Positions 1 through 64,000 of a stretch of DNA of 64,000 bases are shown here, piece by piece; within the stretch, counting starts at the first letter, position 1; each line of letters opens with the position of its first letter. Location: NCBI RefSeq assembly GCF_013137895.1, contig NZ_CP053538.1, positions 1,611,501 through 1,675,500 of the forward strand. Reading direction: 5' to 3'. The notes under the pieces are model-generated. The model searched no databases. It was not told where the DNA came from and saw only the letters and a list, made by a program, of their open reading frames with translations. The position numbers and the translations under genes are program-made. This stretch comes from Hymenobacter taeanensis. Its GTDB lineage: Bacteria > Bacteroidota > Bacteroidia > Cytophagales > Hymenobacteraceae.

Positions 1-443
1 TTCTCAAAGGCATTAATAGCCGTAAAGCGGCGCTTAGCCTCCTCCGTGCTAATCAGGCCAGCAACCCGGGTAATCAGCACATCCTCATAGTGAGAGCGGT
101 TAAATACCTGGATCATGCCCCGACGGGGCGTTTGCTGGTGCACGCGCCACAGAAAGTCGTGGGCCAGCTCCTCAGCGGTAGGCTCTTTAAACGAGTGCAC
201 CTGCACTCCTTGGGGGTTGATACCGCTAAACACCCGCCTGATTAGGCCATCTTTCCCGCTGGCATCCATACCCTGCAACACTACCAGCACGCTCTGGCGG
301 TTTTCGGCGTAGAGGCGGTCCTGCAACTCAATTAGTTCTTGGCGCATGCGCTTTAGCTGCCGGTTTGCCTGCTCCTTATTGATGGAGTGCGGGGCCCGCG
401 TGGGCAGTTTGGTCAGGTCGTAGGCGGAGGCGGGGCGGGACAT
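1..443 (-). CDS. ppk2: Polyphosphate kinase 2 family protein (partial, N-terminal part)
   Basis: Encodes the first 147 residues of a PPK2-family enzyme, a cytoplasmic kinase that moves phosphate between polyphosphate and nucleotides. The frame opens at the ATG complementary to 441-443 and runs off the left edge, so the C-terminal part is missing. Visible: a Walker A-like GMDASGKDG at residues 58-66, FKEPTAEEL at 85-93, and FNRSHYEDVL at 114-123, all in the order of the PPK2 family. The charged start (KLPTRAPHSINKEQA) is also typical. Which nucleotide it prefers cannot be told from this fragment. Sixty-three bases separate it from the end of the next minus-strand gene, so co-transcription is possible. 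Confidence 0.9.
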   Translation of the reverse strand, partial: MSRPASAYDLTKLPTRAPHSINKEQANRQLKRMRQELIELQDRLYAENRQSVLVVLQGMDASGKDGLIRRVFSGINPQGVQVHSFKEPTAEELAHDFLWRVHQQTPRRGMIQVFNRSHYEDVLITRVAGLISTEEAKRRFTAINAFE

Positions 444-506
444 AAGCAGGATGAGTGAGGCGAAGTGGAGCAGGGAGTGAGGCCCAGAGAAACTGCAGGC
501 AGCAGG

Positions 507-1193
507 CTACCTGCTTTCGGGGGCGGCAGGGTCGGGGGCCAGCTCGGCACTGGGCCCAAGGGCGGCCAGAGTTAAGGGGCCTTCTGATACGTAGCGCAGC
601 TGCGCGGGCAGGCCAGCCGCGTGCAGGTCTTGCACCAGGCCCTCGCCGGCTACTTCTGGCTTAAACGAATCGGTGGTGGTAGTAACCACCGTAACCGGCC
701 GGTTGGGCAGAGCTGCCAAGGTGGCCTGGCGGTTTATTTCAGTAGGGAAAATGGAGGCGTAAAGCACCAGCCGGTCGTAGGGCACGTGGCCGGCGGCCAG
801 CCACTGGCATGCCGCCGCGGCTCCATGCCCATATCCCAGCACCGTGACGGGGGTGTTGGGGGGGCAGGCCGCCAACAACTCCGTGGCCAGGCCATTGAGG
901 TAAACCGTCAGGTCAGTCAGGTCAGCTTCAATAGAATCTGGGGCAAACCAGCTGGCTACGGTGTCGGCGGCTTCAGGGGTGGTTTCCAGGGCCGGCAGGG
1001 CATAGCGGGAAAGGCCTTCGGGTAGCACCAGCAGCCGCTCCGGCGTATCGAGGTTTACTAACTGGTTGGCAAAATCCTGCAACGACTGCTCGCGGCCGTG
1101 GAGGCAAAACCAAATGTGCTGAATGCCGGGCCCGGGCTCACCGAGGCTGATGTAGCGAGCCGTGCGCGGGGTAGTAAAAAACTGTGGTTGCAT
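507..1193 (-). CDS. Alpha/beta hydrolase (phospholipase/carboxylesterase type) lacking the nucleophile serine
   Basis: A 228-residue protein with the plan of small alpha/beta hydrolases of the phospholipase/carboxylesterase group: an HG element in FCLHGREQS near residues 29-37 and a nucleophile-elbow region VTVLGYGHGAAAACQW around 117-131. In active relatives the elbow reads G-x-S-x-G, usually GFSQG. Here it is G-Y-G-H-G, with glycine at residue 122 where the catalytic serine should be. The usual histidine near the C-terminus is also not evident. It may therefore be a non-catalytic hydrolase-fold protein. There is no signal peptide, so it is probably cytoplasmic. The ATG start at 1193 is the only good one. 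Substrate or partner unknown. Confidence 0.75.
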   Translation of the reverse strand: MQPQFFTTPRTARYISLGEPGPGIQHIWFCLHGREQSLQDFANQLVNLDTPERLLVLPEGLSRYALPALETTPEAADTVASWFAPDSIEADLTDLTVYLNGLATELLAACPPNTPVTVLGYGHGAAAACQWLAAGHVPYDRLVLYASIFPTEINRQATLAALPNRPVTVVTTTTDSFKPEVAGEGLVQDLHAAGLPAQLRYVSEGPLTLAALGPSAELAPDPAAPESR

Positions 1194-1432
1194 AGGCCAT
1201 ATACTAGTACTAGCCCTATATACGCAACCAAGGTAAAAGCGACGGTTCAGCTACCAAGGTGCCCTTGGCTCAGTGGCCTAATTGAGAAAAAACAGACATT
1301 ATGGCTGCTAATTTTGCCTTAAACGGCCTCTCTTACCGCCATTATGGCTGCAAAACAGGCCTATACTGGGTTATCCGCTGTTGGTACAGGGTTTGTAATA
1401 CACCATACACAACCTAAGAAAGGAACTTCACC
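1194..1432. other. Intergenic region between divergent genes, no gene seen
   Basis: Separates the minus-strand hydrolase from the plus-strand Hsp20 gene and must hold both promoters. It contains a 12-base direct repeat (CATTATGGCTGC at 1297-1308 and 1340-1351) upstream of Hsp20. No HrcA/CIRCE-type inverted repeat was recognised. Confidence 0.3.
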
Positions 1433-1813
1433 ATGAATCTTATCAGCAAGGACTTCATTCACAACATTGCTCCGCAGCTCGACTTACTCAATACGTTGGG
1501 TGGTGGTGTTGCGCAGGCAATGATGCGCGTGGACAAGCGCGAGAAAGGCGTAGTGGTACGAGTGGGCCTGCCTTCTGTGAGCCCCGATAACTTCCACGTT
1601 CTGCTTCAGAATAACACTCTCACGGTGTACGCTGAGTACCGCCACACGCCGGAAGATCAGCTGTCGGCACCTATTTTCAGCCACTCCATGCAGCTGCCGG
1701 CTAACCTTGACCCCAACCGCGTTGATGCTGTGTTTGAAGGCAACGAGCTTCAGATCCGCATCCCCTTCCGCGACCCGGCTCAGGCCCGCGAAATTACCAT
1801 TAAGCAGCGCTAG
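1433..1813 (+). CDS. Small heat shock protein, Hsp20/alpha-crystallin family
   Basis: A 126-residue cytoplasmic holdase chaperone that keeps unfolding proteins soluble. The alpha-crystallin domain covers about residues 30-125, with the pattern VDKREKGVVVRVGLPSV, then FHVLLQNNTLTVYAEY and a C-terminal ELQIRIPF strand. The C-terminal I-x-I-type tail (ITIKQR) is reduced. A purine-rich AAAGGAA lies about 8 bases before the ATG, clearer than most Bacteroidota ribosome sites. The TAG stop is the first part of the repeated word CTAGGCCAC. Transcription likely ends at the hairpin at 1868-1896. Heat induction is expected from the family but no known regulatory site is visible. Confidence 0.9.
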   Translation: MNLISKDFIHNIAPQLDLLNTLGGGVAQAMMRVDKREKGVVVRVGLPSVSPDNFHVLLQNNTLTVYAEYRHTPEDQLSAPIFSHSMQLPANLDPNRVDAVFEGNELQIRIPFRDPAQAREITIKQR

Positions 1814-1867
1814 GCCACTCAGCCGCTGCTCATATGGCCGGGACCGACCGGCCCCCATGGTTCCACC

Positions 1868-1896
1868 AGCCACTGCTAGCCGCAGTGGCTTTTTTA
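1868..1896 (+). terminator. Intrinsic terminator of the Hsp20 gene
   Basis: An 8-bp stem (AGCCACTG at 1868-1875 with CAGTGGCT at 1883-1890) runs directly into six T residues, 55 bases past the Hsp20 stop. Confidence 0.8.
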
Positions 1897-1943
1897 TTGG
1901 CCCTCAGATTGAGCCAGCTCCCTTGGCTTCTGATGGCCGCAAG

Positions 1944-2011
1944 ACCAGCGAAGCGCGAGCCGCTGCTCAAGTAACCTGGGTTACCTGAGCAACGGCTCGC
2001 GCTTCGCTGGT
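1944..2011. repeat. Long near-perfect inverted repeat between convergent genes
   Basis: Two 33-base arms (1944-1976 and 1979-2011) pair with only two mismatches around a 2-base centre. It lies between the convergent Hsp20 and membrane-protein genes. It has no good T tract beyond the stem, so it is either a bidirectional transcription barrier or a relic mobile palindrome. Confidence 0.75.
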
Positions 2012-2084
2012 TTGTAGGGCAAAGAGGTGAGCTTATCTATATCGTCTGCACCCGGGTAGTTCTAAAAAACGGATCATTCTGTGA

Positions 2085-2408
2085 TTAGCTGAACAAAGGC
2101 CACAGCAGCAGGAACCCGGTGAGCAACGACAAGTAGAACCAGCCCATGAGCTGCCCGCGGTGGCGCCGGGGCATACGGTTGCTGAGCACCAGCACCGCCA
2201 CCACATCTAGCGCCAGGTGCAGCAGCAAAAAGACCACCGTTTTCACCCAGTTGCTCACAATGGTATTTTCTGGCTGCATCTGATCTTGCATGCCCAGGCC
2301 GGAAGTAGCAAACCGCAGCACTTGATAGGCCACTATCTCAAACAGCAGAAACAAGCCAAATCCGGCCAGTAAAGCCAATGGCCCCGTTTTCTTAGTGATT
2401 TCAGCCAT
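2085..2408 (-). CDS. Small membrane protein of unknown function
   Basis: A 107-residue protein starting at the ATG complement at 2406-2408 (MAEITKKTGPLALLAG). An upstream extension of the frame to 2600 is low-complexity and unlikely to be translated. Three hydrophobic segments are visible: about residues 11-33 (LLAGFGLFLLFEIVAYQVL), 55-78 (VFLLLHLALDVVAVLVL) and the C-terminal WFYLSLLTGFLLLWPLF. No family was recognised. It probably sits in the inner membrane. The upstream neighbour is the VF530-type gene on the same strand, about 210 bases away. Confidence 0.65.
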   Translation of the reverse strand: MAEITKKTGPLALLAGFGLFLLFEIVAYQVLRFATSGLGMQDQMQPENTIVSNWVKTVVFLLLHLALDVVAVLVLSNRMPRRHRGQLMGWFYLSLLTGFLLLWPLFS

Positions 2409-2620
2409 GTGAGGTGATGAAGTTATGGGGTGATGAGGTGATGGGATAAAAGGGAAGTAGCTGCTACAAGGACTGGGTTGGCGTGGTGCAGTGTGGTAGT
2501 TTTCTGGGCCAGCACCGCACCTAGGCCGCGCCGAACAACTTTGGGGCCTGGTATCCCTGAGTAGTCTTGGCTGCAGAGGTTCTTCAGGATACGGTTTCAC
2601 TTCATCTCCTTGTCACTCCA

Positions 2621-2893
2621 CTATTTCTTCTTCAGCACTTCAGCGGTGCGGGTTTGAATGTAGAGTTCCTCTACTTTTGCCCGCGCCCAGGGTGTACGGC
2701 GCAGAAAGGTGAGGCTGGACTTGATGCTGGGATTCACGGCAAAGCAGTTGATACGGATACGCTGGTCTAGCCCGGGCCAGCCGTAGTGGCCTACCAAATA
2801 CTCCAGAATCTGGGCCAGGGTAATGCCGTGCAGCTCACGAATCAGGTGCCCCGATTCGTCGCGGGCATCGGCTGGGTTAGTTGGGTTGGCCAT
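2621..2893 (-). CDS. VF530-type (DUF2132) small DNA-binding-like protein
   Basis: A 90-residue protein matching the compact VF530/DUF2132 family. The conserved run LHGITLAQILEYLVGHYGW, the block RIRINCFAVNPSIKSSLTFL and the closing TPWARAKVEELY appear in the family order and cover the whole chain. A solved family member has a DNA-binding-like fold, but the cellular role is unknown. The ATG complement at 2891-2893 is chosen as start. The frame also opens at a TTG three codons upstream. The C-terminal KKK tail is basic. Confidence 0.85.
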   Translation of the reverse strand: MANPTNPADARDESGHLIRELHGITLAQILEYLVGHYGWPGLDQRIRINCFAVNPSIKSSLTFLRRTPWARAKVEELYIQTRTAEVLKKK

Positions 2894-2991
2894 GAAAAAC
2901 AAGTAACTAGTGGCCTACGAAGGTCCGGAAAAAGAGCGGTTTTTCTGCGCTCTTTGCCCAGACCAGGCACCAGAAGACGCCGCCAGCACGT

Positions 2992-2999
2992 TACCTTTG
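2992..2999 (+). promoter_or_regulatory. Candidate -7 promoter element for the lysozyme gene
   Basis: TACCTTTG fits the Bacteroidota -7 consensus TAnnTTTG. It lies only 2 bases before the ATG at 3002 and 14 bases before the ATG at 3014, so transcription would start near or after the first ATG. No matching -33 TTTG at normal spacing was seen. Confidence 0.4.
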
Positions 3000-3001
3000 A
3001 G

Positions 3002-3844
3002 ATGCCGACGCTTATGAAGACCCTTCGCCGCCCTGTCACCCGTCGCCGTGCTGCCTCCCGGCGCCGGCCCCTGCTGCTGGCTTTGCTGGTAGGCCTGCTG
3101 GGCCTGGGCCTGTTCTACGGGCACTACCGCCGGCAGATAAACCGCTACGCCCGCCGCGCCTACGCCAGCTGGCGTAGCGACCACCTTACGGGCCTCGAAA
3201 AAACGCCCCTGCTGGCCGGCTACAGCGTACACGGCATTGACGTATCGGCCTACCAGGGCCGCATAGACTGGCCGAAGGTGGCGAGCCATAACGTTCGGTT
3301 TGCCTTCATTAAGGCCTCGGAGGGCGTTACCCTGCGCGACCCACGCTTCCGCCGCAACTGGGAGCAGGCTCATGTGGCTGGCATCTACCGGGGCGCTTAC
3401 CACTACTTCCAGCCCAACTACGATGGTGCCCGCCAGGCTAACCTGTTTACGCGCCTCGTGCCCCTGATGCCCGGCGACCTGCCCCCCGTGCTGGATGTGG
3501 AGCACCCCCAGTTTCATGATGTGCACAAGATGCGCCAGGGCATTGCTACCTGGCTGCGGCTGGTGGAGCGCCACTACGGCGTACGGCCCATTCTGTACTC
3601 CAACTACAGCTTTTACCGCCGTTACCTGGCTGGCCACTTTGATGAATACCCGCTGTGGCTGGCGCACTACGAGGTAGACCAGCCCAAGCTGCCCCGCAAC
3701 AAGTGGATTATCTGGCAGCACTCTGATGAGGCCTACGTGCCCGGCATCAAAGGCACCGTTGATTTCAACGTATTCCAGGGCAATTTCCGGCGCCTCCTAG
3801 ACCTACGCATTCCGCCTAAACCAGCCTCCTCGGCGTCCAGATAA
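3002..3844 (+). CDS. Glycoside hydrolase family 25 lysozyme, membrane-anchored
   Basis: A 280-residue GH25 muramidase that cleaves peptidoglycan at N-acetylmuramic acid. An Arg-rich N-terminus is followed by one transmembrane segment (LLLALLVGLLGLGLFYG, about residues 24-40). The GH25 barrel then runs from YSVHGIDVSAYQGRIDW (about 78-94) through FAFIKASEG and PPVLDVEH to the final WQHSDEA and VDFNVFQG. The catalytic acids of the family sit in the D-V-S and D-V-E motifs, both intact. ATG at 3002 (MPTLMKTL) or 3014 (MKTL) could be the start; the promoter position favours 3014. The protein probably faces the periplasm. rlpA follows after 11 bases, suggesting one envelope-remodelling operon. Confidence 0.9.
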   Translation: MPTLMKTLRRPVTRRRAASRRRPLLLALLVGLLGLGLFYGHYRRQINRYARRAYASWRSDHLTGLEKTPLLAGYSVHGIDVSAYQGRIDWPKVASHNVRFAFIKASEGVTLRDPRFRRNWEQAHVAGIYRGAYHYFQPNYDGARQANLFTRLVPLMPGDLPPVLDVEHPQFHDVHKMRQGIATWLRLVERHYGVRPILYSNYSFYRRYLAGHFDEYPLWLAHYEVDQPKLPRNKWIIWQHSDEAYVPGIKGTVDFNVFQGNFRRLLDLRIPPKPASSASR

Positions 3845-3855
3845 CTCTTTGGCCT

Positions 3856-4251
3856 ATGCCCACTTTGCTTTTACTACGGCCGTTGTTGCTCGCTCTGGTT
3901 AGTGCCTCGCTCGGCATGCTGACGAGTTGCGCGGGCGGCGCCGAAACGTTTACCCAATCGGGCAAGGCCTCCTTCTACGCCGACAAGTTCAACGGCCGCA
4001 AAACAGCCAGCGGCACCACTTACCGGCCCAATAAGCGCACCGCCGCCCACAACACCCTGCCTTTTGGCACAGTAGTGCGCGTTACCAACCCGCGCAACCA
4101 CCGCTCCGTGAAAGTCACCGTCACCGACCGCGGCCCTCACGCTAAAGGCCGCGTGATTGATCTTTCCAAAAAGGCCGCCCGCAAAATCGGGATTATCGAT
4201 GCCGGCGTGGCGCCCGTGGAGCTCAAAGTCCTACACCGTAAGAAGGGCTAG
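3856..4251 (+). CDS. rlpA: RlpA-like septal ring lytic transglycosylase lipoprotein
   Basis: A 131-residue lipoprotein with a double-psi beta-barrel domain that in relatives binds or cleaves peptidoglycan lacking stem peptides. The signal sequence ends in the lipobox LTSC (Cys at about residue 25). The RlpA core reads GKASFYADKFNGRKTASG, then AAHNTLPFGTVVRVTN and VTVTDRGPHAKGRVIDLS. This includes the conserved D-R-G-P of the family. No SPOR domain is present, so it is the short form common in Bacteroidota. It sits 11 bases after the GH25 lysozyme gene and 31 bases before a small hypothetical gene. The TAG stop overlaps a CTAGGCCA word. Confidence 0.9.
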   Translation: MPTLLLLRPLLLALVSASLGMLTSCAGGAETFTQSGKASFYADKFNGRKTASGTTYRPNKRTAAHNTLPFGTVVRVTNPRNHRSVKVTVTDRGPHAKGRVIDLSKKAARKIGIIDAGVAPVELKVLHRKKG

Positions 4252-4282
4252 GCCAGTAGCCAGCCCCTAGCTACTCCCGTTT

Positions 4283-4480
4283 ATGCGTATCCGCAAAAAA
4301 GTCCAGTGGACTATTCCCACCTCCCCCGATCGTTTCATCCGGCTGGGAGCTTTCGTGAAAGCCGCCGAAGCCCAGGGCTGGACGGAGGCAGAAGTTCAGT
4401 TTGTAATTGATGAGCTGGTGGAAGCCCGCGATGAGGCTGAAGTGACACTCATTCTGGAAGACTACACCCAGCGCCGGTAG
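4283..4480 (+). CDS. Small hypothetical protein
   Basis: A 65-residue acidic protein (MRIRKKVQWTIPTSPDRF start) with no signal peptide or membrane segment and no recognised family. The helix-rich middle (FVKAAEAQGWTEAEVQFVIDELVEARDE) could be a short helical bundle. It is the last gene before the large hairpin at 4571-4646 and is likely co-transcribed with the lysozyme and rlpA genes upstream. Confidence 0.6.
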   Translation: MRIRKKVQWTIPTSPDRFIRLGAFVKAAEAQGWTEAEVQFVIDELVEARDEAEVTLILEDYTQRR

Positions 4481-4570
4481 CCTTCTGGATCAAAGCCATT
4501 TAACCAGTGGCCCAGCGGTTCATCTGGCCGTTTGCCCTGCCTAATGGGTACGCTTGCCGTCCGAGAGTGG

Positions 4571-4646
4571 CCTGCAGGTATCAAGTAAAACGCCCGTCGG
4601 GTGCAGCTGGCTGCACCCGACGGGCGTTTTACTTGATACCTGTAGG
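4571..4646. terminator. Very long symmetric hairpin, likely bidirectional terminator
   Basis: Arms 4571-4607 and 4610-4646 pair over 37 positions with a single G-T wobble around a 2-base centre. AAAAC/GTTTT tracts are buried inside the stem on both strands. It lies exactly between convergent genes (stop at 4480 on plus, stop at 4658 on minus) and so probably ends transcription from both sides. Confidence 0.8.
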
Positions 4647-4657
4647 CTTGCTACGAG

Positions 4658-5074
4658 TTATTTTACTTTTTTCTTCGACTTCACTTTGCCTTTACCGCCC
4701 GCCATTTGAGCCTGCACAAGGCTGTCTTGCTGGGCTTTATAGGAAGCTGAGGTCAGGCGGCCCGTCAGGGAAACGTAGTCGCCTTCCTTGAGGGTGGAGG
4801 TAGTGCCGTCGGCCATGGTTACGGTGCCGTCGGCTCCGATTTTGGTGCCGTTTACCAAGGTCGTTTCCGAGGTCAGCGCGTCGGTGTGGGCGTCGCGCGT
4901 CATCAGTACTTTTCCGTCTTTCATCAGGAAGCCATCCTTCATGGTAGCTCCTTTAATCACGACTTTCTGCTTGGGTTGTACCGCCCGGCGGGCGGGCATG
5001 CTGGTTTGCGCCTGAGTGCTCAGGCTAGTGGCGCACAGCACAGCGGCTACTGCCAGAATAGAGTACTGCTTCAT
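4658..5074 (-). CDS. Secreted small protein, DUF6799-like
   Basis: A 138-residue protein with a signal peptide (MKQYSILAVAAVLCATSLSTQAQ). One repeat-like module covers about residues 40-105: DGFLMKDGKVLMTRD, then LVNGTKIGADGTVTMADGT and LKEGDYVSLTGRL. This resembles the DUF6799 pattern of Hymenobacter-type proteins, an identification from memory. The C-terminus is Lys/Gly-rich (GGKGKVKSKKKVK). Function unknown; periplasmic or surface. ATG at 5074 is chosen because it begins the signal peptide; the frame continues upstream without one. Confidence 0.75.
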   Translation of the reverse strand: MKQYSILAVAAVLCATSLSTQAQTSMPARRAVQPKQKVVIKGATMKDGFLMKDGKVLMTRDAHTDALTSETTLVNGTKIGADGTVTMADGTTSTLKEGDYVSLTGRLTSASYKAQQDSLVQAQMAGGKGKVKSKKKVK

Positions 5075-5314
5075 AAATGTGGGAATGGATAAAGTGAGAG
5101 GTGTCAACCAGCCAAATGGCCTCTAAAATACAAACGCTTGCGCACTTGCGCCAGCTATGTGGGCAGCAACCCCAACGGGCCTGAGTTCGTTTCAAAACGA
5201 TACTGTAGCCCGTTTGGTACAAACCAGTGCATTTTGTGTCGCCCTGGGGGCCAATGGGCCAGGGAGCTGGCTTCAGCTTGGCTCCTTGCTACTTTCTGCC
5301 TTTTGTTCAACATC

Positions 5315-6235
5315 GTGGAATACAAAGACTACTATAAAATTCTGGAGCTCGATAAGTCGGCTACCAAAGAGCAGATCCGCAAACAGTACCGGAAGCTGGC
5401 CCGCAAGTACCACCCCGACGTGAACCCCAACAACCCGGATGCGGAGCGCAAGTTCAAGGAGGTGAACGAGGCGAACGAGGTGCTCAGCGACGACGATAAG
5501 CGCGCCAAGTACGACCGGCTGGGTGCCGACTGGCAGCGCTATGAGCAGGCTGGAGCTGGCCGGGGTGCCGGCGGCTTCGACTGGTCGCAGTACGCGCAGG
5601 GGGGCGGCTTTGGCGGCTACGAGGCCCAGGGCGACCCGTTTGGCGGGGCCGACTTCTCCGATTTCTTCAGCTCCATGTTTGGGGGTATGGGCGGCAGCCA
5701 GGGCGGTAGCGCCCGGCCCCGCGCCGGTCAGGATTACCAGGCCGAGCTGGAAATGGCGCTAGAAGACGCCTACCAGGGCGGGGCCCGCACCCTCAACGTC
5801 AACGACAAAAAGCTGCGCATCAGCATTCACCCCGGCGTAGAAGATGGCCAGATCATCCGGCTGCGCGACCAAGGCGCCCCGGGCCGCAACGGCGGGCCCA
5901 GCGGCTCGCTGTACATCACCATCCGGCTGCGCCCCGATGCCCGCTACACCCGCACCGGCAACGACCTGACCATGGACGTGCCAATAAGCATTTACAAAGC
6001 CTTGCTAGGGGGCGAGCAGGTAGTGGAAACCCTCTCGGGGCCAGTAAAAATCAACATCAAGCCTGAAACCCAGAACGGCACCCGCCTGCGCCTGCGTGGC
6101 AAGGGCTTCCCGGTGTACCGGCAAGAGGGCCAATACGGCGACTTATACCTGCGCCTGACCCTAACGCTCCCCCAGAACCTCACCGAGCAGGAAAAAGACC
6201 TGTTCCGCCAGCTCGCCGCCCTGCACAACGAGTAG
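5315..6235 (+). CDS. cbpA: CbpA-type J-domain co-chaperone
   Basis: A 306-residue Hsp40 protein that stimulates DnaK; in relatives it also binds curved DNA. The J domain is at residues 1-70 with the HPD motif in RKYHPDVNPNNP. A Gly/Phe-rich linker follows (about 85-140), then two DnaJ C-terminal beta domains. The cysteine zinc-finger of true DnaJ is absent, which defines the CbpA class. The start is a GTG at 5315: the preceding part of the open frame lacks family similarity, while EYKDYYKILELDKSAT is the normal J-domain start. The modulator CbpM lies 170 bases downstream, supporting the name. Confidence 0.9.
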   Translation: MEYKDYYKILELDKSATKEQIRKQYRKLARKYHPDVNPNNPDAERKFKEVNEANEVLSDDDKRAKYDRLGADWQRYEQAGAGRGAGGFDWSQYAQGGGFGGYEAQGDPFGGADFSDFFSSMFGGMGGSQGGSARPRAGQDYQAELEMALEDAYQGGARTLNVNDKKLRISIHPGVEDGQIIRLRDQGAPGRNGGPSGSLYITIRLRPDARYTRTGNDLTMDVPISIYKALLGGEQVVETLSGPVKINIKPETQNGTRLRLRGKGFPVYRQEGQYGDLYLRLTLTLPQNLTEQEKDLFRQLAALHNE

Positions 6236-6242
6236 CGTATTG

Positions 6243-6314
6243 TCATTCCGACTAGAAGGAGGAATCTGGCTTACCCTCCGGCCGACTATACCCCAGATTC
6301 CTCAGCGTCGGAAC
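6243..6314. repeat. REP-like intergenic inverted repeat (CATTCCGA family)
   Basis: Imperfect palindrome with arm pieces TTCCGAC (6246-6252) and AGGAATCTGG (6260-6269) answered by CCAGATTCCT (6293-6302) and GTCGGAA (6307-6313). Related copies lie at 23224-23314 and 63870-63949. It sits between cbpA and cbpM. Confidence 0.7.
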
Positions 6315-6404
6315 TGCACGCTCCCTGCTTGCTACACCAGTGTAAGTGCCACCTAGGCCACTCCAACACCGTTTCTCTGCCCTCTCACCTCCTGAAAACA
6401 GCCT

Positions 6405-6737
6405 ATGGATACGCATATCATCACCATAACCTTCCACGACTGCGCCACTCGCTACGGACTAAGTGAGGCCGATGTGCAGGAGTTTTTGGAGCTAGGCCTG
6501 TTGCACCGGGCTGCCAGCACCCCCAATGCGCTGGAGGCTGAGCCCGACCACCTGGCCCGCCTCGCCCGCCTGCACCATGAGCTAGGCCTGAGCAAAGACA
6601 GCCTGGAGGTGGTACTAGCCATGCGCCAGCGCCTACAGCAAGTGCAGCAGGAGCTACTGCTACAGCAGGCCCGGGTGCGGCAGCTAGAGCGGTTCCTGCG
6701 CGGCTCAGCCCCCCTTCTTGATATAGACTTAACCTGA
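6405..6737 (+). CDS. cbpM: CbpM-like chaperone modulator
   Basis: A 110-residue MerR-like helical protein. In E. coli, CbpM binds the J domain of CbpA and blocks its action. Visible: an N-terminal strand MDTHIITITF, helix-turn-helix-like residues YGLSEADVQEFLELGLL, and a long C-terminal coiled helix MRQRLQQVQQELLLQQARVRQLERFL. Its place directly after cbpA on the same strand confirms the pairing. A REP-like palindrome between the two genes may lower cbpM relative to cbpA. Confidence 0.85.
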   Translation: MDTHIITITFHDCATRYGLSEADVQEFLELGLLHRAASTPNALEAEPDHLARLARLHHELGLSKDSLEVVLAMRQRLQQVQQELLLQQARVRQLERFLRGSAPLLDIDLT

Positions 6738-6921
6738 GCCCTTGAAGTGGCCTAGTGTATTCTGATACGGTTCAGTTTGCCGGAATTAGCCAGTAGTACT
6801 GGCTCTTGCTACGACCAGGTCAACACGTTAGGTGAGAGAAGTACAACTTTTCCGGATTACTGTGGTATAAAGGCCCTATCTGACCTACAGATAATTACTT
6901 CTGCCACCTTTTTCCTGTTAT

Positions 6922-8496
6922 ATGCTTCCACGCATTCCCCTTCCAAAAGCGCTGGCGCTGGGAGTAGCGGCTTGGGCTCTGGCCCCGCTTGCCTCCCATG
7001 CTCAAACCGCTGACCGCAAAACCGCCATTGGCATCAACGTAAGCGCCATGCAGTACAAGGGCAGCTTCGGCTCCGACTACTGGGACTGGAGCGAGAACAA
7101 GTACGCGCCGGGCATCACGTTCAGCCGCTACCTCAGCCAGGGCCTCGACCTGCAGCTGAGTGGCAACTACGTTGAGTTCAAGAAGAACGCCGCCGCCGGA
7201 GCTCCGCTGTATGGCAGCAACTTTGCCACCAACGTGGTGAACGTAAACCTGGGCCTGAAATTCAAGCTGTTCAAAGAAGAGTCGTTTATCCGGCCTTACC
7301 TGCTGGCAGCTCCCGGCCTGACCTACATGAGCCGCGAGGGGGTTATCAACCGCAATAACCAAGTTATTCGCACCGACGAAGACAAGAATTACTTTGACCT
7401 GTTTGGGGCCGCTGGTTTGAGCTTCCGCCTGGGCGATGCGGCCAGCCTGTTCATCCAGACGGGCCAGCACTTCCCGCTGGGCGCTAACATTGATGGTGAG
7501 CCCAACCGCGACGACAACAAAATTGACGACCGGTTCCTCCAGCACACCATCGGCCTGAACATCAATTTGGGCAAAGCCAAAGACGAGGACAACGACGGCG
7601 TGCCTGACCGCAAAGACAAATGCCCCGGTACGCCTGCTGGCGTAGCCGTTGATATGAATGGCTGCCCCCTTGATGGCGACGGCGACGGCGTTCCGGATTA
7701 CCTGGATAAGTGCCCCACCGAGAAAGGCCTGGCGGCGCTGGAAGGCTGCCCCGACCGCGACGGTGATGGCGTGCGCGACGGCGACGACAAATGCCCCGAC
7801 ACCCCCGGCAAGGCGGAGCTGCAAGGCTGCCCCGACTCGGATAACGACGGCGTAATTGATCAGAACGATAAGTGCCCCGATACTCCCGGCGGCGTGAAAG
7901 TAGACGCTTCGGGCTGCCCCATTGACAGCGACGGCGACGGTGTACCTGATTACCAAGACCGCTGCCCCAACCGCCCAGGTCCGGCCTCAAACAAAGGCTG
8001 CCCTGAGATGAAGCTGGAGGAGAAGAAGCGCCTGCAGGAAGCCACCAAGTACATCCAGTTCGAGTTCGATAAGGCTGTGCTGAAGCCTACCTCATTCCCG
8101 ACCCTCGATGGCCTGGTACAGATCCTGAATGATTACCCAGACTACTTCCTCGGTATCTCGGCCCACGCCGATAACATCGGCAACGACGACTATAACCTGC
8201 GCCTCTCGGATGAGCGTGCTGCCTCGGCCCGCGATTACATGCTCCGCAAGGGTATCCCCGCCGACCGCATTGTGTCGCATGGTTACGGAGAGAGCAAGCC
8301 CATTGCTACCAACGAAACCGAAGCAGGCCGCGCCCTCAACCGCCGCGTAGAGTTTGACGTGTACCTGCCCGGCGACCCGAACCCCGCCGAAACCAAGTAC
8401 GGCCCCGCACCAGAAATTCCGGCCGCGCCCGTGAAAGCTACTCCGGCGCCTACTAAAAAGGCTCCTGTAAAGAGAGCGGCCCCGCGCCGGAAGTAA
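6922..8496 (+). CDS. OmpA-family outer membrane protein with thrombospondin type 3 repeats
   Basis: A 524-residue envelope protein. A signal peptide (ending near SHAQ, residue 28) precedes a beta-barrel-like domain of about 180 residues. Five or so thrombospondin type 3 repeats follow at about 210-365 (DxDxDGVPDxxDKCP units, calcium-binding in known relatives). The OmpA C-terminal peptidoglycan-binding domain covers about 370-480, with HADNIGNDDYNLRLSDERA and NRRVEFDV. The tail is Pro/Ala/Lys-rich. It should tie the outer membrane to the cell wall. An intrinsic terminator follows 27 bases after the stop. Confidence 0.93.
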   Translation: MLPRIPLPKALALGVAAWALAPLASHAQTADRKTAIGINVSAMQYKGSFGSDYWDWSENKYAPGITFSRYLSQGLDLQLSGNYVEFKKNAAAGAPLYGSNFATNVVNVNLGLKFKLFKEESFIRPYLLAAPGLTYMSREGVINRNNQVIRTDEDKNYFDLFGAAGLSFRLGDAASLFIQTGQHFPLGANIDGEPNRDDNKIDDRFLQHTIGLNINLGKAKDEDNDGVPDRKDKCPGTPAGVAVDMNGCPLDGDGDGVPDYLDKCPTEKGLAALEGCPDRDGDGVRDGDDKCPDTPGKAELQGCPDSDNDGVIDQNDKCPDTPGGVKVDASGCPIDSDGDGVPDYQDRCPNRPGPASNKGCPEMKLEEKKRLQEATKYIQFEFDKAVLKPTSFPTLDGLVQILNDYPDYFLGISAHADNIGNDDYNLRLSDERAASARDYMLRKGIPADRIVSHGYGESKPIATNETEAGRALNRRVEFDVYLPGDPNPAETKYGPAPEIPAAPVKATPAPTKKAPVKRAAPRRK

Positions 8497-8523
8497 TTCC
8501 TGCAATTGGCCTAGGCCACCCGC

Positions 8524-8559
8524 AAAAGCGGCCCGCTCAGGTGAGCGGGCCGCTTTTTT
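8524..8559 (+). terminator. Intrinsic terminator of the OmpA-family gene
   Basis: A perfect 16-bp stem (8524-8539 with 8542-8557) with a GG centre ends in a T run. It resembles the one at 11159-11188 after the next gene: both use a CGGCCCGCTC core. Confidence 0.9.
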
Positions 8560-8603
8560 GGTTTTAGGTTTTTTTATGGTGCCGACCAAATAGAGGAAAA
8601 TAA

Positions 8604-8697
8604 CGTCCTGCTGAGCTTGCCGAAGGATCTCTGCCGCTGGCTAAACGACGGGCCTGGCAACCGGTAGAGATACTCCGACTGCGCTCGGCATGACAGC
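8604..8697. repeat. REP-like intergenic inverted repeat (CATGCTGAGC family)
   Basis: Degenerate palindrome. The left arm holds GCTGAGCTTGCCGAAGGATCT and the right arm reads GAGATACTCCGACTGCGC and then CGGCATGACA. It belongs to the same family as 21951-22039, 58870-58970 and 62586-62684. Confidence 0.65.
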
Positions 8698-8916
8698 CAG
8701 GGCAGTCAGGGCAAACAACGACTCCGTATAAGAGCATTTGCCTCTTTGCAAATGACGTTCCTGTTGCCCCTATTAGGCCACTCTTCAACCCTGCATTACC
8801 TGAATCCTTTACCACATACTACTTAAGTTGGTCAATAGCGCACAGAAAGCCGACAACGGCGCGGTAGCAGCTTTCCGTTATAGAATAGAACTTGCCTGCG
8901 GATTATTTTCCTTTAG

Positions 8917-11130
<2,214 letters not shown>

Positions 11131-11158
11131 GTTTTAGTGGCCTAGGCCTATATGGAAG

Positions 11159-11188
11159 CGGCCCGCTCTGGTAGAGCGGGCCGTTTTT
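11159..11188 (+). terminator. Intrinsic terminator of the GH97 gene
   Basis: An 11-bp stem (11159-11169 with 11173-11183) is followed by TTTTT, 28 bases after the stop. Confidence 0.85.
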
Positions 11189-11193
11189 GGTTT

Positions 11194-11526
11194 TTATATA
11201 TTTTGATTGGTAGAAGGAAGAAAAGCCGCTGCTAAATCAATTAAGAAGTAAGCGGCACAGAATAGTATTAGTACTCCTATTAGCCGTCCAACAGCTGCTC
11301 GAATATTTCCTGAGAGCCACGCGTGCAAGGCCGAGATGCACAGGTACTGCGCTTGAATAAATGTCAGAGCAAAGGTACCGAAGAAGCCTCCTATTTTTAT
11401 TGCCATGTTGCGGTCAGGCTCTGTTTCGCTGAATACTAAACAAAGAACCATAGCTAATGACCCAATAATTGCAAGCCCCATTAAAGCTCTTTTGCGAAAC
11501 CAGACAGCTTTGCTAGTAAGGTTCAT
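11194..11526 (-). CDS. Small membrane protein of unknown function
   Basis: A 110-residue protein with three likely membrane spans: about residues 16-33 (LMGLAIIGSLAMVLCLVF), 44-64 and 79-100 (RLIGVLILFCAAYFLIDLAAAFL). ATG at 11526 is the chosen start; a GTG nine codons upstream is possible. The region (11190-11650) is visibly more AT-rich than its neighbours, which suggests a less ancestral or acquired gene. No family was recognised. It is convergent with the GH97 gene and divergent from mazEF. Confidence 0.6.
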   Translation of the reverse strand: MNLTSKAVWFRKRALMGLAIIGSLAMVLCLVFSETEPDRNMAIKIGGFFGTFALTFIQAQYLCISALHAWLSGNIRAAVGRLIGVLILFCAAYFLIDLAAAFLPSTNQNI

Positions 11527-11646
11527 TAAATATAGGTGTATAGAGTTGCGCACAAAGAACTTCGATAAGTACTACATTTCGACTTGCGTTTAGCAAGAGT
11601 TTAAAGGTGCTGCTTTTTGGTGAATGAAACCAACTGCCCAGAGCAA

Positions 11647-11669
11647 AATGTAATTACATTGTACGTACA
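11647..11669 (+). promoter_or_regulatory. Two adjacent palindromes, likely MazE/MazEF operator
   Basis: AATGTAATTACATT (11647-11660) and TGTACGTACA (11660-11669) are perfect palindromes sharing one base, 9 bases before the mazE ATG. Toxin-antitoxin operons are normally autoregulated by the antitoxin binding such repeats, so these are the obvious operator. The binding itself is inferred. Confidence 0.6.
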
Positions 11670-11678
11670 TTTACTACC

Positions 11679-11939
11679 ATGAATACGCGCCTGATTCGGG
11701 TGGGCAATTCCCAGGGGATTGTGCTGCCCAAGAAGTTATTGCAGCAATATCACCTCACCGGCGAGGTGGATCTGCTGCCCACACCCGAAGGCCTGCTCAT
11801 CAAGCCGGTCAGCAAGCTCCGCCGCCAGGGCTGGAACGAGCGGTTCCAGCAGGCCATTGCCCAGGGCCAGACTCCGGAGGGCGAGATGCTAGAGGGATTC
11901 TCGGACGAGGCCTTTGAGGAAACGGAATGGCAGTGGTAG
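11679..11939 (+). CDS. mazE: AbrB/MazE-family antitoxin
   Basis: An 86-residue antitoxin. The N-terminal swapped-hairpin DNA-binding domain reads MNTRLIRVGNSQGIVLPKKLL, the standard SpoVT/AbrB start. The acidic C-terminal half (SDEAFEETEWQW) would wrap around and block the toxin. It overlaps the toxin gene by 13 bases, the usual coupled arrangement. Expression is likely self-repressed through the palindromes just upstream. Confidence 0.9.
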   Translation: MNTRLIRVGNSQGIVLPKKLLQQYHLTGEVDLLPTPEGLLIKPVSKLRRQGWNERFQQAIAQGQTPEGEMLEGFSDEAFEETEWQW

Positions 11940-12259
11940 CCGTGCAGCGCTTCGAGGTATGGCTCATCAACCTCGACCCCACCCAGGGCAGCGAAATTAA
12001 CAAGACCCGCCCCTGCGTGGTGATTTCACCCGACGAGATGAACCGGTACCTGCGCACGGTGACCATTGCGGCGCTGACCAGCACCCGCCGCGACTACCCC
12101 TCGCGGGTGGATTGTATCTTCCAGGGCAAGGAGGGCCAGGTCGCGCTCGACCACATCCGCTCCGTGGACAAAACCCGCTTGGTGCGCCGCTTAGGTGCAC
12201 TGCCCAAAGCCACGGCGCAAGAAATCTGCGACCGGCTGCAGGAGATGTTCCAATACTAA
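11927..12259 (+). CDS. mazF: MazF/PemK-family mRNA interferase toxin
   Basis: A 110-residue endoribonuclease toxin. The MazF fold is clear from FEVWLINLDPTQGSEINKTRPCVVISPDEMN (read as consecutive motifs), then VTIAALTSTRRDYPSRVDCI and the C-terminal VALDHIRSVDKTRL. The conserved arginine and threonine of the active site are present. Translation starts at the ATG inside the 3' end of mazE. No terminator lies directly after it; the next gene is convergent and ends 26 bases away. Confidence 0.92.
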   Translation: MAVVAVQRFEVWLINLDPTQGSEINKTRPCVVISPDEMNRYLRTVTIAALTSTRRDYPSRVDCIFQGKEGQVALDHIRSVDKTRLVRRLGALPKATAQEICDRLQEMFQY

Positions 12260-12285
12260 ATTGTTCAATAGGTCACTTTACTATC

Positions 12286-13017
12286 CTACACCAAATCCAC
12301 CAGCAGCGCCAGCGCCAGGCCAGCTACAGTGGCTACTACTTTGCGTAGGTTGAGGCTGTGGTCGGGGCTGGTTTCGAAGAGGATGGTGGTGGAGACGTGC
12401 AGGAAGTTACCGGCTACCAGGCCTAGCAGGCAAGCGTAGAGGCCGTTTTGCAGCAAGTCTTCCAGTACCACGAAGTTGCTCATGATGATGCCCGCCGGAC
12501 CCGCCAGCGCAAACAGCACCAGATACGGCAGCGCCTTCTGGAAGCTACCCAGCCGCAGCAGCAGCGCCGCCATCAGGGCAAAAGCAGCTGGCACGTGGTG
12601 CAGGGCCACACCGGCCAGAATAGCATAGAAGTTATTGCTCACGTCGCCAGCCTCGGGGGTTTTCACCAAGATGCTACCCTCTAAAAACGAGTGCAGCACC
12701 AGCGAGAACAGCAGCAGAAACGGCACCCGGCCGGCGTGCTCGGTGTGGTGGTGCACGTGGCCGTGCTCCACGCCCTGCGAAAACACCTCCAGCACCAGCT
12801 GCCCAAAGAAGCCCGCCAGCACAAAGTAGCCAATGCGGTGGCCCGGCATCATTTCCAGGGCCTCGGGCAGCAGGTGCGTGATGGTGAGCGTGAACAGATA
12901 AGCGCCGCTAAAGGCCAGCAGCGGCTTCATCCAGGTGGTGCGGGCCGTGGGCATCAGGCGAGTAAGCCAACCGGCTCCCAGCACTGTGCAGAACAACGCA
13001 AAAACGGCAAACCACAT
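12286..13017 (-). CDS. ZIP-family divalent metal transporter
   Basis: A 243-residue inner-membrane protein of the ZIP family, which imports zinc, iron or related ions. About eight hydrophobic helices are visible. The metal-site motifs are ITHLLPEALEMM in one helix, the His-rich loop VEHGHVHHHTEHAG, then LVLHSFLEGSI and GVALHHVPAAFAL in the pore helices. These are the H-x-x-x-E and HH-x-P elements of the family. Metal specificity cannot be told. It is convergent with mazEF and about 90 bases downstream of the methyltransferase gene end. Confidence 0.88.
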   Translation of the reverse strand: MWFAVFALFCTVLGAGWLTRLMPTARTTWMKPLLAFSGAYLFTLTITHLLPEALEMMPGHRIGYFVLAGFFGQLVLEVFSQGVEHGHVHHHTEHAGRVPFLLLFSLVLHSFLEGSILVKTPEAGDVSNNFYAILAGVALHHVPAAFALMAALLLRLGSFQKALPYLVLFALAGPAGIIMSNFVVLEDLLQNGLYACLLGLVAGNFLHVSTTILFETSPDHSLNLRKVVATVAGLALALLVDLV

Positions 13018-13104
13018 GAGCGGTGAAATGGTGGTGAAGTGATGAAATAGTGAGCTGGTGTGCTGTAGGCCACTAGGATAGGCCTACAGCGCATCAACCC
13101 TCCC

Positions 13105-13842
13105 TTATTTTTTCAGGATGAAAATCATGCGCGGACTTGTCGGCTCATTGAAAGGGTTCAGCTGATAGTCGCCTAATACTTCGCTGAGGCGTAGGCCTGC
13201 CATACGGAAATACTCCTCAAACCGCTCACGGCTCAGGGCTCGTACCCGTTCTTGGTAGTGCCGCTCCTGCCCCAACTCATCCTGAAACCAGATGTCTTTC
13301 ACGATAAAGTCGTGATGCAGATGCCGATGAATTTTAAAGGCCGTGCCATCTACCTCTTTGGTTTCGTGCGCCACCAGTTCCCGCACCGTGCGCTCCGTGT
13401 TCAGGAAGTCAATAACCATTTTACCACCTGGCTTAAGGGCAGCTGCCGCATTGCGCAGGGCCACCACGTTTTCGGCTTCCTCTTGGAAGTAGCCAAAGCT
13501 GGTAAACAGGTTAAAAATAAAATCGAACTCGCCGGGCAGGGGCTGCCGCATGTCGTGCACGAAGAAGCGCAGGTGCTTATGCTCGGCCTCGCTGGCGTGG
13601 GCTATGCTCTCCGGTGAAAGATCAATACCCGTTACGTCGTAGCCCTGCTCGCTAAGGTAAACAGCATGCCGGCCCTTGCCACACGCTAAGTCAAGCAGCT
13701 TAGCCGTAGGCTTTGGCCGCAACCGCTGCAAGAGCGCCGTAATAAATCCTTGTGCTTCCTCATAATTTCGGCCCTGGTACAAAAGGTGGTAATAGGGAGA
13801 ATCAAACCAGGTGCTGAACCATTCGGTGAGGGTAGCGGGCAT
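13105..13842 (-). CDS. Class I SAM-dependent methyltransferase
   Basis: A 245-residue cytoplasmic methyltransferase. Motif I LLDLACGKGRHAVYL lies at about residues 49-63, with GYDVTGIDLSPESI for the second strand and FDFIFNLFTSFGYF for motif IV. The PF13649-like core is complete. The N-terminal TEWFSTWFDSPYYHLLY is characteristic of a Bacteroidota subgroup of unknown substrate. The ATG at 13842 is preferred to a GTG seven codons upstream. The protein may act on a small molecule, but no neighbour indicates which. Confidence 0.85.
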   Translation of the reverse strand: MPATLTEWFSTWFDSPYYHLLYQGRNYEEAQGFITALLQRLRPKPTAKLLDLACGKGRHAVYLSEQGYDVTGIDLSPESIAHASEAEHKHLRFFVHDMRQPLPGEFDFIFNLFTSFGYFQEEAENVVALRNAAAALKPGGKMVIDFLNTERTVRELVAHETKEVDGTAFKIHRHLHHDFIVKDIWFQDELGQERHYQERVRALSRERFEEYFRMAGLRLSEVLGDYQLNPFNEPTSPRMIFILKK

Positions 13843-13914
13843 AAAAAGCAAAAAGGCACACAACGAAAAAGGGCGTCTGCACGCCCCTCTCTTACAAAAT
13901 CCCGAAAGCGACGA

Positions 13915-13953
13915 GCCGCCTATATCTGCAACAGAGTTGCAAAAATAGGCGGC
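13915..13953 (-). terminator. Hairpin after the HMBD lipoprotein gene
   Basis: GCCGCCTAT (13915-13923) pairs with ATAGGCGGC (13945-13953), and an inner TGCAAC/GTTGCA pair extends it. It lies just beyond the minus-strand stop at 13966 and before the methyltransferase start, so it likely separates the two transcription units. It has no long T tract. Confidence 0.5.
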
Positions 13954-13965
13954 CTGCCGGTAAAA

Positions 13966-14226
13966 TCAAAGTGAGTCGGTGGGTACGGTAGCAGCTTGGG
14001 CCGCAGGGTTGGGCTCCAGCTTCATATCGCACACAGGGCAATTACCCGGTTTATCGCTGGCACTACCCTCGCAGCCCATGGGGCAGATGTAGGCAGCGGC
14101 CTTTGCTGGGGTAGCCGTGGAGGCTGCCTCTACGTGTTCGGCTGGTTTTTGCTGGCAGCTGGCCAGCACCGTAGCCAGCACCATTACTCCGCTTACTAGC
14201 AGCGCTTTCCAAGAATACTTCTGCAT
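13966..14226 (-). CDS. Heavy-metal-binding-domain lipoprotein
   Basis: An 86-residue lipoprotein with lipobox LASC (Cys at about residue 24). One heavy-metal-binding motif follows: YICPMGCEGSASDKPGNCP, then VCDMKLEPN. This C-P-M ... C-P-x-C-x-M pattern is the one found in copper/cation efflux proteins such as CusB-type adaptors. Free-standing lipoproteins of this kind are common in Bacteroidota and probably hold copper or other soft metals in the periplasm. It lies 9 bases from the upstream lipoprotein gene, so the two are likely one operon. Confidence 0.85.
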   Translation of the reverse strand: MQKYSWKALLVSGVMVLATVLASCQQKPAEHVEAASTATPAKAAAYICPMGCEGSASDKPGNCPVCDMKLEPNPAAQAATVPTDSL

Positions 14227-14235
14227 TACTTGTTG

Positions 14236-14613
14236 CTATTCGCTAGCTTTTTCCTCCGTTGCATTTGGCTGCTCAGCGGGGGTAGGGTTGCTCTTTTTCA
14301 CGCTTTTGGGAGCCTCCGTGTTTTTAGTAGTAGAAGCAGCGTCATCGTTGAGAGTGCGGCTCTGGTCGCCGTTGGGGCGCTCATCACCTTGCAGGTCTGC
14401 GTGCGAGCTGATAGGCGCCTCAATAGCACCACCCTTAGCCTGGTCGGCGGCCGCAGCGGTGTGCTGGTCGAAGTTATCGGAAGAGCGCGAGCCAGGAGCT
14501 ACCATGTCTACCGATACTTTATTTTCCGGACGCCAGTCGGAGGGCTCGGAGCTGCAGGCGTTCAGGGCGAGGGTAGCCAGAGCTACGGCAGAAAGCGCGA
14601 ATTGCTTGGTCAT
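14236..14613 (-). CDS. Hypothetical lipoprotein
   Basis: A 125-residue protein with a lipoprotein signal (lipobox LNAC, Cys at about residue 20). The rest is polar and probably disordered (rich in Asp, Ala, Ser, Thr and Pro), with no recognised domain. Its stop is 9 bases before the start of the metal-binding lipoprotein gene on the same strand, so the pair is probably co-transcribed. Function unknown. Confidence 0.75.
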   Translation of the reverse strand: MTKQFALSAVALATLALNACSSEPSDWRPENKVSVDMVAPGSRSSDNFDQHTAAAADQAKGGAIEAPISSHADLQGDERPNGDQSRTLNDDAASTTKNTEAPKSVKKSNPTPAEQPNATEEKASE

Positions 14614-14674
14614 GAGAAGAAGAATGAGCTAATACAAACGAGTTAAGGACGAAAGAAGAACCTGTGGGGTTGGG

Positions 14675-15298
14675 CTAGGCCACTTGGCCGGGCAGAGCAG
14701 GCAGCAGGCTCTTACGGCGCAACATAGCCTCGAACAGCTTCTGGTCGTTGGCGCCTTTGAAAATTTTATCGGGCACCTGCAGAAAAATGGGCGTGTCGAA
14801 GGTTTTGGCCGCCCAGCGTTTCCAGCCGGTAATTTCGGCGGGCAGCTCTTCCGGGCCTTTCAGCGTGAGCAGGTAGCCGCCGGGTTCGCGCTGCACACCG
14901 CCAATCATGTCCCAGGTCAGGCGCATACCTTCACGCTCATTGCGGCGCAGCACAATCTGCTTGTTGTCAAACTCATAGTTGAGCTTCTCAAACAAGGGCT
15001 TGCTCTGCTCCATGGTGGTAGCACCCGTAATTTGGGCGGAGCGCAGTAGCACGTATAGCAGCGTGAGAATAAGGGCCGAAGCCAGCCACCACCATGAGTG
15101 CCAGATGAGGGCGGGCGCCAGGCCAATGGCAAACGGAATCAGAGCATACCACCACTCTTTCCGCCACACCCGGCCCATGGCAATGCGGGTGTATGTGTCG
15201 GTGTCGAGCTGGTGCTTTTTGGTGACGATGGCGAGCGGTGAAGCACCCGACTGGGATTGCTGCTGCCGAAAGCCGCCGCGTTGATTGGGAAGTTGCAT
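14675..15298 (-). CDS. YcxB-like membrane protein
   Basis: A 207-residue protein. A polar N-terminus with KHQLDTDTYTRI leads to two close membrane helices (about residues 49-88: WWYALIPFAIGLAPALIW and WLASALILTLLYVLL). A soluble beta-rich C-terminal half follows (VLRRNEREGMRLTWDMIGG, LLTLKGPEELP, FLQVPDKIF). This two-helix plus beta-domain plan resembles the YcxB family, whose role is unknown. The last codons are GTG GCC TAG, so the repeated genomic word provides Val-Ala-stop. Confidence 0.7.
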   Translation of the reverse strand: MQLPNQRGGFRQQQSQSGASPLAIVTKKHQLDTDTYTRIAMGRVWRKEWWYALIPFAIGLAPALIWHSWWWLASALILTLLYVLLRSAQITGATTMEQSKPLFEKLNYEFDNKQIVLRRNEREGMRLTWDMIGGVQREPGGYLLTLKGPEELPAEITGWKRWAAKTFDTPIFLQVPDKIFKGANDQKLFEAMLRRKSLLPALPGQVA

Positions 15299-15405
15299 TA
15301 GAGTATGTGGTAATTGCTGACTGTTGCGTGCTGCTTGTTACTTGTTGGTTCCTGTCGACGACTACGGCCTCATGATCAACAATTCACAATCAATTGGCAG
15401 CTTCT

Positions 15406-16266
15406 TTAAAAGGCTTTCAGGCTCAGGTCCAGGCTTTTGACTGAGTACGTTAACGCGCCCACCGAGATGTAGTCGACGCCCGTTGCGGCCACCTCGGCAA
15501 TAGTTTCCTCGGTAATGCCCCCGCTTGCCTCCAGCGGAAAGCGGCCGGCTACCAGCGCCACAGCTTCGCGCAGCTGGGTAGGGCCCATGTTATCGAGCAT
15601 GATGCGGTCAACGCCGCCTATTTCCAGCACCTGCTGTACTTCGGCTATGGTGCGGGTTTCCACCTCAATCTCCAGCTTCCGGCCAGTTTGAGCCAGATAC
15701 TGATGCGTAGCCTCAATAGCCTGACGAACCCCCCCGGCGTAATCGACATGGTTGTCCTTCAGCATAATCATGTCGAAGAGGCCGTAGCGGTGGTTTACGC
15801 CGCCGCCAATCAGCACGGCCCACTTCTCGCAGAGCCGGAAGTTGGGGGTGGTTTTGCGCGTATCGAGCAGGCGGGTTTTGGTGCCGGCCAGCAGGCTGGT
15901 GAGGTGAGCCGTTTGGGTGGCAATGCCGCTCATGCGCTGCATACAGTTAAGCACTAAGCGCTCAGCGGTCAGAATGCTGCGGGCCCGACCTTCCACGGTA
16001 AAGGCTACGTCGCCGCGCTGCACGCGCGTGCCATCCGTGAGGATGGTTTGCACGCGAAGCTCCGGGTCAACTTCCCGGAAGATGTAGTGGGCCAGCTCCA
16101 CACCCGCCAGCACCCCGGCGTCTTTCACCAGCAGTTGCGCCCGGTTATGGGCATCGGCCGGAATAGAGGCCAGCGTAGAATGGTCACCGTCGCCGATATC
16201 TTCGGCCAGGGCCGTCCGAATAAACGTGGTAAGAGATTCGGGGGTGAGGTAAGGAGGGGTTTGCAC
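15406..16266 (-). CDS. nadC: Nicotinate-nucleotide pyrophosphorylase (carboxylating)
   Basis: A 286-residue quinolinate phosphoribosyltransferase making nicotinate mononucleotide in de novo NAD synthesis. Signature pieces: ALAEDIGDGDHST, then CMQRMSGIAT, LLDTRKTTPNFR, GGGVNHRYGLFDMIMLKDNH, EVETRTIAEV, RIMLDNM and the closing EASGGIT. The ATG at 16350 would add an unrelated N-terminus. The GTG at 16266 gives the normal family start and lies 4 bases from a perfect TATTTTTG promoter element, suggesting a leaderless or nearly leaderless transcript. Confidence 0.93.
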   Translation of the reverse strand: MQTPPYLTPESLTTFIRTALAEDIGDGDHSTLASIPADAHNRAQLLVKDAGVLAGVELAHYIFREVDPELRVQTILTDGTRVQRGDVAFTVEGRARSILTAERLVLNCMQRMSGIATQTAHLTSLLAGTKTRLLDTRKTTPNFRLCEKWAVLIGGGVNHRYGLFDMIMLKDNHVDYAGGVRQAIEATHQYLAQTGRKLEIEVETRTIAEVQQVLEIGGVDRIMLDNMGPTQLREAVALVAGRFPLEASGGITEETIAEVAATGVDYISVGALTYSVKSLDLSLKAF

Positions 16267-16270
16267 GGTG

Positions 16271-16278
16271 CAAAAATA
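16271..16278 (-). promoter_or_regulatory. -7 promoter element of nadC, almost touching the start codon
   Basis: On the minus strand TATTTTTG matches TAnnTTTG exactly and lies 4 bases before the GTG start. Transcription would begin at or within a few bases of the start codon. Confidence 0.5.
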
Positions 16279-16350
16279 GCAAAAAACGGCCCGACTAGCG
16301 CCGTCGGGCTTGCTATTGGGCTCAGGTGGCCTAGGCGGGCCAAAATGCAC

Positions 16351-16387
16351 AAAAAAAGCGCGCCGCAGAGAGTTCTGCGGCGCGCTT
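16351..16387 (-). terminator. Intrinsic terminator of the DUF4783 gene
   Basis: A perfect 14-bp stem (16356-16369 with 16374-16387) is followed on the minus strand by a run of seven T residues. It lies 22 bases past the DUF4783 stop. Confidence 0.9.
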
Positions 16388-16408
16388 CAGGGAGAGATTA
16401 GTAATGGG

Positions 16409-16807
16409 TTATTCTTTGGAAAAATCGATAGTACCGATTTTCAGAGTTCCGCCTACCGATTTCATCTTCACGAACATACGGTAGGTGCTGGTTTTGCCAG
16501 CGTACTTGCCCACGGCATAGGGCGTTCCTTCGTTGCTGCCGCCGTAGTGGATGAAGTCAAAAGAAGCCGGTGAGTTCTTCGCAAAGAAATCCTTCATGAC
16601 AAATTCGGCCTGGGTAGCGCTATAGCTCTGCTTGTCACCATCAAAGCTCAGCTCTACCGTGGGGGCGAAAAAGTCGGCCAGTTCACGGGAAGAACTCTCG
16701 CGAATGGCATTACGAATGGGCGCGAAGGCTTCACCTTGGGCGTTGGCACCTACTGCAATGAGTAAGCTCCAAACAAGTGCAAAAGCCAAAAAGAGGTTGC
16801 GTTTCAT
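16409..16807 (-). CDS. DUF4783 secreted protein
   Basis: A 132-residue protein with a signal peptide (MKRNLFLAFALVWSLLIAVGANAQ). The mature part is a small cone-like alpha/beta domain matching the Bacteroidota DUF4783 family: IRNAIRESSSRELADFF, then SATQAEFVMKDFFAKN and TYRMFVKMKSVGGTLKIGTI. Family members are often found next to nadC, as here, but no function is known. It is predicted periplasmic. It has its own strong terminator, so nadC is probably transcribed separately. Confidence 0.85.
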   Translation of the reverse strand: MKRNLFLAFALVWSLLIAVGANAQGEAFAPIRNAIRESSSRELADFFAPTVELSFDGDKQSYSATQAEFVMKDFFAKNSPASFDFIHYGGSNEGTPYAVGKYAGKTSTYRMFVKMKSVGGTLKIGTIDFSKE

Positions 16808-16934
16808 GTTAACGTAAAGATTTCATCATCTCACTGGCGAAAACTATGCCAAGCTAGCGTCGTAAATAAACTTCTTCTAGGACACCTCTACGCGGCTAAG
16901 TTAGGAAAATGTGCGTGTTTCGGTGGCCTACGTG

Positions 16935-16942
16935 TATCTTTG
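16935..16942 (+). promoter_or_regulatory. -7 promoter element of gpmI, almost touching the start codon
   Basis: TATCTTTG matches the TAnnTTTG consensus exactly and ends 5 bases before the ATG at 16948, so the mRNA should be leaderless or nearly so. Confidence 0.5.
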
Positions 16943-16947
16943 CCCTT

Positions 16948-18495
16948 ATGAACAAACAGGTATTGTTGGTGATTCTGGACGGCTGGGGTCTGGCACAGAA
17001 CAAAGAAGTATCGGCCATTGACCAAGCGCGTACGCCCTTTGTCGACTCGTTGTTTCAGCGTTTCCCACATAGTAAGCTCCAGGCCTCGGGTGAGGCCGTG
17101 GGGCTACCCGATGGGCAGATGGGCAACTCGGAGGTAGGCCACATGAATATTGGGGCCGGCCGCGTGGTGTATCAGGACCTGGTCCGCATCAATAAATCTA
17201 TTCGGGAGCGGAAGCTGGGCACCATGCCTGCGCTGGTGCAGGCCTTAGACTATGCCCGCACCAACGGCAAGCCGGTGCACTTAATGGGCCTGCTATCCGA
17301 TGGTGGCGTGCACTCCCACATCGAGCACCTGAAAGCCCTGTGCACCCTGGCCCACGACCACGACGTGCACAAGGTCTTCATCCATGCCTTTACCGATGGC
17401 CGCGACACCGACCCCAAAGGCGGTGTGAGCTACGTAAATGACCTGGAGCAGCACTTGCAGCACGGTGCCAGCGGTAAAATTGCCTCTATTGTGGGCCGCT
17501 ACTACGCCATGGACCGCGATAACCGCTGGGAACGGGTGAAGGTGGCCTACGACCTACTGGTGAACGGCAAGGGCACGGAGTCGCAGAACCTGATTCAGTC
17601 CATGCTCGACTCATATAAAGAGGGCGTGACGGATGAGTTCCTGAAGCCGATTGTGAAGGTGGGTGCTGATGGGTTGCCACTGGCTACTATCCAGGATGGG
17701 GATGTCGTGCTCTGCTTTAACTTCCGCACCGACCGGGGCCGCGAAATTACGCAGGCCCTGACCCAGCAGGACTTCCACGCCTTCAACATGCACCGGCTGA
17801 ACCTGCACTACCTCACCATGACCAACTACGACGCCACGTTTACGGGTGTCACCCCCATCTTCGAAAAGGATAACCTTGAAGACACGTTGGGCGCGGTGCT
17901 GGAGGCCAATCACAAGTCACAGATTCGCATTGCCGAAACGGAGAAGTACCCGCACGTAACGTTCTTCTTCTCAGGGGGCCGCGAGAAAGAGTTTGACGGC
18001 GAGAACCGCATTATGCGCAACTCACCCAAAGTAGCCACCTACGATCTGCAGCCTGAGATGAGCGCCTATGAGCTGCGCGATGCCCTGGTGCCCGAGCTGC
18101 AGGCCAAGTCAGCTGATTTTGTGGTGCTGAACTTTGCCAATACGGACATGGTAGGCCACACTGGCGTGTTTGAGGCAGCCGTGAAAGCCGCCGAAGCAGT
18201 AGATGCCTGCACCAAAGATGTGGTAGAAGCCGCCTTGGCCAGCAACTATTCCTGCATCATCATTGCCGACCACGGCAATGCGGATATGATGATTAACCCC
18301 GATGGTACACCTAACACGGCCCACACTACCAACCTGGTGCCCTGCATTCTGGCCGACAACGACTACCACGGCACGCTGGCCGATGGCAAGCTCGGCGACA
18401 TTGCGCCTACCGTATTGCAGCTCATGGGCTTGTCTCAGCCGGAAGTAATGACGGGCCAGAGCCTGCTCCGCCCTGCAACCGCTCCGAATGCGTAG
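16948..18495 (+). CDS. gpmI: 2,3-bisphosphoglycerate-independent phosphoglycerate mutase
   Basis: A 515-residue manganese-dependent glycolytic enzyme interconverting 3- and 2-phosphoglycerate. The alkaline-phosphatase-like domain begins VLLVILDGWG and has the catalytic serine in GNSEVGHMNIGAGR. The inserted transferase domain carries FIHAFTDGRDTDP and GRYYAMDRDNRWER. The metal ligands recur in NFANTDMVGHTG and IIADHGNADMM. The ATG at 16948 (MNKQVLLV) is chosen over an earlier in-frame ATG because the family starts here and a promoter element lies 5 bases upstream. The stop overlaps the next gene by 8 bases. Confidence 0.96.
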   Translation: MNKQVLLVILDGWGLAQNKEVSAIDQARTPFVDSLFQRFPHSKLQASGEAVGLPDGQMGNSEVGHMNIGAGRVVYQDLVRINKSIRERKLGTMPALVQALDYARTNGKPVHLMGLLSDGGVHSHIEHLKALCTLAHDHDVHKVFIHAFTDGRDTDPKGGVSYVNDLEQHLQHGASGKIASIVGRYYAMDRDNRWERVKVAYDLLVNGKGTESQNLIQSMLDSYKEGVTDEFLKPIVKVGADGLPLATIQDGDVVLCFNFRTDRGREITQALTQQDFHAFNMHRLNLHYLTMTNYDATFTGVTPIFEKDNLEDTLGAVLEANHKSQIRIAETEKYPHVTFFFSGGREKEFDGENRIMRNSPKVATYDLQPEMSAYELRDALVPELQAKSADFVVLNFANTDMVGHTGVFEAAVKAAEAVDACTKDVVEAALASNYSCIIIADHGNADMMINPDGTPNTAHTTNLVPCILADNDYHGTLADGKLGDIAPTVLQLMGLSQPEVMTGQSLLRPATAPNA

Positions 18496-19075
18496 CGCAG
18501 GTTGCGCATCGGCAGTACTGTTGCTCCTGCTCACGGCTGCGTGCGGTGAGCAGGAGCAGCCCGTTACAGCCAGCTCTAACAGGCCTACCCCGGCGCTGCG
18601 CTATTTTGATGTGAGTGGCTTTATAAGCCAAGAAGCCGCCCGGCTTAATCAGCAACGGCCCGCCGTAGAAAAGCAGGTACAGCTGCGCACAGGTGGCCTA
18701 GAAACTACTCGCGTGCCGCAGGTAGACTGGACCAAGGAGCTACAGATCTTTCAGCAAGCTGACATCAACAAGCCGGCACTACGTGGTACCTACGCCATTG
18801 ACTCTCTCACCACTCCCGAGGGTCTGACCAAGCGCACCTACCGCCGCCTGCCGGGCCAGGATTTCCCGGTGGAGCAGCTTACCGTAGTTACCCAGGGCCC
18901 CACGGTGCAGTCGCTCACGGCTACTTTAGCACAGGACAACCCGCTGGTGTACTCCCAGAAAAAGCTCCGGCTGCAGTGCCAAAATGGGCAGCTAACCAGC
19001 TACCGGGTAGATGGAATTCAGAAGCTGATTCTATTTGATAGTGTGCGGTACTCTGCCGCCGGAAAAGTGCTCTAA
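18488..19075 (+). CDS. Hypothetical lipoprotein
   Basis: A 195-residue protein with a lipobox LTAAC (Cys at about residue 19). The rest is soluble and mixed alpha/beta (DVSGFISQEAARLNQQRP; YRRLPGQDFPVEQLTVV; YSQKKLRLQCQNGQLTSY). No family was recognised, though small lipoproteins of this shape follow gpmI in related genomes as far as I recall. It overlaps gpmI by 8 bases, so the two are translationally coupled. The role is unknown. Confidence 0.75.
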   Translation: MRSAGCASAVLLLLLTAACGEQEQPVTASSNRPTPALRYFDVSGFISQEAARLNQQRPAVEKQVQLRTGGLETTRVPQVDWTKELQIFQQADINKPALRGTYAIDSLTTPEGLTKRTYRRLPGQDFPVEQLTVVTQGPTVQSLTATLAQDNPLVYSQKKLRLQCQNGQLTSYRVDGIQKLILFDSVRYSAAGKVL

Positions 19076-19088
19076 ATAGCAATCAAAT

Positions 19089-19180
19089 ACGCCGGAAGGG
19101 TTCCGCTGAAGAGAACAGAAAGTAAAAGTGGCCTAGCGGCTGCCTCACTTCATTTCTCTTCGGCAGAACCCTTCCGGCGT
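19089..19180. terminator. Large inverted repeat between convergent genes
   Basis: Arms 19089-19115 and 19154-19180 pair over 27 bases with two mismatches around a 38-base loop that contains GTGGCCTAG. It lies exactly between the convergent stops at 19075 and 19185. The right arm ends in GTTTTC and probably works for both genes. Confidence 0.65.
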
Positions 19181-19184
19181 TTTC

Positions 19185-19778
19185 TTAATCTACGTAAGGC
19201 TCTACATGCACGGCACTAACCTGGCCGCTACTGTAAGTCACGGACACGTAGTTAGCCCGCTCAGTGTCGCCGATCCGGATGCGCTCAGTGGCCCCGGCAG
19301 CCGCATGGTGAGCAGCGGCCATACGGGAACGCAGGCGGCGGCCATAAGCAGTTTCGAAGTTGGTAATGGAGGCGTCGCGCAGCAGGTCTTTCTCCGGGGC
19401 ACGGTAAAATTCAAATAGGTTGCCCCGGTGGCGCAGCAGCAAAATAGTGTCTATCTGACCCGCCTCGTGCAGGTTGCGGAAGGGCTTGCGGGTTACCACG
19501 GTGCCTCCGGCGCTCAGTAGCTCCGTTACCGTGGGCTCAGGGCCAAACGGCTGGCCGGCCAGAGAATCATTGGTTAGGCGCACCACCTTTGCTGTGGGGC
19601 CGGGCGCGGCCGCAGTCGGCTTAGCCGAAGCGGTGGCCGTCTTGGGTTGCTTAGCTGTTTGCTTATGCTCATCGGTCCCGGAACCGTCGGGGCTGCACGC
19701 ACTCAGCAGCAGCAGCGTGTAGAACGAGGCGGCCGTAAAGGCTTTGGCAGATGTGGAGAGTAACAGCACGGCAAACAT
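19185..19778 (-). CDS. Hypothetical lipoprotein
   Basis: A 197-residue protein starting at the ATG at 19778. The hydrophobic leader ends in LLSAC, a probable lipobox (Cys at about residue 28). A Thr/Lys/Ala/Pro-rich linker follows, then a soluble domain (DTILLLRHRGNLFEFYRAPEKDLL; RIRIGDTERANYVSVTYSSGQV). It resembles small beta-rich envelope proteins but no family was recognised. It is convergent with the gpmI unit and lies about 110 bases downstream of the yjbQ start. Confidence 0.65.
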   Translation of the reverse strand: MFAVLLLSTSAKAFTAASFYTLLLLSACSPDGSGTDEHKQTAKQPKTATASAKPTAAAPGPTAKVVRLTNDSLAGQPFGPEPTVTELLSAGGTVVTRKPFRNLHEAGQIDTILLLRHRGNLFEFYRAPEKDLLRDASITNFETAYGRRLRSRMAAAHHAAAGATERIRIGDTERANYVSVTYSSGQVSAVHVEPYVD

Positions 19779-19885
19779 AAGCACAGGCAAAAGGTACCTT
19801 TCGCTCTATACGCAAAAGTGTACCCAACGGCTTGCTTATCACCGGACAAATCGATGAGAAATGGCTCCAGATATCCAGAACGCGC

Positions 19886-20308
19886 TTATTGCCCCATCAG
19901 CGTAGCCACCACCCAGCGGCGGCCTCCCTGGTTGCGGTGCTCTCCGAGGTAAATTCCCTGCCAGGTACCCAGGGCCAGCTCCCCATTGGTAATGGGAATG
20001 CTCACGGCGTGGCCTAGCAGGCTGGCTTTTATATGCGCCGGCATATCGTCGGGGCCTTCCAGCGTGTGACGGAAGTAGGGAGCGTTTTCGGGCACCGTGC
20101 GGTTGAAGAATTGCTCAAAATCGTGCCGGACAGTGGGGTCGGCGTTTTCGTTGATGCTTAGGCTAGCGGAGGTGTGCTGAATGAAAAAATGGGCAGTGCC
20201 CACGCGCAGCTGCTCCAGCTCCGGCAGCTCGGCCACCAGCAAATCGGTAATTAAATGGAAACCTCGGCTAACGGCCGGCAGACGCAGGCGCTTCTGTATA
20301 AACTGCAT
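19886..20308 (-). CDS. yjbQ: YjbQ family protein (UPF0047)
   Basis: A 140-residue compact cytoplasmic protein of the UPF0047 family; some members have weak thiamine phosphate synthase activity. Signatures: GFHLITDLL, then AHFFIQHTSASLSINENADP, the middle HTLEGPDDMPAHIKASLLG, and LGTWQGIYLGEHRN near the end. The conserved H-T-S-A-S, D-D and H-I-K residues of the putative active site are present. ATG at 20308 gives the family start. The stretch upstream to 20371 is not similar and is excluded. Confidence 0.92.
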   Translation of the reverse strand: MQFIQKRLRLPAVSRGFHLITDLLVAELPELEQLRVGTAHFFIQHTSASLSINENADPTVRHDFEQFFNRTVPENAPYFRHTLEGPDDMPAHIKASLLGHAVSIPITNGELALGTWQGIYLGEHRNQGGRRWVVATLMGQ

Positions 20309-20376
20309 AGAGTGGAAGATTGACTGTGGAGTGCTGATTGCTGAGTGTAAGCAACCGGCAAGCAGCCTCACCCAGG

Positions 20377-21927
20377 CTACGGGTTTTTGCGCTCATACGC
20401 GCCAATATCGGGCGTGGCGGGGTCTCGGGGGCGGTTGAGCAGGTCTATGGTTACACCGGGCAGTGGCACGCCCTTGTTGCTGGCCGCCGATAAGGTATCG
20501 AGCTCGTAGCTATAGGTTTTGCCCCGGAGGCGCGCAGGAGTGCTCTTAAACAGGTAGTTAGGGCCCTCGGTGGGGTTCAGGATGTTACCGTTTTTGTTCT
20601 GGCTAAGGGGACCCGCGGTATATTCTTTCGTAAGTAGTATGCTGTTTGTAATACTAATATTGCCAGCATACCGCTCTCCGTTCAAGAACAGAATTTCATC
20701 CTGGCCGCCCCCGGTAAAGGCAAACCGTTGCTGCGCCCACACAATGGAGTTGCGCATGGTGAAGCGAGGGGCCACAATGGGGCGCGCCTGGTTATTAATC
20801 TTGATGTTGTCGGCGAGTAGTACCGAGGGCGTTTGGCGGATGGGCGAAGACCCTGGCGCGGTTATGTAGTTGGCAATAGTACAGTAATCAAGCTGATACA
20901 CACACCCTTGTACCCCCCAGATGGCATACTCCCAGCAGTTGGTAAGCAGCGTGTTGCGGACCGTAAAATCACCAGACAGGCCTAGCAGCCCGGCCCCCTG
21001 TAACGACAAGCCCCCACTGGCAAAGTCGAGGCTGGCGCTGGAGATATTCTTAATAACGCTGTTTTCTACCGTCACTTTTGGGCGAGGTTGCCGGTTGTAG
21101 GGGTTATAAATCAGCAGGCCGAATGACGCGTTTTTAATTTCCGTGAATCGGATGATGTTGTCGTGGCTGCTGGCATCGAACTCCAGGCCACCCCACTGGC
21201 CGGGGGCTTCGGTGTAGTCCTGCTCACGCCGGTCGCCCTGGAAGCGCACAATATTGCGGTCATCGGGCTTTAGCTCGCCCGCAGGCTTATAGTTAGAGTT
21301 GATGCGTAGGCTGCCCTTCACCACCAGAAAAGCGCCGGCATGGCTGTAGATGCGGGCACCGGGCTCAATGGTAAGCGTGCAGCCAGAATCAACCAGGGCC
21401 ACGTTATAAATCACATGGGGCTTATCTGCCTTCCAGATGGCATCGCAGGCCAGCCGCACATTATCGTGGAAGTAAGCGTTCTGGCCGTAGCTCACCACCT
21501 TCACCTGCTGGTCGTTGCCGTTGGTACGAAAGCGCAGGTCGTTTTCTACCAGAAACGGCTTTTCATCGCTGGGAGTGGGGTCAATGGTAGCGCGCACCAG
21601 TACCAGCAGGCTATCCTTGCCCCGAATTACTTTGTCGCGGGCCGTGGCGCCGGCATCGCCATCAATGAGCAGCGAGTACGTAACGCCCGGTTGGCTCTGA
21701 ATGCCAATCTCCTCCACCTTCACGGCCCTTGAGTTGCGGTTATACACCCACAAGCGCTTCGTAACGGTGCCCACCGTGGTAAATACCGTATCGAACTTCA
21801 CCGTATCGGTGGAGAAGCTGAGCATGGCACTGCTGTCAGTAGTAACCAGGTCCTCCTTGGGCTCGCAGCCCGGCAGCAAGACCGTAAGGCACGACAATAC
21901 AAGCAACAGCGGGAGTAGAAAGCGCAT
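20377..21927 (-). CDS. Right-handed beta-helix lipoprotein
   Basis: A 516-residue lipoprotein (lipobox LLPGC, Cys at about residue 21). After an N-terminal beta-sandwich-like part (SFSTDTVKFDTVFTTVGT), the chain from about residue 185 follows parallel beta-helix coils: GCTLTIEPGARIYSHAGAFL, FTEIKNASFGLLIYNP, VTVENSVIKNI, FTVRNTLLTNCWEYAIWG, FTMRNSIVWAQQ. It ends with LNRPRDPATPDIGAYE, a common end of such proteins. No catalytic site is evident. It is probably outer-membrane anchored; the ligand is unknown. Confidence 0.85.
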   Translation of the reverse strand: MRFLLPLLLVLSCLTVLLPGCEPKEDLVTTDSSAMLSFSTDTVKFDTVFTTVGTVTKRLWVYNRNSRAVKVEEIGIQSQPGVTYSLLIDGDAGATARDKVIRGKDSLLVLVRATIDPTPSDEKPFLVENDLRFRTNGNDQQVKVVSYGQNAYFHDNVRLACDAIWKADKPHVIYNVALVDSGCTLTIEPGARIYSHAGAFLVVKGSLRINSNYKPAGELKPDDRNIVRFQGDRREQDYTEAPGQWGGLEFDASSHDNIIRFTEIKNASFGLLIYNPYNRQPRPKVTVENSVIKNISSASLDFASGGLSLQGAGLLGLSGDFTVRNTLLTNCWEYAIWGVQGCVYQLDYCTIANYITAPGSSPIRQTPSVLLADNIKINNQARPIVAPRFTMRNSIVWAQQRFAFTGGGQDEILFLNGERYAGNISITNSILLTKEYTAGPLSQNKNGNILNPTEGPNYLFKSTPARLRGKTYSYELDTLSAASNKGVPLPGVTIDLLNRPRDPATPDIGAYERKNP

Positions 21928-21950
21928 AGGAGGAAGATAGGTATAAAAGC

Positions 21951-22039
21951 GTCATGCTGCGCCTGCCGCAGCCTTTCTACCACTTCGTAGGCCAGTTGAG
22001 CGGCCAGAGGTAAAGATGCTTGGGCAAGCGCAGCATGAC
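21951..22039. repeat. REP-like intergenic inverted repeat (CATGCTGAGC family)
   Basis: GTCATGCTGCGC at 21951-21962 is answered by GCGCAGCATGAC at 22028-22039, with less conserved inner arms. It lies between the prfA stop and the beta-helix gene start on the minus strand. Confidence 0.75.
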
Positions 22040-22068
22040 AAACGGGAGGGGCCGCCGACTTAGTACGG

Positions 22069-23139
22069 CTAGGCCACTCCTTCTTTCAGGCGCTCGGCGC
22101 TTTCGGCCAGGCGCAACTGCTCCACGAAATCGTCGATGTTGCCGTCCATTACGCTGCTCAGGTTGTACACCGTGAAGCCAATGCGGTGGTCGGTTACGCG
22201 GCCCTGGGGGTAGTTGTAGGTGCGGATCTTGTCGGAACGGTCGCCGCCCCCGATCATGCTCTTGCGAGCCGCGCCTTCTACTTCGTTTTTCTTGGCCAGC
22301 TCAATCTCATACAGGCGCGAGCGGAGCACCTGCAGAGCTTTATCAAAGTTCTTGAGCTGCGACTTCTGGTCCTGGCACTGGGCTACCAGGCCAGTGGGAA
22401 GGTGCGTGAGGCGTACCGCTGAGTAAGTGGTGTTTACCGACTGCCCACCGGGGCCCGACGACATAAACAGGTCCTTGCGCACGTCGTTCATATCAATCTG
22501 CACGTCCAGTTCTTCAGCTTCCGGCATTACCACAATAGAAGCTACTGAGGTATGAATACGGCCCTGGGTTTCGGTGGCTGGTACGCGCTGCACGCGGTGC
22601 ACGCCCGACTCAAACTTGAGCTTGCCGTACACGTCCTCGCCTTTCACGGCCAGAATAATTTCCTTATAGCCGCCGGAAGTGCCTTCGGTGGCGTCAATCA
22701 GGTCCATTTTCAGGTTGTGCTTTTCGGCGTAGCGCATGTACATGCGCTGCAGGTCGCCGGCAAAAATGGCCGCCTCGTCGCCGCCCGCGCCAGCCCTGAT
22801 TTCCATGATTACATCCTTGGAATCGTTGGGGTCTTTGGGCAGCAGCAAGTCCTTGATGAGGGCTTCCAAGCGCTCCTGCTCAGGGTAGAGCATTTCCAGC
22901 TCCTCCTTCGCCATCTGGCGGAAGTCCTCGTCCTTTTCAGTAGCAATAACTTCCTTGGCGCTGTCGATGTTGGCCAGCACATTCTGGTAGGCCTTGTACT
23001 CGACTACGATCTTGTTCAGATCCTTATACTCTTTATTGAGCGTCTTGAAGCGCTTCATGTCGCTCATGACGTCCGGGTGCGTGAGCTGCTCGCTCACGTC
23101 GTTGAAACGCTGTTGGATGGCCTCCAGTTTATCTAGCAT
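22069..23139 (-). CDS. prfA: Peptide chain release factor 1
   Basis: A 356-residue release factor that reads UAA and UAG stops and triggers peptide release. The N-terminal helical domain (LEAIQQRFNDVSEQL) is complete. The GGQ motif lies in SSGPGGQSVNTTYSAVRLTH at about residues 226-245, with the following LKNFDKALQVLRSRLYE. The codon-recognition domain includes the peptide-anticodon region near GIMVMPEAEE-type residues and RVPATETQGRIHTS. Its own stop is UAG within GTG GCC TAG, the genomic repeat word. A TACCTTTG promoter element lies 28 bases upstream. Confidence 0.97.
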   Translation of the reverse strand: MLDKLEAIQQRFNDVSEQLTHPDVMSDMKRFKTLNKEYKDLNKIVVEYKAYQNVLANIDSAKEVIATEKDEDFRQMAKEELEMLYPEQERLEALIKDLLLPKDPNDSKDVIMEIRAGAGGDEAAIFAGDLQRMYMRYAEKHNLKMDLIDATEGTSGGYKEIILAVKGEDVYGKLKFESGVHRVQRVPATETQGRIHTSVASIVVMPEAEELDVQIDMNDVRKDLFMSSGPGGQSVNTTYSAVRLTHLPTGLVAQCQDQKSQLKNFDKALQVLRSRLYEIELAKKNEVEGAARKSMIGGGDRSDKIRTYNYPQGRVTDHRIGFTVYNLSSVMDGNIDDFVEQLRLAESAERLKEGVA

Positions 23140-23167
23140 CGTGCCTGCAGAAATAGTATTGGGAGTG

Positions 23168-23175
23168 CAAAGGTA
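23168..23175 (-). promoter_or_regulatory. -7 promoter element of prfA
   Basis: On the minus strand TACCTTTG fits TAnnTTTG and lies 28 bases before the ATG, implying a leader of roughly 20 bases. Confidence 0.45.
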
Positions 23176-23223
23176 CGCAAACGAATCCGTCCCTAAATAC
23201 GAGCGAACTAGCTGGCGTAGAAG

Positions 23224-23314
23224 TAGTAGTTTGTTATTCCAACGCAGCAGGAATCTGGGGCAACCGTTGAAAGGTTAACTCAGATTTCTCCTGCGTCGGA
23301 ATAATAAACTACTG
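23224..23314. repeat. Large REP-like inverted repeat (CATTCCGA family)
   Basis: Two arms of about 34 bases (23224-23257 and 23281-23314) match with five mismatches. They carry TTATTCC and AATCTG in one arm and the complement in the other. It sits between the divergent prfA and thr transcription units. Confidence 0.75.
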
Positions 23315-23440
23315 TTTGCCCTCCGTAGAAATCGTAGAATTAACTATTTGATAAACATGGCTCTTTCAGAATAATTCCTAGCTTACCGCCGTAAATCCGC
23401 ACGTATGGCCTCGGTTAGAGCCCTTTTTGTTTCACCCTGC

Positions 23441-23497
23441 ATGGTAATGACTTGCCCAGTCATTATTACAGGCACAACCGTGACAACAACCCGCTAA
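23441..23497 (+). CDS. thrL: Threonine operon leader peptide
   Basis: An 18-residue open frame reading MVMTCPVIITGTTVTTTR, too short for most gene finders. Seven of 18 residues are threonine and two are isoleucine, like the E. coli thr leader, which senses charged tRNA-Thr and tRNA-Ile. The last six Thr codons cluster in codons 10-17. The stop codon TAA forms the loop of a small hairpin (CCCGC 23490-23494 with GCGGG 23498-23502). The fused aspartokinase-homoserine dehydrogenase gene begins 108 bases downstream, after a terminator. The combination of residue content, position and downstream terminator makes chance unlikely. Peptide function beyond regulation is not expected. Confidence 0.8.
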   Translation: MVMTCPVIITGTTVTTTR

Positions 23498-23591
23498 GCG
23501 GGCTGCGGATTTCTCTTACACTTCAGATTCTTCGCCGCCCGCTTCGCCGGAAAGCCCCACCAGGGAGCTACCGGGCCGATGCGGGCTTTTT
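23490..23591 (+). promoter_or_regulatory. Threonine attenuator: alternative hairpins and terminator
   Basis: Four GC-rich segments are visible: 1 CCCGC (23490-23494), 2 GCGGGC (23498-23503), 3 GCCCGC (23537-23542) and 4 GCGGGC (23581-23586). Segment 2 can pair with 1 or with 3, and segment 3 with 2 or 4. A terminator stem AAAGCCC (23551-23557) with GGGCTTT (23583-23589) ends in a T run at 23587-23591, before the thrA ATG at 23606. Segment 2 also contains GGGCT, which can pair with AGCCC of the terminator arm. A ribosome stalled on the Thr codons would cover segment 1 and free segment 2. This is inferred from sequence, not folded by program. Confidence 0.65.
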
Positions 23592-23605
23592 CATGTCAAC
23601 ACGTT

Positions 23606-26047
23606 ATGCAGGTTCTCAAATTCGGAGGTTCATCGGTGGCTACGGCCGAAAATATGCAGCGAGTCTTAACCCTGGCGGAGGCAGCCGCCCGCCGCACGAC
23701 CACGGTGGTGGTGGTATCGGCGCTGGGAGGCGTGACCGATGCCCTGATTGAGGCCGGCCGGCGGGCCGCAGCCGCAGACGGAGCGTACCGGGAGCAGCTG
23801 CGGCAGCTGGAGAAGCGCCACCTGGAAGTGGTGCGCTCCTTACTACCCATTGCGGGCCAAAGTGCGGTGCTCAGCTTCGTGAAAACGCACTGCAACGAGT
23901 TAGAACATCTCTGCGACGGCATCTTCGCGCTGGGCGAGCTTTCTGACCGTACCCTCGACCGGCTGGTGAGCTACGGCGAGCTGCTGTCGTCGAGGGTGAT
24001 GGCGGCGGGCCTGGCGGCGCGTGGAGTGGCCTACGCGTGGCTGGATAGCCGGCAGCTTATCCGGACGGATGCCAGGTATGGCCACGCGGCCGTAGATTTT
24101 GGCGTAACCAATCAGCAGATACAGGCGGCCGTGACGGCGGCCGGGGTGCCGCTGCTGGTGGCGCCGGGGTTTGTGGCGGCGGAAGCAGGCGGCAGCACTA
24201 CCACGCTGGGTCGCGGCGGCTCCGACTACACTGCCGCTATTTTTGCCGGAGCGCTGGGCGCTGAGCAGCTGGAAATATGGACGGACGTGAGTGGCATGAT
24301 GACGGCCGACCCGCGGCTGGTGCGCCACGCTAGGCCTATCCCGCGCATCTCGTATCAGGAAGCCATGGAGCTTTCGCACTTCGGCGCTAAGGTGCTATAC
24401 CCGCCTACCATTCAGCCGGTGCGCCAGCAAGGCATTCCGCTCTGGATCAAGAATACCTTCGCCCCCAACGATGCCGGCACGCTGGTAGAAGTGGAGCCGC
24501 CGGCCAACAAAGCTATTGTGCGGGGGCTTTCCAGCATTGGGCCGGTGGCGCTGCTGCGGCTGGAGGGTAGCGGCATGGTAGGCATTCCGGGGTTCTCGCG
24601 GCGGCTGTTCGCGGCACTGGCCCGGGAGCAGGTTAACGTTATCCTCATCACCCAAAGCTCCTCGGAGCATTCCATTTGCGTGGCCGTGAGTGAGGCCGAA
24701 GCTGCTCGCGCCAAACAGGCCGCCGACACGGAGTTTGAAGCCGAAATTAACAACGGCCGCCTCGACCCGCTGGACATGGAGAGTAGCCTGGCCATTGTGG
24801 CGCTGGTGGGAGAGCAGATGAAGGACCACCCCGGCATCAGTGGGCGCATGTTCTCGGCGCTGGGTACCAATGGTATCAACATCCGGGCCATTGCCCAGGG
24901 CTCGTCGGAGAAGAACATCTCCACCGTTATTCGGCAGCAGGACGTGCGCAAGGCCAGCAACGTACTCCATGAAACCTTCTTTGAGGCTACTACCCGCCAG
25001 GTAAACCTGGTGGTAGCGGGCGTAGGCAACGTGGGCAGCAAGCTGCTGGAGCAACTGGCCCGCCAGCAAACCTGGCTGCGTGAGAAGCTGCGCCTGAACC
25101 TGCGGGTGGTAGGCCTGGCCAATAGCTCACGCTTTGTGCTGAATGAGGAAGGCCTCGATTTGGAGAACTGGCAGCAGGCCCTGGCTGGTGGTCAGCCCCT
25201 CAATTTGCCCACGCTCACGGAGCAGCTTTTGGCCCTTAACCTGCGCAATACGGTATTTGTAGATGTAACGGCCAGCGCCGAGGTAGCCGCCTGCTACGCT
25301 CCGCTACTGGCCCGTTCGGTGGCGGTGGTAGCCTGCAATAAGGTGGCGGCCTCCTCCGAGTACGTGGCCTACGCCCGTCTCAAAACCCTGGCGAGCGACT
25401 TCAACACGCAGTTCCTGTTTGAAACCAACGTGGGCGCAGGCCTGCCGGTTATCGGAACACTGAACGACTTGCTGCGCAGCGGCGACGAGGTGCACCGCAT
25501 TGAGGCCGTATTGTCGGGCACGCTCAACTTTGTATTCAATAACTACGACGGCACGCGGCCCTTTGCCGAGGTGGTACGCCAAGCCCAGAATGAAGGCTAC
25601 ACGGAACCCGACCCGCGCCTGGACCTGACGGGCGTGGACGTGGCGCGTAAAATCCTGATTCTGGCCCGGGAGTCGGGCCAGCACCTGGAGCTTAGCGACA
25701 TTGAGAACGACTCTTTCCTGCCTGCCTCCTGCCTGGAGGGCGACGTGGCCGCGTTTTATGAGCAGCTGGCGGTGCACGAGCCTCACTTCCGGGCCCTGTA
25801 TGACGCGGCCGCTGAAAAGGGGGAGAAGCTCCGCTTCGTGGCGCGCTACCGAGATGGCCAGGCCCGCGTAGGCCTGCAGTCTATTGCCCCCGGCCACGAC
25901 CTGTACGCCCTGCAAGGCAAGGACAACGCTGTGCTGTTTTTCACCAACCGCTACACCGAACAGCCGCTTGTTATTAAGGGTGCCGGCGCCGGCGCCGATG
26001 TCACGGCCTCCGGAGTATTTGCCGATATCTTGCGGGCCGTGCAGTAG
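23606..26047 (+). CDS. thrA: Bifunctional aspartokinase / homoserine dehydrogenase
   Basis: An 813-residue fusion catalysing the first and third steps of threonine synthesis from aspartate. The kinase begins at once with VLKFGGSSVAT (residues 3-13). The middle holds the ACT regulatory pair (LRLEGSGMVGIPGFSRRLFA; VALVGEQMKDHPGISGRMF) that normally senses threonine. The dehydrogenase starts near residue 470 with LVVAGVGNVGSKLLEQL, then VVACNKVA and the closing EPDPRLDLTGVDVARK. The ATG at 23606 is chosen, not the earlier in-frame start at 23579, because it opens the kinase fold and lies after the attenuator terminator. First structural gene of the thr operon. Confidence 0.97.
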   Translation: MQVLKFGGSSVATAENMQRVLTLAEAAARRTTTVVVVSALGGVTDALIEAGRRAAAADGAYREQLRQLEKRHLEVVRSLLPIAGQSAVLSFVKTHCNELEHLCDGIFALGELSDRTLDRLVSYGELLSSRVMAAGLAARGVAYAWLDSRQLIRTDARYGHAAVDFGVTNQQIQAAVTAAGVPLLVAPGFVAAEAGGSTTTLGRGGSDYTAAIFAGALGAEQLEIWTDVSGMMTADPRLVRHARPIPRISYQEAMELSHFGAKVLYPPTIQPVRQQGIPLWIKNTFAPNDAGTLVEVEPPANKAIVRGLSSIGPVALLRLEGSGMVGIPGFSRRLFAALAREQVNVILITQSSSEHSICVAVSEAEAARAKQAADTEFEAEINNGRLDPLDMESSLAIVALVGEQMKDHPGISGRMFSALGTNGINIRAIAQGSSEKNISTVIRQQDVRKASNVLHETFFEATTRQVNLVVAGVGNVGSKLLEQLARQQTWLREKLRLNLRVVGLANSSRFVLNEEGLDLENWQQALAGGQPLNLPTLTEQLLALNLRNTVFVDVTASAEVAACYAPLLARSVAVVACNKVAASSEYVAYARLKTLASDFNTQFLFETNVGAGLPVIGTLNDLLRSGDEVHRIEAVLSGTLNFVFNNYDGTRPFAEVVRQAQNEGYTEPDPRLDLTGVDVARKILILARESGQHLELSDIENDSFLPASCLEGDVAAFYEQLAVHEPHFRALYDAAAEKGEKLRFVARYRDGQARVGLQSIAPGHDLYALQGKDNAVLFFTNRYTEQPLVIKGAGAGADVTASGVFADILRAVQ

Positions 26048-26090
26048 GCGGCCCCACCGCCGCTAATAGATCTACCTCTAGATTCCTTTC

Positions 26091-27020
26091 ATGAATTTCT
26101 CTGATTCTATTACCGTGCTGGCCCCGGCCACCGTGGCCAACGTGGTGTGTGGGTTTGATGTACTCGGGTTTGCGCTGAATGAGCCGAACGACACCATGCA
26201 CCTGCGCCTGACGGAGCAGCCGGGCGTGGTCATCATCAATGAAGACGACTACGACCTGCCTACTGAGCCTACCCGCAACGTGGCCGGGGCTGCACTGTTG
26301 GCGTTGCTGCGGGCCGTGCCGGAAGCCGTAGGGGTTGAGGTGCGCATCAATAAAACCATTAAGCCAGGTAGCGGCATTGGCAGCAGCGCCGCCAGCGCCG
26401 CAGGGGCGGTGGTAGGCGCCAACCGGCTGCTGGGAGAACGGTTCAGCAAGGCAGAACTGGTAGACTTTGCCATGTATGGCGAAGAGGTGGCTTCCGGTGT
26501 GCGCCACGCCGACAACATTGCCCCCGGCATTTACGGGGGAGTCACGCTGATTAGGGCCACTACGCCGCTGCCGGATATTGTGCCGCTGGCCGCCCCGCCC
26601 CTGTTCGTGACGGTAGTGCACCCCCAGATTGAGATAAAGACCTCCCACGCCCGGCAAATTCTCAAGGAGCACGTGCCGCTGAAAGACGCCATTAAGCAAT
26701 GGGGTAACGTGGCGGGTTTGGTGGCGGGCCTGCTGCAGTCAGATTACGACCTTATTGGCCGCTCCCTCGAGGACGTAATTATTGAGCCGGTTCGCAGCAT
26801 CCTGATTCCGGGTTTTGCCGAAGTGAAGGCGCGCAGCCGCGAGGCCGGTGCGTTGGGCGGCGGCATTTCTGGCTCGGGGCCGTCGTTGTTTATGCTGAGC
26901 CGAGAGGAGGCCACGGCGCAGGCGGTGGAAGTGGTAATGCGGGAAGTTTACACCAGCCTAGGCCTCGATCATCATACGTACCTGACTACCATCAATCAGC
27001 AGGGCTGCCGGATATCCTAG
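26091..27020 (+). CDS. thrB: Homoserine kinase
   Basis: A 309-residue GHMP-family kinase that phosphorylates homoserine. The N-terminal APATVANVVCGFDVLGFAL is the family opening. The ATP-binding loop is KPGSGIGSSAASAAGAVVGAN (about residues 90-110, read as P-x-x-x-G-I-G-S-S-A). The C-terminal motif is LGGGISGSGPSLF. The gene lies 43 bases after thrA and 33 bases before thrC, so all three form one operon controlled from the leader at 23441. The TAG stop is followed directly by the repeat word GTGGCCTAG. Confidence 0.96.
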   Translation: MNFSDSITVLAPATVANVVCGFDVLGFALNEPNDTMHLRLTEQPGVVIINEDDYDLPTEPTRNVAGAALLALLRAVPEAVGVEVRINKTIKPGSGIGSSAASAAGAVVGANRLLGERFSKAELVDFAMYGEEVASGVRHADNIAPGIYGGVTLIRATTPLPDIVPLAAPPLFVTVVHPQIEIKTSHARQILKEHVPLKDAIKQWGNVAGLVAGLLQSDYDLIGRSLEDVIIEPVRSILIPGFAEVKARSREAGALGGGISGSGPSLFMLSREEATAQAVEVVMREVYTSLGLDHHTYLTTINQQGCRIS

Positions 27021-27053
27021 TGGCCTAGCCACGTCACTACACTGCTTTTTCAT

Positions 27054-28361
27054 ATGCGTTATTATAGCCTCAACCGCCAAGCTGAATCCGTTGATTTCCG
27101 GGCCGCAACCATAGCAGGCCAGGCCCCGGACGGGGGCCTCTACTTTCCCGAGACCATTCCGCGCTTTCCGGCGGGCTTTGTGGAGCAGCTGCCGGAGCTG
27201 AGCCCGCCGGAAGTGGCCTACACCGTGCTGCATCCTTACGTGGGCGACACCATTCCCGAAGCGGCGCTGCGCCGCATCTGCGCCGAGGCCGTAGACTTCC
27301 CGTTTCCGCTGGTGCCCGTTACGGAGCACATTAGCGCGCTGGAGCTGTTTCACGGGCCTACCCTGGCCTTTAAGGATGTAGGCGCGCGGTTCATGAGCCG
27401 GTGCCTGGGCTACTTCTCCCGCCACGAAACGCGGCCGGTAACGGTGCTGGTAGCAACCTCGGGTGATACGGGCGGGGCAGTAGCCAGCGGGTTCCTGGGC
27501 GTGCCGGGCGTGGAGGTGGTTATTCTCTACCCTTCCGGCAAGGTGAGCCCGGTACAGGAGCAGCAGCTCACGGCCTTGGGCCAAAACATTACGGCCCTGG
27601 AAGTAGCGGGCAACTTCGATGACTGCCAGCGGCTGGTGAAACAGGCGTTCCGGGATACGGAGCTGATGAGCCGGCGCCGCCTTACCTCCGCCAACTCCAT
27701 TAACGTGGCCCGCTGGCTGCCTCAGCAAGTGTACTACTGCTACGCCCTGGCGCAGTGGCCCAGGCAAGCTGCGCCGCCGGTGGTGGCCGTGCCCAGCGGC
27801 AACTTTGGTAACCTGTGCGCGGGGCTACTGGCCTACGTGTCGGGGCTGCCGGTGGCGCACTTTGTGGCGGCCTGCAACGCTAATGATGCCGTGCCCGCCT
27901 ACCTACGTTCGGGCAAGTACTCCGCGCAAGTTGCCGTGGCCACGCTTTCTAACGCCATGGATGTAGGTGACCCCAGCAACTTCGGGCGCATTCTAGAACT
28001 GTTCGGGCACGAGCACCCCGCGATTCAGCAGTTACTAACGGGTTACTCCGTGTCGGATGCTGATACGGCCGCAACCATCCGGCAGGTGTACGAGCAGACG
28101 GGCTACTTACCCGACCCACACGGGGCCGTGGCCTATTTCGCTCTGAAGGACTACCTGAGCCAGCACCCCGAGGCACGGGGCATTTTCCTGGAAACGGCCC
28201 ACCCGGTGAAGTTTCCGGAAGCCGTGGAGCCCGCCACCGGCCAACCCGTACCGGTGCCCGCCGCCCTGCATGAATTGCTCTCAAAGCCCAAGCGCAGCAT
28301 TAAGCTGCAGCCGGCGTATGAGGCGTTGCGGGCCTTTCTGCTGGAAAAGGTAGTGGCCTAG
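27054..28361 (+). CDS. thrC: Threonine synthase
   Basis: A 435-residue PLP enzyme converting O-phosphohomoserine to threonine. The lysine that binds PLP is in HGPTLAFKDVGARF (about residues 100-113). The phosphate-binding loop is TSGDTGGAVASG, and VPSGNFGNLCAG is also present. The N-terminal YYSLNRQAESVDFRAA is typical of the shorter, bacterial-yeast type. Third and last gene of the thr operon. It ends in codons GTA GTG GCC TAG, and a 19-base copy of this 3' end recurs 53 bases downstream. Confidence 0.96.
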   Translation: MRYYSLNRQAESVDFRAATIAGQAPDGGLYFPETIPRFPAGFVEQLPELSPPEVAYTVLHPYVGDTIPEAALRRICAEAVDFPFPLVPVTEHISALELFHGPTLAFKDVGARFMSRCLGYFSRHETRPVTVLVATSGDTGGAVASGFLGVPGVEVVILYPSGKVSPVQEQQLTALGQNITALEVAGNFDDCQRLVKQAFRDTELMSRRRLTSANSINVARWLPQQVYYCYALAQWPRQAAPPVVAVPSGNFGNLCAGLLAYVSGLPVAHFVAACNANDAVPAYLRSGKYSAQVAVATLSNAMDVGDPSNFGRILELFGHEHPAIQQLLTGYSVSDADTAATIRQVYEQTGYLPDPHGAVAYFALKDYLSQHPEARGIFLETAHPVKFPEAVEPATGQPVPVPAALHELLSKPKRSIKLQPAYEALRAFLLEKVVA

Positions 28362-28414
28362 CCGCCGGTACACTCGGCTTGTGGTCAGGCGGCCGGGAAA
28401 AGGTAGTGGCCTAG
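28343..28414 (+). repeat. Direct repeat spanning the thrC stop codon
   Basis: A 19-base word, GGAAAAGGTAGTGGCCTAG, occurs at 28343-28361 (the last codons and stop of thrC) and again exactly at 28396-28414 in the intergenic space. Both include the genomic repeat GTGGCCTAG. Confidence 0.8.
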
Positions 28415-28469
28415 AACGACATTTTTGGCGGCTGGCTGTTACCTTTTCGCCTCCATTCGCCCCCACCCT

Positions 28470-29147
28470 ATGCGTACCCTCCTTCGCGCCGCCCTGCTCA
28501 GCCTACTGCTCCCCGCCTGCCGCCCCGACCAGATTGAGCACCTCAGCAACACCAAAGAGCTGGCCGTGGAGGCCGAGAACTGGCAGGTGAAGCGCATTAT
28601 GCCCGCCGACCTACTCCGGGCCACCCGCTGGGGCGGCGACTCCCTCACTAACACCGCCGACCGGGAGTTGCGCCGCATTCTTTCCGAGAAGCTCCAAGCA
28701 GGAGGCGTGGCGGCAGCCCTACCCTACTGCCGTCCCATGACCTTTCCTGAAGTTGAATCAGTGGCGAAAGCGCTGCAGGGCTCACTCAGCTGGGTGAGCC
28801 CGCGCCCGCGCAACCCCGACCACCAAGCCGCCCTCACGCCCGCGGAGCTGGTGCCCACTGATACTACCCGCCGCGTAGCCCGGCTCTCGGCAGAGGAATT
28901 CACTTATCAGCGCCCCGTGGTGCTGAACGATGCGCTGTGCCTGCGCTGCCACGGCACCGTAGGCCCGGACATCAAGCCCGCCGACTATGCCCTCATCCAA
29001 AAACAGTACCCTCAGGATCAGGCTACCGGCTATAAGGTAGGCGATGCAATGGGGGTGTGGCGCGTGAGCCTGAAACGGCCGGGCGTGGCGGAGCTGTACA
29101 CCATGAAGACCCGCAAGATTATGAAGAAGCGCAAGCCCCTCTTTTAG
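28470..29147 (+). CDS. Haem-motif lipoprotein, Tll0287-like (DUF3365)
   Basis: A 225-residue envelope protein. The ATG at 28470 begins a lipoprotein signal (MRTLLRAALLSLLLPAC, Cys at residue 17). The mature domain contains a single c-type haem motif C-x-x-C-H in ALCLRCHGTVG, and the downstream YALIQKQYPQDQATGYKVGDAMGVWRV that marks the Tll0287/DUF3365 family. Such domains occur in sensory and redox proteins; here it is a stand-alone lipoprotein, so a periplasmic redox or haem-sensing role is likely but unproven. The basic C-terminus (KIMKKRKPLF) is unusual. The nearest gene on each side is unrelated. Confidence 0.8.
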   Translation: MRTLLRAALLSLLLPACRPDQIEHLSNTKELAVEAENWQVKRIMPADLLRATRWGGDSLTNTADRELRRILSEKLQAGGVAAALPYCRPMTFPEVESVAKALQGSLSWVSPRPRNPDHQAALTPAELVPTDTTRRVARLSAEEFTYQRPVVLNDALCLRCHGTVGPDIKPADYALIQKQYPQDQATGYKVGDAMGVWRVSLKRPGVAELYTMKTRKIMKKRKPLF

Positions 29148-29260
29148 CGCCTCTTCTGGCTATAGCGGCTGCTGGCTACTGGCCTAGCCGTCTGATTTTA
29201 AGCCAGCAACATTCTACTATAGATACGCGTCACTACTATCTCTCTACCGTACAAATTGCT

Positions 29261-30079
29261 ATGGGTCACCCATTTACTACCTACATACTAGTGGGATTGT
29301 TATCCTTACTGACCAGCTTACCAGTATCAGCGCAGAAGCGCAAGGCCGCTACCCCGGAGCCTCCGGCCCCACCCTCTTACCGCCTCTCCCAATATTACCG
29401 AGTGCTGGGCCCCGATAGCGCAGCCTTCTTTTACAGCCAGGACTATGAGCTCACGCTGCCAGGGTGCGCTGTCATCTGGCGTGAAGCCAAGATAGATAGC
29501 ACTACCAAGCGTTTCCGGGGGTTTGTGCGCGACTACTGGCTCAACAACGCCCAGCCGGCTCTCAAAGGCGCGTATAATGCCGCCGGACGCAAGGAAGGCC
29601 GGTTTGAAATCTATCATCCGAACGGAACGCTGGCTGCCAGCGGTAACTACCGCGACGGCCGCATGATTGGCAACTGGGCCTACTGGTACCCTTCGGGCGC
29701 GAAACGCCAGGTGCTCAGCTTCGGCGACGGCAGCCTATTGCTGGTACAGCAGTTCTGGAACGAGGCCGACGAGCAGCTTACCACGAACGGCAACGGTACC
29801 TGGTACCGGGTAGAGGATGATGTGTGGATGGGCGGCCCGGTGCTCAACGGCCTGCCCGAGGGCCGCTGGCAGGTCAAGGAGGTAAAGGGCCAGCAGAAGG
29901 TTTTGGCGCAGGAAAACTTCCGCAAAGGCCGGTTTTCCAACGGCATGATTCGCGGCACGGGCCTGTACTACACCAACCGCTCTACTATTTATATCACCGA
30001 CTGGGACAACTATAGTCAGGCCGAGCAGGTTAAAATTCAGCCGGCCTGTGAGCCTAAAAGTTCGCAGCCAGCACCCTAG
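29261..30079 (+). CDS. Secreted MORN-like repeat protein
   Basis: A 272-residue protein with a signal peptide (LVGLLSLLTSLPVSAQ). The centre holds MORN-type motifs of Bacteroidota: KEGRFEIYHPNGTLAASGNY, DGRMIGNWAYWYPSGAKRQV and LPEGRWQVKEVKG. These short beta-hairpins are widespread and usually of unknown role. The ATG at 29261 is chosen because it starts the signal peptide; the open frame extends upstream into the preceding gene. It is predicted periplasmic or surface. It lies about 110 bases after the haem-motif lipoprotein gene on the same strand. Confidence 0.75.
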   Translation: MGHPFTTYILVGLLSLLTSLPVSAQKRKAATPEPPAPPSYRLSQYYRVLGPDSAAFFYSQDYELTLPGCAVIWREAKIDSTTKRFRGFVRDYWLNNAQPALKGAYNAAGRKEGRFEIYHPNGTLAASGNYRDGRMIGNWAYWYPSGAKRQVLSFGDGSLLLVQQFWNEADEQLTTNGNGTWYRVEDDVWMGGPVLNGLPEGRWQVKEVKGQQKVLAQENFRKGRFSNGMIRGTGLYYTNRSTIYITDWDNYSQAEQVKIQPACEPKSSQPAP

Positions 30080-30142
30080 TTCACGTTAGCGGTTACTTGG
30101 CCGGCAGGCCAGAGCCCCGCATATTTCCCTTACGTTTTTCTG

Positions 30143-31408
30143 ATGTCTTCTTCTGCTCCTATTGTTATCATCGGGGCAGGCATGGCCGGGTTGGCCTGCG
30201 CCTGCTATCTCCACCGCGCGGGCCGTAGGGTGCTGGTGCTCGAAGCCAGCGACGCCGTGGGGGGCCGCGTCCGGACGGATATCACACCCGAGGGTTTCCG
30301 GCTCGACCGGGGCTTTCAGGTGCTGCTCACCAAGTACCCTGAGGTGCAGCGCCTCATCGATTACGGCGCCCTCAACCTGAAAGCCTTTCGCTCAGGGGCA
30401 GTTATCCGGCTGGCCGATGGGCGCGAAACCACGGTGCAGAACCCGTTGCAAAAACCTTCCGCGGCCTTTACTTCCCTGCTTTCCCCCATTGGCACGCTAG
30501 AAGACAAGCTGCGCATTCTGAGCCTAACCTATCACGTAGGCCAGTACACCAGCGGGCAGCTCATCAGTCGTAACTCCACCAACACCCAGGATACCCTCAC
30601 GTTTCTGCGTGAATACGGCTGGAGTGAGCAAATCATCAACAATTTCTTCCGTCCCTTCTTCGGCGGCGTGTACCTGGATCGGGGCCTGACTACAGCGGCT
30701 AACTTCTTTGAGTTTGTGTTCCAGCAGTTTGCCCAAGGTGATGCGGTAATACCCGCCCTGGGTATACAGCAGATTCCGGAGCAGCTAGCCCAACGGCTAC
30801 CCGCCGGTTCCATCCGGCTCAACTCCCCCGTTGATGCCATCAACGGCAACACCGTGCGCCTCTGGACCGACGAAACTATTGAGGCTGCCGCCGTGGTGGT
30901 AGCCGTAGATGGTGAGGCCGCCAAAAAGCTTTTGCCCCCTTCCCACGAGGCCCCCGCCACCACCTGGCGCCACACCACCTGCACCTACTTCGCCGCTCCT
31001 CACTCGCCGGCCCGCCACGATAAGCTCCTGCGCCTGAATGCCGCTCCCAACTCCCTGGCGCACAACGTGAGCTTCTCCTCCGATGTCTCTCCTGACTATG
31101 CACCGGCAGGCCAGACGCTGGTTTCAGTGAGCACCCAGGGGGAGCATGGCTTACCTGAGGAAGCCTTGACCGCTCGCCTGCTCCAGGAGCTTACGGAGTG
31201 GTTTGGCTCCGACGTAAGCCAGTGGCGCCACCTGCGCACCTACGCCATTCCGCACGCCTTGCCTGTGTATGAGGCCGGTCAGCCCGCCCGTCAAACGCTA
31301 AAAGTAGCCGACCACCTCTACCGCTGCGGCGACTATACCTCCTACCCCTCGCTGAACGCCGCCATTGCCACTGGCCGTGAGGTTGCGGAAATGCTACTAG
31401 TTGGGTAA
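30143..31408 (+). CDS. FAD-dependent amine oxidase/protoporphyrinogen oxidase-like protein
   Basis: A 421-residue flavoprotein of the NAD(P)/FAD oxidoreductase group. The dinucleotide-binding motif VIIGAGMAGLACACYLHRAG lies at residues 8-27 and LVLEASDAVGGRVRTD at about 32-47. The C-terminal FAD motif is LYRCGDYTSYPSLNAAIATGREVAE. The domain order is that of amine oxidases, phytoene desaturases and protoporphyrinogen oxidases. The substrate cannot be told. No carotenoid or haem gene lies nearby. A start at 30143 directly precedes the fold. Confidence 0.87.
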   Translation: MSSSAPIVIIGAGMAGLACACYLHRAGRRVLVLEASDAVGGRVRTDITPEGFRLDRGFQVLLTKYPEVQRLIDYGALNLKAFRSGAVIRLADGRETTVQNPLQKPSAAFTSLLSPIGTLEDKLRILSLTYHVGQYTSGQLISRNSTNTQDTLTFLREYGWSEQIINNFFRPFFGGVYLDRGLTTAANFFEFVFQQFAQGDAVIPALGIQQIPEQLAQRLPAGSIRLNSPVDAINGNTVRLWTDETIEAAAVVVAVDGEAAKKLLPPSHEAPATTWRHTTCTYFAAPHSPARHDKLLRLNAAPNSLAHNVSFSSDVSPDYAPAGQTLVSVSTQGEHGLPEEALTARLLQELTEWFGSDVSQWRHLRTYAIPHALPVYEAGQPARQTLKVADHLYRCGDYTSYPSLNAAIATGREVAEMLLVG

Positions 31409-31450
31409 CACTACTCTACTAGAGCCATTCTTCTGTTCTGGAAAGCATAA

Positions 31451-31558
31451 AAGCACCTCATCCTGAGCAGCGCAAAAGACCTGTTCACGGTAGCACAGGC
31501 ACTAGGCCAGTCGTTATAACGTGACAAGATCCTTCGCGCTGCTCAGGATGAGGTGCTT
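31451..31558. repeat. REP-like inverted repeat (CATCCTGAGC family)
   Basis: Perfect 23-base arms at 31451-31473 and 31536-31558 flank a 62-base core that contains CTAGGCCA. It lies between convergent genes (stops at 31408 and 31594). Confidence 0.85.
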
Positions 31559-31593
31559 CTGAGGTGGGCTAGATCTATGGATTTGGCAACTGC

Positions 31594-32364
31594 TTAGCCG
31601 CTGAACTCTACCAGCGTGGGGCAGTGGTCAGAATGCACTACATCTGGCAGCAAATGCGCCTCATGCACGCGCGGCACCAGCTCTTTATCTACCAATAAAT
31701 GATCGAGGCGCCAGCCTACGTTGCGGGCGCGGGCACCGGCCCGGTAAGTCCACCAGGAGTAGTGGCCTACGGCGTCGCCGTGGTGGTGGCGGAACGTGTC
31801 CACGAAGCCATCCTGCAAGAAGTCGGCGAACCATTGCCGCTCCTCGGGCGTGAAGCCGGGGCTTTGCTGGTTGGCCTTAGGGTTGTGCAGGTCAATGTCG
31901 CGCTGGCAGCAGTTGAAGTCTCCCCCAATAACTAAGGGTGGGGCTCCGGCAGCCTGCAGCTCCCGTACGTAGCGCCGGAAGAAGTGTAGCCACTCTACCT
32001 TAAACGCCTGCCGCTCGGGGCCGCTGGTGCCCGAGGGCATGTACACATTCAGCACGGAGCAATCCGGGAAGTCGAGCCGTAATACCCGGCCCTCATTGTC
32101 GTACGCTTCAGTGCCGCAACCGTGCACTACGTTTAGGGGCACCTGCTTGGTGAAAGTAGCCACCCCACTATAGCCGGGCTTTTGCGCCGGATGCAGATAG
32201 GCGTGGTAGCCCAAGGCCTCAAACCCTGCTACATCCAACGGCTCCCGCCCGGCCTTGATTTCCTGCAGGCACAGCACGTCGGGGTTGGCTTCGCGCACCC
32301 AGTCCAGCAGCCCTTTACTCAGCGCCGACCGCAGCCCATTGACGTTATAGGAAATAATTTTCAT
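31594..32364 (-). CDS. xth: Exodeoxyribonuclease III
   Basis: A 256-residue AP endonuclease/3'-5' exonuclease acting in base excision repair. The EEP fold is complete: MKIISYNVNGLRSAL, then DVLCLQEIKA with the metal-binding glutamate, YSGVATFTK, VLNVYMPSGTSGPERQAFK, VIGGDFNCCQRDIDLHNPK and the closing DVVHSDHCPTLVEF with the catalytic D-H. It is convergent with the flavoprotein gene and separated from the next minus-strand gene by a REP-like element. Confidence 0.95.
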   Translation of the reverse strand: MKIISYNVNGLRSALSKGLLDWVREANPDVLCLQEIKAGREPLDVAGFEALGYHAYLHPAQKPGYSGVATFTKQVPLNVVHGCGTEAYDNEGRVLRLDFPDCSVLNVYMPSGTSGPERQAFKVEWLHFFRRYVRELQAAGAPPLVIGGDFNCCQRDIDLHNPKANQQSPGFTPEERQWFADFLQDGFVDTFRHHHGDAVGHYSWWTYRAGARARNVGWRLDHLLVDKELVPRVHEAHLLPDVVHSDHCPTLVEFSG

Positions 32365-32410
32365 AGGGATACAATGTATTGTTGCGCGAAGAAGCCTCGA
32401 AACAACGCGT

Positions 32411-32502
32411 CATTGCGAGCAGAGCGAAGCAATCTTCCTTTAACGTTGGGGAGCATATCCATTCAACGGAGAAGGAAAGATTGCTTCGCTCTGCTCGCAA
32501 TG
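32411..32502. repeat. REP-like inverted repeat (CATTGCGAGC family)
   Basis: Arms of about 30 bases, left 32411-32440 and right ending at 32502, pair almost perfectly (one extra A). They carry CATTGCGAGC and GAAGCAATC. A sibling copy with an inserted terminator lies at 51404-51558. Confidence 0.85.
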
Positions 32503-32510
32503 CCAGATGT

Positions 32511-32873
32511 TTACTCCTCGTCTTCCTGCGCGTCGAAGTACTCCAGCACGTGCCACTTAAGCATGCGCTCCTGCTCTTTCAGGTTGGCGAAGGGCACGGG
32601 GCGCACTAGGCGGTAGTGGGGCCAGCCCTCCTCATCTACCCGGTCGAGTTCGTAGTAGCCGGAGTAGCTGAAGATTTTGCAGGTGGCAATGTGCATCAGG
32701 TCCTGCTTCTGCTCTTTAGTGAAGGGGCCGGCACCCTGGCCCAGCTCCTGCACGCCAATAAGCAGGAGCAACGCGTTCATGTCGGGCTTTTTACCGAACC
32801 GCTCACGCATCAGATTCATTAGCTCCCACCAGCGCTGCTCAAACTGGGCTTCGGTTTCCTCGGGGTTCAACAT
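32511..32873 (-). CDS. Conserved hypothetical protein
   Basis: A 120-residue soluble protein without signal peptide. The N-terminus (EETEAQFEQRWWELMNLMRERFGKKPDMNALLLLIGVQELGQG) looks all-helical. The middle YSGYYELDRVDEEGWPHY and the C-terminal NLKEQERMLKWHVLEYF complete a chain that I recall as conserved in Cytophagales with no assigned function. It starts 3 bases after the stop of the carboxymuconolactone decarboxylase-like gene, across the palindrome GGCCTAGGCC, so the two are coupled. Confidence 0.75.
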   Translation of the reverse strand: MLNPEETEAQFEQRWWELMNLMRERFGKKPDMNALLLLIGVQELGQGAGPFTKEQKQDLMHIATCKIFSYSGYYELDRVDEEGWPHYRLVRPVPFANLKEQERMLKWHVLEYFDAQEDEE

Positions 32874-32876
32874 GGC

Positions 32877-33257
32877 CTAGGCCTGGTGCTCCGCGTGAAC
32901 AGGGGCCGGAGTGGCCGACTCTTCCTTCAGCGCCTCCCAGTACTCCACGGCGCGGCGGAAGTGCGGAATCACGATGCTGCCCCCAATGAGGTTGGCAATG
33001 GCGAATACCTCATACACTTCCTCATCGGTGAGCTTTTCCTCGTAGCACTTGCCGAGGTGGTACTTGATGCAGTCGTCGCAACGCAGCACCATGGAGCAGG
33101 CCAGGCCCACAATCTCCTTGGTTTTCACTGAAAGGGCCCCCTCTTGATAGGTGTTGGTATCGAGGTTGAAAAACCGCTTGATGACCTTGTTATCGGCCGC
33201 CATGATCTTTTCGTTCATGCGCTGGCGGTAGTCATTAAATTCGGTGACGAGGCTCAT
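32877..33257 (-). CDS. Carboxymuconolactone decarboxylase/AhpD-family protein
   Basis: A 126-residue protein of the AhpD-like alkylhydroperoxidase fold. The active-site motif C-x-x-C-x-x-x-H reads LRCDDCIKYHLGKCYE (about residues 58-73), so both cysteines and the histidine are present. Flanking helices TKEIVGLACSMV and EEVYEVFAIANLIGGSIVIPH match the family. Such proteins act as thiol peroxidase partners or decarboxylases. The two-gene unit with the downstream hypothetical gene is tight. The final codons CAG GCC TAG use the repeat word as stop. Confidence 0.88.
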   Translation of the reverse strand: MSLVTEFNDYRQRMNEKIMAADNKVIKRFFNLDTNTYQEGALSVKTKEIVGLACSMVLRCDDCIKYHLGKCYEEKLTDEEVYEVFAIANLIGGSIVIPHFRRAVEYWEALKEESATPAPVHAEHQA

Positions 33258-33462
33258 AAGTAGTCGGTAGGTTCAGAGTGAAGAAAAGAATGATAACGGC
33301 AGCTCTAGGCCTGTAGTGGCCGCTCGCTGCTTTTCATTCCCGTATTTAAAACTTAAAATTAGGGAGAAGTTCACCAGCATAAGTAGCCCGCTACGGAAGT
33401 TGTTCGTTTGCATCGGGTTAGCTGCTCGTGCTTATATCTCTTGTTACCGTATCTATCCTGCT

Positions 33463-34170
33463 ATGCCTGTTCCGGCGCTGCTCTCTGACTTTGTTTCCCT
33501 GCTGTTCCCACGCGTGTGTCTGGCCTGCGACGAGCCTCTGGCACGAGGCGAGGACCACATCTGCACCAACTGCCGAGCCCAGCTGCCCTACACCGATTAC
33601 CACCAGCTGCCACCGGCTGAGAACCCATTGGTCCGGCGCTTCTGGGGCAAGCTGCCGGTCAAGCACACCTTAAGCTATCTGCGTTTCTTGCGCCACGGCC
33701 GCGTGCAACACCTATTGCATCAACTCAAGTACAAGGGCCAGCAAGACGTGGGCCGGGTGCTGGGCCACTGGTACGGGCAGGAGCTGTCGGAAGCCGGCCT
33801 CGCTCCGGAGTTCGACCTGATTGTGCCCGTGCCGCTGCACCCGCGTAAGCTGGCCAAACGTGGCTATAACCAAGCCGATAGCTTCGCGGAGGGTCTGGCT
33901 ACTGGCCTGGGCCTGCCCTGGCACGCAACTGCTTTGCAGCGCACCACCCACACTGCTTCCCAAACCCGCAAGAACCGCCTGCAGCGCTGGCAAAACGTAT
34001 CCTCTGTTTTCGCCGTGGCTGATACCGCAGCCATTATGGGCCGCCGCGTGCTTATTGTGGATGACGTTCTGACAACCGGCGCTACCCTGGAGGCCTGTGC
34101 AGCTGTACTGCTAGCTGCCGGAGCGGCTGAGGTCAGCGTGGCTACCATCGCCACTGCCGACCGTCACTGA
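33463..34170 (+). CDS. comF: ComF-family phosphoribosyltransferase-like protein
   Basis: A 235-residue protein of the ComF/GntX group linked to DNA uptake in competent bacteria. An N-terminal zinc-ribbon is present: FPRVCLACDEPLARGEDHICTNCR (four cysteines). The phosphoribosyltransferase domain follows, with VPVPLHPRKLAKRGYNQADSFA and the PRPP loop VLIVDDVLTTGATLEAC. The ATG at 33463 starts the family-like sequence; the earlier frame opening at 33316 is not similar. It probably acts in the cytoplasm. It is convergent with gldJ, with a terminator between. Confidence 0.9.
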   Translation: MPVPALLSDFVSLLFPRVCLACDEPLARGEDHICTNCRAQLPYTDYHQLPPAENPLVRRFWGKLPVKHTLSYLRFLRHGRVQHLLHQLKYKGQQDVGRVLGHWYGQELSEAGLAPEFDLIVPVPLHPRKLAKRGYNQADSFAEGLATGLGLPWHATALQRTTHTASQTRKNRLQRWQNVSSVFAVADTAAIMGRRVLIVDDVLTTGATLEACAAVLLAAGAAEVSVATIATADRH

Positions 34171-34362
34171 TCACGGATTTAAACGGATTTCTCGAATGAC
34201 ACGGATTCTCTGCTGATCAGCCACCATCGTACTTAGCCCAAAGTACCCTCAGCATAGCCAGTTTGACATTCAACATGAGAGCGGAACCCAAACAATAAAG
34301 CCACCCCTTACGAGGTGGCTTTGTTGTTTGTAAGACAAGAACGAATCCGTGAAATCCGTGAT
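34171..34362. repeat. Imperfect inverted repeat flanking a terminator
   Basis: ATCACGGATTT at the comF stop recurs with a second CGGATTT, and its complement (AATCCGTGAAATCCGTGAT) lies at about 34343-34362. A further GACACGGATTCT lies at about 34199. The terminator sits inside this structure. Confidence 0.6.
34297..34322. terminator. Bidirectional terminator between comF and gldJ
   Basis: AAAGCCACC (34297-34305) pairs with GGTGGCTTT (34314-34322), giving a 9-bp stem with T runs on both strands between convergent genes. Confidence 0.75.
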
Positions 34363-34364
34363 TC

Positions 34365-35621
34365 TTACTTATTGGAACCGGCGTTGATCATGGCGCAACG
34401 GAAACCAATGGTAGCCGTAGCTGAATCTTCGGCCATGAAGCGGCGCGTACCGGGCGAGAGCCAGTAGGCCACATCGCGCCACGAACCGCCTTTGTACACG
34501 CGTACGTGGTCATCGATGAGCGACTGGTAGCCTTTCTTATCGTACTTCTCCGAAGGATCGAGGAAGCCGTTACGACGGAAGGGGTTCAGGTCTTCTACAT
34601 CTTCAAACGACAGCGGACGGTAGATGTCCTGTACCCATTCGTTTACGTTGCCAGCCATGTTATACAGGCCGTAGTCGTTCGGTGGGTAGGCGTACACGTA
34701 CTCCGTGATCATGGCGCCGTCGTTGAGCGAGCCAGCGATACCGGCATAGTCACCGCGGCCACGCTTGAAGTTAGCCAAGAACTGGCCCATCTTCTTGCCG
34801 TAGGAGTTCCGCACCTGGCGGCCATCCCATGGGTAGATGCGCTTGTTCTCCTGGTTTTCGTTGCCAGTTTCCTGGGTACCGATCAACGACTGCGCAGCGT
34901 ACTCCCACTCTGCCTCGGTGGGCAGGCGGTAGTTGGGCAGCGTGTTACCATTTTCAATGGCGATTTTGCCTTTGCCACCGTCTTCCGAAGTGCCTTCGGC
35001 AGCTGCGCCGGCATCATCCTTCTTCCTACGTTTGAACAGGCCACCGCCACCACTGCTGCCACCGCTGTCGCCTTCGCCAGCCAGACGCTCGTTTACCTTA
35101 GCAGTACGCCAAGTGCAATAGTCGTTGGCCTGCAGCCAGCTTACGCCCACTACGGGGAAGTAGCGGAAGCCGGGGTAACGCAGGTAATAGTCTACGTAGG
35201 GGTCATTGAAAGACAGCTCACGCGCCCACACCGTGGTGTCAGGCAACGCCGACAGGTAGAACTCTTCCGCTGAGTCTTTCCGCACAAAGTGCAGATACTC
35301 GAGCCAGTGGATGTTGGCCACCTCGGCTTCGTCCATGTAAAACGAGGCCAGCGTAACGGTACGCTCGAGGTTGTCGTGGGTCATGGCTACGTCCTCTTCG
35401 GCGGAGCCCAGCACCGTACGGCCACCTTCGATAAACACCAGACCGGGGCCATCCGGAATGCCTTGGTAGTCCGCTACCTTCATACCTTCCTCGGTATTGT
35501 ACTCAATGCCCGTCGTCGAGCTGTACTTACCGGGTTTCTGGGCTGTGGGCGGACCGCCTTTGCAAGCCGCCAGCGCGCAGGCGCCAACTACAGCAAAACG
35601 CAGGTACTTGGAGAAATTCAT
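34365..35621 (-). CDS. gldJ: Gliding motility lipoprotein GldJ-like (formylglycine-generating enzyme fold)
   Basis: A 418-residue lipoprotein (lipobox LAAC, Cys at about residue 20). The sulfatase-modifying-factor-like fold shows GPGLVFIEGGRTVLGSAEEDV, ASFYMDEAEVANIHWLEYL, LPDTTVWARELSFNDPYV, YPGFRYFPVVGVSWLQANDYC, LPTEAEWEYAAQ, YNMAGNVNEWVQDIY and the closing IGFRCA. The SPDT-type and PVVGV-x-W features resemble GldJ more than GldK, so GldJ is preferred. It supports T9SS/gliding in the phylum. A Gly/Lys-rich insertion (about 200-245) is likely disordered. The PorP/SprF gene lies 67 bases upstream, a sensible T9SS pair. Confidence 0.82.
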   Translation of the reverse strand: MNFSKYLRFAVVGACALAACKGGPPTAQKPGKYSSTTGIEYNTEEGMKVADYQGIPDGPGLVFIEGGRTVLGSAEEDVAMTHDNLERTVTLASFYMDEAEVANIHWLEYLHFVRKDSAEEFYLSALPDTTVWARELSFNDPYVDYYLRYPGFRYFPVVGVSWLQANDYCTWRTAKVNERLAGEGDSGGSSGGGGLFKRRKKDDAGAAAEGTSEDGGKGKIAIENGNTLPNYRLPTEAEWEYAAQSLIGTQETGNENQENKRIYPWDGRQVRNSYGKKMGQFLANFKRGRGDYAGIAGSLNDGAMITEYVYAYPPNDYGLYNMAGNVNEWVQDIYRPLSFEDVEDLNPFRRNGFLDPSEKYDKKGYQSLIDDHVRVYKGGSWRDVAYWLSPGTRRFMAEDSATATIGFRCAMINAGSNK

Positions 35622-35688
35622 GATTGAGTTGAAACTACCTGTGAGAAAAGGTTTTAGATAAGGCAAGTTGATGCAATGATACGGCTTT

Positions 35689-36738
35689 TCAGAACGCCGG
35701 ACAAGGAATTGTCGGGTAATTCCGTCGTTTTAAACGTCGCCATGCGGCTTCCAGCAAGTCAAACTCCCGAAGGCTCAAAGAAATTTCATGAGCCCCTCCT
35801 AAATCAGCACTGAACTGGCTTAAACTCACATCGTAGCTATACCCGAGCCGAAAACCTCCAACGCTCAGGCCCGCTATGGCCGTTACAAGTTGCTGAGGAT
35901 GACGTGAGCCCGGCAGCGGAATGCCCCGGTACACTGCCCCCAGCGTAATGGGGGTTGCCGTAAAATACAGCCCCGCCTCTGCCCGCTGCGACCCTCCCTG
36001 GTGGGTGTAAGAAGCCGTGGGCGACAGGCTAATTTCACGGAACTGTTGCTTAACGCTGGTCTTGAGAAAATAGTATTTATAGCCAGCCTGAAAATTTAAG
36101 CGCAACGGTAGCTGCGTCTGGGTCACGAAGCCTAAATCGGGCTGGTTGATGTGGTGTGCGGAGGCTCCCACCCAAAACCTATCGGTGTAGAGTAGGCCCC
36201 CTACTCCGGCCGTGAAGTAGTGCACTGGTTTGTAATCTACAACCTCCAGGGTTTGGTCGCGGATCATGCCATCATCGGAAAGCTGGTCGCCGAATACCAG
36301 GTTGCCGTAGCTCACGCGCTGCAGGCCATAGCTCACTGAAGCGCCACCGCTCACACTTAACTGCTCGGTGAGGCGGGCATGGTAGGCATACACGCCACCC
36401 GCCTGAAACCGGGTATAGCCAATGCCACCGGTGCGGTCGTAATTCACCAACAGGCCTACGGCGCTGCGCTGGTCGCGGAGGCGGTAATCGGCGGCTAGCT
36501 GGCTGGTTTGGAAGGTACCAGCCAGGGTAGGAAACTGGTTGCGGTAACTGAGCGTGACGCTGTAGTCGTCGAGCAGGCCCGCATACGCCGGGTTCTGATA
36601 CATGCGCGTGGCGTAGGGCTGCGCAAAGTATAGATCCTGAGCCTGAGCGGTGTGGCTCAGCCCTATGCTCGCCAAGGCCAGAGCCAGGAGCCGACGGAAG
36701 GCAGAACAGCAAATGGAAGGTAGCAGATAAGGCCGCAT
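35689..36738 (-). CDS. Type IX secretion outer membrane protein PorP/SprF family
   Basis: A 349-residue outer membrane beta-barrel. A signal peptide ends near SHTAQAQ (about residue 34). The mature start DLYFAQPYATRMYQNPAYAGL is the hallmark of PorP/SprF proteins, followed by LSYRNQFPTLAGTF, YGNLVFGDQLSDDGM and alternating amphipathic strands. These proteins work with the type IX system or hold surface adhesins to the gliding apparatus. ATG at 36738 (MRPYLL) is chosen; an earlier alternative start exists at 36759. The downstream gldJ-like gene is probably in the same unit. Confidence 0.9.
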   Translation of the reverse strand: MRPYLLPSICCSAFRRLLALALASIGLSHTAQAQDLYFAQPYATRMYQNPAYAGLLDDYSVTLSYRNQFPTLAGTFQTSQLAADYRLRDQRSAVGLLVNYDRTGGIGYTRFQAGGVYAYHARLTEQLSVSGGASVSYGLQRVSYGNLVFGDQLSDDGMIRDQTLEVVDYKPVHYFTAGVGGLLYTDRFWVGASAHHINQPDLGFVTQTQLPLRLNFQAGYKYYFLKTSVKQQFREISLSPTASYTHQGGSQRAEAGLYFTATPITLGAVYRGIPLPGSRHPQQLVTAIAGLSVGGFRLGYSYDVSLSQFSADLGGAHEISLSLREFDLLEAAWRRLKRRNYPTIPCPAF

Positions 36739-37076
36739 ACGGAAAACTCTAACGCCCAAAGCAGCGCTTTGGTACAGCCACCGGGCCGCTTTGCGGAACT
36801 AAAATGCCCAATTCTTTCATCTTTATTAGCACAGAGCTATTCTTTTAAGGCTTACCGAGTACACTGAGTTTGTTGCAGTGGCCTAGGCCAGTACGGTATT
36901 AGACTATTTTTGCGGCGGCCGGGGTGCAACGAGAATAGATGTTTTTACCTCTGTTAAACGTTCGGTAACCTCAGCAGTCAACGATTGTCGTTTACTTGTT
37001 GCCGCGTAGGCCACATGCGGCCCATCCTTTGCAGTGGCTTCCCAGGCCTCTTATCGTCTCCTTCCTTTCTATCTAT
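36739..37076. other. Divergent intergenic region
   Basis: About 340 bases between the divergent PorP/SprF and AsmA genes; no gene is seen. It contains a GTGGCCTAGGCC word (36878 onward) and a TATTTTTG element. Confidence 0.4.
36905..36912 (+). promoter_or_regulatory. Candidate -7 element for the AsmA gene
   Basis: TATTTTTG fits TAnnTTTG and lies about 165 bases before the AsmA start, implying a long leader. Only the -7 half is convincing. Confidence 0.35.
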
Positions 37077-40000
37077 ATGCGTAAGTTTTTTCTTGGCCTC
37101 CTGATTTTTGTGGTGGTGGTGGTGGCAGCGTTGGCCGCTGCCCCTTTCCTTTTCAAAGACAAAATCAGGCAGGCCTTCGACCAGCAGCTGGCCCAGCGCG
37201 TGAAGGCCAAGGTGCAGTACGACCCCGGCAACGTGGACGTAACGCTGCTCAGCACGTTCCCCGACCTCTCCCTGCGGCTCGACCAGCTCCGCATCATCGG
37301 GCAGGATTCTTTCTCGCGTGATACCCTGGCCTACCTACCCCGCCTCGATGTGGGCTTGGACCTGATGAGTGTAATCAGCGGCGACCAGATCAAGATTAAG
37401 AATGTAACCCTGGAGCAGCCTGATATCAGTTTACGAGTACTTAAGAGTGGGCGCGCCAACTGGGATGTGTTTGTATCTGACTCGGCGGCGGCATCTAAGG
37501 GCCAGGATACTACGGCCGTGAACCTGGCTATTAAAGGCTGGCAGATCAACGACGGCCACCTGCGCTACGACGACCGCAGCATTCCGTTTGCCATGGAAGC
37601 CCGCCACGTGAACCACTCCGGCTCCGGCGACTTTGAGAGCAACGTGTTTGATATGGTGAGCCAGACCACGGCTGAGCAGTTCACCATGAACTATGACGGC
37701 ACCGACTATATCAGTAAGAAAAAGCTGACGGCCGACGTGACCATGGCTATGAACCTGGAAAAGATGCTGTTCACCTTCAAGGACAACAAAGTGCAGCTCA
37801 ACGATTTTCCGGCCACCTTCCAGGGTACCGTAGGCCTGCCCAACGCCACCGACATCACCTATGACCTGACGTTTAAGGCCCTGGAGACCGACTTCAAGAA
37901 CATCCTGAGCCTGGTGCCCGGCGCCTATAATGAGCAGTTTAAAGATATGAAGGCCGAGGGCAAGGTGGCCTTTGATGGCTACTTCAAAGGCGTGCAGAAC
38001 GACCTGAAGATGCCCGGCTACGGCGTGAACCTGCAAGTGAAGAACGGCATGTTCAAGTACCCCGACCTGCCCCAGGCCGCCCGCAACATCAACGTTGATA
38101 TGAACGTGGACAATCCTTCGGGCTTCACTAATAATGTGAAGGTGAACGTGAAGCAGTTCCACCTCGACCTGGGCACTAACCCCGTGGATGGCAATGTGGC
38201 TATTGATGGCCTAGAGCCCATGAAAGTAGATGGCCGGGTGAAAGCCAACGTGGACCTAGCTGAGATGACAAAGGTGTACCCCGTGCAGGACTTGCTTTTG
38301 CGGGGCAAGCTCTTCGTGGATGGTACTGCCAAGGGCCTCTACTCTAAAACACAGATGCCCGTAGTGCAGGCCAAGATGAACCTGACCAATGGCTACGTGA
38401 AGTCAAAGCAGTTTCCGGCCCCCATCGAAAACTTAACCCTGAACGGCACCGTCACGAACCCTACCGGCCAGCTCAACGACACCCGCGTAGACATTCCGCA
38501 GTTCCGGATGCTACTGGATGGCGAGCCACTGGCGGGCCGCGTGGCTACTCAGGGCGTGGATAAGCTGCGCTTTGACACCGATGTGAAGGGCGTAATTGAC
38601 CTGACGAAGATTACCAAGATCTTCCCGCTGGAAGGCATGACCGTTACGGGTCGCCTCACCGGTGATATTGCCGCCAAGGGCAACATGGCCGACATTGAGG
38701 CCGGCCGGTACCAGACGGTGGTAGCCTCGGGCACCGTGAAGGCCCAAAACGTAACCTATAAGAGCCAGGATCTGCCTCAGGGCATGAAGGTGACCCAGGC
38801 CACAGCCACCTTCAACAACGATAAAATTGTGCTGCAGAACATGACCGGCTCCCTGGGCTCGTCGGATGTGGCCGCTTCGGGCACTATCTCCAACTACATG
38901 GGGTACCTCTTTGTGCCCGGCCAGCCCCTGCGCGGCACACTCTCCGTGAACAGCAACCGTTTCAACATGAACGAGTGGATGGTAGACGAGGTATCGGCTA
39001 AGCCTACGGTAACCGCTGCCGGCAAGGCCCCCGCCAAGGCCGAGGGCGTGCTGCAGATACCAAAGGAGTTTGACCTGGTGCTGAACACCACCGTAGGCCA
39101 GGTACTCTACGACAACCTGAAGCTCGACAACGTGAAAGGCACCGTGACGGTGCGCAACCAAGTAGCTACGCTAAACAACCTGACCTTCAATACGCTGGGG
39201 GGCTCCTTTGCCACTAATGGTAGCTACAGTAGCCAGAACCTGGCGCACCCTAAGTTTGACCTGGGCCTGAAGATTCAGAACCTGAACTTTCAAAACGCTT
39301 TTCAGGCATTCAACTCTATTAAAACGCTGGTGCCGCTGGTCAGCAGCCTGGAGGGGGTATTCTCTACCAACTTCAACGTGAGCGGTGAAATGGGCCCCGA
39401 TATGATGCCCAAGTACAGCACACTTACCGGCAAAGGCCTGTTTGAGGTGGTGCGGGCCGCAGTGGCCAACTCGGCGGTGCTCAATAAGATCAGCAGCCTC
39501 ACGCAGTTTCAGGAGCTCAAGAGCTTTGCGGTGAACAATAAGGACGTGGCCGCCGAAATCATCAACGGCAACTTCGTGGTGAAACCCTTCGACCTGACCG
39601 TGGGGCAAATCAAGATGACGGTGGGCGGCTCCAACAACGTGAGTACGGGTGGCCTAGAGTACGTAACAGCCCTGAATGTGCCCACCGGCAAGCTGGGCAG
39701 CCAGCTAAACAGCAAGCTCACCAGCCTGACCGGCGTGCAAAACCTTCAGGGTACTGACCGCGTGACCCTGGGCCTGAACATTGGAGGCACCGTGACCAAC
39801 CCACAGGTAAAACTAACAACCGGCAGCGTAAAAGCTCAGGCCAAAGACTTGGTAAGCAACATTGTGCAGGCGAAGGTTGATGATGCCAAGCTCAAGCTGC
39901 AGGCTCAGGCCAAAGTGGCCCAAGACAGCCTCCAGCGCGAGCTACAACGCAAGCAGCAGGAGCTAGCCGAAAAGGCTAAGCTGGAGCTCGACAAAAAGCG

Positions 40001-40157
40001 CTTGGAGGCTCAGAGCAAACTTCAGAACCAAGCTAAGCAAGGCCTGAACAACATTCTGTTTGGCAAGCCCAAGACCCAGCCCGCTAAACCTGCAGAAACC
40101 CCTAAGGCGGCAGAGCCCGCACCAGCAGCCCAGCCCGATAGCATGAAATTAAGATGA
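37077..40157 (+). CDS. AsmA-family envelope protein
   Basis: A 1026-residue protein anchored by one N-terminal membrane helix (FFLGLLIFVVVVVAALAAAPFLF, residues 4-26). It then has a very long chain of beta-repeats (for example VDVTLLSTFPDLSLRLDQL; IKIKNVTLEQPDISLRVL; FKDNKVQLNDFPATFQG). A C-terminal AsmA-type region includes YSTLTGKGLFEVVRAAVANS. AsmA/TamB-like proteins form periplasmic grooves that move lipids between membranes. The last 150 residues form a coiled coil (QRELQRKQQELAEKAKLELDKK) and a Pro/Ala tail. Start chosen at the ATG at 37077. A terminator follows. Confidence 0.88.
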   Translation: MRKFFLGLLIFVVVVVAALAAAPFLFKDKIRQAFDQQLAQRVKAKVQYDPGNVDVTLLSTFPDLSLRLDQLRIIGQDSFSRDTLAYLPRLDVGLDLMSVISGDQIKIKNVTLEQPDISLRVLKSGRANWDVFVSDSAAASKGQDTTAVNLAIKGWQINDGHLRYDDRSIPFAMEARHVNHSGSGDFESNVFDMVSQTTAEQFTMNYDGTDYISKKKLTADVTMAMNLEKMLFTFKDNKVQLNDFPATFQGTVGLPNATDITYDLTFKALETDFKNILSLVPGAYNEQFKDMKAEGKVAFDGYFKGVQNDLKMPGYGVNLQVKNGMFKYPDLPQAARNINVDMNVDNPSGFTNNVKVNVKQFHLDLGTNPVDGNVAIDGLEPMKVDGRVKANVDLAEMTKVYPVQDLLLRGKLFVDGTAKGLYSKTQMPVVQAKMNLTNGYVKSKQFPAPIENLTLNGTVTNPTGQLNDTRVDIPQFRMLLDGEPLAGRVATQGVDKLRFDTDVKGVIDLTKITKIFPLEGMTVTGRLTGDIAAKGNMADIEAGRYQTVVASGTVKAQNVTYKSQDLPQGMKVTQATATFNNDKIVLQNMTGSLGSSDVAASGTISNYMGYLFVPGQPLRGTLSVNSNRFNMNEWMVDEVSAKPTVTAAGKAPAKAEGVLQIPKEFDLVLNTTVGQVLYDNLKLDNVKGTVTVRNQVATLNNLTFNTLGGSFATNGSYSSQNLAHPKFDLGLKIQNLNFQNAFQAFNSIKTLVPLVSSLEGVFSTNFNVSGEMGPDMMPKYSTLTGKGLFEVVRAAVANSAVLNKISSLTQFQELKSFAVNNKDVAAEIINGNFVVKPFDLTVGQIKMTVGGSNNVSTGGLEYVTALNVPTGKLGSQLNSKLTSLTGVQNLQGTDRVTLGLNIGGTVTNPQVKLTTGSVKAQAKDLVSNIVQAKVDDAKLKLQAQAKVAQDSLQRELQRKQQELAEKAKLELDKKRLEAQSKLQNQAKQGLNNILFGKPKTQPAKPAETPKAAEPAPAAQPDSMKLR

Positions 40158-40209
40158 TGTAAAGTTGCCGCCCCGGCACATTAGGGCAGTTTGGCGAATT
40201 TATTGCGCA

Positions 40210-40251
40210 GCGAAACGGCCGGTACACCACGTAGTGTACCGGCCGTTTCGC
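40210..40251 (+). terminator. Terminator of the AsmA gene
   Basis: A perfect 18-bp stem (40210-40227 with 40234-40251) is followed by an AT-rich tract containing several T residues, just 28 bases before the next start. Confidence 0.85.
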
Positions 40252-40278
40252 ATTTATTTTTTCACACTCTCCGCTCCT

Positions 40279-41121
40279 ATGAAGCTCTCCCACTTACTCC
40301 CCCTCGCCACACTAGCCCTGCCCCTGGCCCTGACTAGCTGCAGCAAAGACAACGACTCCGCCGGCTCGTCGAAGCTGGAAGTGCGCCTCATGGATGCCCC
40401 CGGCGACTACCAGAGCGTAGTGCTGGATGTGCAGCAGATTGAGGTTCACCTAAAGGATGAGGCTATTGCCGATGGCTGGCAGCTACTGCCCTTCAAGGCC
40501 CAGGCCATCAACGTGCTGGATTACGTGAATGGCAAGTCGGCGCTGCTGGTTAACACCGACTTTGCCCCCGGCGACCTGAAGGAAATTCGGTTGCTGCTGG
40601 GTCCCGATAGCTACGTGATTGGCCGCGACGGCCAGCGTTACGACCTCAAAACGCCCAGCGGCCAAAGCTCGGGCGTAAAGCTCAAGCTAGACAAAGCTAC
40701 CCTGCGCGAGCGGGAAACCTTCCAGCTTCTGCTCGACTTCGACGTGGCCAAGTCAATTGTGGAGCGTGGTAACTGGAAACCCGGCAATGAGCGCAAGGAG
40801 CGCTATGTGCTGAAGCCCGTGGTGCGAGTGGTGGCCCAGGCTGTTAAGGGTGGCCTACGCGGCACTGTAACGCCAGCCGCAGCGCTGCCTCATGTATTGG
40901 CCATCCGCTCCTCTATTACGGTGCCCGATACGTTCAGCACCGCCGCCGATGCTTCTGGCGCTTTTCAGCTGAGCAGCCTACCCTCCGGCACCTATAAAGT
41001 GCAGTTCTTCCCCAGCGCTACTGCCCCCACTAATCAGCCTGCCTACAAAGCAGTTACGCGCACAGGCATCATCGTTACTAATGACCAGGTAACCGACTTG
41101 GGCCAGACCTCCCTTAACTAA
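40279..41121 (+). CDS. DUF4382 lipoprotein with a carboxypeptidase-regulatory-like domain
   Basis: A 280-residue lipoprotein (lipobox LTSC, Cys at about residue 21). Residues 32-190 match DUF4382: LEVRLMDAPGDYQSVVLDVQQIEVHL, then QAINVLDYVNGKSALLVNT, APGDLKEIRLLLGPDSY and FQLLLDFDVAKSIV. The C-terminal part (GLRGTVTPAAALPHVLAI to FFPSATAPT) is a transthyretin-like beta-sandwich with ASGAFQLSSLPSGTYKVQF. Role unknown; likely outer-membrane anchored. The ATG at 40279 begins the signal; the preceding open frame is the terminator region. Confidence 0.87.
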   Translation: MKLSHLLPLATLALPLALTSCSKDNDSAGSSKLEVRLMDAPGDYQSVVLDVQQIEVHLKDEAIADGWQLLPFKAQAINVLDYVNGKSALLVNTDFAPGDLKEIRLLLGPDSYVIGRDGQRYDLKTPSGQSSGVKLKLDKATLRERETFQLLLDFDVAKSIVERGNWKPGNERKERYVLKPVVRVVAQAVKGGLRGTVTPAAALPHVLAIRSSITVPDTFSTAADASGAFQLSSLPSGTYKVQFFPSATAPTNQPAYKAVTRTGIIVTNDQVTDLGQTSLN

Positions 41122-41133
41122 CCCATAAGCAGG

Positions 41134-41147
41134 GTGGCCTAGGCCAC
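41134..41147. repeat. Full 14-base palindrome GTGGCCTAGGCCAC
   Basis: The only complete copy I located of the genome-wide repeated word; half-sites GTGGCCTAG or CTAGGCCAC occur at 26 exact loci in the window. It lies 13 bases after the DUF4382 stop, before the terminator. Confidence 0.8.
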
Positions 41148-41159
41148 CTCAAGCCATAG

Positions 41160-41217
41160 ACCCGGCACAACAAAAAAGCCCTGGCTACATAGTCAGGGCT
41201 TTTTTGTTGTGCCGGGT
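41160..41217. terminator. Long symmetric bidirectional terminator
   Basis: Perfect 24-base arms at 41160-41183 and 41194-41217, with A6/T6 tracts buried inside the stem next to a CCCTG/CAGGG core. It lies between convergent genes (stops at 41121 and 41229). Confidence 0.9.
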
Positions 41218-41228
41218 GGGTGTCGGCC

Positions 41229-44200
41229 TTATTGCTTCACGAGGCGCTGGCTGAGGGTGCCGGCTGCACCGCGTACTACCACCAGGTACATACCGCTAGG
41301 CCAAGTGCCCACAGGCAGCGCTACCGACTGGCCTCCCGTGTGCTGGGCGCTGTACGTTACACGGCCCGTTGCGTCGAATACACTTACCTGATACGAGCCT
41401 GCGGGCAATGTCATCAGGTCCAGTGCAGCCTCAGTAGTAGCCGGGTTGGGTGCTACACTGATGGTAGCTGGCAGTTGGCTAAAGACCACCGTACGAATGG
41501 CGCTATATGTTGCTTCGCCGTTGGTATCTACCTGCTTGAGGCGGTAGTATACCGGGCCGCGTGCCAGTGCCCCCACGTGGGTGTCATTGAAACGGTACGT
41601 GGCTCCGCTTGCGGTTGTGCCATTACCTTTCACAGTGCCCACGGCGGTAAACTCCTTACCCCCGAAGCTACGCTCCACCTCGAAGCGGTCGTCTTGCAAC
41701 TCCGAAGCCGTGTTCCAGGTCAGTTGAGCGCTGTTGCTTACGGCTCTGGCCTCAAAGCCTGTCAGTTCTACTGGCAGCGGCCCGCCAATGGTAATAGTAT
41801 ACGTGGCCATGTTAGAAGCTCCACCCAGGTTATCGGTGGCATAGTAAGTGAAGTTGTAGCTTCCCGTTGCCGACTTCGCAGGAGTATACGACATCTCGCT
41901 GGCCTGCTCCGGCCGGATGGTCTGATTAGCCGATACCAACACCCCATTCAGCGTCAGGGAACCAGAAGCCGGCAGCGTAGCCACGGTGTACGAGGCAATA
42001 GTGCCATCGGCATCTGTGGCCTCCAGGGCGCTCAGGGGCGTAGTACCCCACGTGTTGCGCATGCCACTCGTAGACTTATTCTGGGCTATGGGCAGTTCGT
42101 TGCTGATTGGAATAGTGTAAATGGCCGTGTTCGACTGGTTGTTGTCGTTGTCGAGGGCGTAGTACGTGAAGCTCGTGTTACCCGCGTACGTGCCCGTTGG
42201 ATCAAAGCTGAGCTGTGCTAACTGGCTGGGCAGCACATCCTGAGGCAGTATGCTCACCTGCGCTCCGTTTACATACAGGGTGCCGTGCGTAGCAGCAGGT
42301 ACGCTGGTGATAACGTACTTTACAATAGTGCCGTCGCCATCAGTTGCCTTGAGCGGGTTGATGGCGGTGGCGCCGGCCGTGTTCGAGATGGCGGGGTCTG
42401 TGGTCACGTTCTCGGCCAGCGGGGCGGTGTTACCCACCGGAATGGTGTAGGTGGCCACGTTGCTGAGCGAGCCCGTGTTGTCGGTGGCCAGGAACGTGAA
42501 GGTGAAGTTGCCACTGCGGCCGGCTGCGGGCATGTAGGTTAGCTGTCCGTTCTCAGCGGGTGTATAGGCCTTATCGACAATAGCAGCCACCCCATTCATA
42601 TACAGCGTACCCGCCGTAGGCAGCGACTTGAGGGTGTAGGATGCGATGGAACCATCGGGGTCAGTAGCATCCATGCCATTGATGGCTGTAGCTGCTGCAT
42701 TCATGGCTACGGCCCTGGCAGCTGTGTTATTAGCCACCGGCACGGCGTTACAGGTACCGAAATACAGGTCGTCAATACCGATGTCGTTGCCGCCGGCATC
42801 CAGCGTCAGGTTCCGTATTTCAAAGGTGGCCGTGGTGTTGTCACCCGAGTACCACACGTCGGAATAATTCACCCATGAGTCAGGCGACTCTTTAATGATG
42901 AGAGTGCCGGAAGTAGAGCGGCCATTGATTACAAAGCCAATCTCGGGCTCCTTGCTGTTTGAGCCCGGGGGTAGCAGGTTGTTGAAGTGAGCTAAGAAAG
43001 TATAATACCGGTTCGGTAACACCTTAAACGTTTGGGTATAAAGCGTGCGGATAGATGAAGTGGCATTGATTAACATGAAGTTGTTGTTGACCGTTTCACT
43101 ACCCCCGTTTCCGTAGCCCCGGAAAGCGCTGTGATACTTGCTAGCGTCGGGCCCAATGCCATACGTAGTCTCAGGCACTAACTCATTGGCCACATTCGGC
43201 AAATCTTCCTTGTACTCATAATTAGTATTAAACCCTACGTTACCATCCGTAAAGCTGGGGTTGGTTAGCAGGTTGGGGCCCGTAGCGGCTACGCACTGCA
43301 CTGCGGGGTCGTATACATTTAGGTATACCGTAGCGCTGCTGCACTGGGGAGTGCCCGTTTTGTCGCAGGCCCTATACACAAAGCTATCGGTACCAATGAA
43401 ATCAGTGTTTGGAGTATAGTTGTACGACCCATCCGGGTTAAGGATCAAGGCGCCATGCACAGGATTAGTTGCCAGCGTCACGGTAAAGCCCGTGTTTTTG
43501 GGATCAATATCATTGAGAATAACGTTGCCAAAAATCTTGGTGTTTTTCTCTACCTCATTGCTGTCGTCGTAGGCAGTGGTTACGTTTTCCACTTCTACCC
43601 GCACAGAGGCGGCGTTAGAAGCCATGCCGGAGTTATCCTGCACGGTATAGGTAATAGTACTGATACCCGCGTAGTTGTTTACCGGCACAAAAGTTACAAT
43701 ACCCTGAGGGTTCACCGTGAAGGTGCCCTGGTTTGCTACCGTACGCGTTTGTTGGATACCCACCATGCTGGGGTCAAGGTCCACCGTGCTGGAAACAATG
43801 GTGCCGTCAGAGTCCTTGTCGTTAGACAGCACCGATATAGTGGCCGTTTGGTTACGCGCTACTGTTCTTATTGGGTCATTGACGGCTACTGGCGGCACGT
43901 TAGCCACCGGAACGGTATACGTAGCCGTGTTAGCTGACTCCAGCCCGTCGTTGTTGGTGGCTGTGTACCCAAAGGTGAACTCCCCGGAAGTAGTGCCGGC
44001 AGGAGTATAAAACAATTGCCCTGCTTCAGCTGGGGTGAAGGCCCGGGCCGCGGTAATTTCAGTGGTATTCAGAAAAAGCTTGCCACTGCTCGGCAGGCTT
44101 TTCAGGGTATATGTAATAATGGTATTACCCGTGGCCGGAGTAGCCGACAATGGCGAAATAGCTGTTTTAGCCGCACTGCTCAGCATAGCTGCCGTCCGTA

Positions 44201-44702
44201 CATTGTTGGCAGCAGGCGGAATGCTGACGGTTACTGTAATGGTAGCTTCGTTGGATGTTCTGCTTCCCTCTAAATCAAGAGCTCCGCCGTCAACATCCCT
44301 TACAGTATACTTTATAGTTGTTTGGAAGGCGGTACCGGGCTTAGGGTTGGTAGGCATAGTAAAGGTTACGATGCCACTGGAATTTACAGAGAATGTTCCC
44401 CCGTTGCTGCCCGGAATAGAGTTTTTGCCACTGGTAGTTGCACCAATCAGCTGAACGGTAGCAGGGTCTGTTGCATCATTGGCAGTTTGAAGTCCTCCCC
44501 TTGTATCATTAGTTAATATAGTGATGGTAGCGGAGCTAGCATTGATTGAAACAGTAGCAGCGTCGTTTACGGCTACTGGGGCCGCGGCCCAGGCCACAGC
44601 AGGTGCCCCTATCATAAGCCCAACCAAGCAGGCTGCCTTACTCGCCCACTTTGGGCCCAACGAGCCTCTGTAATAAGAGGATAGGCGTAAAATCTTTTTC
44701 AT
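41229..44702 (-). CDS. T9SS-exported surface protein with Ig/cadherin-like repeats
   Basis: A 1157-residue secreted protein. A signal peptide (about residues 18-40, ending near AWAA) leads into tandem cadherin/Ig-like beta-domains of the tandem-95 type. Motifs such as VAVNDAATVSINASSATITILTNDT, ADNSGMASNAAS and NVILNDIDP recur about every 90-100 residues. A jelly-roll-like domain follows at about 475-640 (LLTNPSFTDGNVGFNTNYEY). The C-terminal 80 residues are a type A sorting domain: ISVAPNPATTEAALDL to WPSGMYLVVVRG and SQRLVKQ. It should be exported by the type IX system and attached to the surface as an adhesin. The AT-rich region upstream (44720-45130) is unusual. Confidence 0.88.
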   Translation of the reverse strand: MKKILRLSSYYRGSLGPKWASKAACLVGLMIGAPAVAWAAAPVAVNDAATVSINASSATITILTNDTRGGLQTANDATDPATVQLIGATTSGKNSIPGSNGGTFSVNSSGIVTFTMPTNPKPGTAFQTTIKYTVRDVDGGALDLEGSRTSNEATITVTVSIPPAANNVRTAAMLSSAAKTAISPLSATPATGNTIITYTLKSLPSSGKLFLNTTEITAARAFTPAEAGQLFYTPAGTTSGEFTFGYTATNNDGLESANTATYTVPVANVPPVAVNDPIRTVARNQTATISVLSNDKDSDGTIVSSTVDLDPSMVGIQQTRTVANQGTFTVNPQGIVTFVPVNNYAGISTITYTVQDNSGMASNAASVRVEVENVTTAYDDSNEVEKNTKIFGNVILNDIDPKNTGFTVTLATNPVHGALILNPDGSYNYTPNTDFIGTDSFVYRACDKTGTPQCSSATVYLNVYDPAVQCVAATGPNLLTNPSFTDGNVGFNTNYEYKEDLPNVANELVPETTYGIGPDASKYHSAFRGYGNGGSETVNNNFMLINATSSIRTLYTQTFKVLPNRYYTFLAHFNNLLPPGSNSKEPEIGFVINGRSTSGTLIIKESPDSWVNYSDVWYSGDNTTATFEIRNLTLDAGGNDIGIDDLYFGTCNAVPVANNTAARAVAMNAAATAINGMDATDPDGSIASYTLKSLPTAGTLYMNGVAAIVDKAYTPAENGQLTYMPAAGRSGNFTFTFLATDNTGSLSNVATYTIPVGNTAPLAENVTTDPAISNTAGATAINPLKATDGDGTIVKYVITSVPAATHGTLYVNGAQVSILPQDVLPSQLAQLSFDPTGTYAGNTSFTYYALDNDNNQSNTAIYTIPISNELPIAQNKSTSGMRNTWGTTPLSALEATDADGTIASYTVATLPASGSLTLNGVLVSANQTIRPEQASEMSYTPAKSATGSYNFTYYATDNLGGASNMATYTITIGGPLPVELTGFEARAVSNSAQLTWNTASELQDDRFEVERSFGGKEFTAVGTVKGNGTTASGATYRFNDTHVGALARGPVYYRLKQVDTNGEATYSAIRTVVFSQLPATISVAPNPATTEAALDLMTLPAGSYQVSVFDATGRVTYSAQHTGGQSVALPVGTWPSGMYLVVVRGAAGTLSQRLVKQ

Positions 44703-45370
44703 ATTGGGAAATCTAAAAGTGAATAAGTAGTCTGGTTTCTACCTCATTACAGGCAGATTTAAGTATTTATCCGAATTTAACACTTGGATATGTAACTTTT
44801 TAAAGAAAGCTATCGTATAGCTGATTTAACTCAACATTCTATTATAATTCCGCTGTTTTTCCTGATTCATCAAAAAAAATGATTTAAATTATACTATTAT
44901 ATTTTCTTAGACATATAAAGTCCAATTGAACAAACACGCTGCAAAAATCCCATAAGTGGAAATATAATTTTATCTATAATATATGGTTTTTATAATTATA
45001 ACTATTTACATACAATAGCAGTAAACCATGAACATAATGGTTTTATACTTTATTATCTGCATTGCTTTGTTTTGCACTATATTATTGCCAGACCAGCCTA
45101 TTTTGCTTAAACACTGTCTTGTTAGGGCGGCTTATTCATCTGCATGCTTATTAATGAGAGGCCGCCATTCAGTTATTGTAGCGTGAATAGGTTGTATCCA
45201 CCTTGTTGTTCGCCTTCAGCATGCTCCTACGAAAAAGCCCTGGCTAAATGGCCAGGGCTTTTTCGTAGGAGCATGCTGAAGGCGAGACCTCCTCATTCTT
45301 TAATAAATGCGTTTGCTACCACGTATGTGTGGCTGCGCAGTATATAGTTGCGTTAAATATCTCAGCGCTG
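44703..45370. other. AT-rich upstream region of the T9SS gene and a long hairpin
   Basis: About 670 bases without a secure gene. 44720-45130 is markedly AT-rich against the GC-rich background. A 52-residue frame (45028-45186) exists but is not convincing. The long hairpin at 45211-45284 closes the thioredoxin-like gene on the right. Confidence 0.5.
45211..45284. terminator. Very long perfect hairpin terminator
   Basis: Perfect 34-base arms (45211-45244 and 45251-45284) around a 6-base loop, with an AAAAAGCCCTGG/CCAGGGCTTTTT core inside the stem. It ends transcription of the minus-strand gene that stops at 45371. Confidence 0.9.
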
Positions 45371-45994
45371 TTATGCCAGAGTGCGCACAAGCGCCAGCAG
45401 TTCACGCTGAATAGCCTGGGTTTTGTCTCGGGCGTACCACGCGTGCAGCTTCTCGGCAAACTCTTCCTTAGTAACACCCTGCGCCTTCATTTCCACAAAC
45501 ACCTGTTGCGCATCAGCGGGGCGTGGGCCCCACTGCGCCACTTCTACCAGCGTATCGGCCCGCAATACCACTAGCTTCGGGATGGAGCGCCCCCCGTTGG
45601 TAAGGTAACGGTCCATCAGGGCCAGGTTTTCATCGCGCAGGAAGTAATGCGTGGTGAAGCGCCCATGGCTGGCTTGCGCTACAGCTTCCAGCACCGGCAC
45701 AATCTGAGCGGCGTCGCCGCACCAGCCTTCCGTCAGGATGAGCCAGGCGTATGATTGCTTTAAGTTTTGCACTGCCTCGCGGAGTTCTGGCAGTAGCTGC
45801 GTGGTTTTATCGAGGCGCTGCATGCGCTGCACATTTAAGTGCGTGTAGTGGCTTAGCGCTTCTGACTGCTGCGGGCCCGTGGTTTTGCCTTCGGCTTGGA
45901 GCTCATCAATGAGCTTGCGGTAGCGGCCATATGAATACGCCGTAGCCAAGTGCTCCGGCGTGAGAACCGGGGTTAGGGAGGTGTTAGTAGACAT
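45371..45994 (-). CDS. Thioredoxin-fold protein with a single active-site cysteine
   Basis: A 207-residue cytoplasmic protein. The N-terminal half is helical (AYSYGRYRKLIDELQAEG). The C-terminal thioredoxin-like domain (about 100-200) carries AWLILTEGWCGDAAQIVP, where the usual W-C-x-x-C is W-C-G-D-A. Only one cysteine remains, so it cannot form the normal disulfide. GGRSIPKLVVL is the cis-Pro region. Bacteroidota relatives share this W-C-G-D-A form. The ATG at 45994 is chosen; a second ATG lies three codons upstream. The longer frame to 46570 overlaps the dinB-like gene and is not used. Confidence 0.82.
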   Translation of the reverse strand: MSTNTSLTPVLTPEHLATAYSYGRYRKLIDELQAEGKTTGPQQSEALSHYTHLNVQRMQRLDKTTQLLPELREAVQNLKQSYAWLILTEGWCGDAAQIVPVLEAVAQASHGRFTTHYFLRDENLALMDRYLTNGGRSIPKLVVLRADTLVEVAQWGPRPADAQQVFVEMKAQGVTKEEFAEKLHAWYARDKTQAIQRELLALVRTLA

Positions 45995-46031
45995 GAGGTA
46001 CATCTGGTAGTGACAGACCGTATAACAACGA

Positions 46032-46072
46032 AAATCCCTTTTCGGTGGCAACGGCCAACCAAAAAGGGATTT
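46032..46072 (-). terminator. Terminator of the DinB-family gene
   Basis: AAATCCCTTTT (46032-46042) pairs with AAAAGGGATTT (46062-46072); on the minus strand the stem ends in a T-rich tract. It lies 33 bases past the DinB-family stop. Confidence 0.7.
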
Positions 46073-46104
46073 GCAGCTGGCTAGGCCAGTACGAGACGGT
46101 ACTG

Positions 46105-46608
46105 CTAGAGGCTGGGCACGTCGGCAGTGGCAGCCTTCGCCGACAGCTCCCGGCAATAGGTGATGAAGTCGGTGTTGATGGGCTCCAGGCCATTCAGGCG
46201 CAGTTCCCGGGCTACTTGGGCACGGTGGTAGTTGGCGTGCACGGGTACGTGAGTCAAGATATCTGATACCTGGCTGGTATAGCCCTCTCCAATGGAGTTG
46301 GTATAGGTAATCAGGCGCTGCAGCTCGGCATCGTCGGCGGCAATGCCGTACTGGTGGAAGCGCTCGGAAGTTTGCTCGTGCCAGTGGTGCAGCGTAGCCA
46401 GGTCGTGCTCCTGCCACACTTTCACGGGGCTGGGGGTATTGGTAAGGCGGCCCAGCCAGATAGCCTGAGCATTGAGTACGTGGCTGAACAAGCGTAGGGC
46501 ACCGGCCGGAATGGTAGCCCCACCAGCCACCAGGCCATCCAGGTGACGCAGCAGGGTTTCGTTGGCCCACACGTTATAGGCCCCCAGCTTTTCATTGGTG
46601 TTAATCAT
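46105..46608 (-). CDS. DinB-family protein
   Basis: A 167-residue member of the DinB/YfiT-like four-helix metal-binding fold. The first helix reads AYNVWANETLLRHLDGL. The histidine motifs are LFSHVLNAQAIWLGRL and HVPVHANYHRAQVARELR, which hold the three metal-ligand histidines. Several members are thiol transferases, but the substrate here is unknown. It is cytoplasmic and transcribed alone, with its own terminator. Confidence 0.9.
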   Translation of the reverse strand: MINTNEKLGAYNVWANETLLRHLDGLVAGGATIPAGALRLFSHVLNAQAIWLGRLTNTPSPVKVWQEHDLATLHHWHEQTSERFHQYGIAADDAELQRLITYTNSIGEGYTSQVSDILTHVPVHANYHRAQVARELRLNGLEPINTDFITYCRELSAKAATADVPSL

Positions 46609-46694
46609 AATAAGAAAGATGGTGTTGGGTAATGAAGTGGCGAGGCAAGGAAGTGTGAAGCGCTGTCACTCATCACTTCATTACCCCTTTACTG

Positions 46695-47171
46695 TCAGCG
46701 GGGGTCTTGCCAGACCAAACGTTCTTCGGTGCGGGTTTTAGCGAAATCGGGGCACTGCCCGTCGCCACGTCCGGTGAGGCCGCCATCGGGGTGGCAGAGC
46801 ACCTTACCGGCCGATGAATAGAGGGTAGTGTACTGGTCACAGCAGCCCACCGTTTCATAATACACCAAGCCGCCGTTGTACTGGTAGCTCATGATTTGCA
46901 CGGGCGGGTTCTGCTTTTTCTCGTTGAGGTGGTGCTGAATCCGGTCGTTGAGCCACTGGGGGCGTTTGCGGTCATCGAAGGTAGCATCGGGCTGCGGCGT
47001 GGGCTCAATGGTATTGGCACTGGTAGGAGCCGGCGTAGAGGAAACCCCGTTCACGTTGCCGGTTTGGGGGGCATCGGTGGGCGTGGTAACGGCCACATTG
47101 CGCTGGCAGGCTGGGCAGCCAAGCAGCAGGGCAAAAGAAGCAGCCGTAAGTAGTACTGGGAAGCGCATCAT
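46695..47171 (-). CDS. DUF6970-like lipoprotein
   Basis: A 158-residue envelope protein with a lipoprotein-like signal (FALLLGCPAC near residue 20). After a Thr/Pro-rich linker, residues 65-155 form a compact cysteine-bearing domain: RPQWLNDRIQHHLNEKK, then IMSYQYNGGLVYYETVGCCDQYTTLYS and LCHPDGGLTGRGDGQCPDF. This resembles the Bacteroidota family DUF6970; the assignment is from memory. Role unknown. Two adjacent ATG codons (47171 and 47168) could serve as start. Confidence 0.75.
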   Translation of the reverse strand: MMRFPVLLTAASFALLLGCPACQRNVAVTTPTDAPQTGNVNGVSSTPAPTSANTIEPTPQPDATFDDRKRPQWLNDRIQHHLNEKKQNPPVQIMSYQYNGGLVYYETVGCCDQYTTLYSSAGKVLCHPDGGLTGRGDGQCPDFAKTRTEERLVWQDPR

Positions 47172-47290
47172 GAGAGAGTAGCAGGTGACAGAAAGCGATG
47201 CACCCAAATCGGGCGGCAAAGATGCACACAAACTCTTGTTACGCGAGCCTCCGGCCGAGGTTGTTGCACCGCCGGGCCCTGCCTCACCCG

Positions 47291-47653
47291 CTAGGCCAGT
47301 AACGCCCAGAGTTTTGGCCCAAATATCAGCAGCCCCACGGCCAGCGCCGCCACGGCCATTACCAGCACGGCCCCGGCTGCTACGTCCTTGGCGCGCCCCG
47401 CCAACGGGTGGTACCCCGGCGACACCAGGTTTACGAGGGTTTCAACGGCCGTATTCACCAGCTCGGCGCTCCACACGGCCCCAATAGCCACCACTACGGC
47501 CACCCACTCCCAGCGCGCTAAGCCCAGGTACAGGCCTAGGCCTAGTACAACAACGGTAGCGGCCGCATGAAACTGCAGGTGCACCTCCGTCTTCAGCGCC
47601 GACCATACCCCCTGAAAGGCATAGCCGAAGCTGGCCACCCGGCGGCGTACCAT
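47291..47653 (-). CDS. dgkA: Diacylglycerol kinase family protein
   Basis: A 120-residue inner-membrane kinase of the DgkA family, which phosphorylates diacylglycerol or undecaprenol. Visible: RRRVASFGYAFQGVWSALKTE at the N-terminus, three membrane helices (AAATVVVLGLGLYLGL; VAVVVAIGAVWSAELVNTA; LVMAVAALAVGLLIFG) and the catalytic WSAELVNTAVETLVN with the following AGRAKDVAAGAVLV. The ATG at 47653 fits the family start; a TTG at 47692 or GTG at 47683 would lengthen it and overlap or approach the preceding gene. It lies directly behind the acetyltransferase gene. Confidence 0.85.
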   Translation of the reverse strand: MVRRRVASFGYAFQGVWSALKTEVHLQFHAAATVVVLGLGLYLGLARWEWVAVVVAIGAVWSAELVNTAVETLVNLVSPGYHPLAGRAKDVAAGAVLVMAVAALAVGLLIFGPKLWALLA

Positions 47654-47675
47654 GCCGGGGCGGGGGGTAGGCTGG

Positions 47676-48272
47676 TTATCCACGGGCTTCAAATTGCTGA
47701 AACACAGTGTGGCAGAGCTCGTCCCACTCAGGCTTCAGGATGCTGAAGTACACGGAGTCGCGGCGTAGGCCACCCTGCGTGAGGCAGTGGCTGCGCAACG
47801 TGCCCTCTTCGGTGGCCCCCATCCGGCGCATGGCCTCCCGTGACCTCCAGTTGCGGGCATCGGTCTTGAGCTCTACCCGCTCGCAGCCCAGCTCGCCGAA
47901 GGCATATTTCAGCAGCAGGTGCTTGGCGGCCCGATTGATGCCCGTGCGCTGGTACTCCGCGCCCAGCCACGTCCAGCCGATTTCCAGCCGTTTGTCTTCC
48001 AGGGCTAAGTTGCCGTAGCTGGTGCTGCCCACTACGCGGCCGCTTTCCTTATCAATAATGGCGAAAGGGTAGCGCTTGCCGGCTTCCCGGTCGCGCACGG
48101 CCTGGGTGAGGTAGGCGGCCAGCTCCACGCTGTTTTGCGGCATGGGGGTGGTCAGGTAGCGCCACACATCTTTATCAAAGGCAATGGCTTTGAGGTCTTC
48201 GAAGTCGGTTAACTCAAGCGGGCGAAGACGGACGCGGCTGTTTTCCAGCGTAATGCAACGAGCAAAATCCAT
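47676..48272 (-). CDS. GNAT N-acetyltransferase (RimJ/RimL type)
   Basis: A 198-residue cytoplasmic acetyltransferase. Features: the opening SRVRLRPLELTDFEDLKAIAF, the acceptor-side YPFAIIDKESGRVVGSTSYGN, and LEIGWTWLGAEYQRTGINRAAKHLLLKYAF which covers the acetyl-CoA loop (Q-R-T-G-I). The closing RSREAMRRMGATEEGTLRSH matches the RimJ/RimL subgroup. The substrate is unknown. It precedes dgkA on the same strand. Confidence 0.9.
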   Translation of the reverse strand: MDFARCITLENSRVRLRPLELTDFEDLKAIAFDKDVWRYLTTPMPQNSVELAAYLTQAVRDREAGKRYPFAIIDKESGRVVGSTSYGNLALEDKRLEIGWTWLGAEYQRTGINRAAKHLLLKYAFGELGCERVELKTDARNWRSREAMRRMGATEEGTLRSHCLTQGGLRRDSVYFSILKPEWDELCHTVFQQFEARG

Positions 48273-48373
48273 GAGGAGCAGGTGGGAGGGGAAGGATGCG
48301 CAAAGATGCCGAAAAAAGGAAAAAGCAGCCGGTGCCCAGCGGGTACCTGGAGCGGCTAAACCCTGGTTGCAGC

Positions 48374-49447
48374 TTATGCCTCCGCAAAGCCCAGGCCGCG
48401 CAGCAGCACGCTAAAGTCGGCTTCGGAGAGGTGGCCGCCGCTGGCCTGCGGATGACCATGAGCGAAGTTTGCGGGCGGAGTAGCTCCTTGCTGAGCAAAC
48501 GCGGCGCGCAACAGATCGGGAATATGCAGCTCCCGGCTGGCCGTGCGCCCCGATATAGCCACCATACCGGGCTGCAGATAGCCGCGGTTGGCGCAGAGTA
48601 CTACGCGGTCAGAGAGGCGCCCAATCCACTGCTGGGCAATAAGCGGGTGAATCTGGCAGGGCGAGTTGATGGAAACCACGGCCACGGGTGCGGCGTGTGG
48701 CGCATCTTTAGGCGGAAATTTGGGTGGGAGCTTGCGGGCTGCGGCTAACTCGGCGGCTACTTCGGCCCGGTACTGGCCCAGGCGCTCATCCTGAGCCAGG
48801 CCGCGAGGGTTGTCATCTTGCAGGAGGTAGCGCAGGGGGAGCTCCAGGTTAAACTCGCCGGCCCGGCGGGCAGCATTGCACATGGCCACGGCCTCCTTTA
48901 GCCACTTGGCGGTGTGCTGCTTTTTCACGGCGGGTAGCGGAGCCCAGTCGGCAGAATCGCCTAAGTCTGATAATACGCCAATAGCGGCCACCCACTGCAG
49001 ATCGGTCACGTTGGTTTCGGCGGCCAGCAGCTCGTAGGCCAGCCACGCCGAACACGGCACCGGCTCCAGGCCATACCCGGTTAGCACGGTGCCGCCCACC
49101 GGGGGCATGCCTTCGGGAATGTGGTGGTCGACGTACAGCACCGGGATGCCCGCGGCCTCTAACGTGCCGTGCGCGTGCACGCCCAGGTCCGTGACAATTA
49201 GCGCATCGGGCTTCAGGGCCAGCAGCCGCTCGTGGGCGCCGGGGGTTAGGAAGGCGTTTTCGCCCTTGCCCGACGGCACTACCTCTACCTGCCAGCTTGG
49301 GTTGATACGGTTCAGGCCGCGCCCGAATAACGCCCCGGCTGCCAGCCCATCGGCATCAAAATGGCAGAATACTACCAACCGGCCGCCCTCCGGCACCTGA
49401 TCAAGAAAGGCCCGGAAGGGCGCCACAAACTGCGGAAAAGCGGGCAT
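48374..49447 (-). CDS. DHH-family phosphoesterase
   Basis: A 357-residue cytoplasmic phosphoesterase of the DHH/DHHA1 group, which includes RecJ-type exonucleases and nanoRNases. Motif I reads VVFCHFDADGLAAGALFGR, motif II ALIVTDLGVHAHG, and motif III VLYVDHHIPEG with the name-giving D-H-H. A DHHA1-like C-terminus ends in GGHLSEADFSVLLRGL with HGHPQASGGH, which resembles the substrate-binding GGH. It is shorter than RecJ (which has about 570 residues), so the specific substrate is uncertain. It lies downstream of fumC. Confidence 0.87.
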   Translation of the reverse strand: MPAFPQFVAPFRAFLDQVPEGGRLVVFCHFDADGLAAGALFGRGLNRINPSWQVEVVPSGKGENAFLTPGAHERLLALKPDALIVTDLGVHAHGTLEAAGIPVLYVDHHIPEGMPPVGGTVLTGYGLEPVPCSAWLAYELLAAETNVTDLQWVAAIGVLSDLGDSADWAPLPAVKKQHTAKWLKEAVAMCNAARRAGEFNLELPLRYLLQDDNPRGLAQDERLGQYRAEVAAELAAARKLPPKFPPKDAPHAAPVAVVSINSPCQIHPLIAQQWIGRLSDRVVLCANRGYLQPGMVAISGRTASRELHIPDLLRAAFAQQGATPPANFAHGHPQASGGHLSEADFSVLLRGLGFAEA

Positions 49448-49450
49448 GAA

Positions 49451-49484
49451 AACGGGCAGCCCGCATGGTAGCAGGCTGCCCGTT
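49451..49484 (-). terminator. Terminator of fumC
   Basis: AACGGGCAGCC (49451-49461) pairs with GGCTGCCCGTT (49474-49484), an 11-bp stem just after the fumC stop. On the minus strand it is followed by TTTTC. Confidence 0.75.
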
Positions 49485-49524
49485 GTTCGTAAACTACGCT
49501 GTGGAGGTTGTATCCTGGCCTAGC

Positions 49525-50931
49525 TTACTTCTTGATTTCGCCTACCATATCTTCGGGCTTCAGCCACTCGTTGAACTGCTCCTCGGTGAGGTAGCCGAGC
49601 TGGAGAGCAGTTTCCTTCAGGGTTGAGCCGTTTTTGTGGGCCGTCTGGGCAATTTCGGCGGCTTTGTAATAACCGATGTGGGGGTTGAGAGCCGTTACCA
49701 GCATCAACGACGAGTCGACGTGCTTTTTGATGTTGGCCTCCAGCGGCTCGATACCCACCGCGCACTTGTCGTTGAACGACACGCACACGTCGCCGATGAG
49801 GCGGGCGGAGTGCAGGAAGTTGTAGATCATCACGGGCTTGAACACGTTCAGCTCGAAGTGGCCGTTCATGCCGCCGATGTTGATGGCTACGTCGTTGCCC
49901 ATTACCTGCGCGGCTACCATGGTCATGGCTTCGCACTGGGTGGGGTTTACTTTGCCGGGCATAATGCTGGAGCCGGGCTCGTTGTCGGGGATGTGCAACT
50001 CACCAATACCCGCACGCGGGCCCGAAGCCAGCAGCCGGATATCATTGCCGATTTTCATCAGCGAGGCCGCTACCGTCTTGAGGGCGCCGTGGGCTTCCAC
50101 AATGGCATCGTGGGCGGCCAGGGCCTCAAACTTGTTTTCAGCCGTAATGAACGGTAGGCCGGTCAGGTCGGCAATGTGCTTGGCCACATTCTCAGAGTAG
50201 CCAGCGGGTGTGTTGATGCCGGTACCTACGGCAGTGCCGCCCAGGGCCAGCTCGGAGAGGTGCGCCAGGGTGTTCTTGATGGCGCGCAGGCCGTGGTCGA
50301 GCTGCGACACGTAGCCCGAAAACTCCTGGCCGACGGTCAGGGGCGTGGCGTCCATGAGGTGGGTGCGACCAATTTTCACGATGTGCATAAACTGCTCGCT
50401 CTTCGCCTTCAGCGTGTCGCGCAGCTTCTCAATGCCAGGAATAGTTACCTCCACCAGAATCTTATAGGCGGCAATGTGCATGGCCGTCGGGAAGGTGTCG
50501 TTGGAGCTTTGCGACTTATTTACGTCGTCGTTGGGTGCCAGAAACTTCTTCTCGTCGGAGAGCTGGCCGCCGTTGAGCACGTGGCCGCGGTAGGCCACCA
50601 CCTCGTTTACGTTCATGTTGCTCTGGGTGCCCGAGCCAGTTTGCCATACCACCAGCGGAAACTCCTTATCGAGCTTGCCTTCCAGAATTTCATCGCACAC
50701 GCGGCCAATCAGCGTGGCCTTTTCGGCGTCCAAGATGCCAGCGTCGCGGTTGGTGAGGGCGGCGGCTTTCTTGAGGTAAGCGAAGGCGCGGATGATTTCC
50801 TTGGGCATCCGGTTGATGTCCTGGGCAATCTGGAAGTTATCGATGGAACGCTGGGTTTGGGCGCCGTAGTAGGCGTCGGCGGGAACCTGTACGGTGCCCA
50901 TGGTATCTTTCTCGGTGCGGAACTGAGCCAT
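49525..50931 (-). CDS. fumC: Class II fumarate hydratase
   Basis: A 468-residue citric-acid-cycle enzyme that hydrates fumarate to malate without an iron-sulfur cluster. Signatures: [79 protein letters not shown] and the family signature [16 protein letters not shown]. The ATG at 50931 gives the normal start; the frame continues upstream to 51030 without similarity. A TACTTTTG promoter element lies 63 bases upstream. Confidence 0.96.
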
Positions 50932-50993
50932 GCTTCTAGTTGGGTGAGAAGAAAGTAAGGTGACAAGAAAGCGCGCCGCAAGCCGGCACGGCG

Positions 50994-51001
50994 CAAAAGT
51001 A
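50994..51001 (-). promoter_or_regulatory. -7 promoter element of fumC
   Basis: TACTTTTG on the minus strand fits TAnnTTTG and lies 62 bases before the fumC ATG. Confidence 0.4.
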
Positions 51002-51111
51002 CACAACCGCGCTCCGTGCGCCACCGCCACCCCAAAATTCTGCGGGGTACTGGCCTAGCCGCCCGCCCACCGTCTGCCGTATAGCCAGCAGTTAACCAGA
51101 AATTCCTTTCC

Positions 51112-51372
51112 ATGAAAAAGACCTTCGAAGACGAGTCCGACGCCCTGTCGGCCCAGCCCGATAAGCCCACCACGGCCCAGCCCATTGCCACCACCAACCC
51201 TGAGGCCGGTGATTTGTCAGCTTCTGACGACGAGCCACCCGTGCCCGTAGCCGGCAATGGCGCCCCCGACTATAGCCACATCGACGTAAAAACTGAGCCC
51301 GACCTGCCCACCCCCGACAAAGCCGGCGGCAGCGCCACCGAACCCGAAAGCGGCGGCGGCTACAGCGGATAA
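51112..51372 (+). CDS. Small acidic disordered protein
   Basis: An 86-residue protein (MKKTFEDESDALSAQPDK start) that is almost wholly Asp, Glu, Pro, Thr, Ser and Gly, with no predicted fold or signal peptide. It ends GGGYSG. It may be a stress-related or structural disordered peptide, but no family was recognised. It has its own intergenic space on both sides and is convergent with the TonB-family gene. A chance open frame cannot be fully excluded, because codon bias in this genome makes such frames common. Confidence 0.5.
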   Translation: MKKTFEDESDALSAQPDKPTTAQPIATTNPEAGDLSASDDEPPVPVAGNGAPDYSHIDVKTEPDLPTPDKAGGSATEPESGGGYSG

Positions 51373-51403
51373 GGTGAACTTGTGAAGTGGCCTAGAGCCT
51401 CGT

Positions 51404-51558
51404 GTCATTGCGAGCAGCGCGAAGCAATCCTTCCTTTACGCAGTTAAAAGCCTTAGAGAAATGAAAAGCCCTTACTACCGTGTGGTAGTAAGGGCTTTTG
51501 AATAGGTCAGAGATTGTAGAAGGATAAGGTAGGATTGCTTCGCGCTGCTCGCAATGAC
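51404..51558. repeat. REP-like inverted repeat (CATTGCGAGC family) with a nested terminator
   Basis: Perfect 27-base arms at 51404-51430 and 51532-51558. A separate 16-bp perfect terminator stem (51464-51479 with 51484-51499, with T runs on both strands) is nested inside. It lies between convergent genes. Confidence 0.85.
51464..51499. terminator. Bidirectional terminator nested in a REP-like element
   Basis: AAAAGCCCTTACTACC pairs with GGTAGTAAGGGCTTTT around a 4-base loop, with T4 on either strand, between the small acidic gene and the TonB-family gene. Confidence 0.85.
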
Positions 51559-51596
51559 GCACGCTAGGCCACTTCACTAATCGTCCCATCCTCTCA

Positions 51597-53036
51597 TCAC
51601 CTGCCTTCAATCTTAAAGGGCACGCTCACTTCTACCTGGCGGGCCGTGCGGCGACCCTTGACGATGGCGGGGTACCAGGCAGGACCTTCTTGGATGAGCC
51701 GAATGGCTTCGGCGTCGCACTCGTCGGTGAGCTTTTTGATTACTTTAATGTCGCTGACTTTGCCATCTTCGCCCACCACAAAGCGTAGCCGCACGGTGCC
51801 TTCAGTACGGGCATCCAGCGCTTTTTCAGGGTAGTCGAGGCTGTCTTTCAGATACTTTCTCAGGTTCCCGTAGCCGCCAGCCGGCATGGCGCTTACCGAC
51901 ATGGGCGCGGGTGGCGCATCGCGGCGCACCACTACCACTTCACTAAGAGCTTTGGTGGTGGGAGCAAGAGCCAGGGCCAGGGTTGAGTCGTTGGGGTTGA
52001 GCGGTTGGGTTTGCGAGGTATAGCCTACTGAGTTGATGCTGAGCTGCGGGGTATTGGCAGGCACCGTCAGGCTGAAAGAGCCATCAGCCGCCGTAGAAAC
52101 GCCTTGCGGCGTGCCGGGCACCTGCACCGTAACCCCTTCCAGCCCCTTGCCGGTGGTTTGGTCCGTAATGCGCCCATACACGGTGCGCATACCCTCCAAA
52201 TCAGCAGCGGCGGCTACCCTTGCTTTGCGCGTAGCCGGTGGGCCACTCGCCCGCAGGGTAGCTGCCGCTGCGCCGGGCGGGTAAGCCTTACCAGGAGCCG
52301 ACTGCACAGCATAGCCCTGCTTCTGGTCTGTGGTATTAGCCTTGGCAACGCTTACTGCCGTAGTATCAGCCTGCGTTTCAGCCGCTAGCGCTACGGCATC
52401 TTGCCCGGCTGCCGCTTCGGTATCAGGCTGCACATCAGCCCCGTATGGAGCCTTCGGAGCCACCCGCGCGTACTGCGGATTTTTCTCTCGGCGAAACGGC
52501 ACTGCAGGAGCTGGCCGCGACCGGGCAGCTACGCTGGCTACCGCATCGGGCGGCATGGGCGTGGCAGCAGAAGCCACGGCTGGCGCCGGTGCGTGTTGCG
52601 GTACGGGCACTGGCCTAGGTGCCCGAATAGCCAGACGCTCTACGGCATGCCGGCCAGTGGAAGCAATTTCAGGAGCAGCAGAACGCTGAAGCGTGAACCA
52701 CGCCACGGCGCCCAGCGTCAGGAGTAGCACGGCAGCTGCGGCCAGCTGGCGCCAGGCCCACAGCGGGGCGGTTGGCGCCTGCTCGGTAGCTAATTCTTCT
52801 ACGCGGGTGTGCAGGCGCTGCTGCAGCTCTACCAGGCTCTGATCGGTGGTGGTGGAAGGCTGCATTTCCAGGCCCGTCAGAATATCGGCGCACTGGGCGC
52901 AGTCGAGGGTGTGGGCCTCCACCTGGTGCTGCTCGGCGGGAGGTAGCGTTCCGGCCACGTAACGGCGCAGCACCTCTACCGGCAGGTGCCGGCTGGCAGA
53001 AGGCATAGGCTCAGAAGTGGGGTTACGGGGACGCAT
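51597..53036 (-). CDS. Anti-sigma-like protein fused to carboxypeptidase-regulatory and TonB C-terminal domains
   Basis: A 479-residue inner-membrane protein. The N-terminal 70 residues are a zinc-finger anti-sigma-like domain (LRRYVAGTLPPAEQHQVEAHTLDCAQCADILTGLE). One membrane helix follows at about 97-115 (LAAAAVLLLTLGAVAWFTL). A long Ala/Pro/Thr linker leads to a carboxypeptidase-regulatory-like domain (VYGRITDQTTGKGLEGVTVQVPGT) and a TonB C-terminal domain at about 390-478 (LKDSLDYPEKALDARTEGTVRLRFVV; ARQVEVSVPFKIEG). It starts 14 bases inside the end of the ECF sigma factor gene, so it is probably its regulator. The fusion is unusual. Confidence 0.85.
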   Translation of the reverse strand: MRPRNPTSEPMPSASRHLPVEVLRRYVAGTLPPAEQHQVEAHTLDCAQCADILTGLEMQPSTTTDQSLVELQQRLHTRVEELATEQAPTAPLWAWRQLAAAAVLLLTLGAVAWFTLQRSAAPEIASTGRHAVERLAIRAPRPVPVPQHAPAPAVASAATPMPPDAVASVAARSRPAPAVPFRREKNPQYARVAPKAPYGADVQPDTEAAAGQDAVALAAETQADTTAVSVAKANTTDQKQGYAVQSAPGKAYPPGAAAATLRASGPPATRKARVAAAADLEGMRTVYGRITDQTTGKGLEGVTVQVPGTPQGVSTAADGSFSLTVPANTPQLSINSVGYTSQTQPLNPNDSTLALALAPTTKALSEVVVVRRDAPPAPMSVSAMPAGGYGNLRKYLKDSLDYPEKALDARTEGTVRLRFVVGEDGKVSDIKVIKKLTDECDAEAIRLIQEGPAWYPAIVKGRRTARQVEVSVPFKIEGR

Positions 53037-53652
53037 TGGGGGCAGCAGTTGATTCTAAGTGGCGGCGCAGGTTGCGCTTACCATTTTGGATGTGGCTTTT
53101 AACCGCGTTAAGGTCGAAGCCGGTGAGGTCGGCAATGTCGCGGTAGCACTTCTTTTCGAGGTAGAACAGCTCCAGACACTGTTTTTGTCCTGGTGGTAGC
53201 CCGGCCAGGGCCTGCTCCATCTGTTGGAGCTGTTGCTCGTGGAAGTCAGCTTCGGCGGGGTCATCGTCTGTCTGATGCCGACTGACGGCCGATTCCATAT
53301 CGGCGGCATCGGGAAAGTGGACTACCAGAGCCCCGCCAGCCGCCGGGCCGGCTCGTTGCCGGGCCCGCAGCACCATCAGGCAATGGTTGCGGGCGGTGGT
53401 GTGCAGCCAGGCCGGGAAGTTGTCTACCTCATGGCGGCGCAGCTGCTCTACCAGCTGCTCAAAAAGCTGCATCACGGCGTCCTTGGCGTCTTCCTCCTCG
53501 CGCAAGTAGCGCCGACAGATGGCCAGCACCGCTGGCATGTGTCGCTCATAGAGGGGGCCTAGGTGGTGCACGTCGCCCTCGGCGCGGTAGCGCAGCAGCA
53601 GCTCCGCATCGGAGAGCTCGGCAGCAGGCGCAGGACGACGGCGGAAAAACAT
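53023..53652 (-). CDS. ECF-type RNA polymerase sigma factor
   Basis: A 209-residue sigma-70-family factor. Region 2 reads HLGPLYERHMPAVLAICRRYLREEEDAKDAVMQLFEQLVEQL, with the RNA-polymerase-contact and -10-recognition part. Region 4 is a helix-turn-helix: LAGLPPGQKQCLELFYLEKKCYRDIADLTG, then VKSHIQNGKRNLRRHL. No region 1.1 or 3 is present, which places it in the ECF class. It overlaps the anti-sigma-like gene by 14 bases, a typical pair. Its target promoters cannot be predicted from this window. Confidence 0.9.
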   Translation of the reverse strand: MFFRRRPAPAAELSDAELLLRYRAEGDVHHLGPLYERHMPAVLAICRRYLREEEDAKDAVMQLFEQLVEQLRRHEVDNFPAWLHTTARNHCLMVLRARQRAGPAAGGALVVHFPDAADMESAVSRHQTDDDPAEADFHEQQLQQMEQALAGLPPGQKQCLELFYLEKKCYRDIADLTGFDLNAVKSHIQNGKRNLRRHLESTAAPNASP

Positions 53653-53991
53653 GCAGGACTAGAGTAGATGAGGCAGCACCGAAAGCTACAGCTTCGTCGG
53701 CAAAATTCACTTCGGGCTCCACTGGCCTTGATCGGTGCACTGCTCCGCCTGTCGTTGCTCCCACCCCCGTCTCACGCTGGCCTGATGCGCCACATCCTCC
53801 GGGAGAGGGGTGCGTTCTGGAACAGCAAGCGCCTAGCATCTCCTCTCCCAGAGGGGGCGGGGGTGGGGTAACGAATAGGTCAACCCAATTTCTGGTATAC
53901 AGAAAATTCTGGCTAAAAATTTCTGGCGTCCGTGTGGAATGCGCGGCCTAGCGGCATCAACCTGGTACCAACGCCTCACTGCTCTGCCACT
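53653..53991. other. Gene-free divergent interval
   Basis: About 340 bases between the sigma gene and the next plus-strand gene. GGGAGAGG (53801-53808) and CCTCTCCC (53842-53849) form a loose inverted repeat, and a GC-rich run (GAGGGGGCGGGGGTGGGG) follows. No gene was found. Confidence 0.4.
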
Positions 53992-54261
53992 ATGCACTAC
54001 TTCTACCTTCTCCTCGTGGCTGTTCCAGCACTCGGTCCTGGCAAGGCGCTGGCCCAAACTGCAACTCCTCCACCAGGGCCTGCTCCCGACTCAGTCGCCT
54101 ACGCCCCTACAACAGATCAAACAGCTGCTAGGCCGCCGGTACTCCCGTGGTGGCTACCGAACGCCCAAGAGTGCACCGCCATCCGGGCTGAGGAAGCCCA
54201 TAGGGCCCCACGCGAAGCTCGGCGGCGCACCCGCAACATGCGGCGCTGGGCCGGGGAATAG
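53992..54261 (+). CDS. Small secreted hypothetical protein
   Basis: An 89-residue frame with a plausible signal peptide (MHYFYLLLVAVPALGPGKALAQ) and a Pro/Ala-rich middle, then a basic helix-like end (REARRRTRNMRRWAG). No family was recognised. A 130-residue frame in another phase (53939-54331) covers the same DNA, but lacks a good signal peptide and ends inside the next gene. The signal peptide tips the choice here. Moderate to low confidence that it is translated. Confidence 0.45.
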   Translation: MHYFYLLLVAVPALGPGKALAQTATPPPGPAPDSVAYAPTTDQTAARPPVLPWWLPNAQECTAIRAEEAHRAPREARRRTRNMRRWAGE

Positions 54262-54327
54262 CCCAAACCGCCGCGTCAGCCCTAGGCCACTTTCTGCCCT
54301 ATCTACTCACCTCTATTCTTTCTTGCC

Positions 54328-54891
54328 ATGAAGTATCTTCTCTATTGCGTACTGGCGACGTCTCTGTTGCCCTCCGCTCCCACTACGGCTCAATCGGTGC
54401 CAGCATCTGCGGCTACTTCAGCTACTACCTACACCGTGCAGGGCCGCGTGACAAACCGCAGCAATGGCCAGGGCTTGCCCGGCGTGACGGTGCTAGTGAA
54501 AGGCACCAGCATCGGTGTCAGCACCACTGCCGATGGCAGCTATTCTATCCAGGTCCCCAAGCAAGCAAAAGCTCTGGTATTCAGCACCATTGGCTTTATA
54601 CAGCAAGAGGTGAAGCTAACCGGCCAACCCATCATCAACGTAGGCCTAGCCAGCGACTCGCAGCAGTTGAGTGAGGTAGTAGTTACAGGTATGGCAGGTA
54701 AAGCCGCCGGTATTTCGGTGCGCGTGCGGGGGAATAGTTTAGGTAAGAGAAAGGAGCGGCAAGCGCCAGCCAGCGCTCCGCATGGCTACTCCTATCCGGC
54801 TCAGCCCGAGCCCGGTGCTGGAGAATCTTACGCTACTATTTACCGAAAACGGCTTTCGCAACGCGACCAAGGAGCCGCTCAGCACCTTTAG
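54328..54891 (+). CDS. Carboxypeptidase-regulatory-like domain protein, N-terminal part of a frameshifted vWA gene
   Basis: A 187-residue frame with a signal peptide (ending near TTAQ). A CarboxypepD_reg-like domain follows: TVQGRVTNRSNGQGLPGVTVLVKG, then GVSTTADGSYSIQVP, ending in QLSEVVVTG. In Hymenobacter-type proteins this domain is normally joined to the vWA domain of the next frame. Here frame 1 continues only to GESYATIY (54841-54843) and then becomes unrelated residues. Reading one base further on (skipping C at 54844) restores the expected ENGFRNATKEPLSTFSIDVD. So the gene is probably split by a one-base insertion, or by a programmed or sequencing-related shift. Confidence 0.75.
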   Translation: MKYLLYCVLATSLLPSAPTTAQSVPASAATSATTYTVQGRVTNRSNGQGLPGVTVLVKGTSIGVSTTADGSYSIQVPKQAKALVFSTIGFIQQEVKLTGQPIINVGLASDSQQLSEVVVTGMAGKAAGISVRVRGNSLGKRKERQAPASAPHGYSYPAQPEPGAGESYATIYRKRLSQRDQGAAQHL

Positions 54892-56254
54892 CATTGATGT
54901 GGATGCCGCGAGCTACAGCAATGTGCGCCGCTTCCTGCAACAGGGCCAGCTGCCACCCGCCGATGCCGTGCGCACCGAGGAGCTCATTAACTATTTCCAG
55001 TACAACTACCCCCAGCCTGATCCGGCGGCCACGGAGCCCTTTCGCGTTATCATGGAGCAGGCCCAATGCCCCTGGAACCCGGAGCACCAGCTAGTGCAAG
55101 TGGCGCTGCAGGGCCGCAATGTGCCCACCGAAAAGCTGCCGCCCGCTAACCTGGTGTTCCTGATAGATGTGTCGGGCTCGATGCAGGGCGACGACCGGCT
55201 AGGACTGGTTCAGCAAGCCTTACGCCTGCTCACCAAGGAGCTGCGCCCCCAGGATAAGGTAGCCATGGTGGTGTACGCCGGCGCCGCGGGTACCGTGCTG
55301 CCGCCCACCTCAGGCGCGCAGCGCGCTGATATTTTGGCCGCCATTGGTCGGCTTACAGCGGGAGGCTCTACGGCCGGTGGGGCGGGCCTGCGACTGGCTT
55401 ATCAGGTAGCTCGTCAGAACTTCAACAAGGACGGCAACAACCGCGTGATTCTGTGCACCGATGGCGACTTCAACGTGGGCGAGCAGAGCGACCAGGCCAT
55501 GGAGCGCCTCATCACGGAAGAGCGGGAAAGCGGCGTATTCATGACCGTGCTGGGCGTAGGCCAGGGCAACTACCAGGACAAGAAGATGGAGCTGCTGGCC
55601 GACAAAGGCAACGGCAACTACGCTTACCTCGACAACTTGGATGAGGCCCGCCGGGTGCTGGTGCAACAGTTTGGTGGCACTCTGTTTACCATTGCCAAGG
55701 ATGTAAAGCTGCAGGTTGAGTTCAACCCGGCCCGGGTACGTGAGTATCGGCTGGTAGGCTACGAAAACCGCCTGCTGGCCGCCGAGGACTTCAACAATGA
55801 CCGCAAAGATGCCGGTGAGCTGGGCTCCGGCCACACCGTAACGGCCTTGTATGAAGTGGTACCCGTGGGTGCCAGAGCTACCGTTGACCCGCTTAAGTAC
55901 CAGTCAATTGCGCCTACTCTGGCCGGCGCCGCTACCGCCGAGCTTCTGACGGTGAAGCTGCGCTATAAACAGCCCCAGGGCAGCAGCAGCAAACTACTGG
56001 AGCTGCCACTCAGCGGGCAGGCGAGGCCGCTTGCTGAAGCTAGCGAAAACCTGCGTTTTGCTGCCGCAGTGGCCCAGTTCGGCATGCTGCTTCGCCAGAG
56101 CGACTACCGCGGCAGCGCCACCTGGGAGGCCACCGCGGCCCTCGCCAAAGGGGCTAGGAGCTTCGACCCCGACGGCTACCGTGCGGAGCTGGTACGCCTC
56201 ATTAAGCTAGCCGATGACCTGCGGCCCAGCCCGGCAGAAATAGGTGCCCGCTAG
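54782..56254 (+). CDS. von Willebrand factor type A domain protein (YfbK-like), C-terminal part
   Basis: A 490-residue frame carrying the YfbK-type architecture: a vWF-A-related N-terminal block (PLSTFSIDVDAASYSNVRRFL), a vWA domain with the metal site FLIDVSGSMQGDDRLGL (about residues 122-138), then VILCTDGDFNVGE, and a C-terminal DUF3520-like part (LKYQSIAPTLAGAATAELLTVKLRYK). The first residues up to about 24 are the wrong-frame start of the normal protein, which would continue from the preceding CDS. Vesicle- or surface-located adhesion or protein-interaction roles are likely. Overlap with the N-terminal fragment is 110 bases. Confidence 0.88.
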   Translation: MATPIRLSPSPVLENLTLLFTENGFRNATKEPLSTFSIDVDAASYSNVRRFLQQGQLPPADAVRTEELINYFQYNYPQPDPAATEPFRVIMEQAQCPWNPEHQLVQVALQGRNVPTEKLPPANLVFLIDVSGSMQGDDRLGLVQQALRLLTKELRPQDKVAMVVYAGAAGTVLPPTSGAQRADILAAIGRLTAGGSTAGGAGLRLAYQVARQNFNKDGNNRVILCTDGDFNVGEQSDQAMERLITEERESGVFMTVLGVGQGNYQDKKMELLADKGNGNYAYLDNLDEARRVLVQQFGGTLFTIAKDVKLQVEFNPARVREYRLVGYENRLLAAEDFNNDRKDAGELGSGHTVTALYEVVPVGARATVDPLKYQSIAPTLAGAATAELLTVKLRYKQPQGSSSKLLELPLSGQARPLAEASENLRFAAAVAQFGMLLRQSDYRGSATWEATAALAKGARSFDPDGYRAELVRLIKLADDLRPSPAEIGAR

Positions 56255-56395
56255 CAAGCAGCCGCGCCCAAAGAGGCTTACCAAAAAAAATTAACCGACA
56301 CTATTTCAAGCAAATGCAACCCATCTCACGCTAATAGGCTCCTACCATCAGCCCGCTTATTCTCTGTTGATTTCAAGCCGCTTCCTAGCTTTTCA

Positions 56396-56486
56396 CCGAA
56401 GTCGGCCCACGCTTCACTCACTACCCCGGCCTGAGTGACGTTGGTTGCAGCCTCGCCACTGGTAAGGACCGGTGGGTCGACTTCGG
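56396..56486 (+). ncRNA. Candidate structured RNA, closed by a 15-bp helix
   Basis: The ends pair: 56396-56410 (CCGAAGTCGGCCCAC) with 56472-56486 (GTGGGTCGACTTCGG), 15 bp including one G-T. Inside, TCACTCA (56414-56420) pairs with TGAGTGA (56432-56438), and a second small stem (GGT at 56443-56445 with ACC at 56468-56470; CCT with AGG) is possible. This gives a three-way junction plan. The 3' side runs into CTTTATTT, a weak terminator tract. It may be a small RNA, or just an elaborate terminator for the vWA gene 140 bases upstream. No known family was recognised. Confidence 0.35.
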
Positions 56487-56536
56487 CTTTATTTCAATCC
56501 TTAGTGACTGATACCTATCTGCTGTATTGCTCGTGC

Positions 56537-56574
56537 AAAAAAGGCCCCGCCGAAAACTCGACGGGGCCTTTTGC
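56537..56574. terminator. Terminator between convergent genes
   Basis: AAAAAAGGCCCCGCCG pairs with CGACGGGGCCTTTT with one mismatch around AAAACT, with A/T runs on both sides. It lies 25 bases past the minus-strand stop at 56599. Confidence 0.8.
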
Positions 56575-56598
56575 AGGGAATAGGAGATGGAAGAGAGA

Positions 56599-57378
56599 TT
56601 AGAACGAGTAATTCAGGGACGCTTTGATGACGCGGTTCTGGGCGTCGAAGCGGTTATTTTTATCCAGTGAGGTCAGGCCATAATCGTAACCGGCGCTCAG
56701 GCCAAAGCCACTCTGGAACTGGTAGCCCAAGCCACCCACCACGGCAAAATCGACGGGGCGGAACTGGTCTTTGATATCGAAATCCTTTTTGAAGGCCGAA
56801 AAGCCAAGGGCGCTGGCATCAACGCGGGCCTTACCCGACAGCAGCACGGAGGCCTGGGGGCCAGCATAAATGTAGAGACCATCGGTGAGGTAAGCCTTGG
56901 CCAGCACCGGAATATCGAGGTAAGCCATGCGGCCCGTGGCCGTCACCTTGGCGTTCAGGAAGTCGAACTGTTCCAGCGGAATGCGACCAGTCAGCACAGT
57001 ACCTTTCTCGGAGTAGCTTACGCCAGGCTCAATAGCAAAGCGGGGGCCCAGCGGCAGCGTAGCATATAGCCCCGCATGGAAACCGGGCTTCATATCCTTG
57101 GTGACGGCGCCGTTGGTGTACTCAGCCAAGTCCATCACGCTGTTCACGGCATCACCCGACCAGTCCGAGATGTTTACGCCAGCCCGGATGCCAATCTTGA
57201 CGCCATCAGTAGCCGAGGAGGTAGCATAAGAGCGGGTAGCCGGCACGGAACGAGCCTGCGCTTTACCGGTATAAGCGGGCACCCGGTGCGTCTGGACCTG
57301 GGCCTCAGAAGCAGTAGCAAAAGCAGAAATTAATAAGGTAGCAGCGGCCAGGCGGCCGAAAAGTCGCTTCGTAGTCAT
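56599..57378 (-). CDS. Outer membrane beta-barrel protein
   Basis: A 259-residue outer membrane protein of the porin-like OMP_b-brl_2 type. A signal peptide ends near ATASEAQ (about residue 26). The mature chain is mostly antiparallel strands: VKIGIRAGVNISDWSGDAV, FHAGLYATLPLGPRFAIEPGVSYSEKG, MAYLDIPVLAKAYLTDGLYIYAGPQASVLL, and the last strand with the C-terminal aromatic SLNYSF, the normal sorting signal for the BAM complex. Ligand or role unknown. It is convergent with the vWA gene. Confidence 0.88.
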   Translation of the reverse strand: MTTKRLFGRLAAATLLISAFATASEAQVQTHRVPAYTGKAQARSVPATRSYATSSATDGVKIGIRAGVNISDWSGDAVNSVMDLAEYTNGAVTKDMKPGFHAGLYATLPLGPRFAIEPGVSYSEKGTVLTGRIPLEQFDFLNAKVTATGRMAYLDIPVLAKAYLTDGLYIYAGPQASVLLSGKARVDASALGFSAFKKDFDIKDQFRPVDFAVVGGLGYQFQSGFGLSAGYDYGLTSLDKNNRFDAQNRVIKASLNYSF

Positions 57379-57702
57379 GGCAGGAATAATTGGGAAGAAA
57401 GAGCCAGCTGCCGCAGTGCGCAGGGTGGGTAACTGGCTTCTGACAGGTACTATTTCAAAACCGTGCCAAGTTTTTTACACCCATCCTTAAAACCGGCTCT
57501 AACTGGCCTAGAACACGCAATGGGCCTTGCTTTGACAACTTAGTATTGTGCAGGTGTTGAAACACTTTTTGCCTCACTCAACACAAATTTCAGTGAGTTT
57601 TACCCTGCTTTAGCAAACGTTTGTTAGCTGTTATTTTAAATTTTTAATTTGGAATTACCAGCAACGCGTCCCACCTTGCCCCTATCAAAGCACTTGATAC
57701 TC
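57379..57702. other. Intergenic region upstream of the phenylalanine/tyrosine attenuators
   Basis: About 320 bases; promoter(s) of the aromatic operon should lie here. An AT-rich part at 57590-57660 contains TTTG (57618-57621 approx.) followed about 20 bases on by TTTTTAATTTGG, loosely like the Bacteroidota -33/-7 pair. No coding frame was found. Confidence 0.35.
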
Positions 57703-57762
57703 ATGCTTCAGCCGACCAGCCGCTTTTATTTTAACTACTATTTCTACTACGCCAACGCGTAG
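57703..57762 (+). CDS. Phe/Tyr leader peptide 1
   Basis: A 19-residue leader frame reading MLQPTSRFYFNYYFYYANA. Eight of the nine residues 8-16 are aromatic (three Phe, five Tyr). It is followed by a strong terminator 41 bases later and stands before the aromatic operon. The last Tyr codons overlap a hairpin ACTACGC/GCGTAGT (57746-57763), the usual pause hairpin position. A ribosome short of charged tRNA-Tyr or tRNA-Phe would stall on it. Translation is not demonstrated; the codon content and arrangement are the evidence. Confidence 0.85.
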   Translation: MLQPTSRFYFNYYFYYANA

Positions 57763-57837
57763 TCGAGCGGCCCCTCTGTAGCTTTCCCCACCGAAATTCT
57801 CCAGCGCCTCTCGACAACCTCGGGAGGCGCTTTTTTT
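57746..57837 (+). promoter_or_regulatory. First phenylalanine/tyrosine attenuator
   Basis: Segment 1:2 is ACTACGC/GCGTAGT (57746-57763, loop CAAC). GTCGAG (57762-57767) can instead pair with CTCGAC (57810-57815) inside the terminator arm, an antiterminator. The terminator is a 12-bp stem (57803-57814 with 57820-57831, one G-T wobble, loop CAACC) followed by seven T residues. When the ribosome stalls on the leader, GTCGAG is freed and should weaken the terminator. Pairings were found by eye and need folding. Confidence 0.7.
57803..57837 (+). terminator. Terminator 1 of the aromatic operon attenuator
   Basis: AGCGCCTC (57803-57810) pairs with GAGGCGCT (57824-57831), extended by TCGA/TCGG pairs, then TTTTTTT. 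It sits between leader peptide 1 and leader peptide 2. Confidence 0.85.
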
Positions 57838-57856
57838 ACGCTCACACAATACCCAC

Positions 57857-57937
57857 ATGGCCGCTCAACACTTCTTTTATTACGGCTACTATTACTTCTT
57901 TTTTACAAAGAAGCGGGGCCCGATTTGCCGAAGCTGA
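57857..57937 (+). CDS. Phe/Tyr leader peptide 2
   Basis: A 26-residue leader frame beginning MAAQHFFYYGYYYFFFTKK. Ten of the eleven residues 6-16 are aromatic (five Phe, five Tyr), ending with three Phe codons. It lies 20 bases after terminator 1 and before terminator 2, so it makes the second of two tandem attenuators. Codons 19-22 contain GCGGGGCC (57913-57920), which is the antiterminator segment. A ribosome finishing the peptide would cover it; one stalled on the aromatic run would leave it free. Confidence 0.85.
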   Translation: MAAQHFFYYGYYYFFFTKKRGPICRS

Positions 57938-57991
57938 CTTAGAGCAGCCACCACAGCAAACCCAAGGCCCCGCACTCCGGAGGCCTTTTTT
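57913..57991 (+). promoter_or_regulatory. Second phenylalanine/tyrosine attenuator
   Basis: GCGGGGCC (57913-57920) is the exact complement of GGCCCCGC (57966-57973), which forms the left arm of the terminator. This 8-bp pairing would block terminator 2. Terminator 2 is AAGGCC/GGCCTT (57964-57969 with 57982-57987), extended by CCG/CGG with a bulged A, followed by a T run. pheA starts 24 bases later. Confidence 0.75.
57964..57991 (+). terminator. Terminator 2 of the aromatic operon attenuator
   Basis: AAGGCC with GGCCTT plus an inner CCG/CGG helix, followed by TTTTTT (57986-57991). It is positioned between leader peptide 2 and the pheA start. Confidence 0.8.
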
Positions 57992-58014
57992 ATTGCCATT
58001 TCATCACCAGTATC

Positions 58015-58845
58015 ATGCTCCCCACTGTTGCCATCCAGGGCTTTGACGGTAGTTTCCACCAGATAGCCGCCCGCCACTACTTCGGCCCCGAAACGCTGAC
58101 GGCGCCCTGCGCCACGTTTAGCGAGGTGGTGCGCCAGGTAGCCAGCGGCAGCACGGGAGCCGGCCTAATGGCCATTGAGAATTCCATTGCCGGCAGCATT
58201 CTGCCCAACTACACACTGTTGCGCAAGTCGGGGCTGCGGGTGATGGGTGAGGTGTACCTGCGCATCCGGCAGCACCTGATGGCACTGCCGGGTCAGCAGC
58301 TTTCCGACATCCGGGAGGTGCACTCCCACCCCATGGCCCTGCTGCAATGCGCTGACTTTCTAAACCAGTACCACCATTGGCAACTGGTGGAGTCAGAAGA
58401 CACGGCCCTGAGCGCTCAGCGCGTGCGGGAGCAGGGCCGGCCCGGCGTAGCGGCCGTAGCGGGCCGGCTGGCCGCCGAGCTGTTCGGCCTGGAAATAGTA
58501 GCCGAGGACATTCACGCCGAAAAAAAGAACTACACCCGCTTTCTGGTAGTGGCCCGCCCCGAAAACGCGCTGGAAGTGGAGCAGCCCAATAAGGCCTCGC
58601 TCTATTTCCACACCAACCACACTCAGGGCAGCCTGGCGCGGGTGCTGGTCCGGATTGCTGATCTGGGCATTAACCTCTCCAAGCTGCAGTCGTGTCCCAA
58701 GCCGGGCAGCACCTGGCACTACTACTTCCACGCCGACCTGGAGTTTGATCAGCCGGAGCAACTCCAGGCCGCCCTCCGCGACATTGCCCCCGTAACCGAT
58801 GGCCTGGAGGTGCTGGGCGTGTACCATAAAGGCACTACACATTAA
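58015..58845 (+). CDS. pheA: Prephenate dehydratase
   Basis: A 276-residue enzyme converting prephenate to phenylpyruvate in phenylalanine synthesis. The catalytic domain opens VAIQGFDGSFHQIAARHYF, has the AIENSIAGSI active-site region and the conserved threonine in KKNYTRFLVV. The C-terminal ACT domain (about 190-270: GSLARVLVRIADLGINLSKLQSCP) normally binds phenylalanine. The usual E-S-R-P of the regulatory site reads Q-S-C-P here. No chorismate mutase domain is fused; that activity is in the DAHP synthase protein. It is the first structural gene after two tandem attenuators. Confidence 0.95.
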   Translation: MLPTVAIQGFDGSFHQIAARHYFGPETLTAPCATFSEVVRQVASGSTGAGLMAIENSIAGSILPNYTLLRKSGLRVMGEVYLRIRQHLMALPGQQLSDIREVHSHPMALLQCADFLNQYHHWQLVESEDTALSAQRVREQGRPGVAAVAGRLAAELFGLEIVAEDIHAEKKNYTRFLVVARPENALEVEQPNKASLYFHTNHTQGSLARVLVRIADLGINLSKLQSCPKPGSTWHYYFHADLEFDQPEQLQAALRDIAPVTDGLEVLGVYHKGTTH

Positions 58846-58869
58846 TTCAGTCACCAGATTCAAAACAAC

Positions 58870-58970
58870 GTCATGCTGAGCGCAGCCGAAGCATCTCTAC
58901 CGCTGGCTAACCAACTGGCCTAAGCCTCTACAACCAAGCGGTAGAGATACTTCGACAAGCTCAGCATGAC
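58870..58970. repeat. REP-like inverted repeat (CATGCTGAGC family)
   Basis: Left arm CGTCATGCTGAGCGCAGCC with GAAGCATCTCTACCGC, and right arm GCGGTAGAGATACTTCG with CAAGCTCAGCATGAC. It lies between pheA and the aminotransferase gene. Confidence 0.85.
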
Positions 58971-59005
58971 AATTACTAATTAACAGTACCCTTCCTATCC
59001 GCACG

Positions 59006-59036
59006 CGAGATCCTTCGCTTCTCTCAGGATGACGTT
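59006..59036. repeat. Half-copy of a REP-like arm
   Basis: GAGATCCTTCGCTTCTCTCAGGATGACG is a single arm of the CATCCTGAGC family, without its partner. A second, shorter half-arm lies at about 60303-60330. Confidence 0.5.
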
Positions 59037-59058
59037 CAGATAAAAAAATCAGCACCTC

Positions 59059-60246
59059 ATGCAAGTTTCCGTAGCCAGCCGCCTTCAGCACACTCAAGAG
59101 TACTACTTCTCGCAGAAGCTGCGCGAGATTGATGGCCTGAATAAAGCCGGCAAGCAGATTATCAACCTAGGCATTGGCTCGCCCGATATGCCGCCCCACC
59201 CCAACGTGGTGGCGGCCCTTACCCGCGCGGCCGAGCTACCGAACACGCACGCTTACCAGAGCTACAAGGGAGTGCCGGCGCTGCGCCAGGCTATGGCGGG
59301 CTGGTACCAGCGGCAGTACGGTGTGGCGCTGGACCCGGAGGCGGAGATTCTGCCGCTGCTGGGCTCCAAGGAAGGTATCATTCATGTGAGCATGACGTTT
59401 CTGGAAGCCGGCGACGAGGTGCTGATTCCGAACCCTGGCTACCCAGCCTACCGGGCCGCCGCGCACCTGAGCGGCGCCACCCCCCTCGACTACGACCTGA
59501 CCGCCGAAAACAACTGGCTGCCCGACCTGGAGGCGCTAGGCCAGCGCGACCTGAGCCGCGTAAAGCTGATGTGGGTGAACTACCCCCATATGCCCACCGG
59601 CACCGCCGCCGATGCCGCGTTCTTCACCAAGCTGGTGGCCTTTGCTACGGCGCATAACATTCTGCTGGTGCACGATAACCCGTACAGCTTCATCCTCAAC
59701 ACGGAGCAGCCCCAGAGCCTGCTGGCGGTGCCGGGCGCACGGGAAGTGGTGCTGGAGCTGAACTCCCTGAGCAAGTCGCACAACATGGCGGGCTGGCGCG
59801 TGGGCCTGCTGGCGGGCCGCGCCGATCTGCTGCAGGAAGTGCTACGCTTCAAGAGCAACCTCGACTCGGGCATGTTCCTGCCGGTGCAGCTGGCCGCCGT
59901 GGAGGCCCTGAACCTCGATGAAACCTGGTACCAGGAGCTAAACGCCCACTACCGTGCCCGCCGCGAGCTGGTGTTTGAGCTGCTCGATACCATTGGCTGT
60001 AGCTACGACCGCAACCAGGTAGGCCTGTTTGTATGGGCCCCCATTCCGGCGGGCTACGCCGACGGGTACGCCCTCAGCGACGAGCTGCTCTACAACGCCA
60101 GCGTGTTTATCACGCCGGGCGGCATCTTCGGCAGCAACGGCAACAACTTCATCCGGGTGAGTTTGTGCCAGACCAAAGAGGTGCTGCAGGCGGCGCTGGG
60201 CCGCATCAAGCAGGCCCAGCAGCTCAGCGCTTCCGCAGCAGATTGA
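59059..60246 (+). CDS. PLP-dependent aminotransferase (aromatic or LL-DAP type)
   Basis: A 395-residue fold-type I aminotransferase. The PLP-lysine is in LELNSLSKSHNMAGWRVGLLAG (about residues 234-255), and NYPHMPTGTAAD, PNPGYPAYRAA, HDNPYSFI and SLCQTKEVL are also recognised. The N-terminal EYYFSQKLREIDGLNKAGKQIINLGIGSPDMPPHPNVV matches the group that includes LL-diaminopimelate and aromatic aminotransferases. Its place between pheA and tyrA makes it the likely transaminase for phenylpyruvate and hydroxyphenylpyruvate. This is inference from context. Confidence 0.9.
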   Translation: MQVSVASRLQHTQEYYFSQKLREIDGLNKAGKQIINLGIGSPDMPPHPNVVAALTRAAELPNTHAYQSYKGVPALRQAMAGWYQRQYGVALDPEAEILPLLGSKEGIIHVSMTFLEAGDEVLIPNPGYPAYRAAAHLSGATPLDYDLTAENNWLPDLEALGQRDLSRVKLMWVNYPHMPTGTAADAAFFTKLVAFATAHNILLVHDNPYSFILNTEQPQSLLAVPGAREVVLELNSLSKSHNMAGWRVGLLAGRADLLQEVLRFKSNLDSGMFLPVQLAAVEALNLDETWYQELNAHYRARRELVFELLDTIGCSYDRNQVGLFVWAPIPAGYADGYALSDELLYNASVFITPGGIFGSNGNNFIRVSLCQTKEVLQAALGRIKQAQQLSASAAD

Positions 60247-60369
60247 GTGGAACGAAGGGCCTGCTCCCGCTGCAACGGTGTCGTCGGGGTGCATGCCTGA
60301 CATCCGCAGGTCCTTCGCTCCGCTCAGACACTAACAAACTCCTTATTTCACCATCTCACCACTTCCCCG

Positions 60370-61215
60370 ATGGTAGTTACGATAATCGGAATTGGCCTGA
60401 TTGGCGGCTCGCTCGCCCTTAGTCTCAAGGAGACTGGCCTGGCGCACCACATCATTGGCGTAGATCAAAGCCCTGATAACCAAAAGCAGGCCATAGCCAT
60501 CGGCCTTGTTGATGAGATAGAAGCCGACCTGGCCGCCGCCGTGGGGCGGGCTGATCTGGTGGTAGTAGCTGTGCCCATGGATGCCATGCTCAGCGTGCTG
60601 CCCCAGGTGCTGGATGCTGCTACGGAGCGCCAGGTGGTAATTGATGTGGGCTCTACCAAAGCCACGCTGCTGGCCCACGTGAATGACCACTCCAACCGCG
60701 CCCGTTTCGTGGCCGTGCACCCCATGGCAGGCACAGAATACTCTGGCCCGTCAGCGGCCATACCTGGCTTGTTTCGCGACAAGACCCTCGTGATTTGCGA
60801 CGCCGCCCGTAGCGCCGAAGACGCCGTGGCGCGGGTAGAGGCAGTATTTGGCCGCTTGGCCATGCACCTGGTGTACATGGATGCCACCGCTCACGACCTG
60901 CACACGGCGTACATTTCGCACATCTCGCATATCACTTCTTTTGCCTTGGCTCTCACAGTTTTAGAGAAAGAGAAAGAAGAACAGCAGATATTTGCACTGG
61001 CAAGCGGTGGTTTTGAGTCGACGGTGCGCCTGGCCAAAAGCTCGCCCGATATGTGGGTGCCCATCTTCCGCCAAAACCGCGTGAACGTGCTGGATGTGCT
61101 GGACGAGCACATTCACCAGCTTCAACACCTGCGCGAGCTGCTGAATCAGGAAGACTACCCGGCGGTTTACCAACAAATACAGCAAGCCAACCTGATCAAA
61201 AAGATTCTGAAATAA
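60370..61215 (+). CDS. tyrA: Prephenate dehydrogenase
   Basis: A 281-residue enzyme oxidising prephenate to 4-hydroxyphenylpyruvate on the tyrosine branch. The NAD-binding loop reads VTIIGIGLIGGSLALSLKE (residues 3-21), followed by DVGSTKATLLAHV, FVAVHPMAGTEYSGPSAA and HDLHTAYISHISHITSFALAL. The active-site histidines and the H-P-M-A-G-x-E motif are intact. There is no ACT domain. It probably acts with the preceding aminotransferase gene in one operon. Confidence 0.94.
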   Translation: MVVTIIGIGLIGGSLALSLKETGLAHHIIGVDQSPDNQKQAIAIGLVDEIEADLAAAVGRADLVVVAVPMDAMLSVLPQVLDAATERQVVIDVGSTKATLLAHVNDHSNRARFVAVHPMAGTEYSGPSAAIPGLFRDKTLVICDAARSAEDAVARVEAVFGRLAMHLVYMDATAHDLHTAYISHISHITSFALALTVLEKEKEEQQIFALASGGFESTVRLAKSSPDMWVPIFRQNRVNVLDVLDEHIHQLQHLRELLNQEDYPAVYQQIQQANLIKKILK

Positions 61216-61237
61216 CAAAGCTAGAGCTACAAACTAG

Positions 61238-61363
61238 CTCCCCTCCTCAGATGAGGAGGGGCTGAGGGTGGTTGACTGGCCTAGAACAGTTTTTAGAACT
61301 AGAGCTAGTGGACGTTCAACGATTTTCAACCACCCCCAACCCCTCCTCATCTGAGGAGGGGAG
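61238..61363. repeat. Intergenic inverted repeat with CTCCCCTCCTCAGATGAGGAGGGG
   Basis: Left arm (61238-61275) and right arm (61326-61363) are complementary over about 38 bases. Each arm contains a self-palindromic GAGGAGGGG element (CCCTCCTCAGATGAGGAGGG). The core holds a CTAGAACAG stretch with the GGCCTAG word. It lies between tyrA and the DAHP synthase gene. Confidence 0.8.
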
Positions 61364-61436
61364 TCTAGACTAAAAATCTAGCACTCTTAAGCCTCATCTT
61401 AGGCTACCTCCCAACTGCAAAAAACAACCTCATATA

Positions 61437-62540
61437 ATGGAACAGCTCATCACCTCCCCTGCCGACCAGGCCGAACACAAGACCTTCCTGGCGAAGAAGC
61501 CCCTCATCATTTCTGGCCCCTGCTCGGCCGAGACGGAAGAGCAGCTCATTGAAACCTGCACCCGCCTGGCCGCCACCGGCAAAGTGGATATGCTGCGCGC
61601 CGGTATCTGGAAGCCCCGCACCAAGCCCGGCCTGTTTGAGGGCGTGGGCACCAAGGGCCTACCCTGGCTGCAGAAAGCCAAGCAGCTGACTGGCCTACCC
61701 ACCACCGTGGAAGTAGCCACGCCCAAGCACGTAGAAGATGCCCTGGCCTTTGAGGTAGATGTGCTCTGGATTGGGGCCCGCACCACCGTAAACCCCTTCT
61801 CGGTGCAGGCCGTGGCCGATGCCCTGCGCAACACCGACGTGCCTGTGTTCATCAAGAACCCCGTGCACCCCGACCTGGAGCTGTGGATGGGCGCCGTGGA
61901 GCGCCTGGCCAAAGCCGGCGTGAAGAACATCGGTCTGATTCACCGGGGCTTTGCGAGCTACGGCAACACCGAGTTCCGCAACGCCCCTATGTGGCACCTG
62001 CCCATCGAGATGAAGCGCCGCCTGCCCGAAATGCCCATCATCTGCGACCCGAGCCACATCTGCGGTAACCGCACGGGCCTGGCGGGCATCGCGCAAAAGT
62101 CGATTGACCTGGACTTTGATGGTCTGATGCTGGAATCACACATCGACCCCGATAACGCCTGGAGCGACGCCAAGCAGCAGGTAACGCCCGAGCGCCTCGC
62201 CGAGCTGCTCGACGGCCTGATCTGGCGCCACGAAACCACCGACCAGCAGGAATTCATCACGGTGCTCACCAAGCTGCGCGAGCAGATCAACCAGCTCGAC
62301 GACGAGATTCTGCACCTGCTGGGCCGCCGCATGCAGGTAGCCGAGAACATTGGCACCTACAAAAAAGAGAACGACATCACCATTCTGCAGACCAACCGCT
62401 GGAACGAGATTCTGGAGCGTGGGGTACAGAAAGGCAACCAGCTGGGCCTCACCAAAGACTTCATTCTGAAGTATTTCGACGCCGTTCACCTGGAGTCTAT
62501 TAACCGCCAGAACCGCATTATGAACCGCGAGAATCTGTAG
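61437..62540 (+). CDS. Bifunctional DAHP synthase / chorismate mutase
   Basis: A 367-residue fusion for the first shikimate step and the branch to prephenate. The N-terminal DAHP synthase (type I-beta, KDPG-like) shows ISGPCSAETEEQLIETC, MLRAGIWKPRTKPGLFEG, VWIGARTTVNPFSV, NPVHPDLELWMGAVER and ICDPSHICGNR. From about residue 285 a type II chorismate mutase follows: LTKLREQINQLDDEILHLLGRRMQVAENIGTYKKEN. It completes the four-gene Phe/Tyr set (pheA, aminotransferase, tyrA, this gene). It lies about 220 bases after tyrA, behind a REP-like repeat, so it may have a separate promoter. Confidence 0.95.
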   Translation: MEQLITSPADQAEHKTFLAKKPLIISGPCSAETEEQLIETCTRLAATGKVDMLRAGIWKPRTKPGLFEGVGTKGLPWLQKAKQLTGLPTTVEVATPKHVEDALAFEVDVLWIGARTTVNPFSVQAVADALRNTDVPVFIKNPVHPDLELWMGAVERLAKAGVKNIGLIHRGFASYGNTEFRNAPMWHLPIEMKRRLPEMPIICDPSHICGNRTGLAGIAQKSIDLDFDGLMLESHIDPDNAWSDAKQQVTPERLAELLDGLIWRHETTDQQEFITVLTKLREQINQLDDEILHLLGRRMQVAENIGTYKKENDITILQTNRWNEILERGVQKGNQLGLTKDFILKYFDAVHLESINRQNRIMNRENL

Positions 62541-62585
62541 GTTTTAGTAGGCTAGGCCACCCTGCGCAACTAGCGCAACTATCAA

Positions 62586-62684
62586 AGACCGTCATGCTGG
62601 GCTTGTTGAAGCATCTCTACTTCTGGCTAATCTAATAGTTAGCACCGCGGTAGAGATGCTTCGACAAGCGCAGCATGACGGTCT
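62586..62684. repeat. REP-like inverted repeat (CATGCTGAGC family)
   Basis: AGACCGTCATGCTG at 62586 and CAGCATGACGGTCT at 62684 (ends) with GAAGCATCTCTA and TAGAGATGCTTCGACAAG inside. It is the best-formed copy of this family in the window. Confidence 0.85.
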
Positions 62685-62792
62685 GCTTTTAAGGGCTATA
62701 AGTCTATTACCCTTATCCTACAAAGACTGATAGGCCTAGCGGGGTTTACGTCAGTTCTTTCTACTATTGGTGAGAACTAACACGCCCCACCC

Positions 62793-63866
62793 ATGACCGC
62801 ACCTCTCCTCTCCCGCCTGAGTGGCCTAGCCTTGGCTGCTGCCCTCACCTTTACCGGCTGCCAGCAGAAACCATCTGCCCCGTCGGCCCCTGACTTTGAG
62901 TCGCCGAATACCGTTACTACGGGCTATTTGCAGCCTTTTGAAACGGGTATCCGCAGCGGGGGCATACAGCTGATACCGATTAAGACGCCCAAGGGCACCT
63001 TCAATGTCTGGACGAAGCGGTTTGGGACGGGCAAGATCAAGGTGCTGCTCCTGCACGGCGGCCCAGCCATGACGCACGAGTACATGGAGTGCTTCGAGAG
63101 CTTTTTCCCGCAGGAAGGCATTCAGTTTTACGAGTACGACCAGCTTGGCTCCTACTATTCTGACCAGCCCAACGATGACGACCTATGGCGCACGGAGCGT
63201 TTCGTGAATGAGGTGGAGCAAGTGCGCCAGGCCCTGGGTATTGACAAGTTTTACGTACTAGGCCACTCCTGGGGCGGCATTTTAGCCCTGGAGTACGCCC
63301 TTAAGCACCAAGACCATTTGGCGGGCCTCGTCATCTCCAACATGGTGGCCAGCATCCCGCGCTACGATGCCTATAACAAAACCCTTCGGGCCCAGCTTCG
63401 GCCTTCCCTGCTGGATTCGCTGGAGAAGTTTGAAGTGAAGAAAGACTACCACAACCCCACGTATGAGGGCCTGGTGTTCAAGAATTACTACTCCCAGCAC
63501 CTGCTGCGTATGGCCGAAATGCCCGATCCGGTGGCCCGCTCCTTCAAACACGTAAACCAGCACGTGTATGAGCTGATGCAGGGCCCTAACGAGTTTAAAA
63601 CTGCGGGCCGCCTGCTTACCTGGGACCGGTGGAACGACCTCGACAAGATTACCGTGCCCACTCTCATGATTGGCGGCCAGTACGACACCATGAACCCCAA
63701 GGACATGGAGGAAATGAGCCACAAAGTGCAGAAAGGCAACTACCTGCTCTGCCCCCAGGGCAGCCACATGAGCATGTGGGACGACCAGCAGACCTACTTC
63801 CGAGGCCTCACCAAATTCCTCAAGTCAGTAAACGACGGTACTTTCAAAGCCGGCACTACACTATAG
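62793..63866 (+). CDS. Proline iminopeptidase-family alpha/beta hydrolase lipoprotein
   Basis: A 357-residue lipoprotein (lipobox FTGC, Cys at about residue 23) with an alpha/beta hydrolase domain of the proline iminopeptidase type. Visible: the oxyanion region LLLHGGPAMTHEYMECFESFF, the substrate-loop YEYDQLGSYYSDQP, the nucleophile elbow VLGHSWGGILALEYA with the catalytic serine, and MIGGQYDTMNP with PQGSHMSMWDD for the Asp and His. The full triad is present. It likely cleaves N-terminal proline or another small substrate in the periplasm. Confidence 0.9.
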   Translation: MTAPLLSRLSGLALAAALTFTGCQQKPSAPSAPDFESPNTVTTGYLQPFETGIRSGGIQLIPIKTPKGTFNVWTKRFGTGKIKVLLLHGGPAMTHEYMECFESFFPQEGIQFYEYDQLGSYYSDQPNDDDLWRTERFVNEVEQVRQALGIDKFYVLGHSWGGILALEYALKHQDHLAGLVISNMVASIPRYDAYNKTLRAQLRPSLLDSLEKFEVKKDYHNPTYEGLVFKNYYSQHLLRMAEMPDPVARSFKHVNQHVYELMQGPNEFKTAGRLLTWDRWNDLDKITVPTLMIGGQYDTMNPKDMEEMSHKVQKGNYLLCPQGSHMSMWDDQQTYFRGLTKFLKSVNDGTFKAGTTL

Positions 63867-63869
63867 TGT

Positions 63870-63949
63870 CTGTCATTCCGAGTGAGGCGAGGAATCTGGG
63901 AGCAGGCCTAAAAGCTAACCCAGACTTCTCATTTCACTCGGAATGACAG
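63870..63949. repeat. REP-like inverted repeat (CATTCCGA family)
   Basis: CTGTCATTCCGAGTGA (63870-63885) pairs exactly with TCACTCGGAATGACAG (63934-63949), with AATCTGGG and CCCAGA as inner arms. Confidence 0.85.
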
Positions 63950-63951
63950 CT

Positions 63952-64000
63952 TTACTGCGGTTTAGATGCGGCCGTTTCCTTCATGCGCTCCTCAATTTGG
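63952..64000 (-). CDS. C-terminal end of a gene running off the right edge
   Basis: On the minus strand the last 16 codons read QIEERMKETAASKPQ and a TAA stop at 63952-63954. The reading frame is open to the right edge. Product cannot be identified from so little. Confidence 0.4.
   Translation of the reverse strand, partial: QIEERMKETAASKPQ

Follow-up and report, generated by a model that had tools for sequence, protein, structure and literature searches.

Before the operon for phenylalanine and tyrosine synthesis of Hymenobacter taeanensis, ribosome-mediated attenuation of transcription very probably takes place twice in succession, each of the two attenuators sensing the charging of tRNA-Phe and tRNA-Tyr, an arrangement for which the evidence is computational and which would combine a low leak with a steeper response to shortage. 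A preliminary description of this DNA had proposed tandem leader-peptide attenuators at this place, and the conservation of leaders, terminators, antiterminators and spacing among related genomes bears that proposal out.

The window analysed here is a stretch of 64,000 nucleotides, in which the promoter, the leaders with their RNA elements and the genes of the operon lie on the forward strand. The operon comprises pheA, encoding prephenate dehydratase (58015-58845; PDT domain above the cut-off, ACT part below it), a gene for a class I/II aminotransferase (59059-60246, assigned by domain/profile match), tyrA, encoding prephenate dehydrogenase (60370-61215; PRK08507 at 360.3 bits against a cut-off of 295), and a gene for DAHP synthase with a C-terminal chorismate mutase (61437-62540; DAHP_synth_1 and CM_2 both above cut-off), and these profile matches agree with the four genes named in the preliminary description. 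The gap between pheA and the aminotransferase gene (58870-58970) contains a palindromic repeat, GTCATGCTGAGC...GCTCAGCATGAC, which we take to resemble dispersed REP-like elements.

Leader frames, terminators and antiterminators upstream of pheA

Leader peptide 1, MLQPTSRFYFNYYFYYANA (57703-57762), and leader peptide 2, MAAQHFFYYGYYYFFFTKKRGPICRS (57857-57937), contain cores in which eight of nine and ten of 11 residues, respectively, are aromatic, the coordinates, peptides and aromatic counts being exactly those first reported. On either strand of the window, nothing else among frames of 10-40 codons that start with ATG reaches 5/9 Phe, Tyr or Trp residues. For comparison, 60 same-genus or Hymenobacter-named pheA loci were collected, and four duplicates (L054, L058, L059, L060) were dropped to give 56 distinct loci, the window's own included; the set does not include same-genus matches in G024 and G036, nor the fragments present in G004 and G011, and six or more genus members that gave no PheA match (G007, G016, G027, G031, G263, G299) stand outside the count. 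At a threshold of five aromatics in nine, a score that 3 of the 82 tandem leaders do not exceed, leader 1 has a counterpart in 56/56 of these loci and leader 2 in 41/56; both leaders with their own terminators are present in 41 loci, only leader 1 in 15, and neither in none. Some pheA start codons are misassigned (e.g. L026, L052), which affects distances to pheA and not the leaders. The PheA of H. fodinae is 98% identical to that of the window, and the tandem, with its leaders, terminators and antiterminators, is kept down to 56% PheA identity. An absence of conserved aromatic runs or terminators in relatives, which the preliminary description had set against its own reading, did not occur.

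Of the 852 codons that make up the aromatic cores in the 41 tandem loci, 680 are TTY or TAY, two are TGG and 170 are others, with not a single TTA or TTG, a codon use that speaks for translation of the leaders. Phe and Tyr exchange at most columns of both leaders, the totals over these loci being 164 Tyr and 151 Phe in leader 1 and 215 Phe and 170 Tyr in leader 2, and the conserved property of the leader columns, as read from the alignments, is "Phe or Tyr". The last aromatic codon of leader 1 encodes Tyr in 40 of the 41 loci; in leader 2 the three final aromatics read FFY or FFF in 34 of them. Conservation extends to the class of aromatic codon and to antiterminators and terminators, whereas N-terminal residues and spacers vary. 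In neither leader was the true frame favoured by a plain test of synonymous substitution, which gave 0.18 against 0.41 in the shifted frame for leader 1 and 0.24 against 0.32 for leader 2; we attribute this failure to single out the frame to Phe/Tyr swaps, which are second-position changes. Across the same genome the leader codon pattern has eight matches as compared to seven for the reversed pattern; two of these eight are the leaders themselves, and the five others inspected sit in open frames of 55-203 codons. A comparison with Rfam, covering T-box and other leader and riboswitch families, gave no gathering-score match in the window and nothing beyond chance level at E up to 1, a negative that weighs little because the genome's own Trp leader, located before a chorismate-binding gene, is also unmatched.

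Each leader is followed by a predicted intrinsic terminator at the place originally described. Terminator 1 (57803-57837) consists of a stem at 57803-57831 and a run of seven T to 57837, folds with -21.5 kcal/mol and is listed by the terminator scan, while terminator 2 (57964-57991) combines a hairpin at 57964-57987 with a T-run to 57991 at -12.7 kcal/mol, and is absent from the forward-strand listing of that scan, probably owing to its bulge. According to sequence prediction, a hairpin with an adjoining T-run occurs after each leader in 41/41 tandem loci and after the sole leader in 15/15 distinct single-leader Hymenobacter loci. The leader-terminator segments also fold better than dinucleotide shuffles, with z values of -5.17 for gate 1 and -2.46 for gate 2.

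The pairing segments noted in the preliminary description are both there. Antiterminator 1 has the 5' strand GTCGAG (57762-57767), situated at and just after the stop codon of leader 1 and predicted to pair with CTCGAC (57810-57815) in the 5' arm and loop of terminator 1; antiterminator 2 has the 5' strand GCGGGGCC (57913-57920), situated within leader 2 over Lys-Arg-Gly-Pro codons, with the partner GGCCCCGC (57966-57973). At gate 1 the complementarity is kept through differing sequences (GTCGAG/CTCGAC, AGAACGAG/CTCGTTCT, GTCGGG/CCCGAC and GCAGCGAGGC/GCCTCCTGC). When partners were swapped among the 41 loci, own duplexes had lower energies than swapped ones, both at gate 1 (-16.35 vs -12.65 kcal/mol) and at gate 2 (-15.55 vs -14.26 kcal/mol), with a permutation p of 0.0002 in each case; the own partner beat divergent partners in 37/41 loci at gate 1 and 38/41 at gate 2, and was the better one in 14/15 single-leader loci (p 0.0036), all of these statistics ignoring kinship among the loci. 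Measured against shuffled strands, the median z of the own duplex was -2.41 at gate 1 and just -1.33 at gate 2.

Cells changed on both sides of the gate 1 pairing number 18, as against 8.4 after shuffling, a value reached by 0/500 shuffles. Three of five column-wise measures at this gate were reached by 0/500 shuffles, two were at chance (254 and 407 of 500), and a control slid by -3 gave a covariation score of 0.170, higher than the 0.142 of the true register. The gate 1 count is an underestimate, since MAFFT misplaces the antiterminator in the AGAACGAG type, and the swap test was added. At gate 2 the pair counts are modest, with 13, 39, 19, 135 and 6 of 500 shuffles reaching the five measures, and controls slid by -2 and +1 contain more both-side changes than the true register. 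These comparisons point to a mutually exclusive, covarying antiterminator at gate 1 and, at gate 2, to a candidate antiterminator recognized by its pairing, with modest covariation.

An RNAalifold consensus of the 41 sequences further predicts two protector hairpins, one at 57747-57762, in which CUACGC (last Tyr-Ala codons) pairs with GCGUAG (Ala-stop), and one at 57895-57913, in which CUUCUU (end of a Tyr codon and Phe codons) pairs with AAGAAG (Lys codons) and which shows pair changes. On the 3' side of leader 1 lies the motif TGTAGC (57777-57782), each base of which is at least 90% conserved in the 41 loci and which, in the window, is complementary to mid-leader codons.

A probable promoter was located at 57648-57678 by a pattern scan (TTTG at 57648-57651, 20 nt, CACCTTG at 57672-57678), the pattern being based on what we take to be the Bacteroidota -33/-7 consensus. 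In 44 of the 56 loci, ACCTTG or a close variant precedes leader 1 by no more than 70 nt. In the window a second match to the pattern starts at 57620, and the scan found no match between leader 1 and pheA. Across loci leader 2 starts 6-28 nt past terminator 1, which leaves little room for a promoter of its own, and the absence of a promoter match between the two leaders suggests that they share one transcript.

Occurrence in other Bacteroidota and history of the operon

The loci named here are the best 80 of a longer match list. Among these best matches, 73 (L061-L133) were scored at a threshold of six aromatics in nine, and 71 of them have a leader, 12 having two. The two-leader loci among the matches listed (L062-L065, L067, L068, L076, L079, L080, L082, L083, L101; all upstream of pheA) are exactly the Chitinophaga-titled ones, all of which have two leaders, several being near-identical, and a terminator follows leader 1 in 11 of the 12 and leader 2 in 11. 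A terminator was found in 54 of the 59 one-leader loci among the same matches; at a threshold of 5/9, L070 and L100 would gain a second, weak frame. In 12/12 of the Chitinophaga loci listed there is one Trp near the end of leader 1 and none in leader 2, which suggests that in Chitinophaga gate 1 also reads Trp.

Among 40 other Cytophagales loci, scored for leader frames only, a lone ATG leader reaching 6/9 was seen in 15 and a pair in none. A search of the phylum provided 26 loci, 24 of them with a leader and a single one, L194, with two, which adds a third family (f27) to those with a tandem; relative to the PheA match its leaders lie at -351 and -198, each followed by a terminator, and the automatic antiterminator assigned to its leader 2 is weak (-8.1 kcal/mol). 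Four other f27 loci (L204, L245, L246, L247) possess one leader each, and the L194 tandem may therefore be independent. A leader occurs in one of 20 loci labelled only as members of the same phylum, and in each of 20 further loci one leader is followed by a terminator, no second frame being followed by one, the antiterminator of L246 being weak. As judged from these counts, pheA is commonly preceded by one Phe/Tyr leader in several Bacteroidota families, and the tandem is restricted.

In a PheA tree of 84 selected rows (midpoint root, bootstrap not fully settled), Hymenobacter falls into one clade with Chitinophagaceae (100/99), apart from six other members of its own family. The aminotransferase is 66-71% identical to that of the window in seven Chitinophaga loci vs 52-57% in the six own-family members, and the corresponding values for the DAHP synthase with chorismate mutase are 69-76% vs 50-52%. 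Together, the PheA tree and these identities indicate that the operon (58015-62540) probably moved horizontally, with its leader. No tyrA is present within the 6 kb examined in the six own-family members; since tyrA occupies that place in several other families, its absence marks the own family and proves no transfer. On the tree, which includes eight of the 15 one-leader Hymenobacter loci, these loci need at least two separate changes.

Proposed operation of the gates and alternative readings

We infer translation of the leaders, ribosome stalling, termination, kinetic competition and multiplication of read-through as parts of the following scheme. The transcript would begin upstream of leader 1, and RNA polymerase would meet two ribosome-operated gates before pheA. 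When charged tRNA-Phe and tRNA-Tyr are plentiful, the ribosome would reach the stop codon and cover the antiterminator strand, and the terminator would form. When either tRNA is short, the ribosome would stall in the aromatic run and the antiterminator strand, which begins about 10-12 nt past the start of the last aromatic codon, would stay free to pair with the terminator 5' arm ahead of the synthesis of the 3' arm, and RNA polymerase would continue. Because both gates must be passed, their read-through probabilities would multiply, ensuring a low leak in times of plenty and a steeper response to shortage. Two features of the attenuator class, a short ORF rich in codons for the product amino acids and a predicted intrinsic terminator between that ORF and the first gene, are found here.

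The frames, terminators, antiterminators, geometry and conservation of the two gates have computational support, and the occurrence of similar gates in other Bacteroidota also speaks for the scheme. In modelled states, for which the ribosome edge was assumed to lie 13 nt past the start of the A-site codon, a stall is predicted to free the antiterminator and a ribosome on the stop codon to cover it. Counted from the first base of the last aromatic codon, the antiterminator begins at a median distance of 12 nt (7-18) for gate 1, of 10 nt (3-13) for gate 2 and of 15 nt (8-16) for the single-leader loci. For all stalls tried, each of the window's antiterminators is predicted to form with P=1.00 as long as the terminator 3' arm has yet to be synthesized, and folding prediction with a ribosome on the stop codon shows the antiterminator blocked and the terminator formed. 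Over the 41 loci, sequestration of the terminator 5' arm amounts to 0.83 at gate 1 and 0.75 at gate 2 for a stall at the penultimate aromatic codon, to 0.83 and 0.62, respectively, for a stall at the last one, and to 0.20 (41 loci) and 0.21 (40 loci) with the ribosome at the stop codon, shuffled upstream RNA giving 0.51 and 0.55. The own upstream RNA beats 95% of shuffles in 28/41 loci at gate 1, in just 13/41 at gate 2 and in 8/15 single-leader loci. At equilibrium and full length, with a stall at the penultimate codon, the terminator wins in 32/41 loci at gate 1, 29/41 at gate 2 and 15/15 single-leader loci, gate 1 of the window being terminator-dominant at equilibrium as well; with the terminator favoured even under stall, the switch must therefore act kinetically. 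A division into a kinetic gate 1 and a thermodynamic gate 2, as suggested by the window, is not general across the 41 loci.

According to the preliminary description, the gates might respond to different shortages in a two-step logic, leader 1 ending in Tyr codons and leader 2 in Phe codons. What stands of this is the bias of the last codons, Tyr at the end of leader 1 and FFY or FFF at that of leader 2, by which a Tyr gate 1 followed by a Phe gate 2 is only weakly favoured; set against it, both leaders mix Phe and Tyr codons in their totals and exchange them at most columns, and the hairpins also engage the final Tyr codon TAC and the Phe codons within CTTCTT. A two-input logic, in which gate 1 would respond mainly to Tyr (and to Trp in Chitinophaga) and gate 2 mainly to Phe, the operon being fully on only when both are short, is possible but rather doubtful; the Trp that all 12 Chitinophaga loci listed have in leader 1 and lack in leader 2 speaks for it, as does the experimentally shown two-signal tandem of Salmonella mgtCBR (PMC3641672, in excerpt), but in the window a stall at any of the aromatic codons tried is predicted to leave the antiterminator free. 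Equally doubtful is the extension that the pair forms a serial AND integrator, with a Tyr-weighted gate 1 (Trp in Chitinophaga) and a Phe-weighted gate 2, which moved between families with the operon. If true, an amino-acid operon would here be under a multi-input tandem attenuator, of which the literature searched gave no example.

That only one gate regulates, with its partner serving as a constitutive filter or being left over, appears unlikely. The 15/56 Hymenobacter loci without leader 2 show that one gate can suffice, and the other examined Bacteroidota with a leader nearly always have one, but 41 distinct loci have retained the full set of both leaders with their terminators and antiterminators, down to the lowest PheA identity given above. 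The terminated short RNAs or peptides might also act in trans, besides or instead of cis attenuation, for which S. meliloti peTrpL is a reported precedent (PMC7298713) and to which an RNA of about 150 nt, released at terminator 1 if transcription started near 57685, would lend itself; conservation concerns aromatic codons as a class together with antiterminators and terminators, with variable N-terminal residues and spacers, which argues against such an action, and we consider it quite improbable. Control of pheA translation by the hairpins is highly improbable, even though the end of terminator 2 is at a median of 29 nt and a minimum of 15 nt from pheA (the largest values including the misassigned starts of L026 and L052), in view of the T-run that adjoins the hairpin at both gates in 41/41 loci and of the distance of gate 1, which in the window ends about 180 nt before pheA.

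Relation to known attenuators

The leader-peptide attenuators of enterobacterial pheA, trp and his operons have one gate each. As in the tandem proposed here, they combine a short frame of regulatory codons, an antiterminator and an intrinsic terminator before a biosynthetic operon, whereas two gates in series, each mixing Phe and Tyr codons, and the lack of an Rfam match set the Hymenobacter arrangement apart. Leaders of the trp and his type have been modelled (PMC1183508, in the part cited). For Bacteroidota, excerpts of a study of Flavobacterium psychrophilum report strong clues to leader-peptide attenuation upstream of amino-acid operons and a structured element before pheA that is kept in other Flavobacteriaceae (PMC9723704); this is, as here, a Bacteroidota leader element before pheA, and the same excerpts do not mention two gates. 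Another partial source lists the cis-regulatory motif Bacteroid-trp (RF01692), also a Bacteroidota leader element for which that part of the text mentions no two gates, together with a pheA motif in Actinobacteria (PMC2864571), and leader-peptide-like short frames are described in Bacteroides (PMC7366714, in the portion cited).

Double switches are known in other contexts. As presented in excerpts of PMC3641672, the Salmonella mgtCBR leader contains two short frames, mgtM and mgtP, each with its own switch, and it differs from the present case by its ATP and proline signals, by the lack of a biosynthetic operon and by hairpins unlike intrinsic terminators; its authors regard a single attenuator as normal for nutrient biosynthesis. 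Two leader ORFs, each with its own predicted switch, are likewise present here on what would be one transcript. The mefA/msrD double-lock also has two attenuators, said to prevent basal expression, but it relies on antibiotic-induced stalling and its second attenuator controls msrD alone (PMC10314930, as excerpted). In the rimP leader of several Gammaproteobacteria there is, as here, a second terminator in tandem and a possible antiterminator, and the part of the paper cited differs in describing no short leader frame (PMC2965389). No tandem attenuator on an amino-acid operon was found among the matches listed from the literature searched, which was mostly without subscription papers; to this extent the view that the tandem is undescribed, as first put forward, holds, with the qualification that leader-peptide attenuation itself has already been reported in Bacteroidota (PMC9723704, in excerpt).

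Attenuation of this kind requires that a ribosome follow RNA polymerase closely. The Phe/Tyr leaders that precede pheA in several Bacteroidota families, doubled in most of the loci examined of one genus, make transcription-translation coupling in Bacteroidota directly testable. The tandem further lends itself to the question of whether gates in series sharpen an attenuator, and the one-gate and two-gate species within Hymenobacter offer a ready comparison.

Leader-like frames also accompany other biosynthetic genes of the same genome. A His-rich frame, for which no terminator was found, lies before hisG (L174, 1034-1115), and neither this stretch nor those of L176 and L178 showed a further leader of like kind that has a terminator of its own. 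A WWW frame with a terminator is located before the chorismate-binding gene (L176, 709-836), which is probably trpE, and a Leu/Ile/Val-rich frame with a terminator lies about 1.1 kb upstream of ilvD (L178, 128-243).
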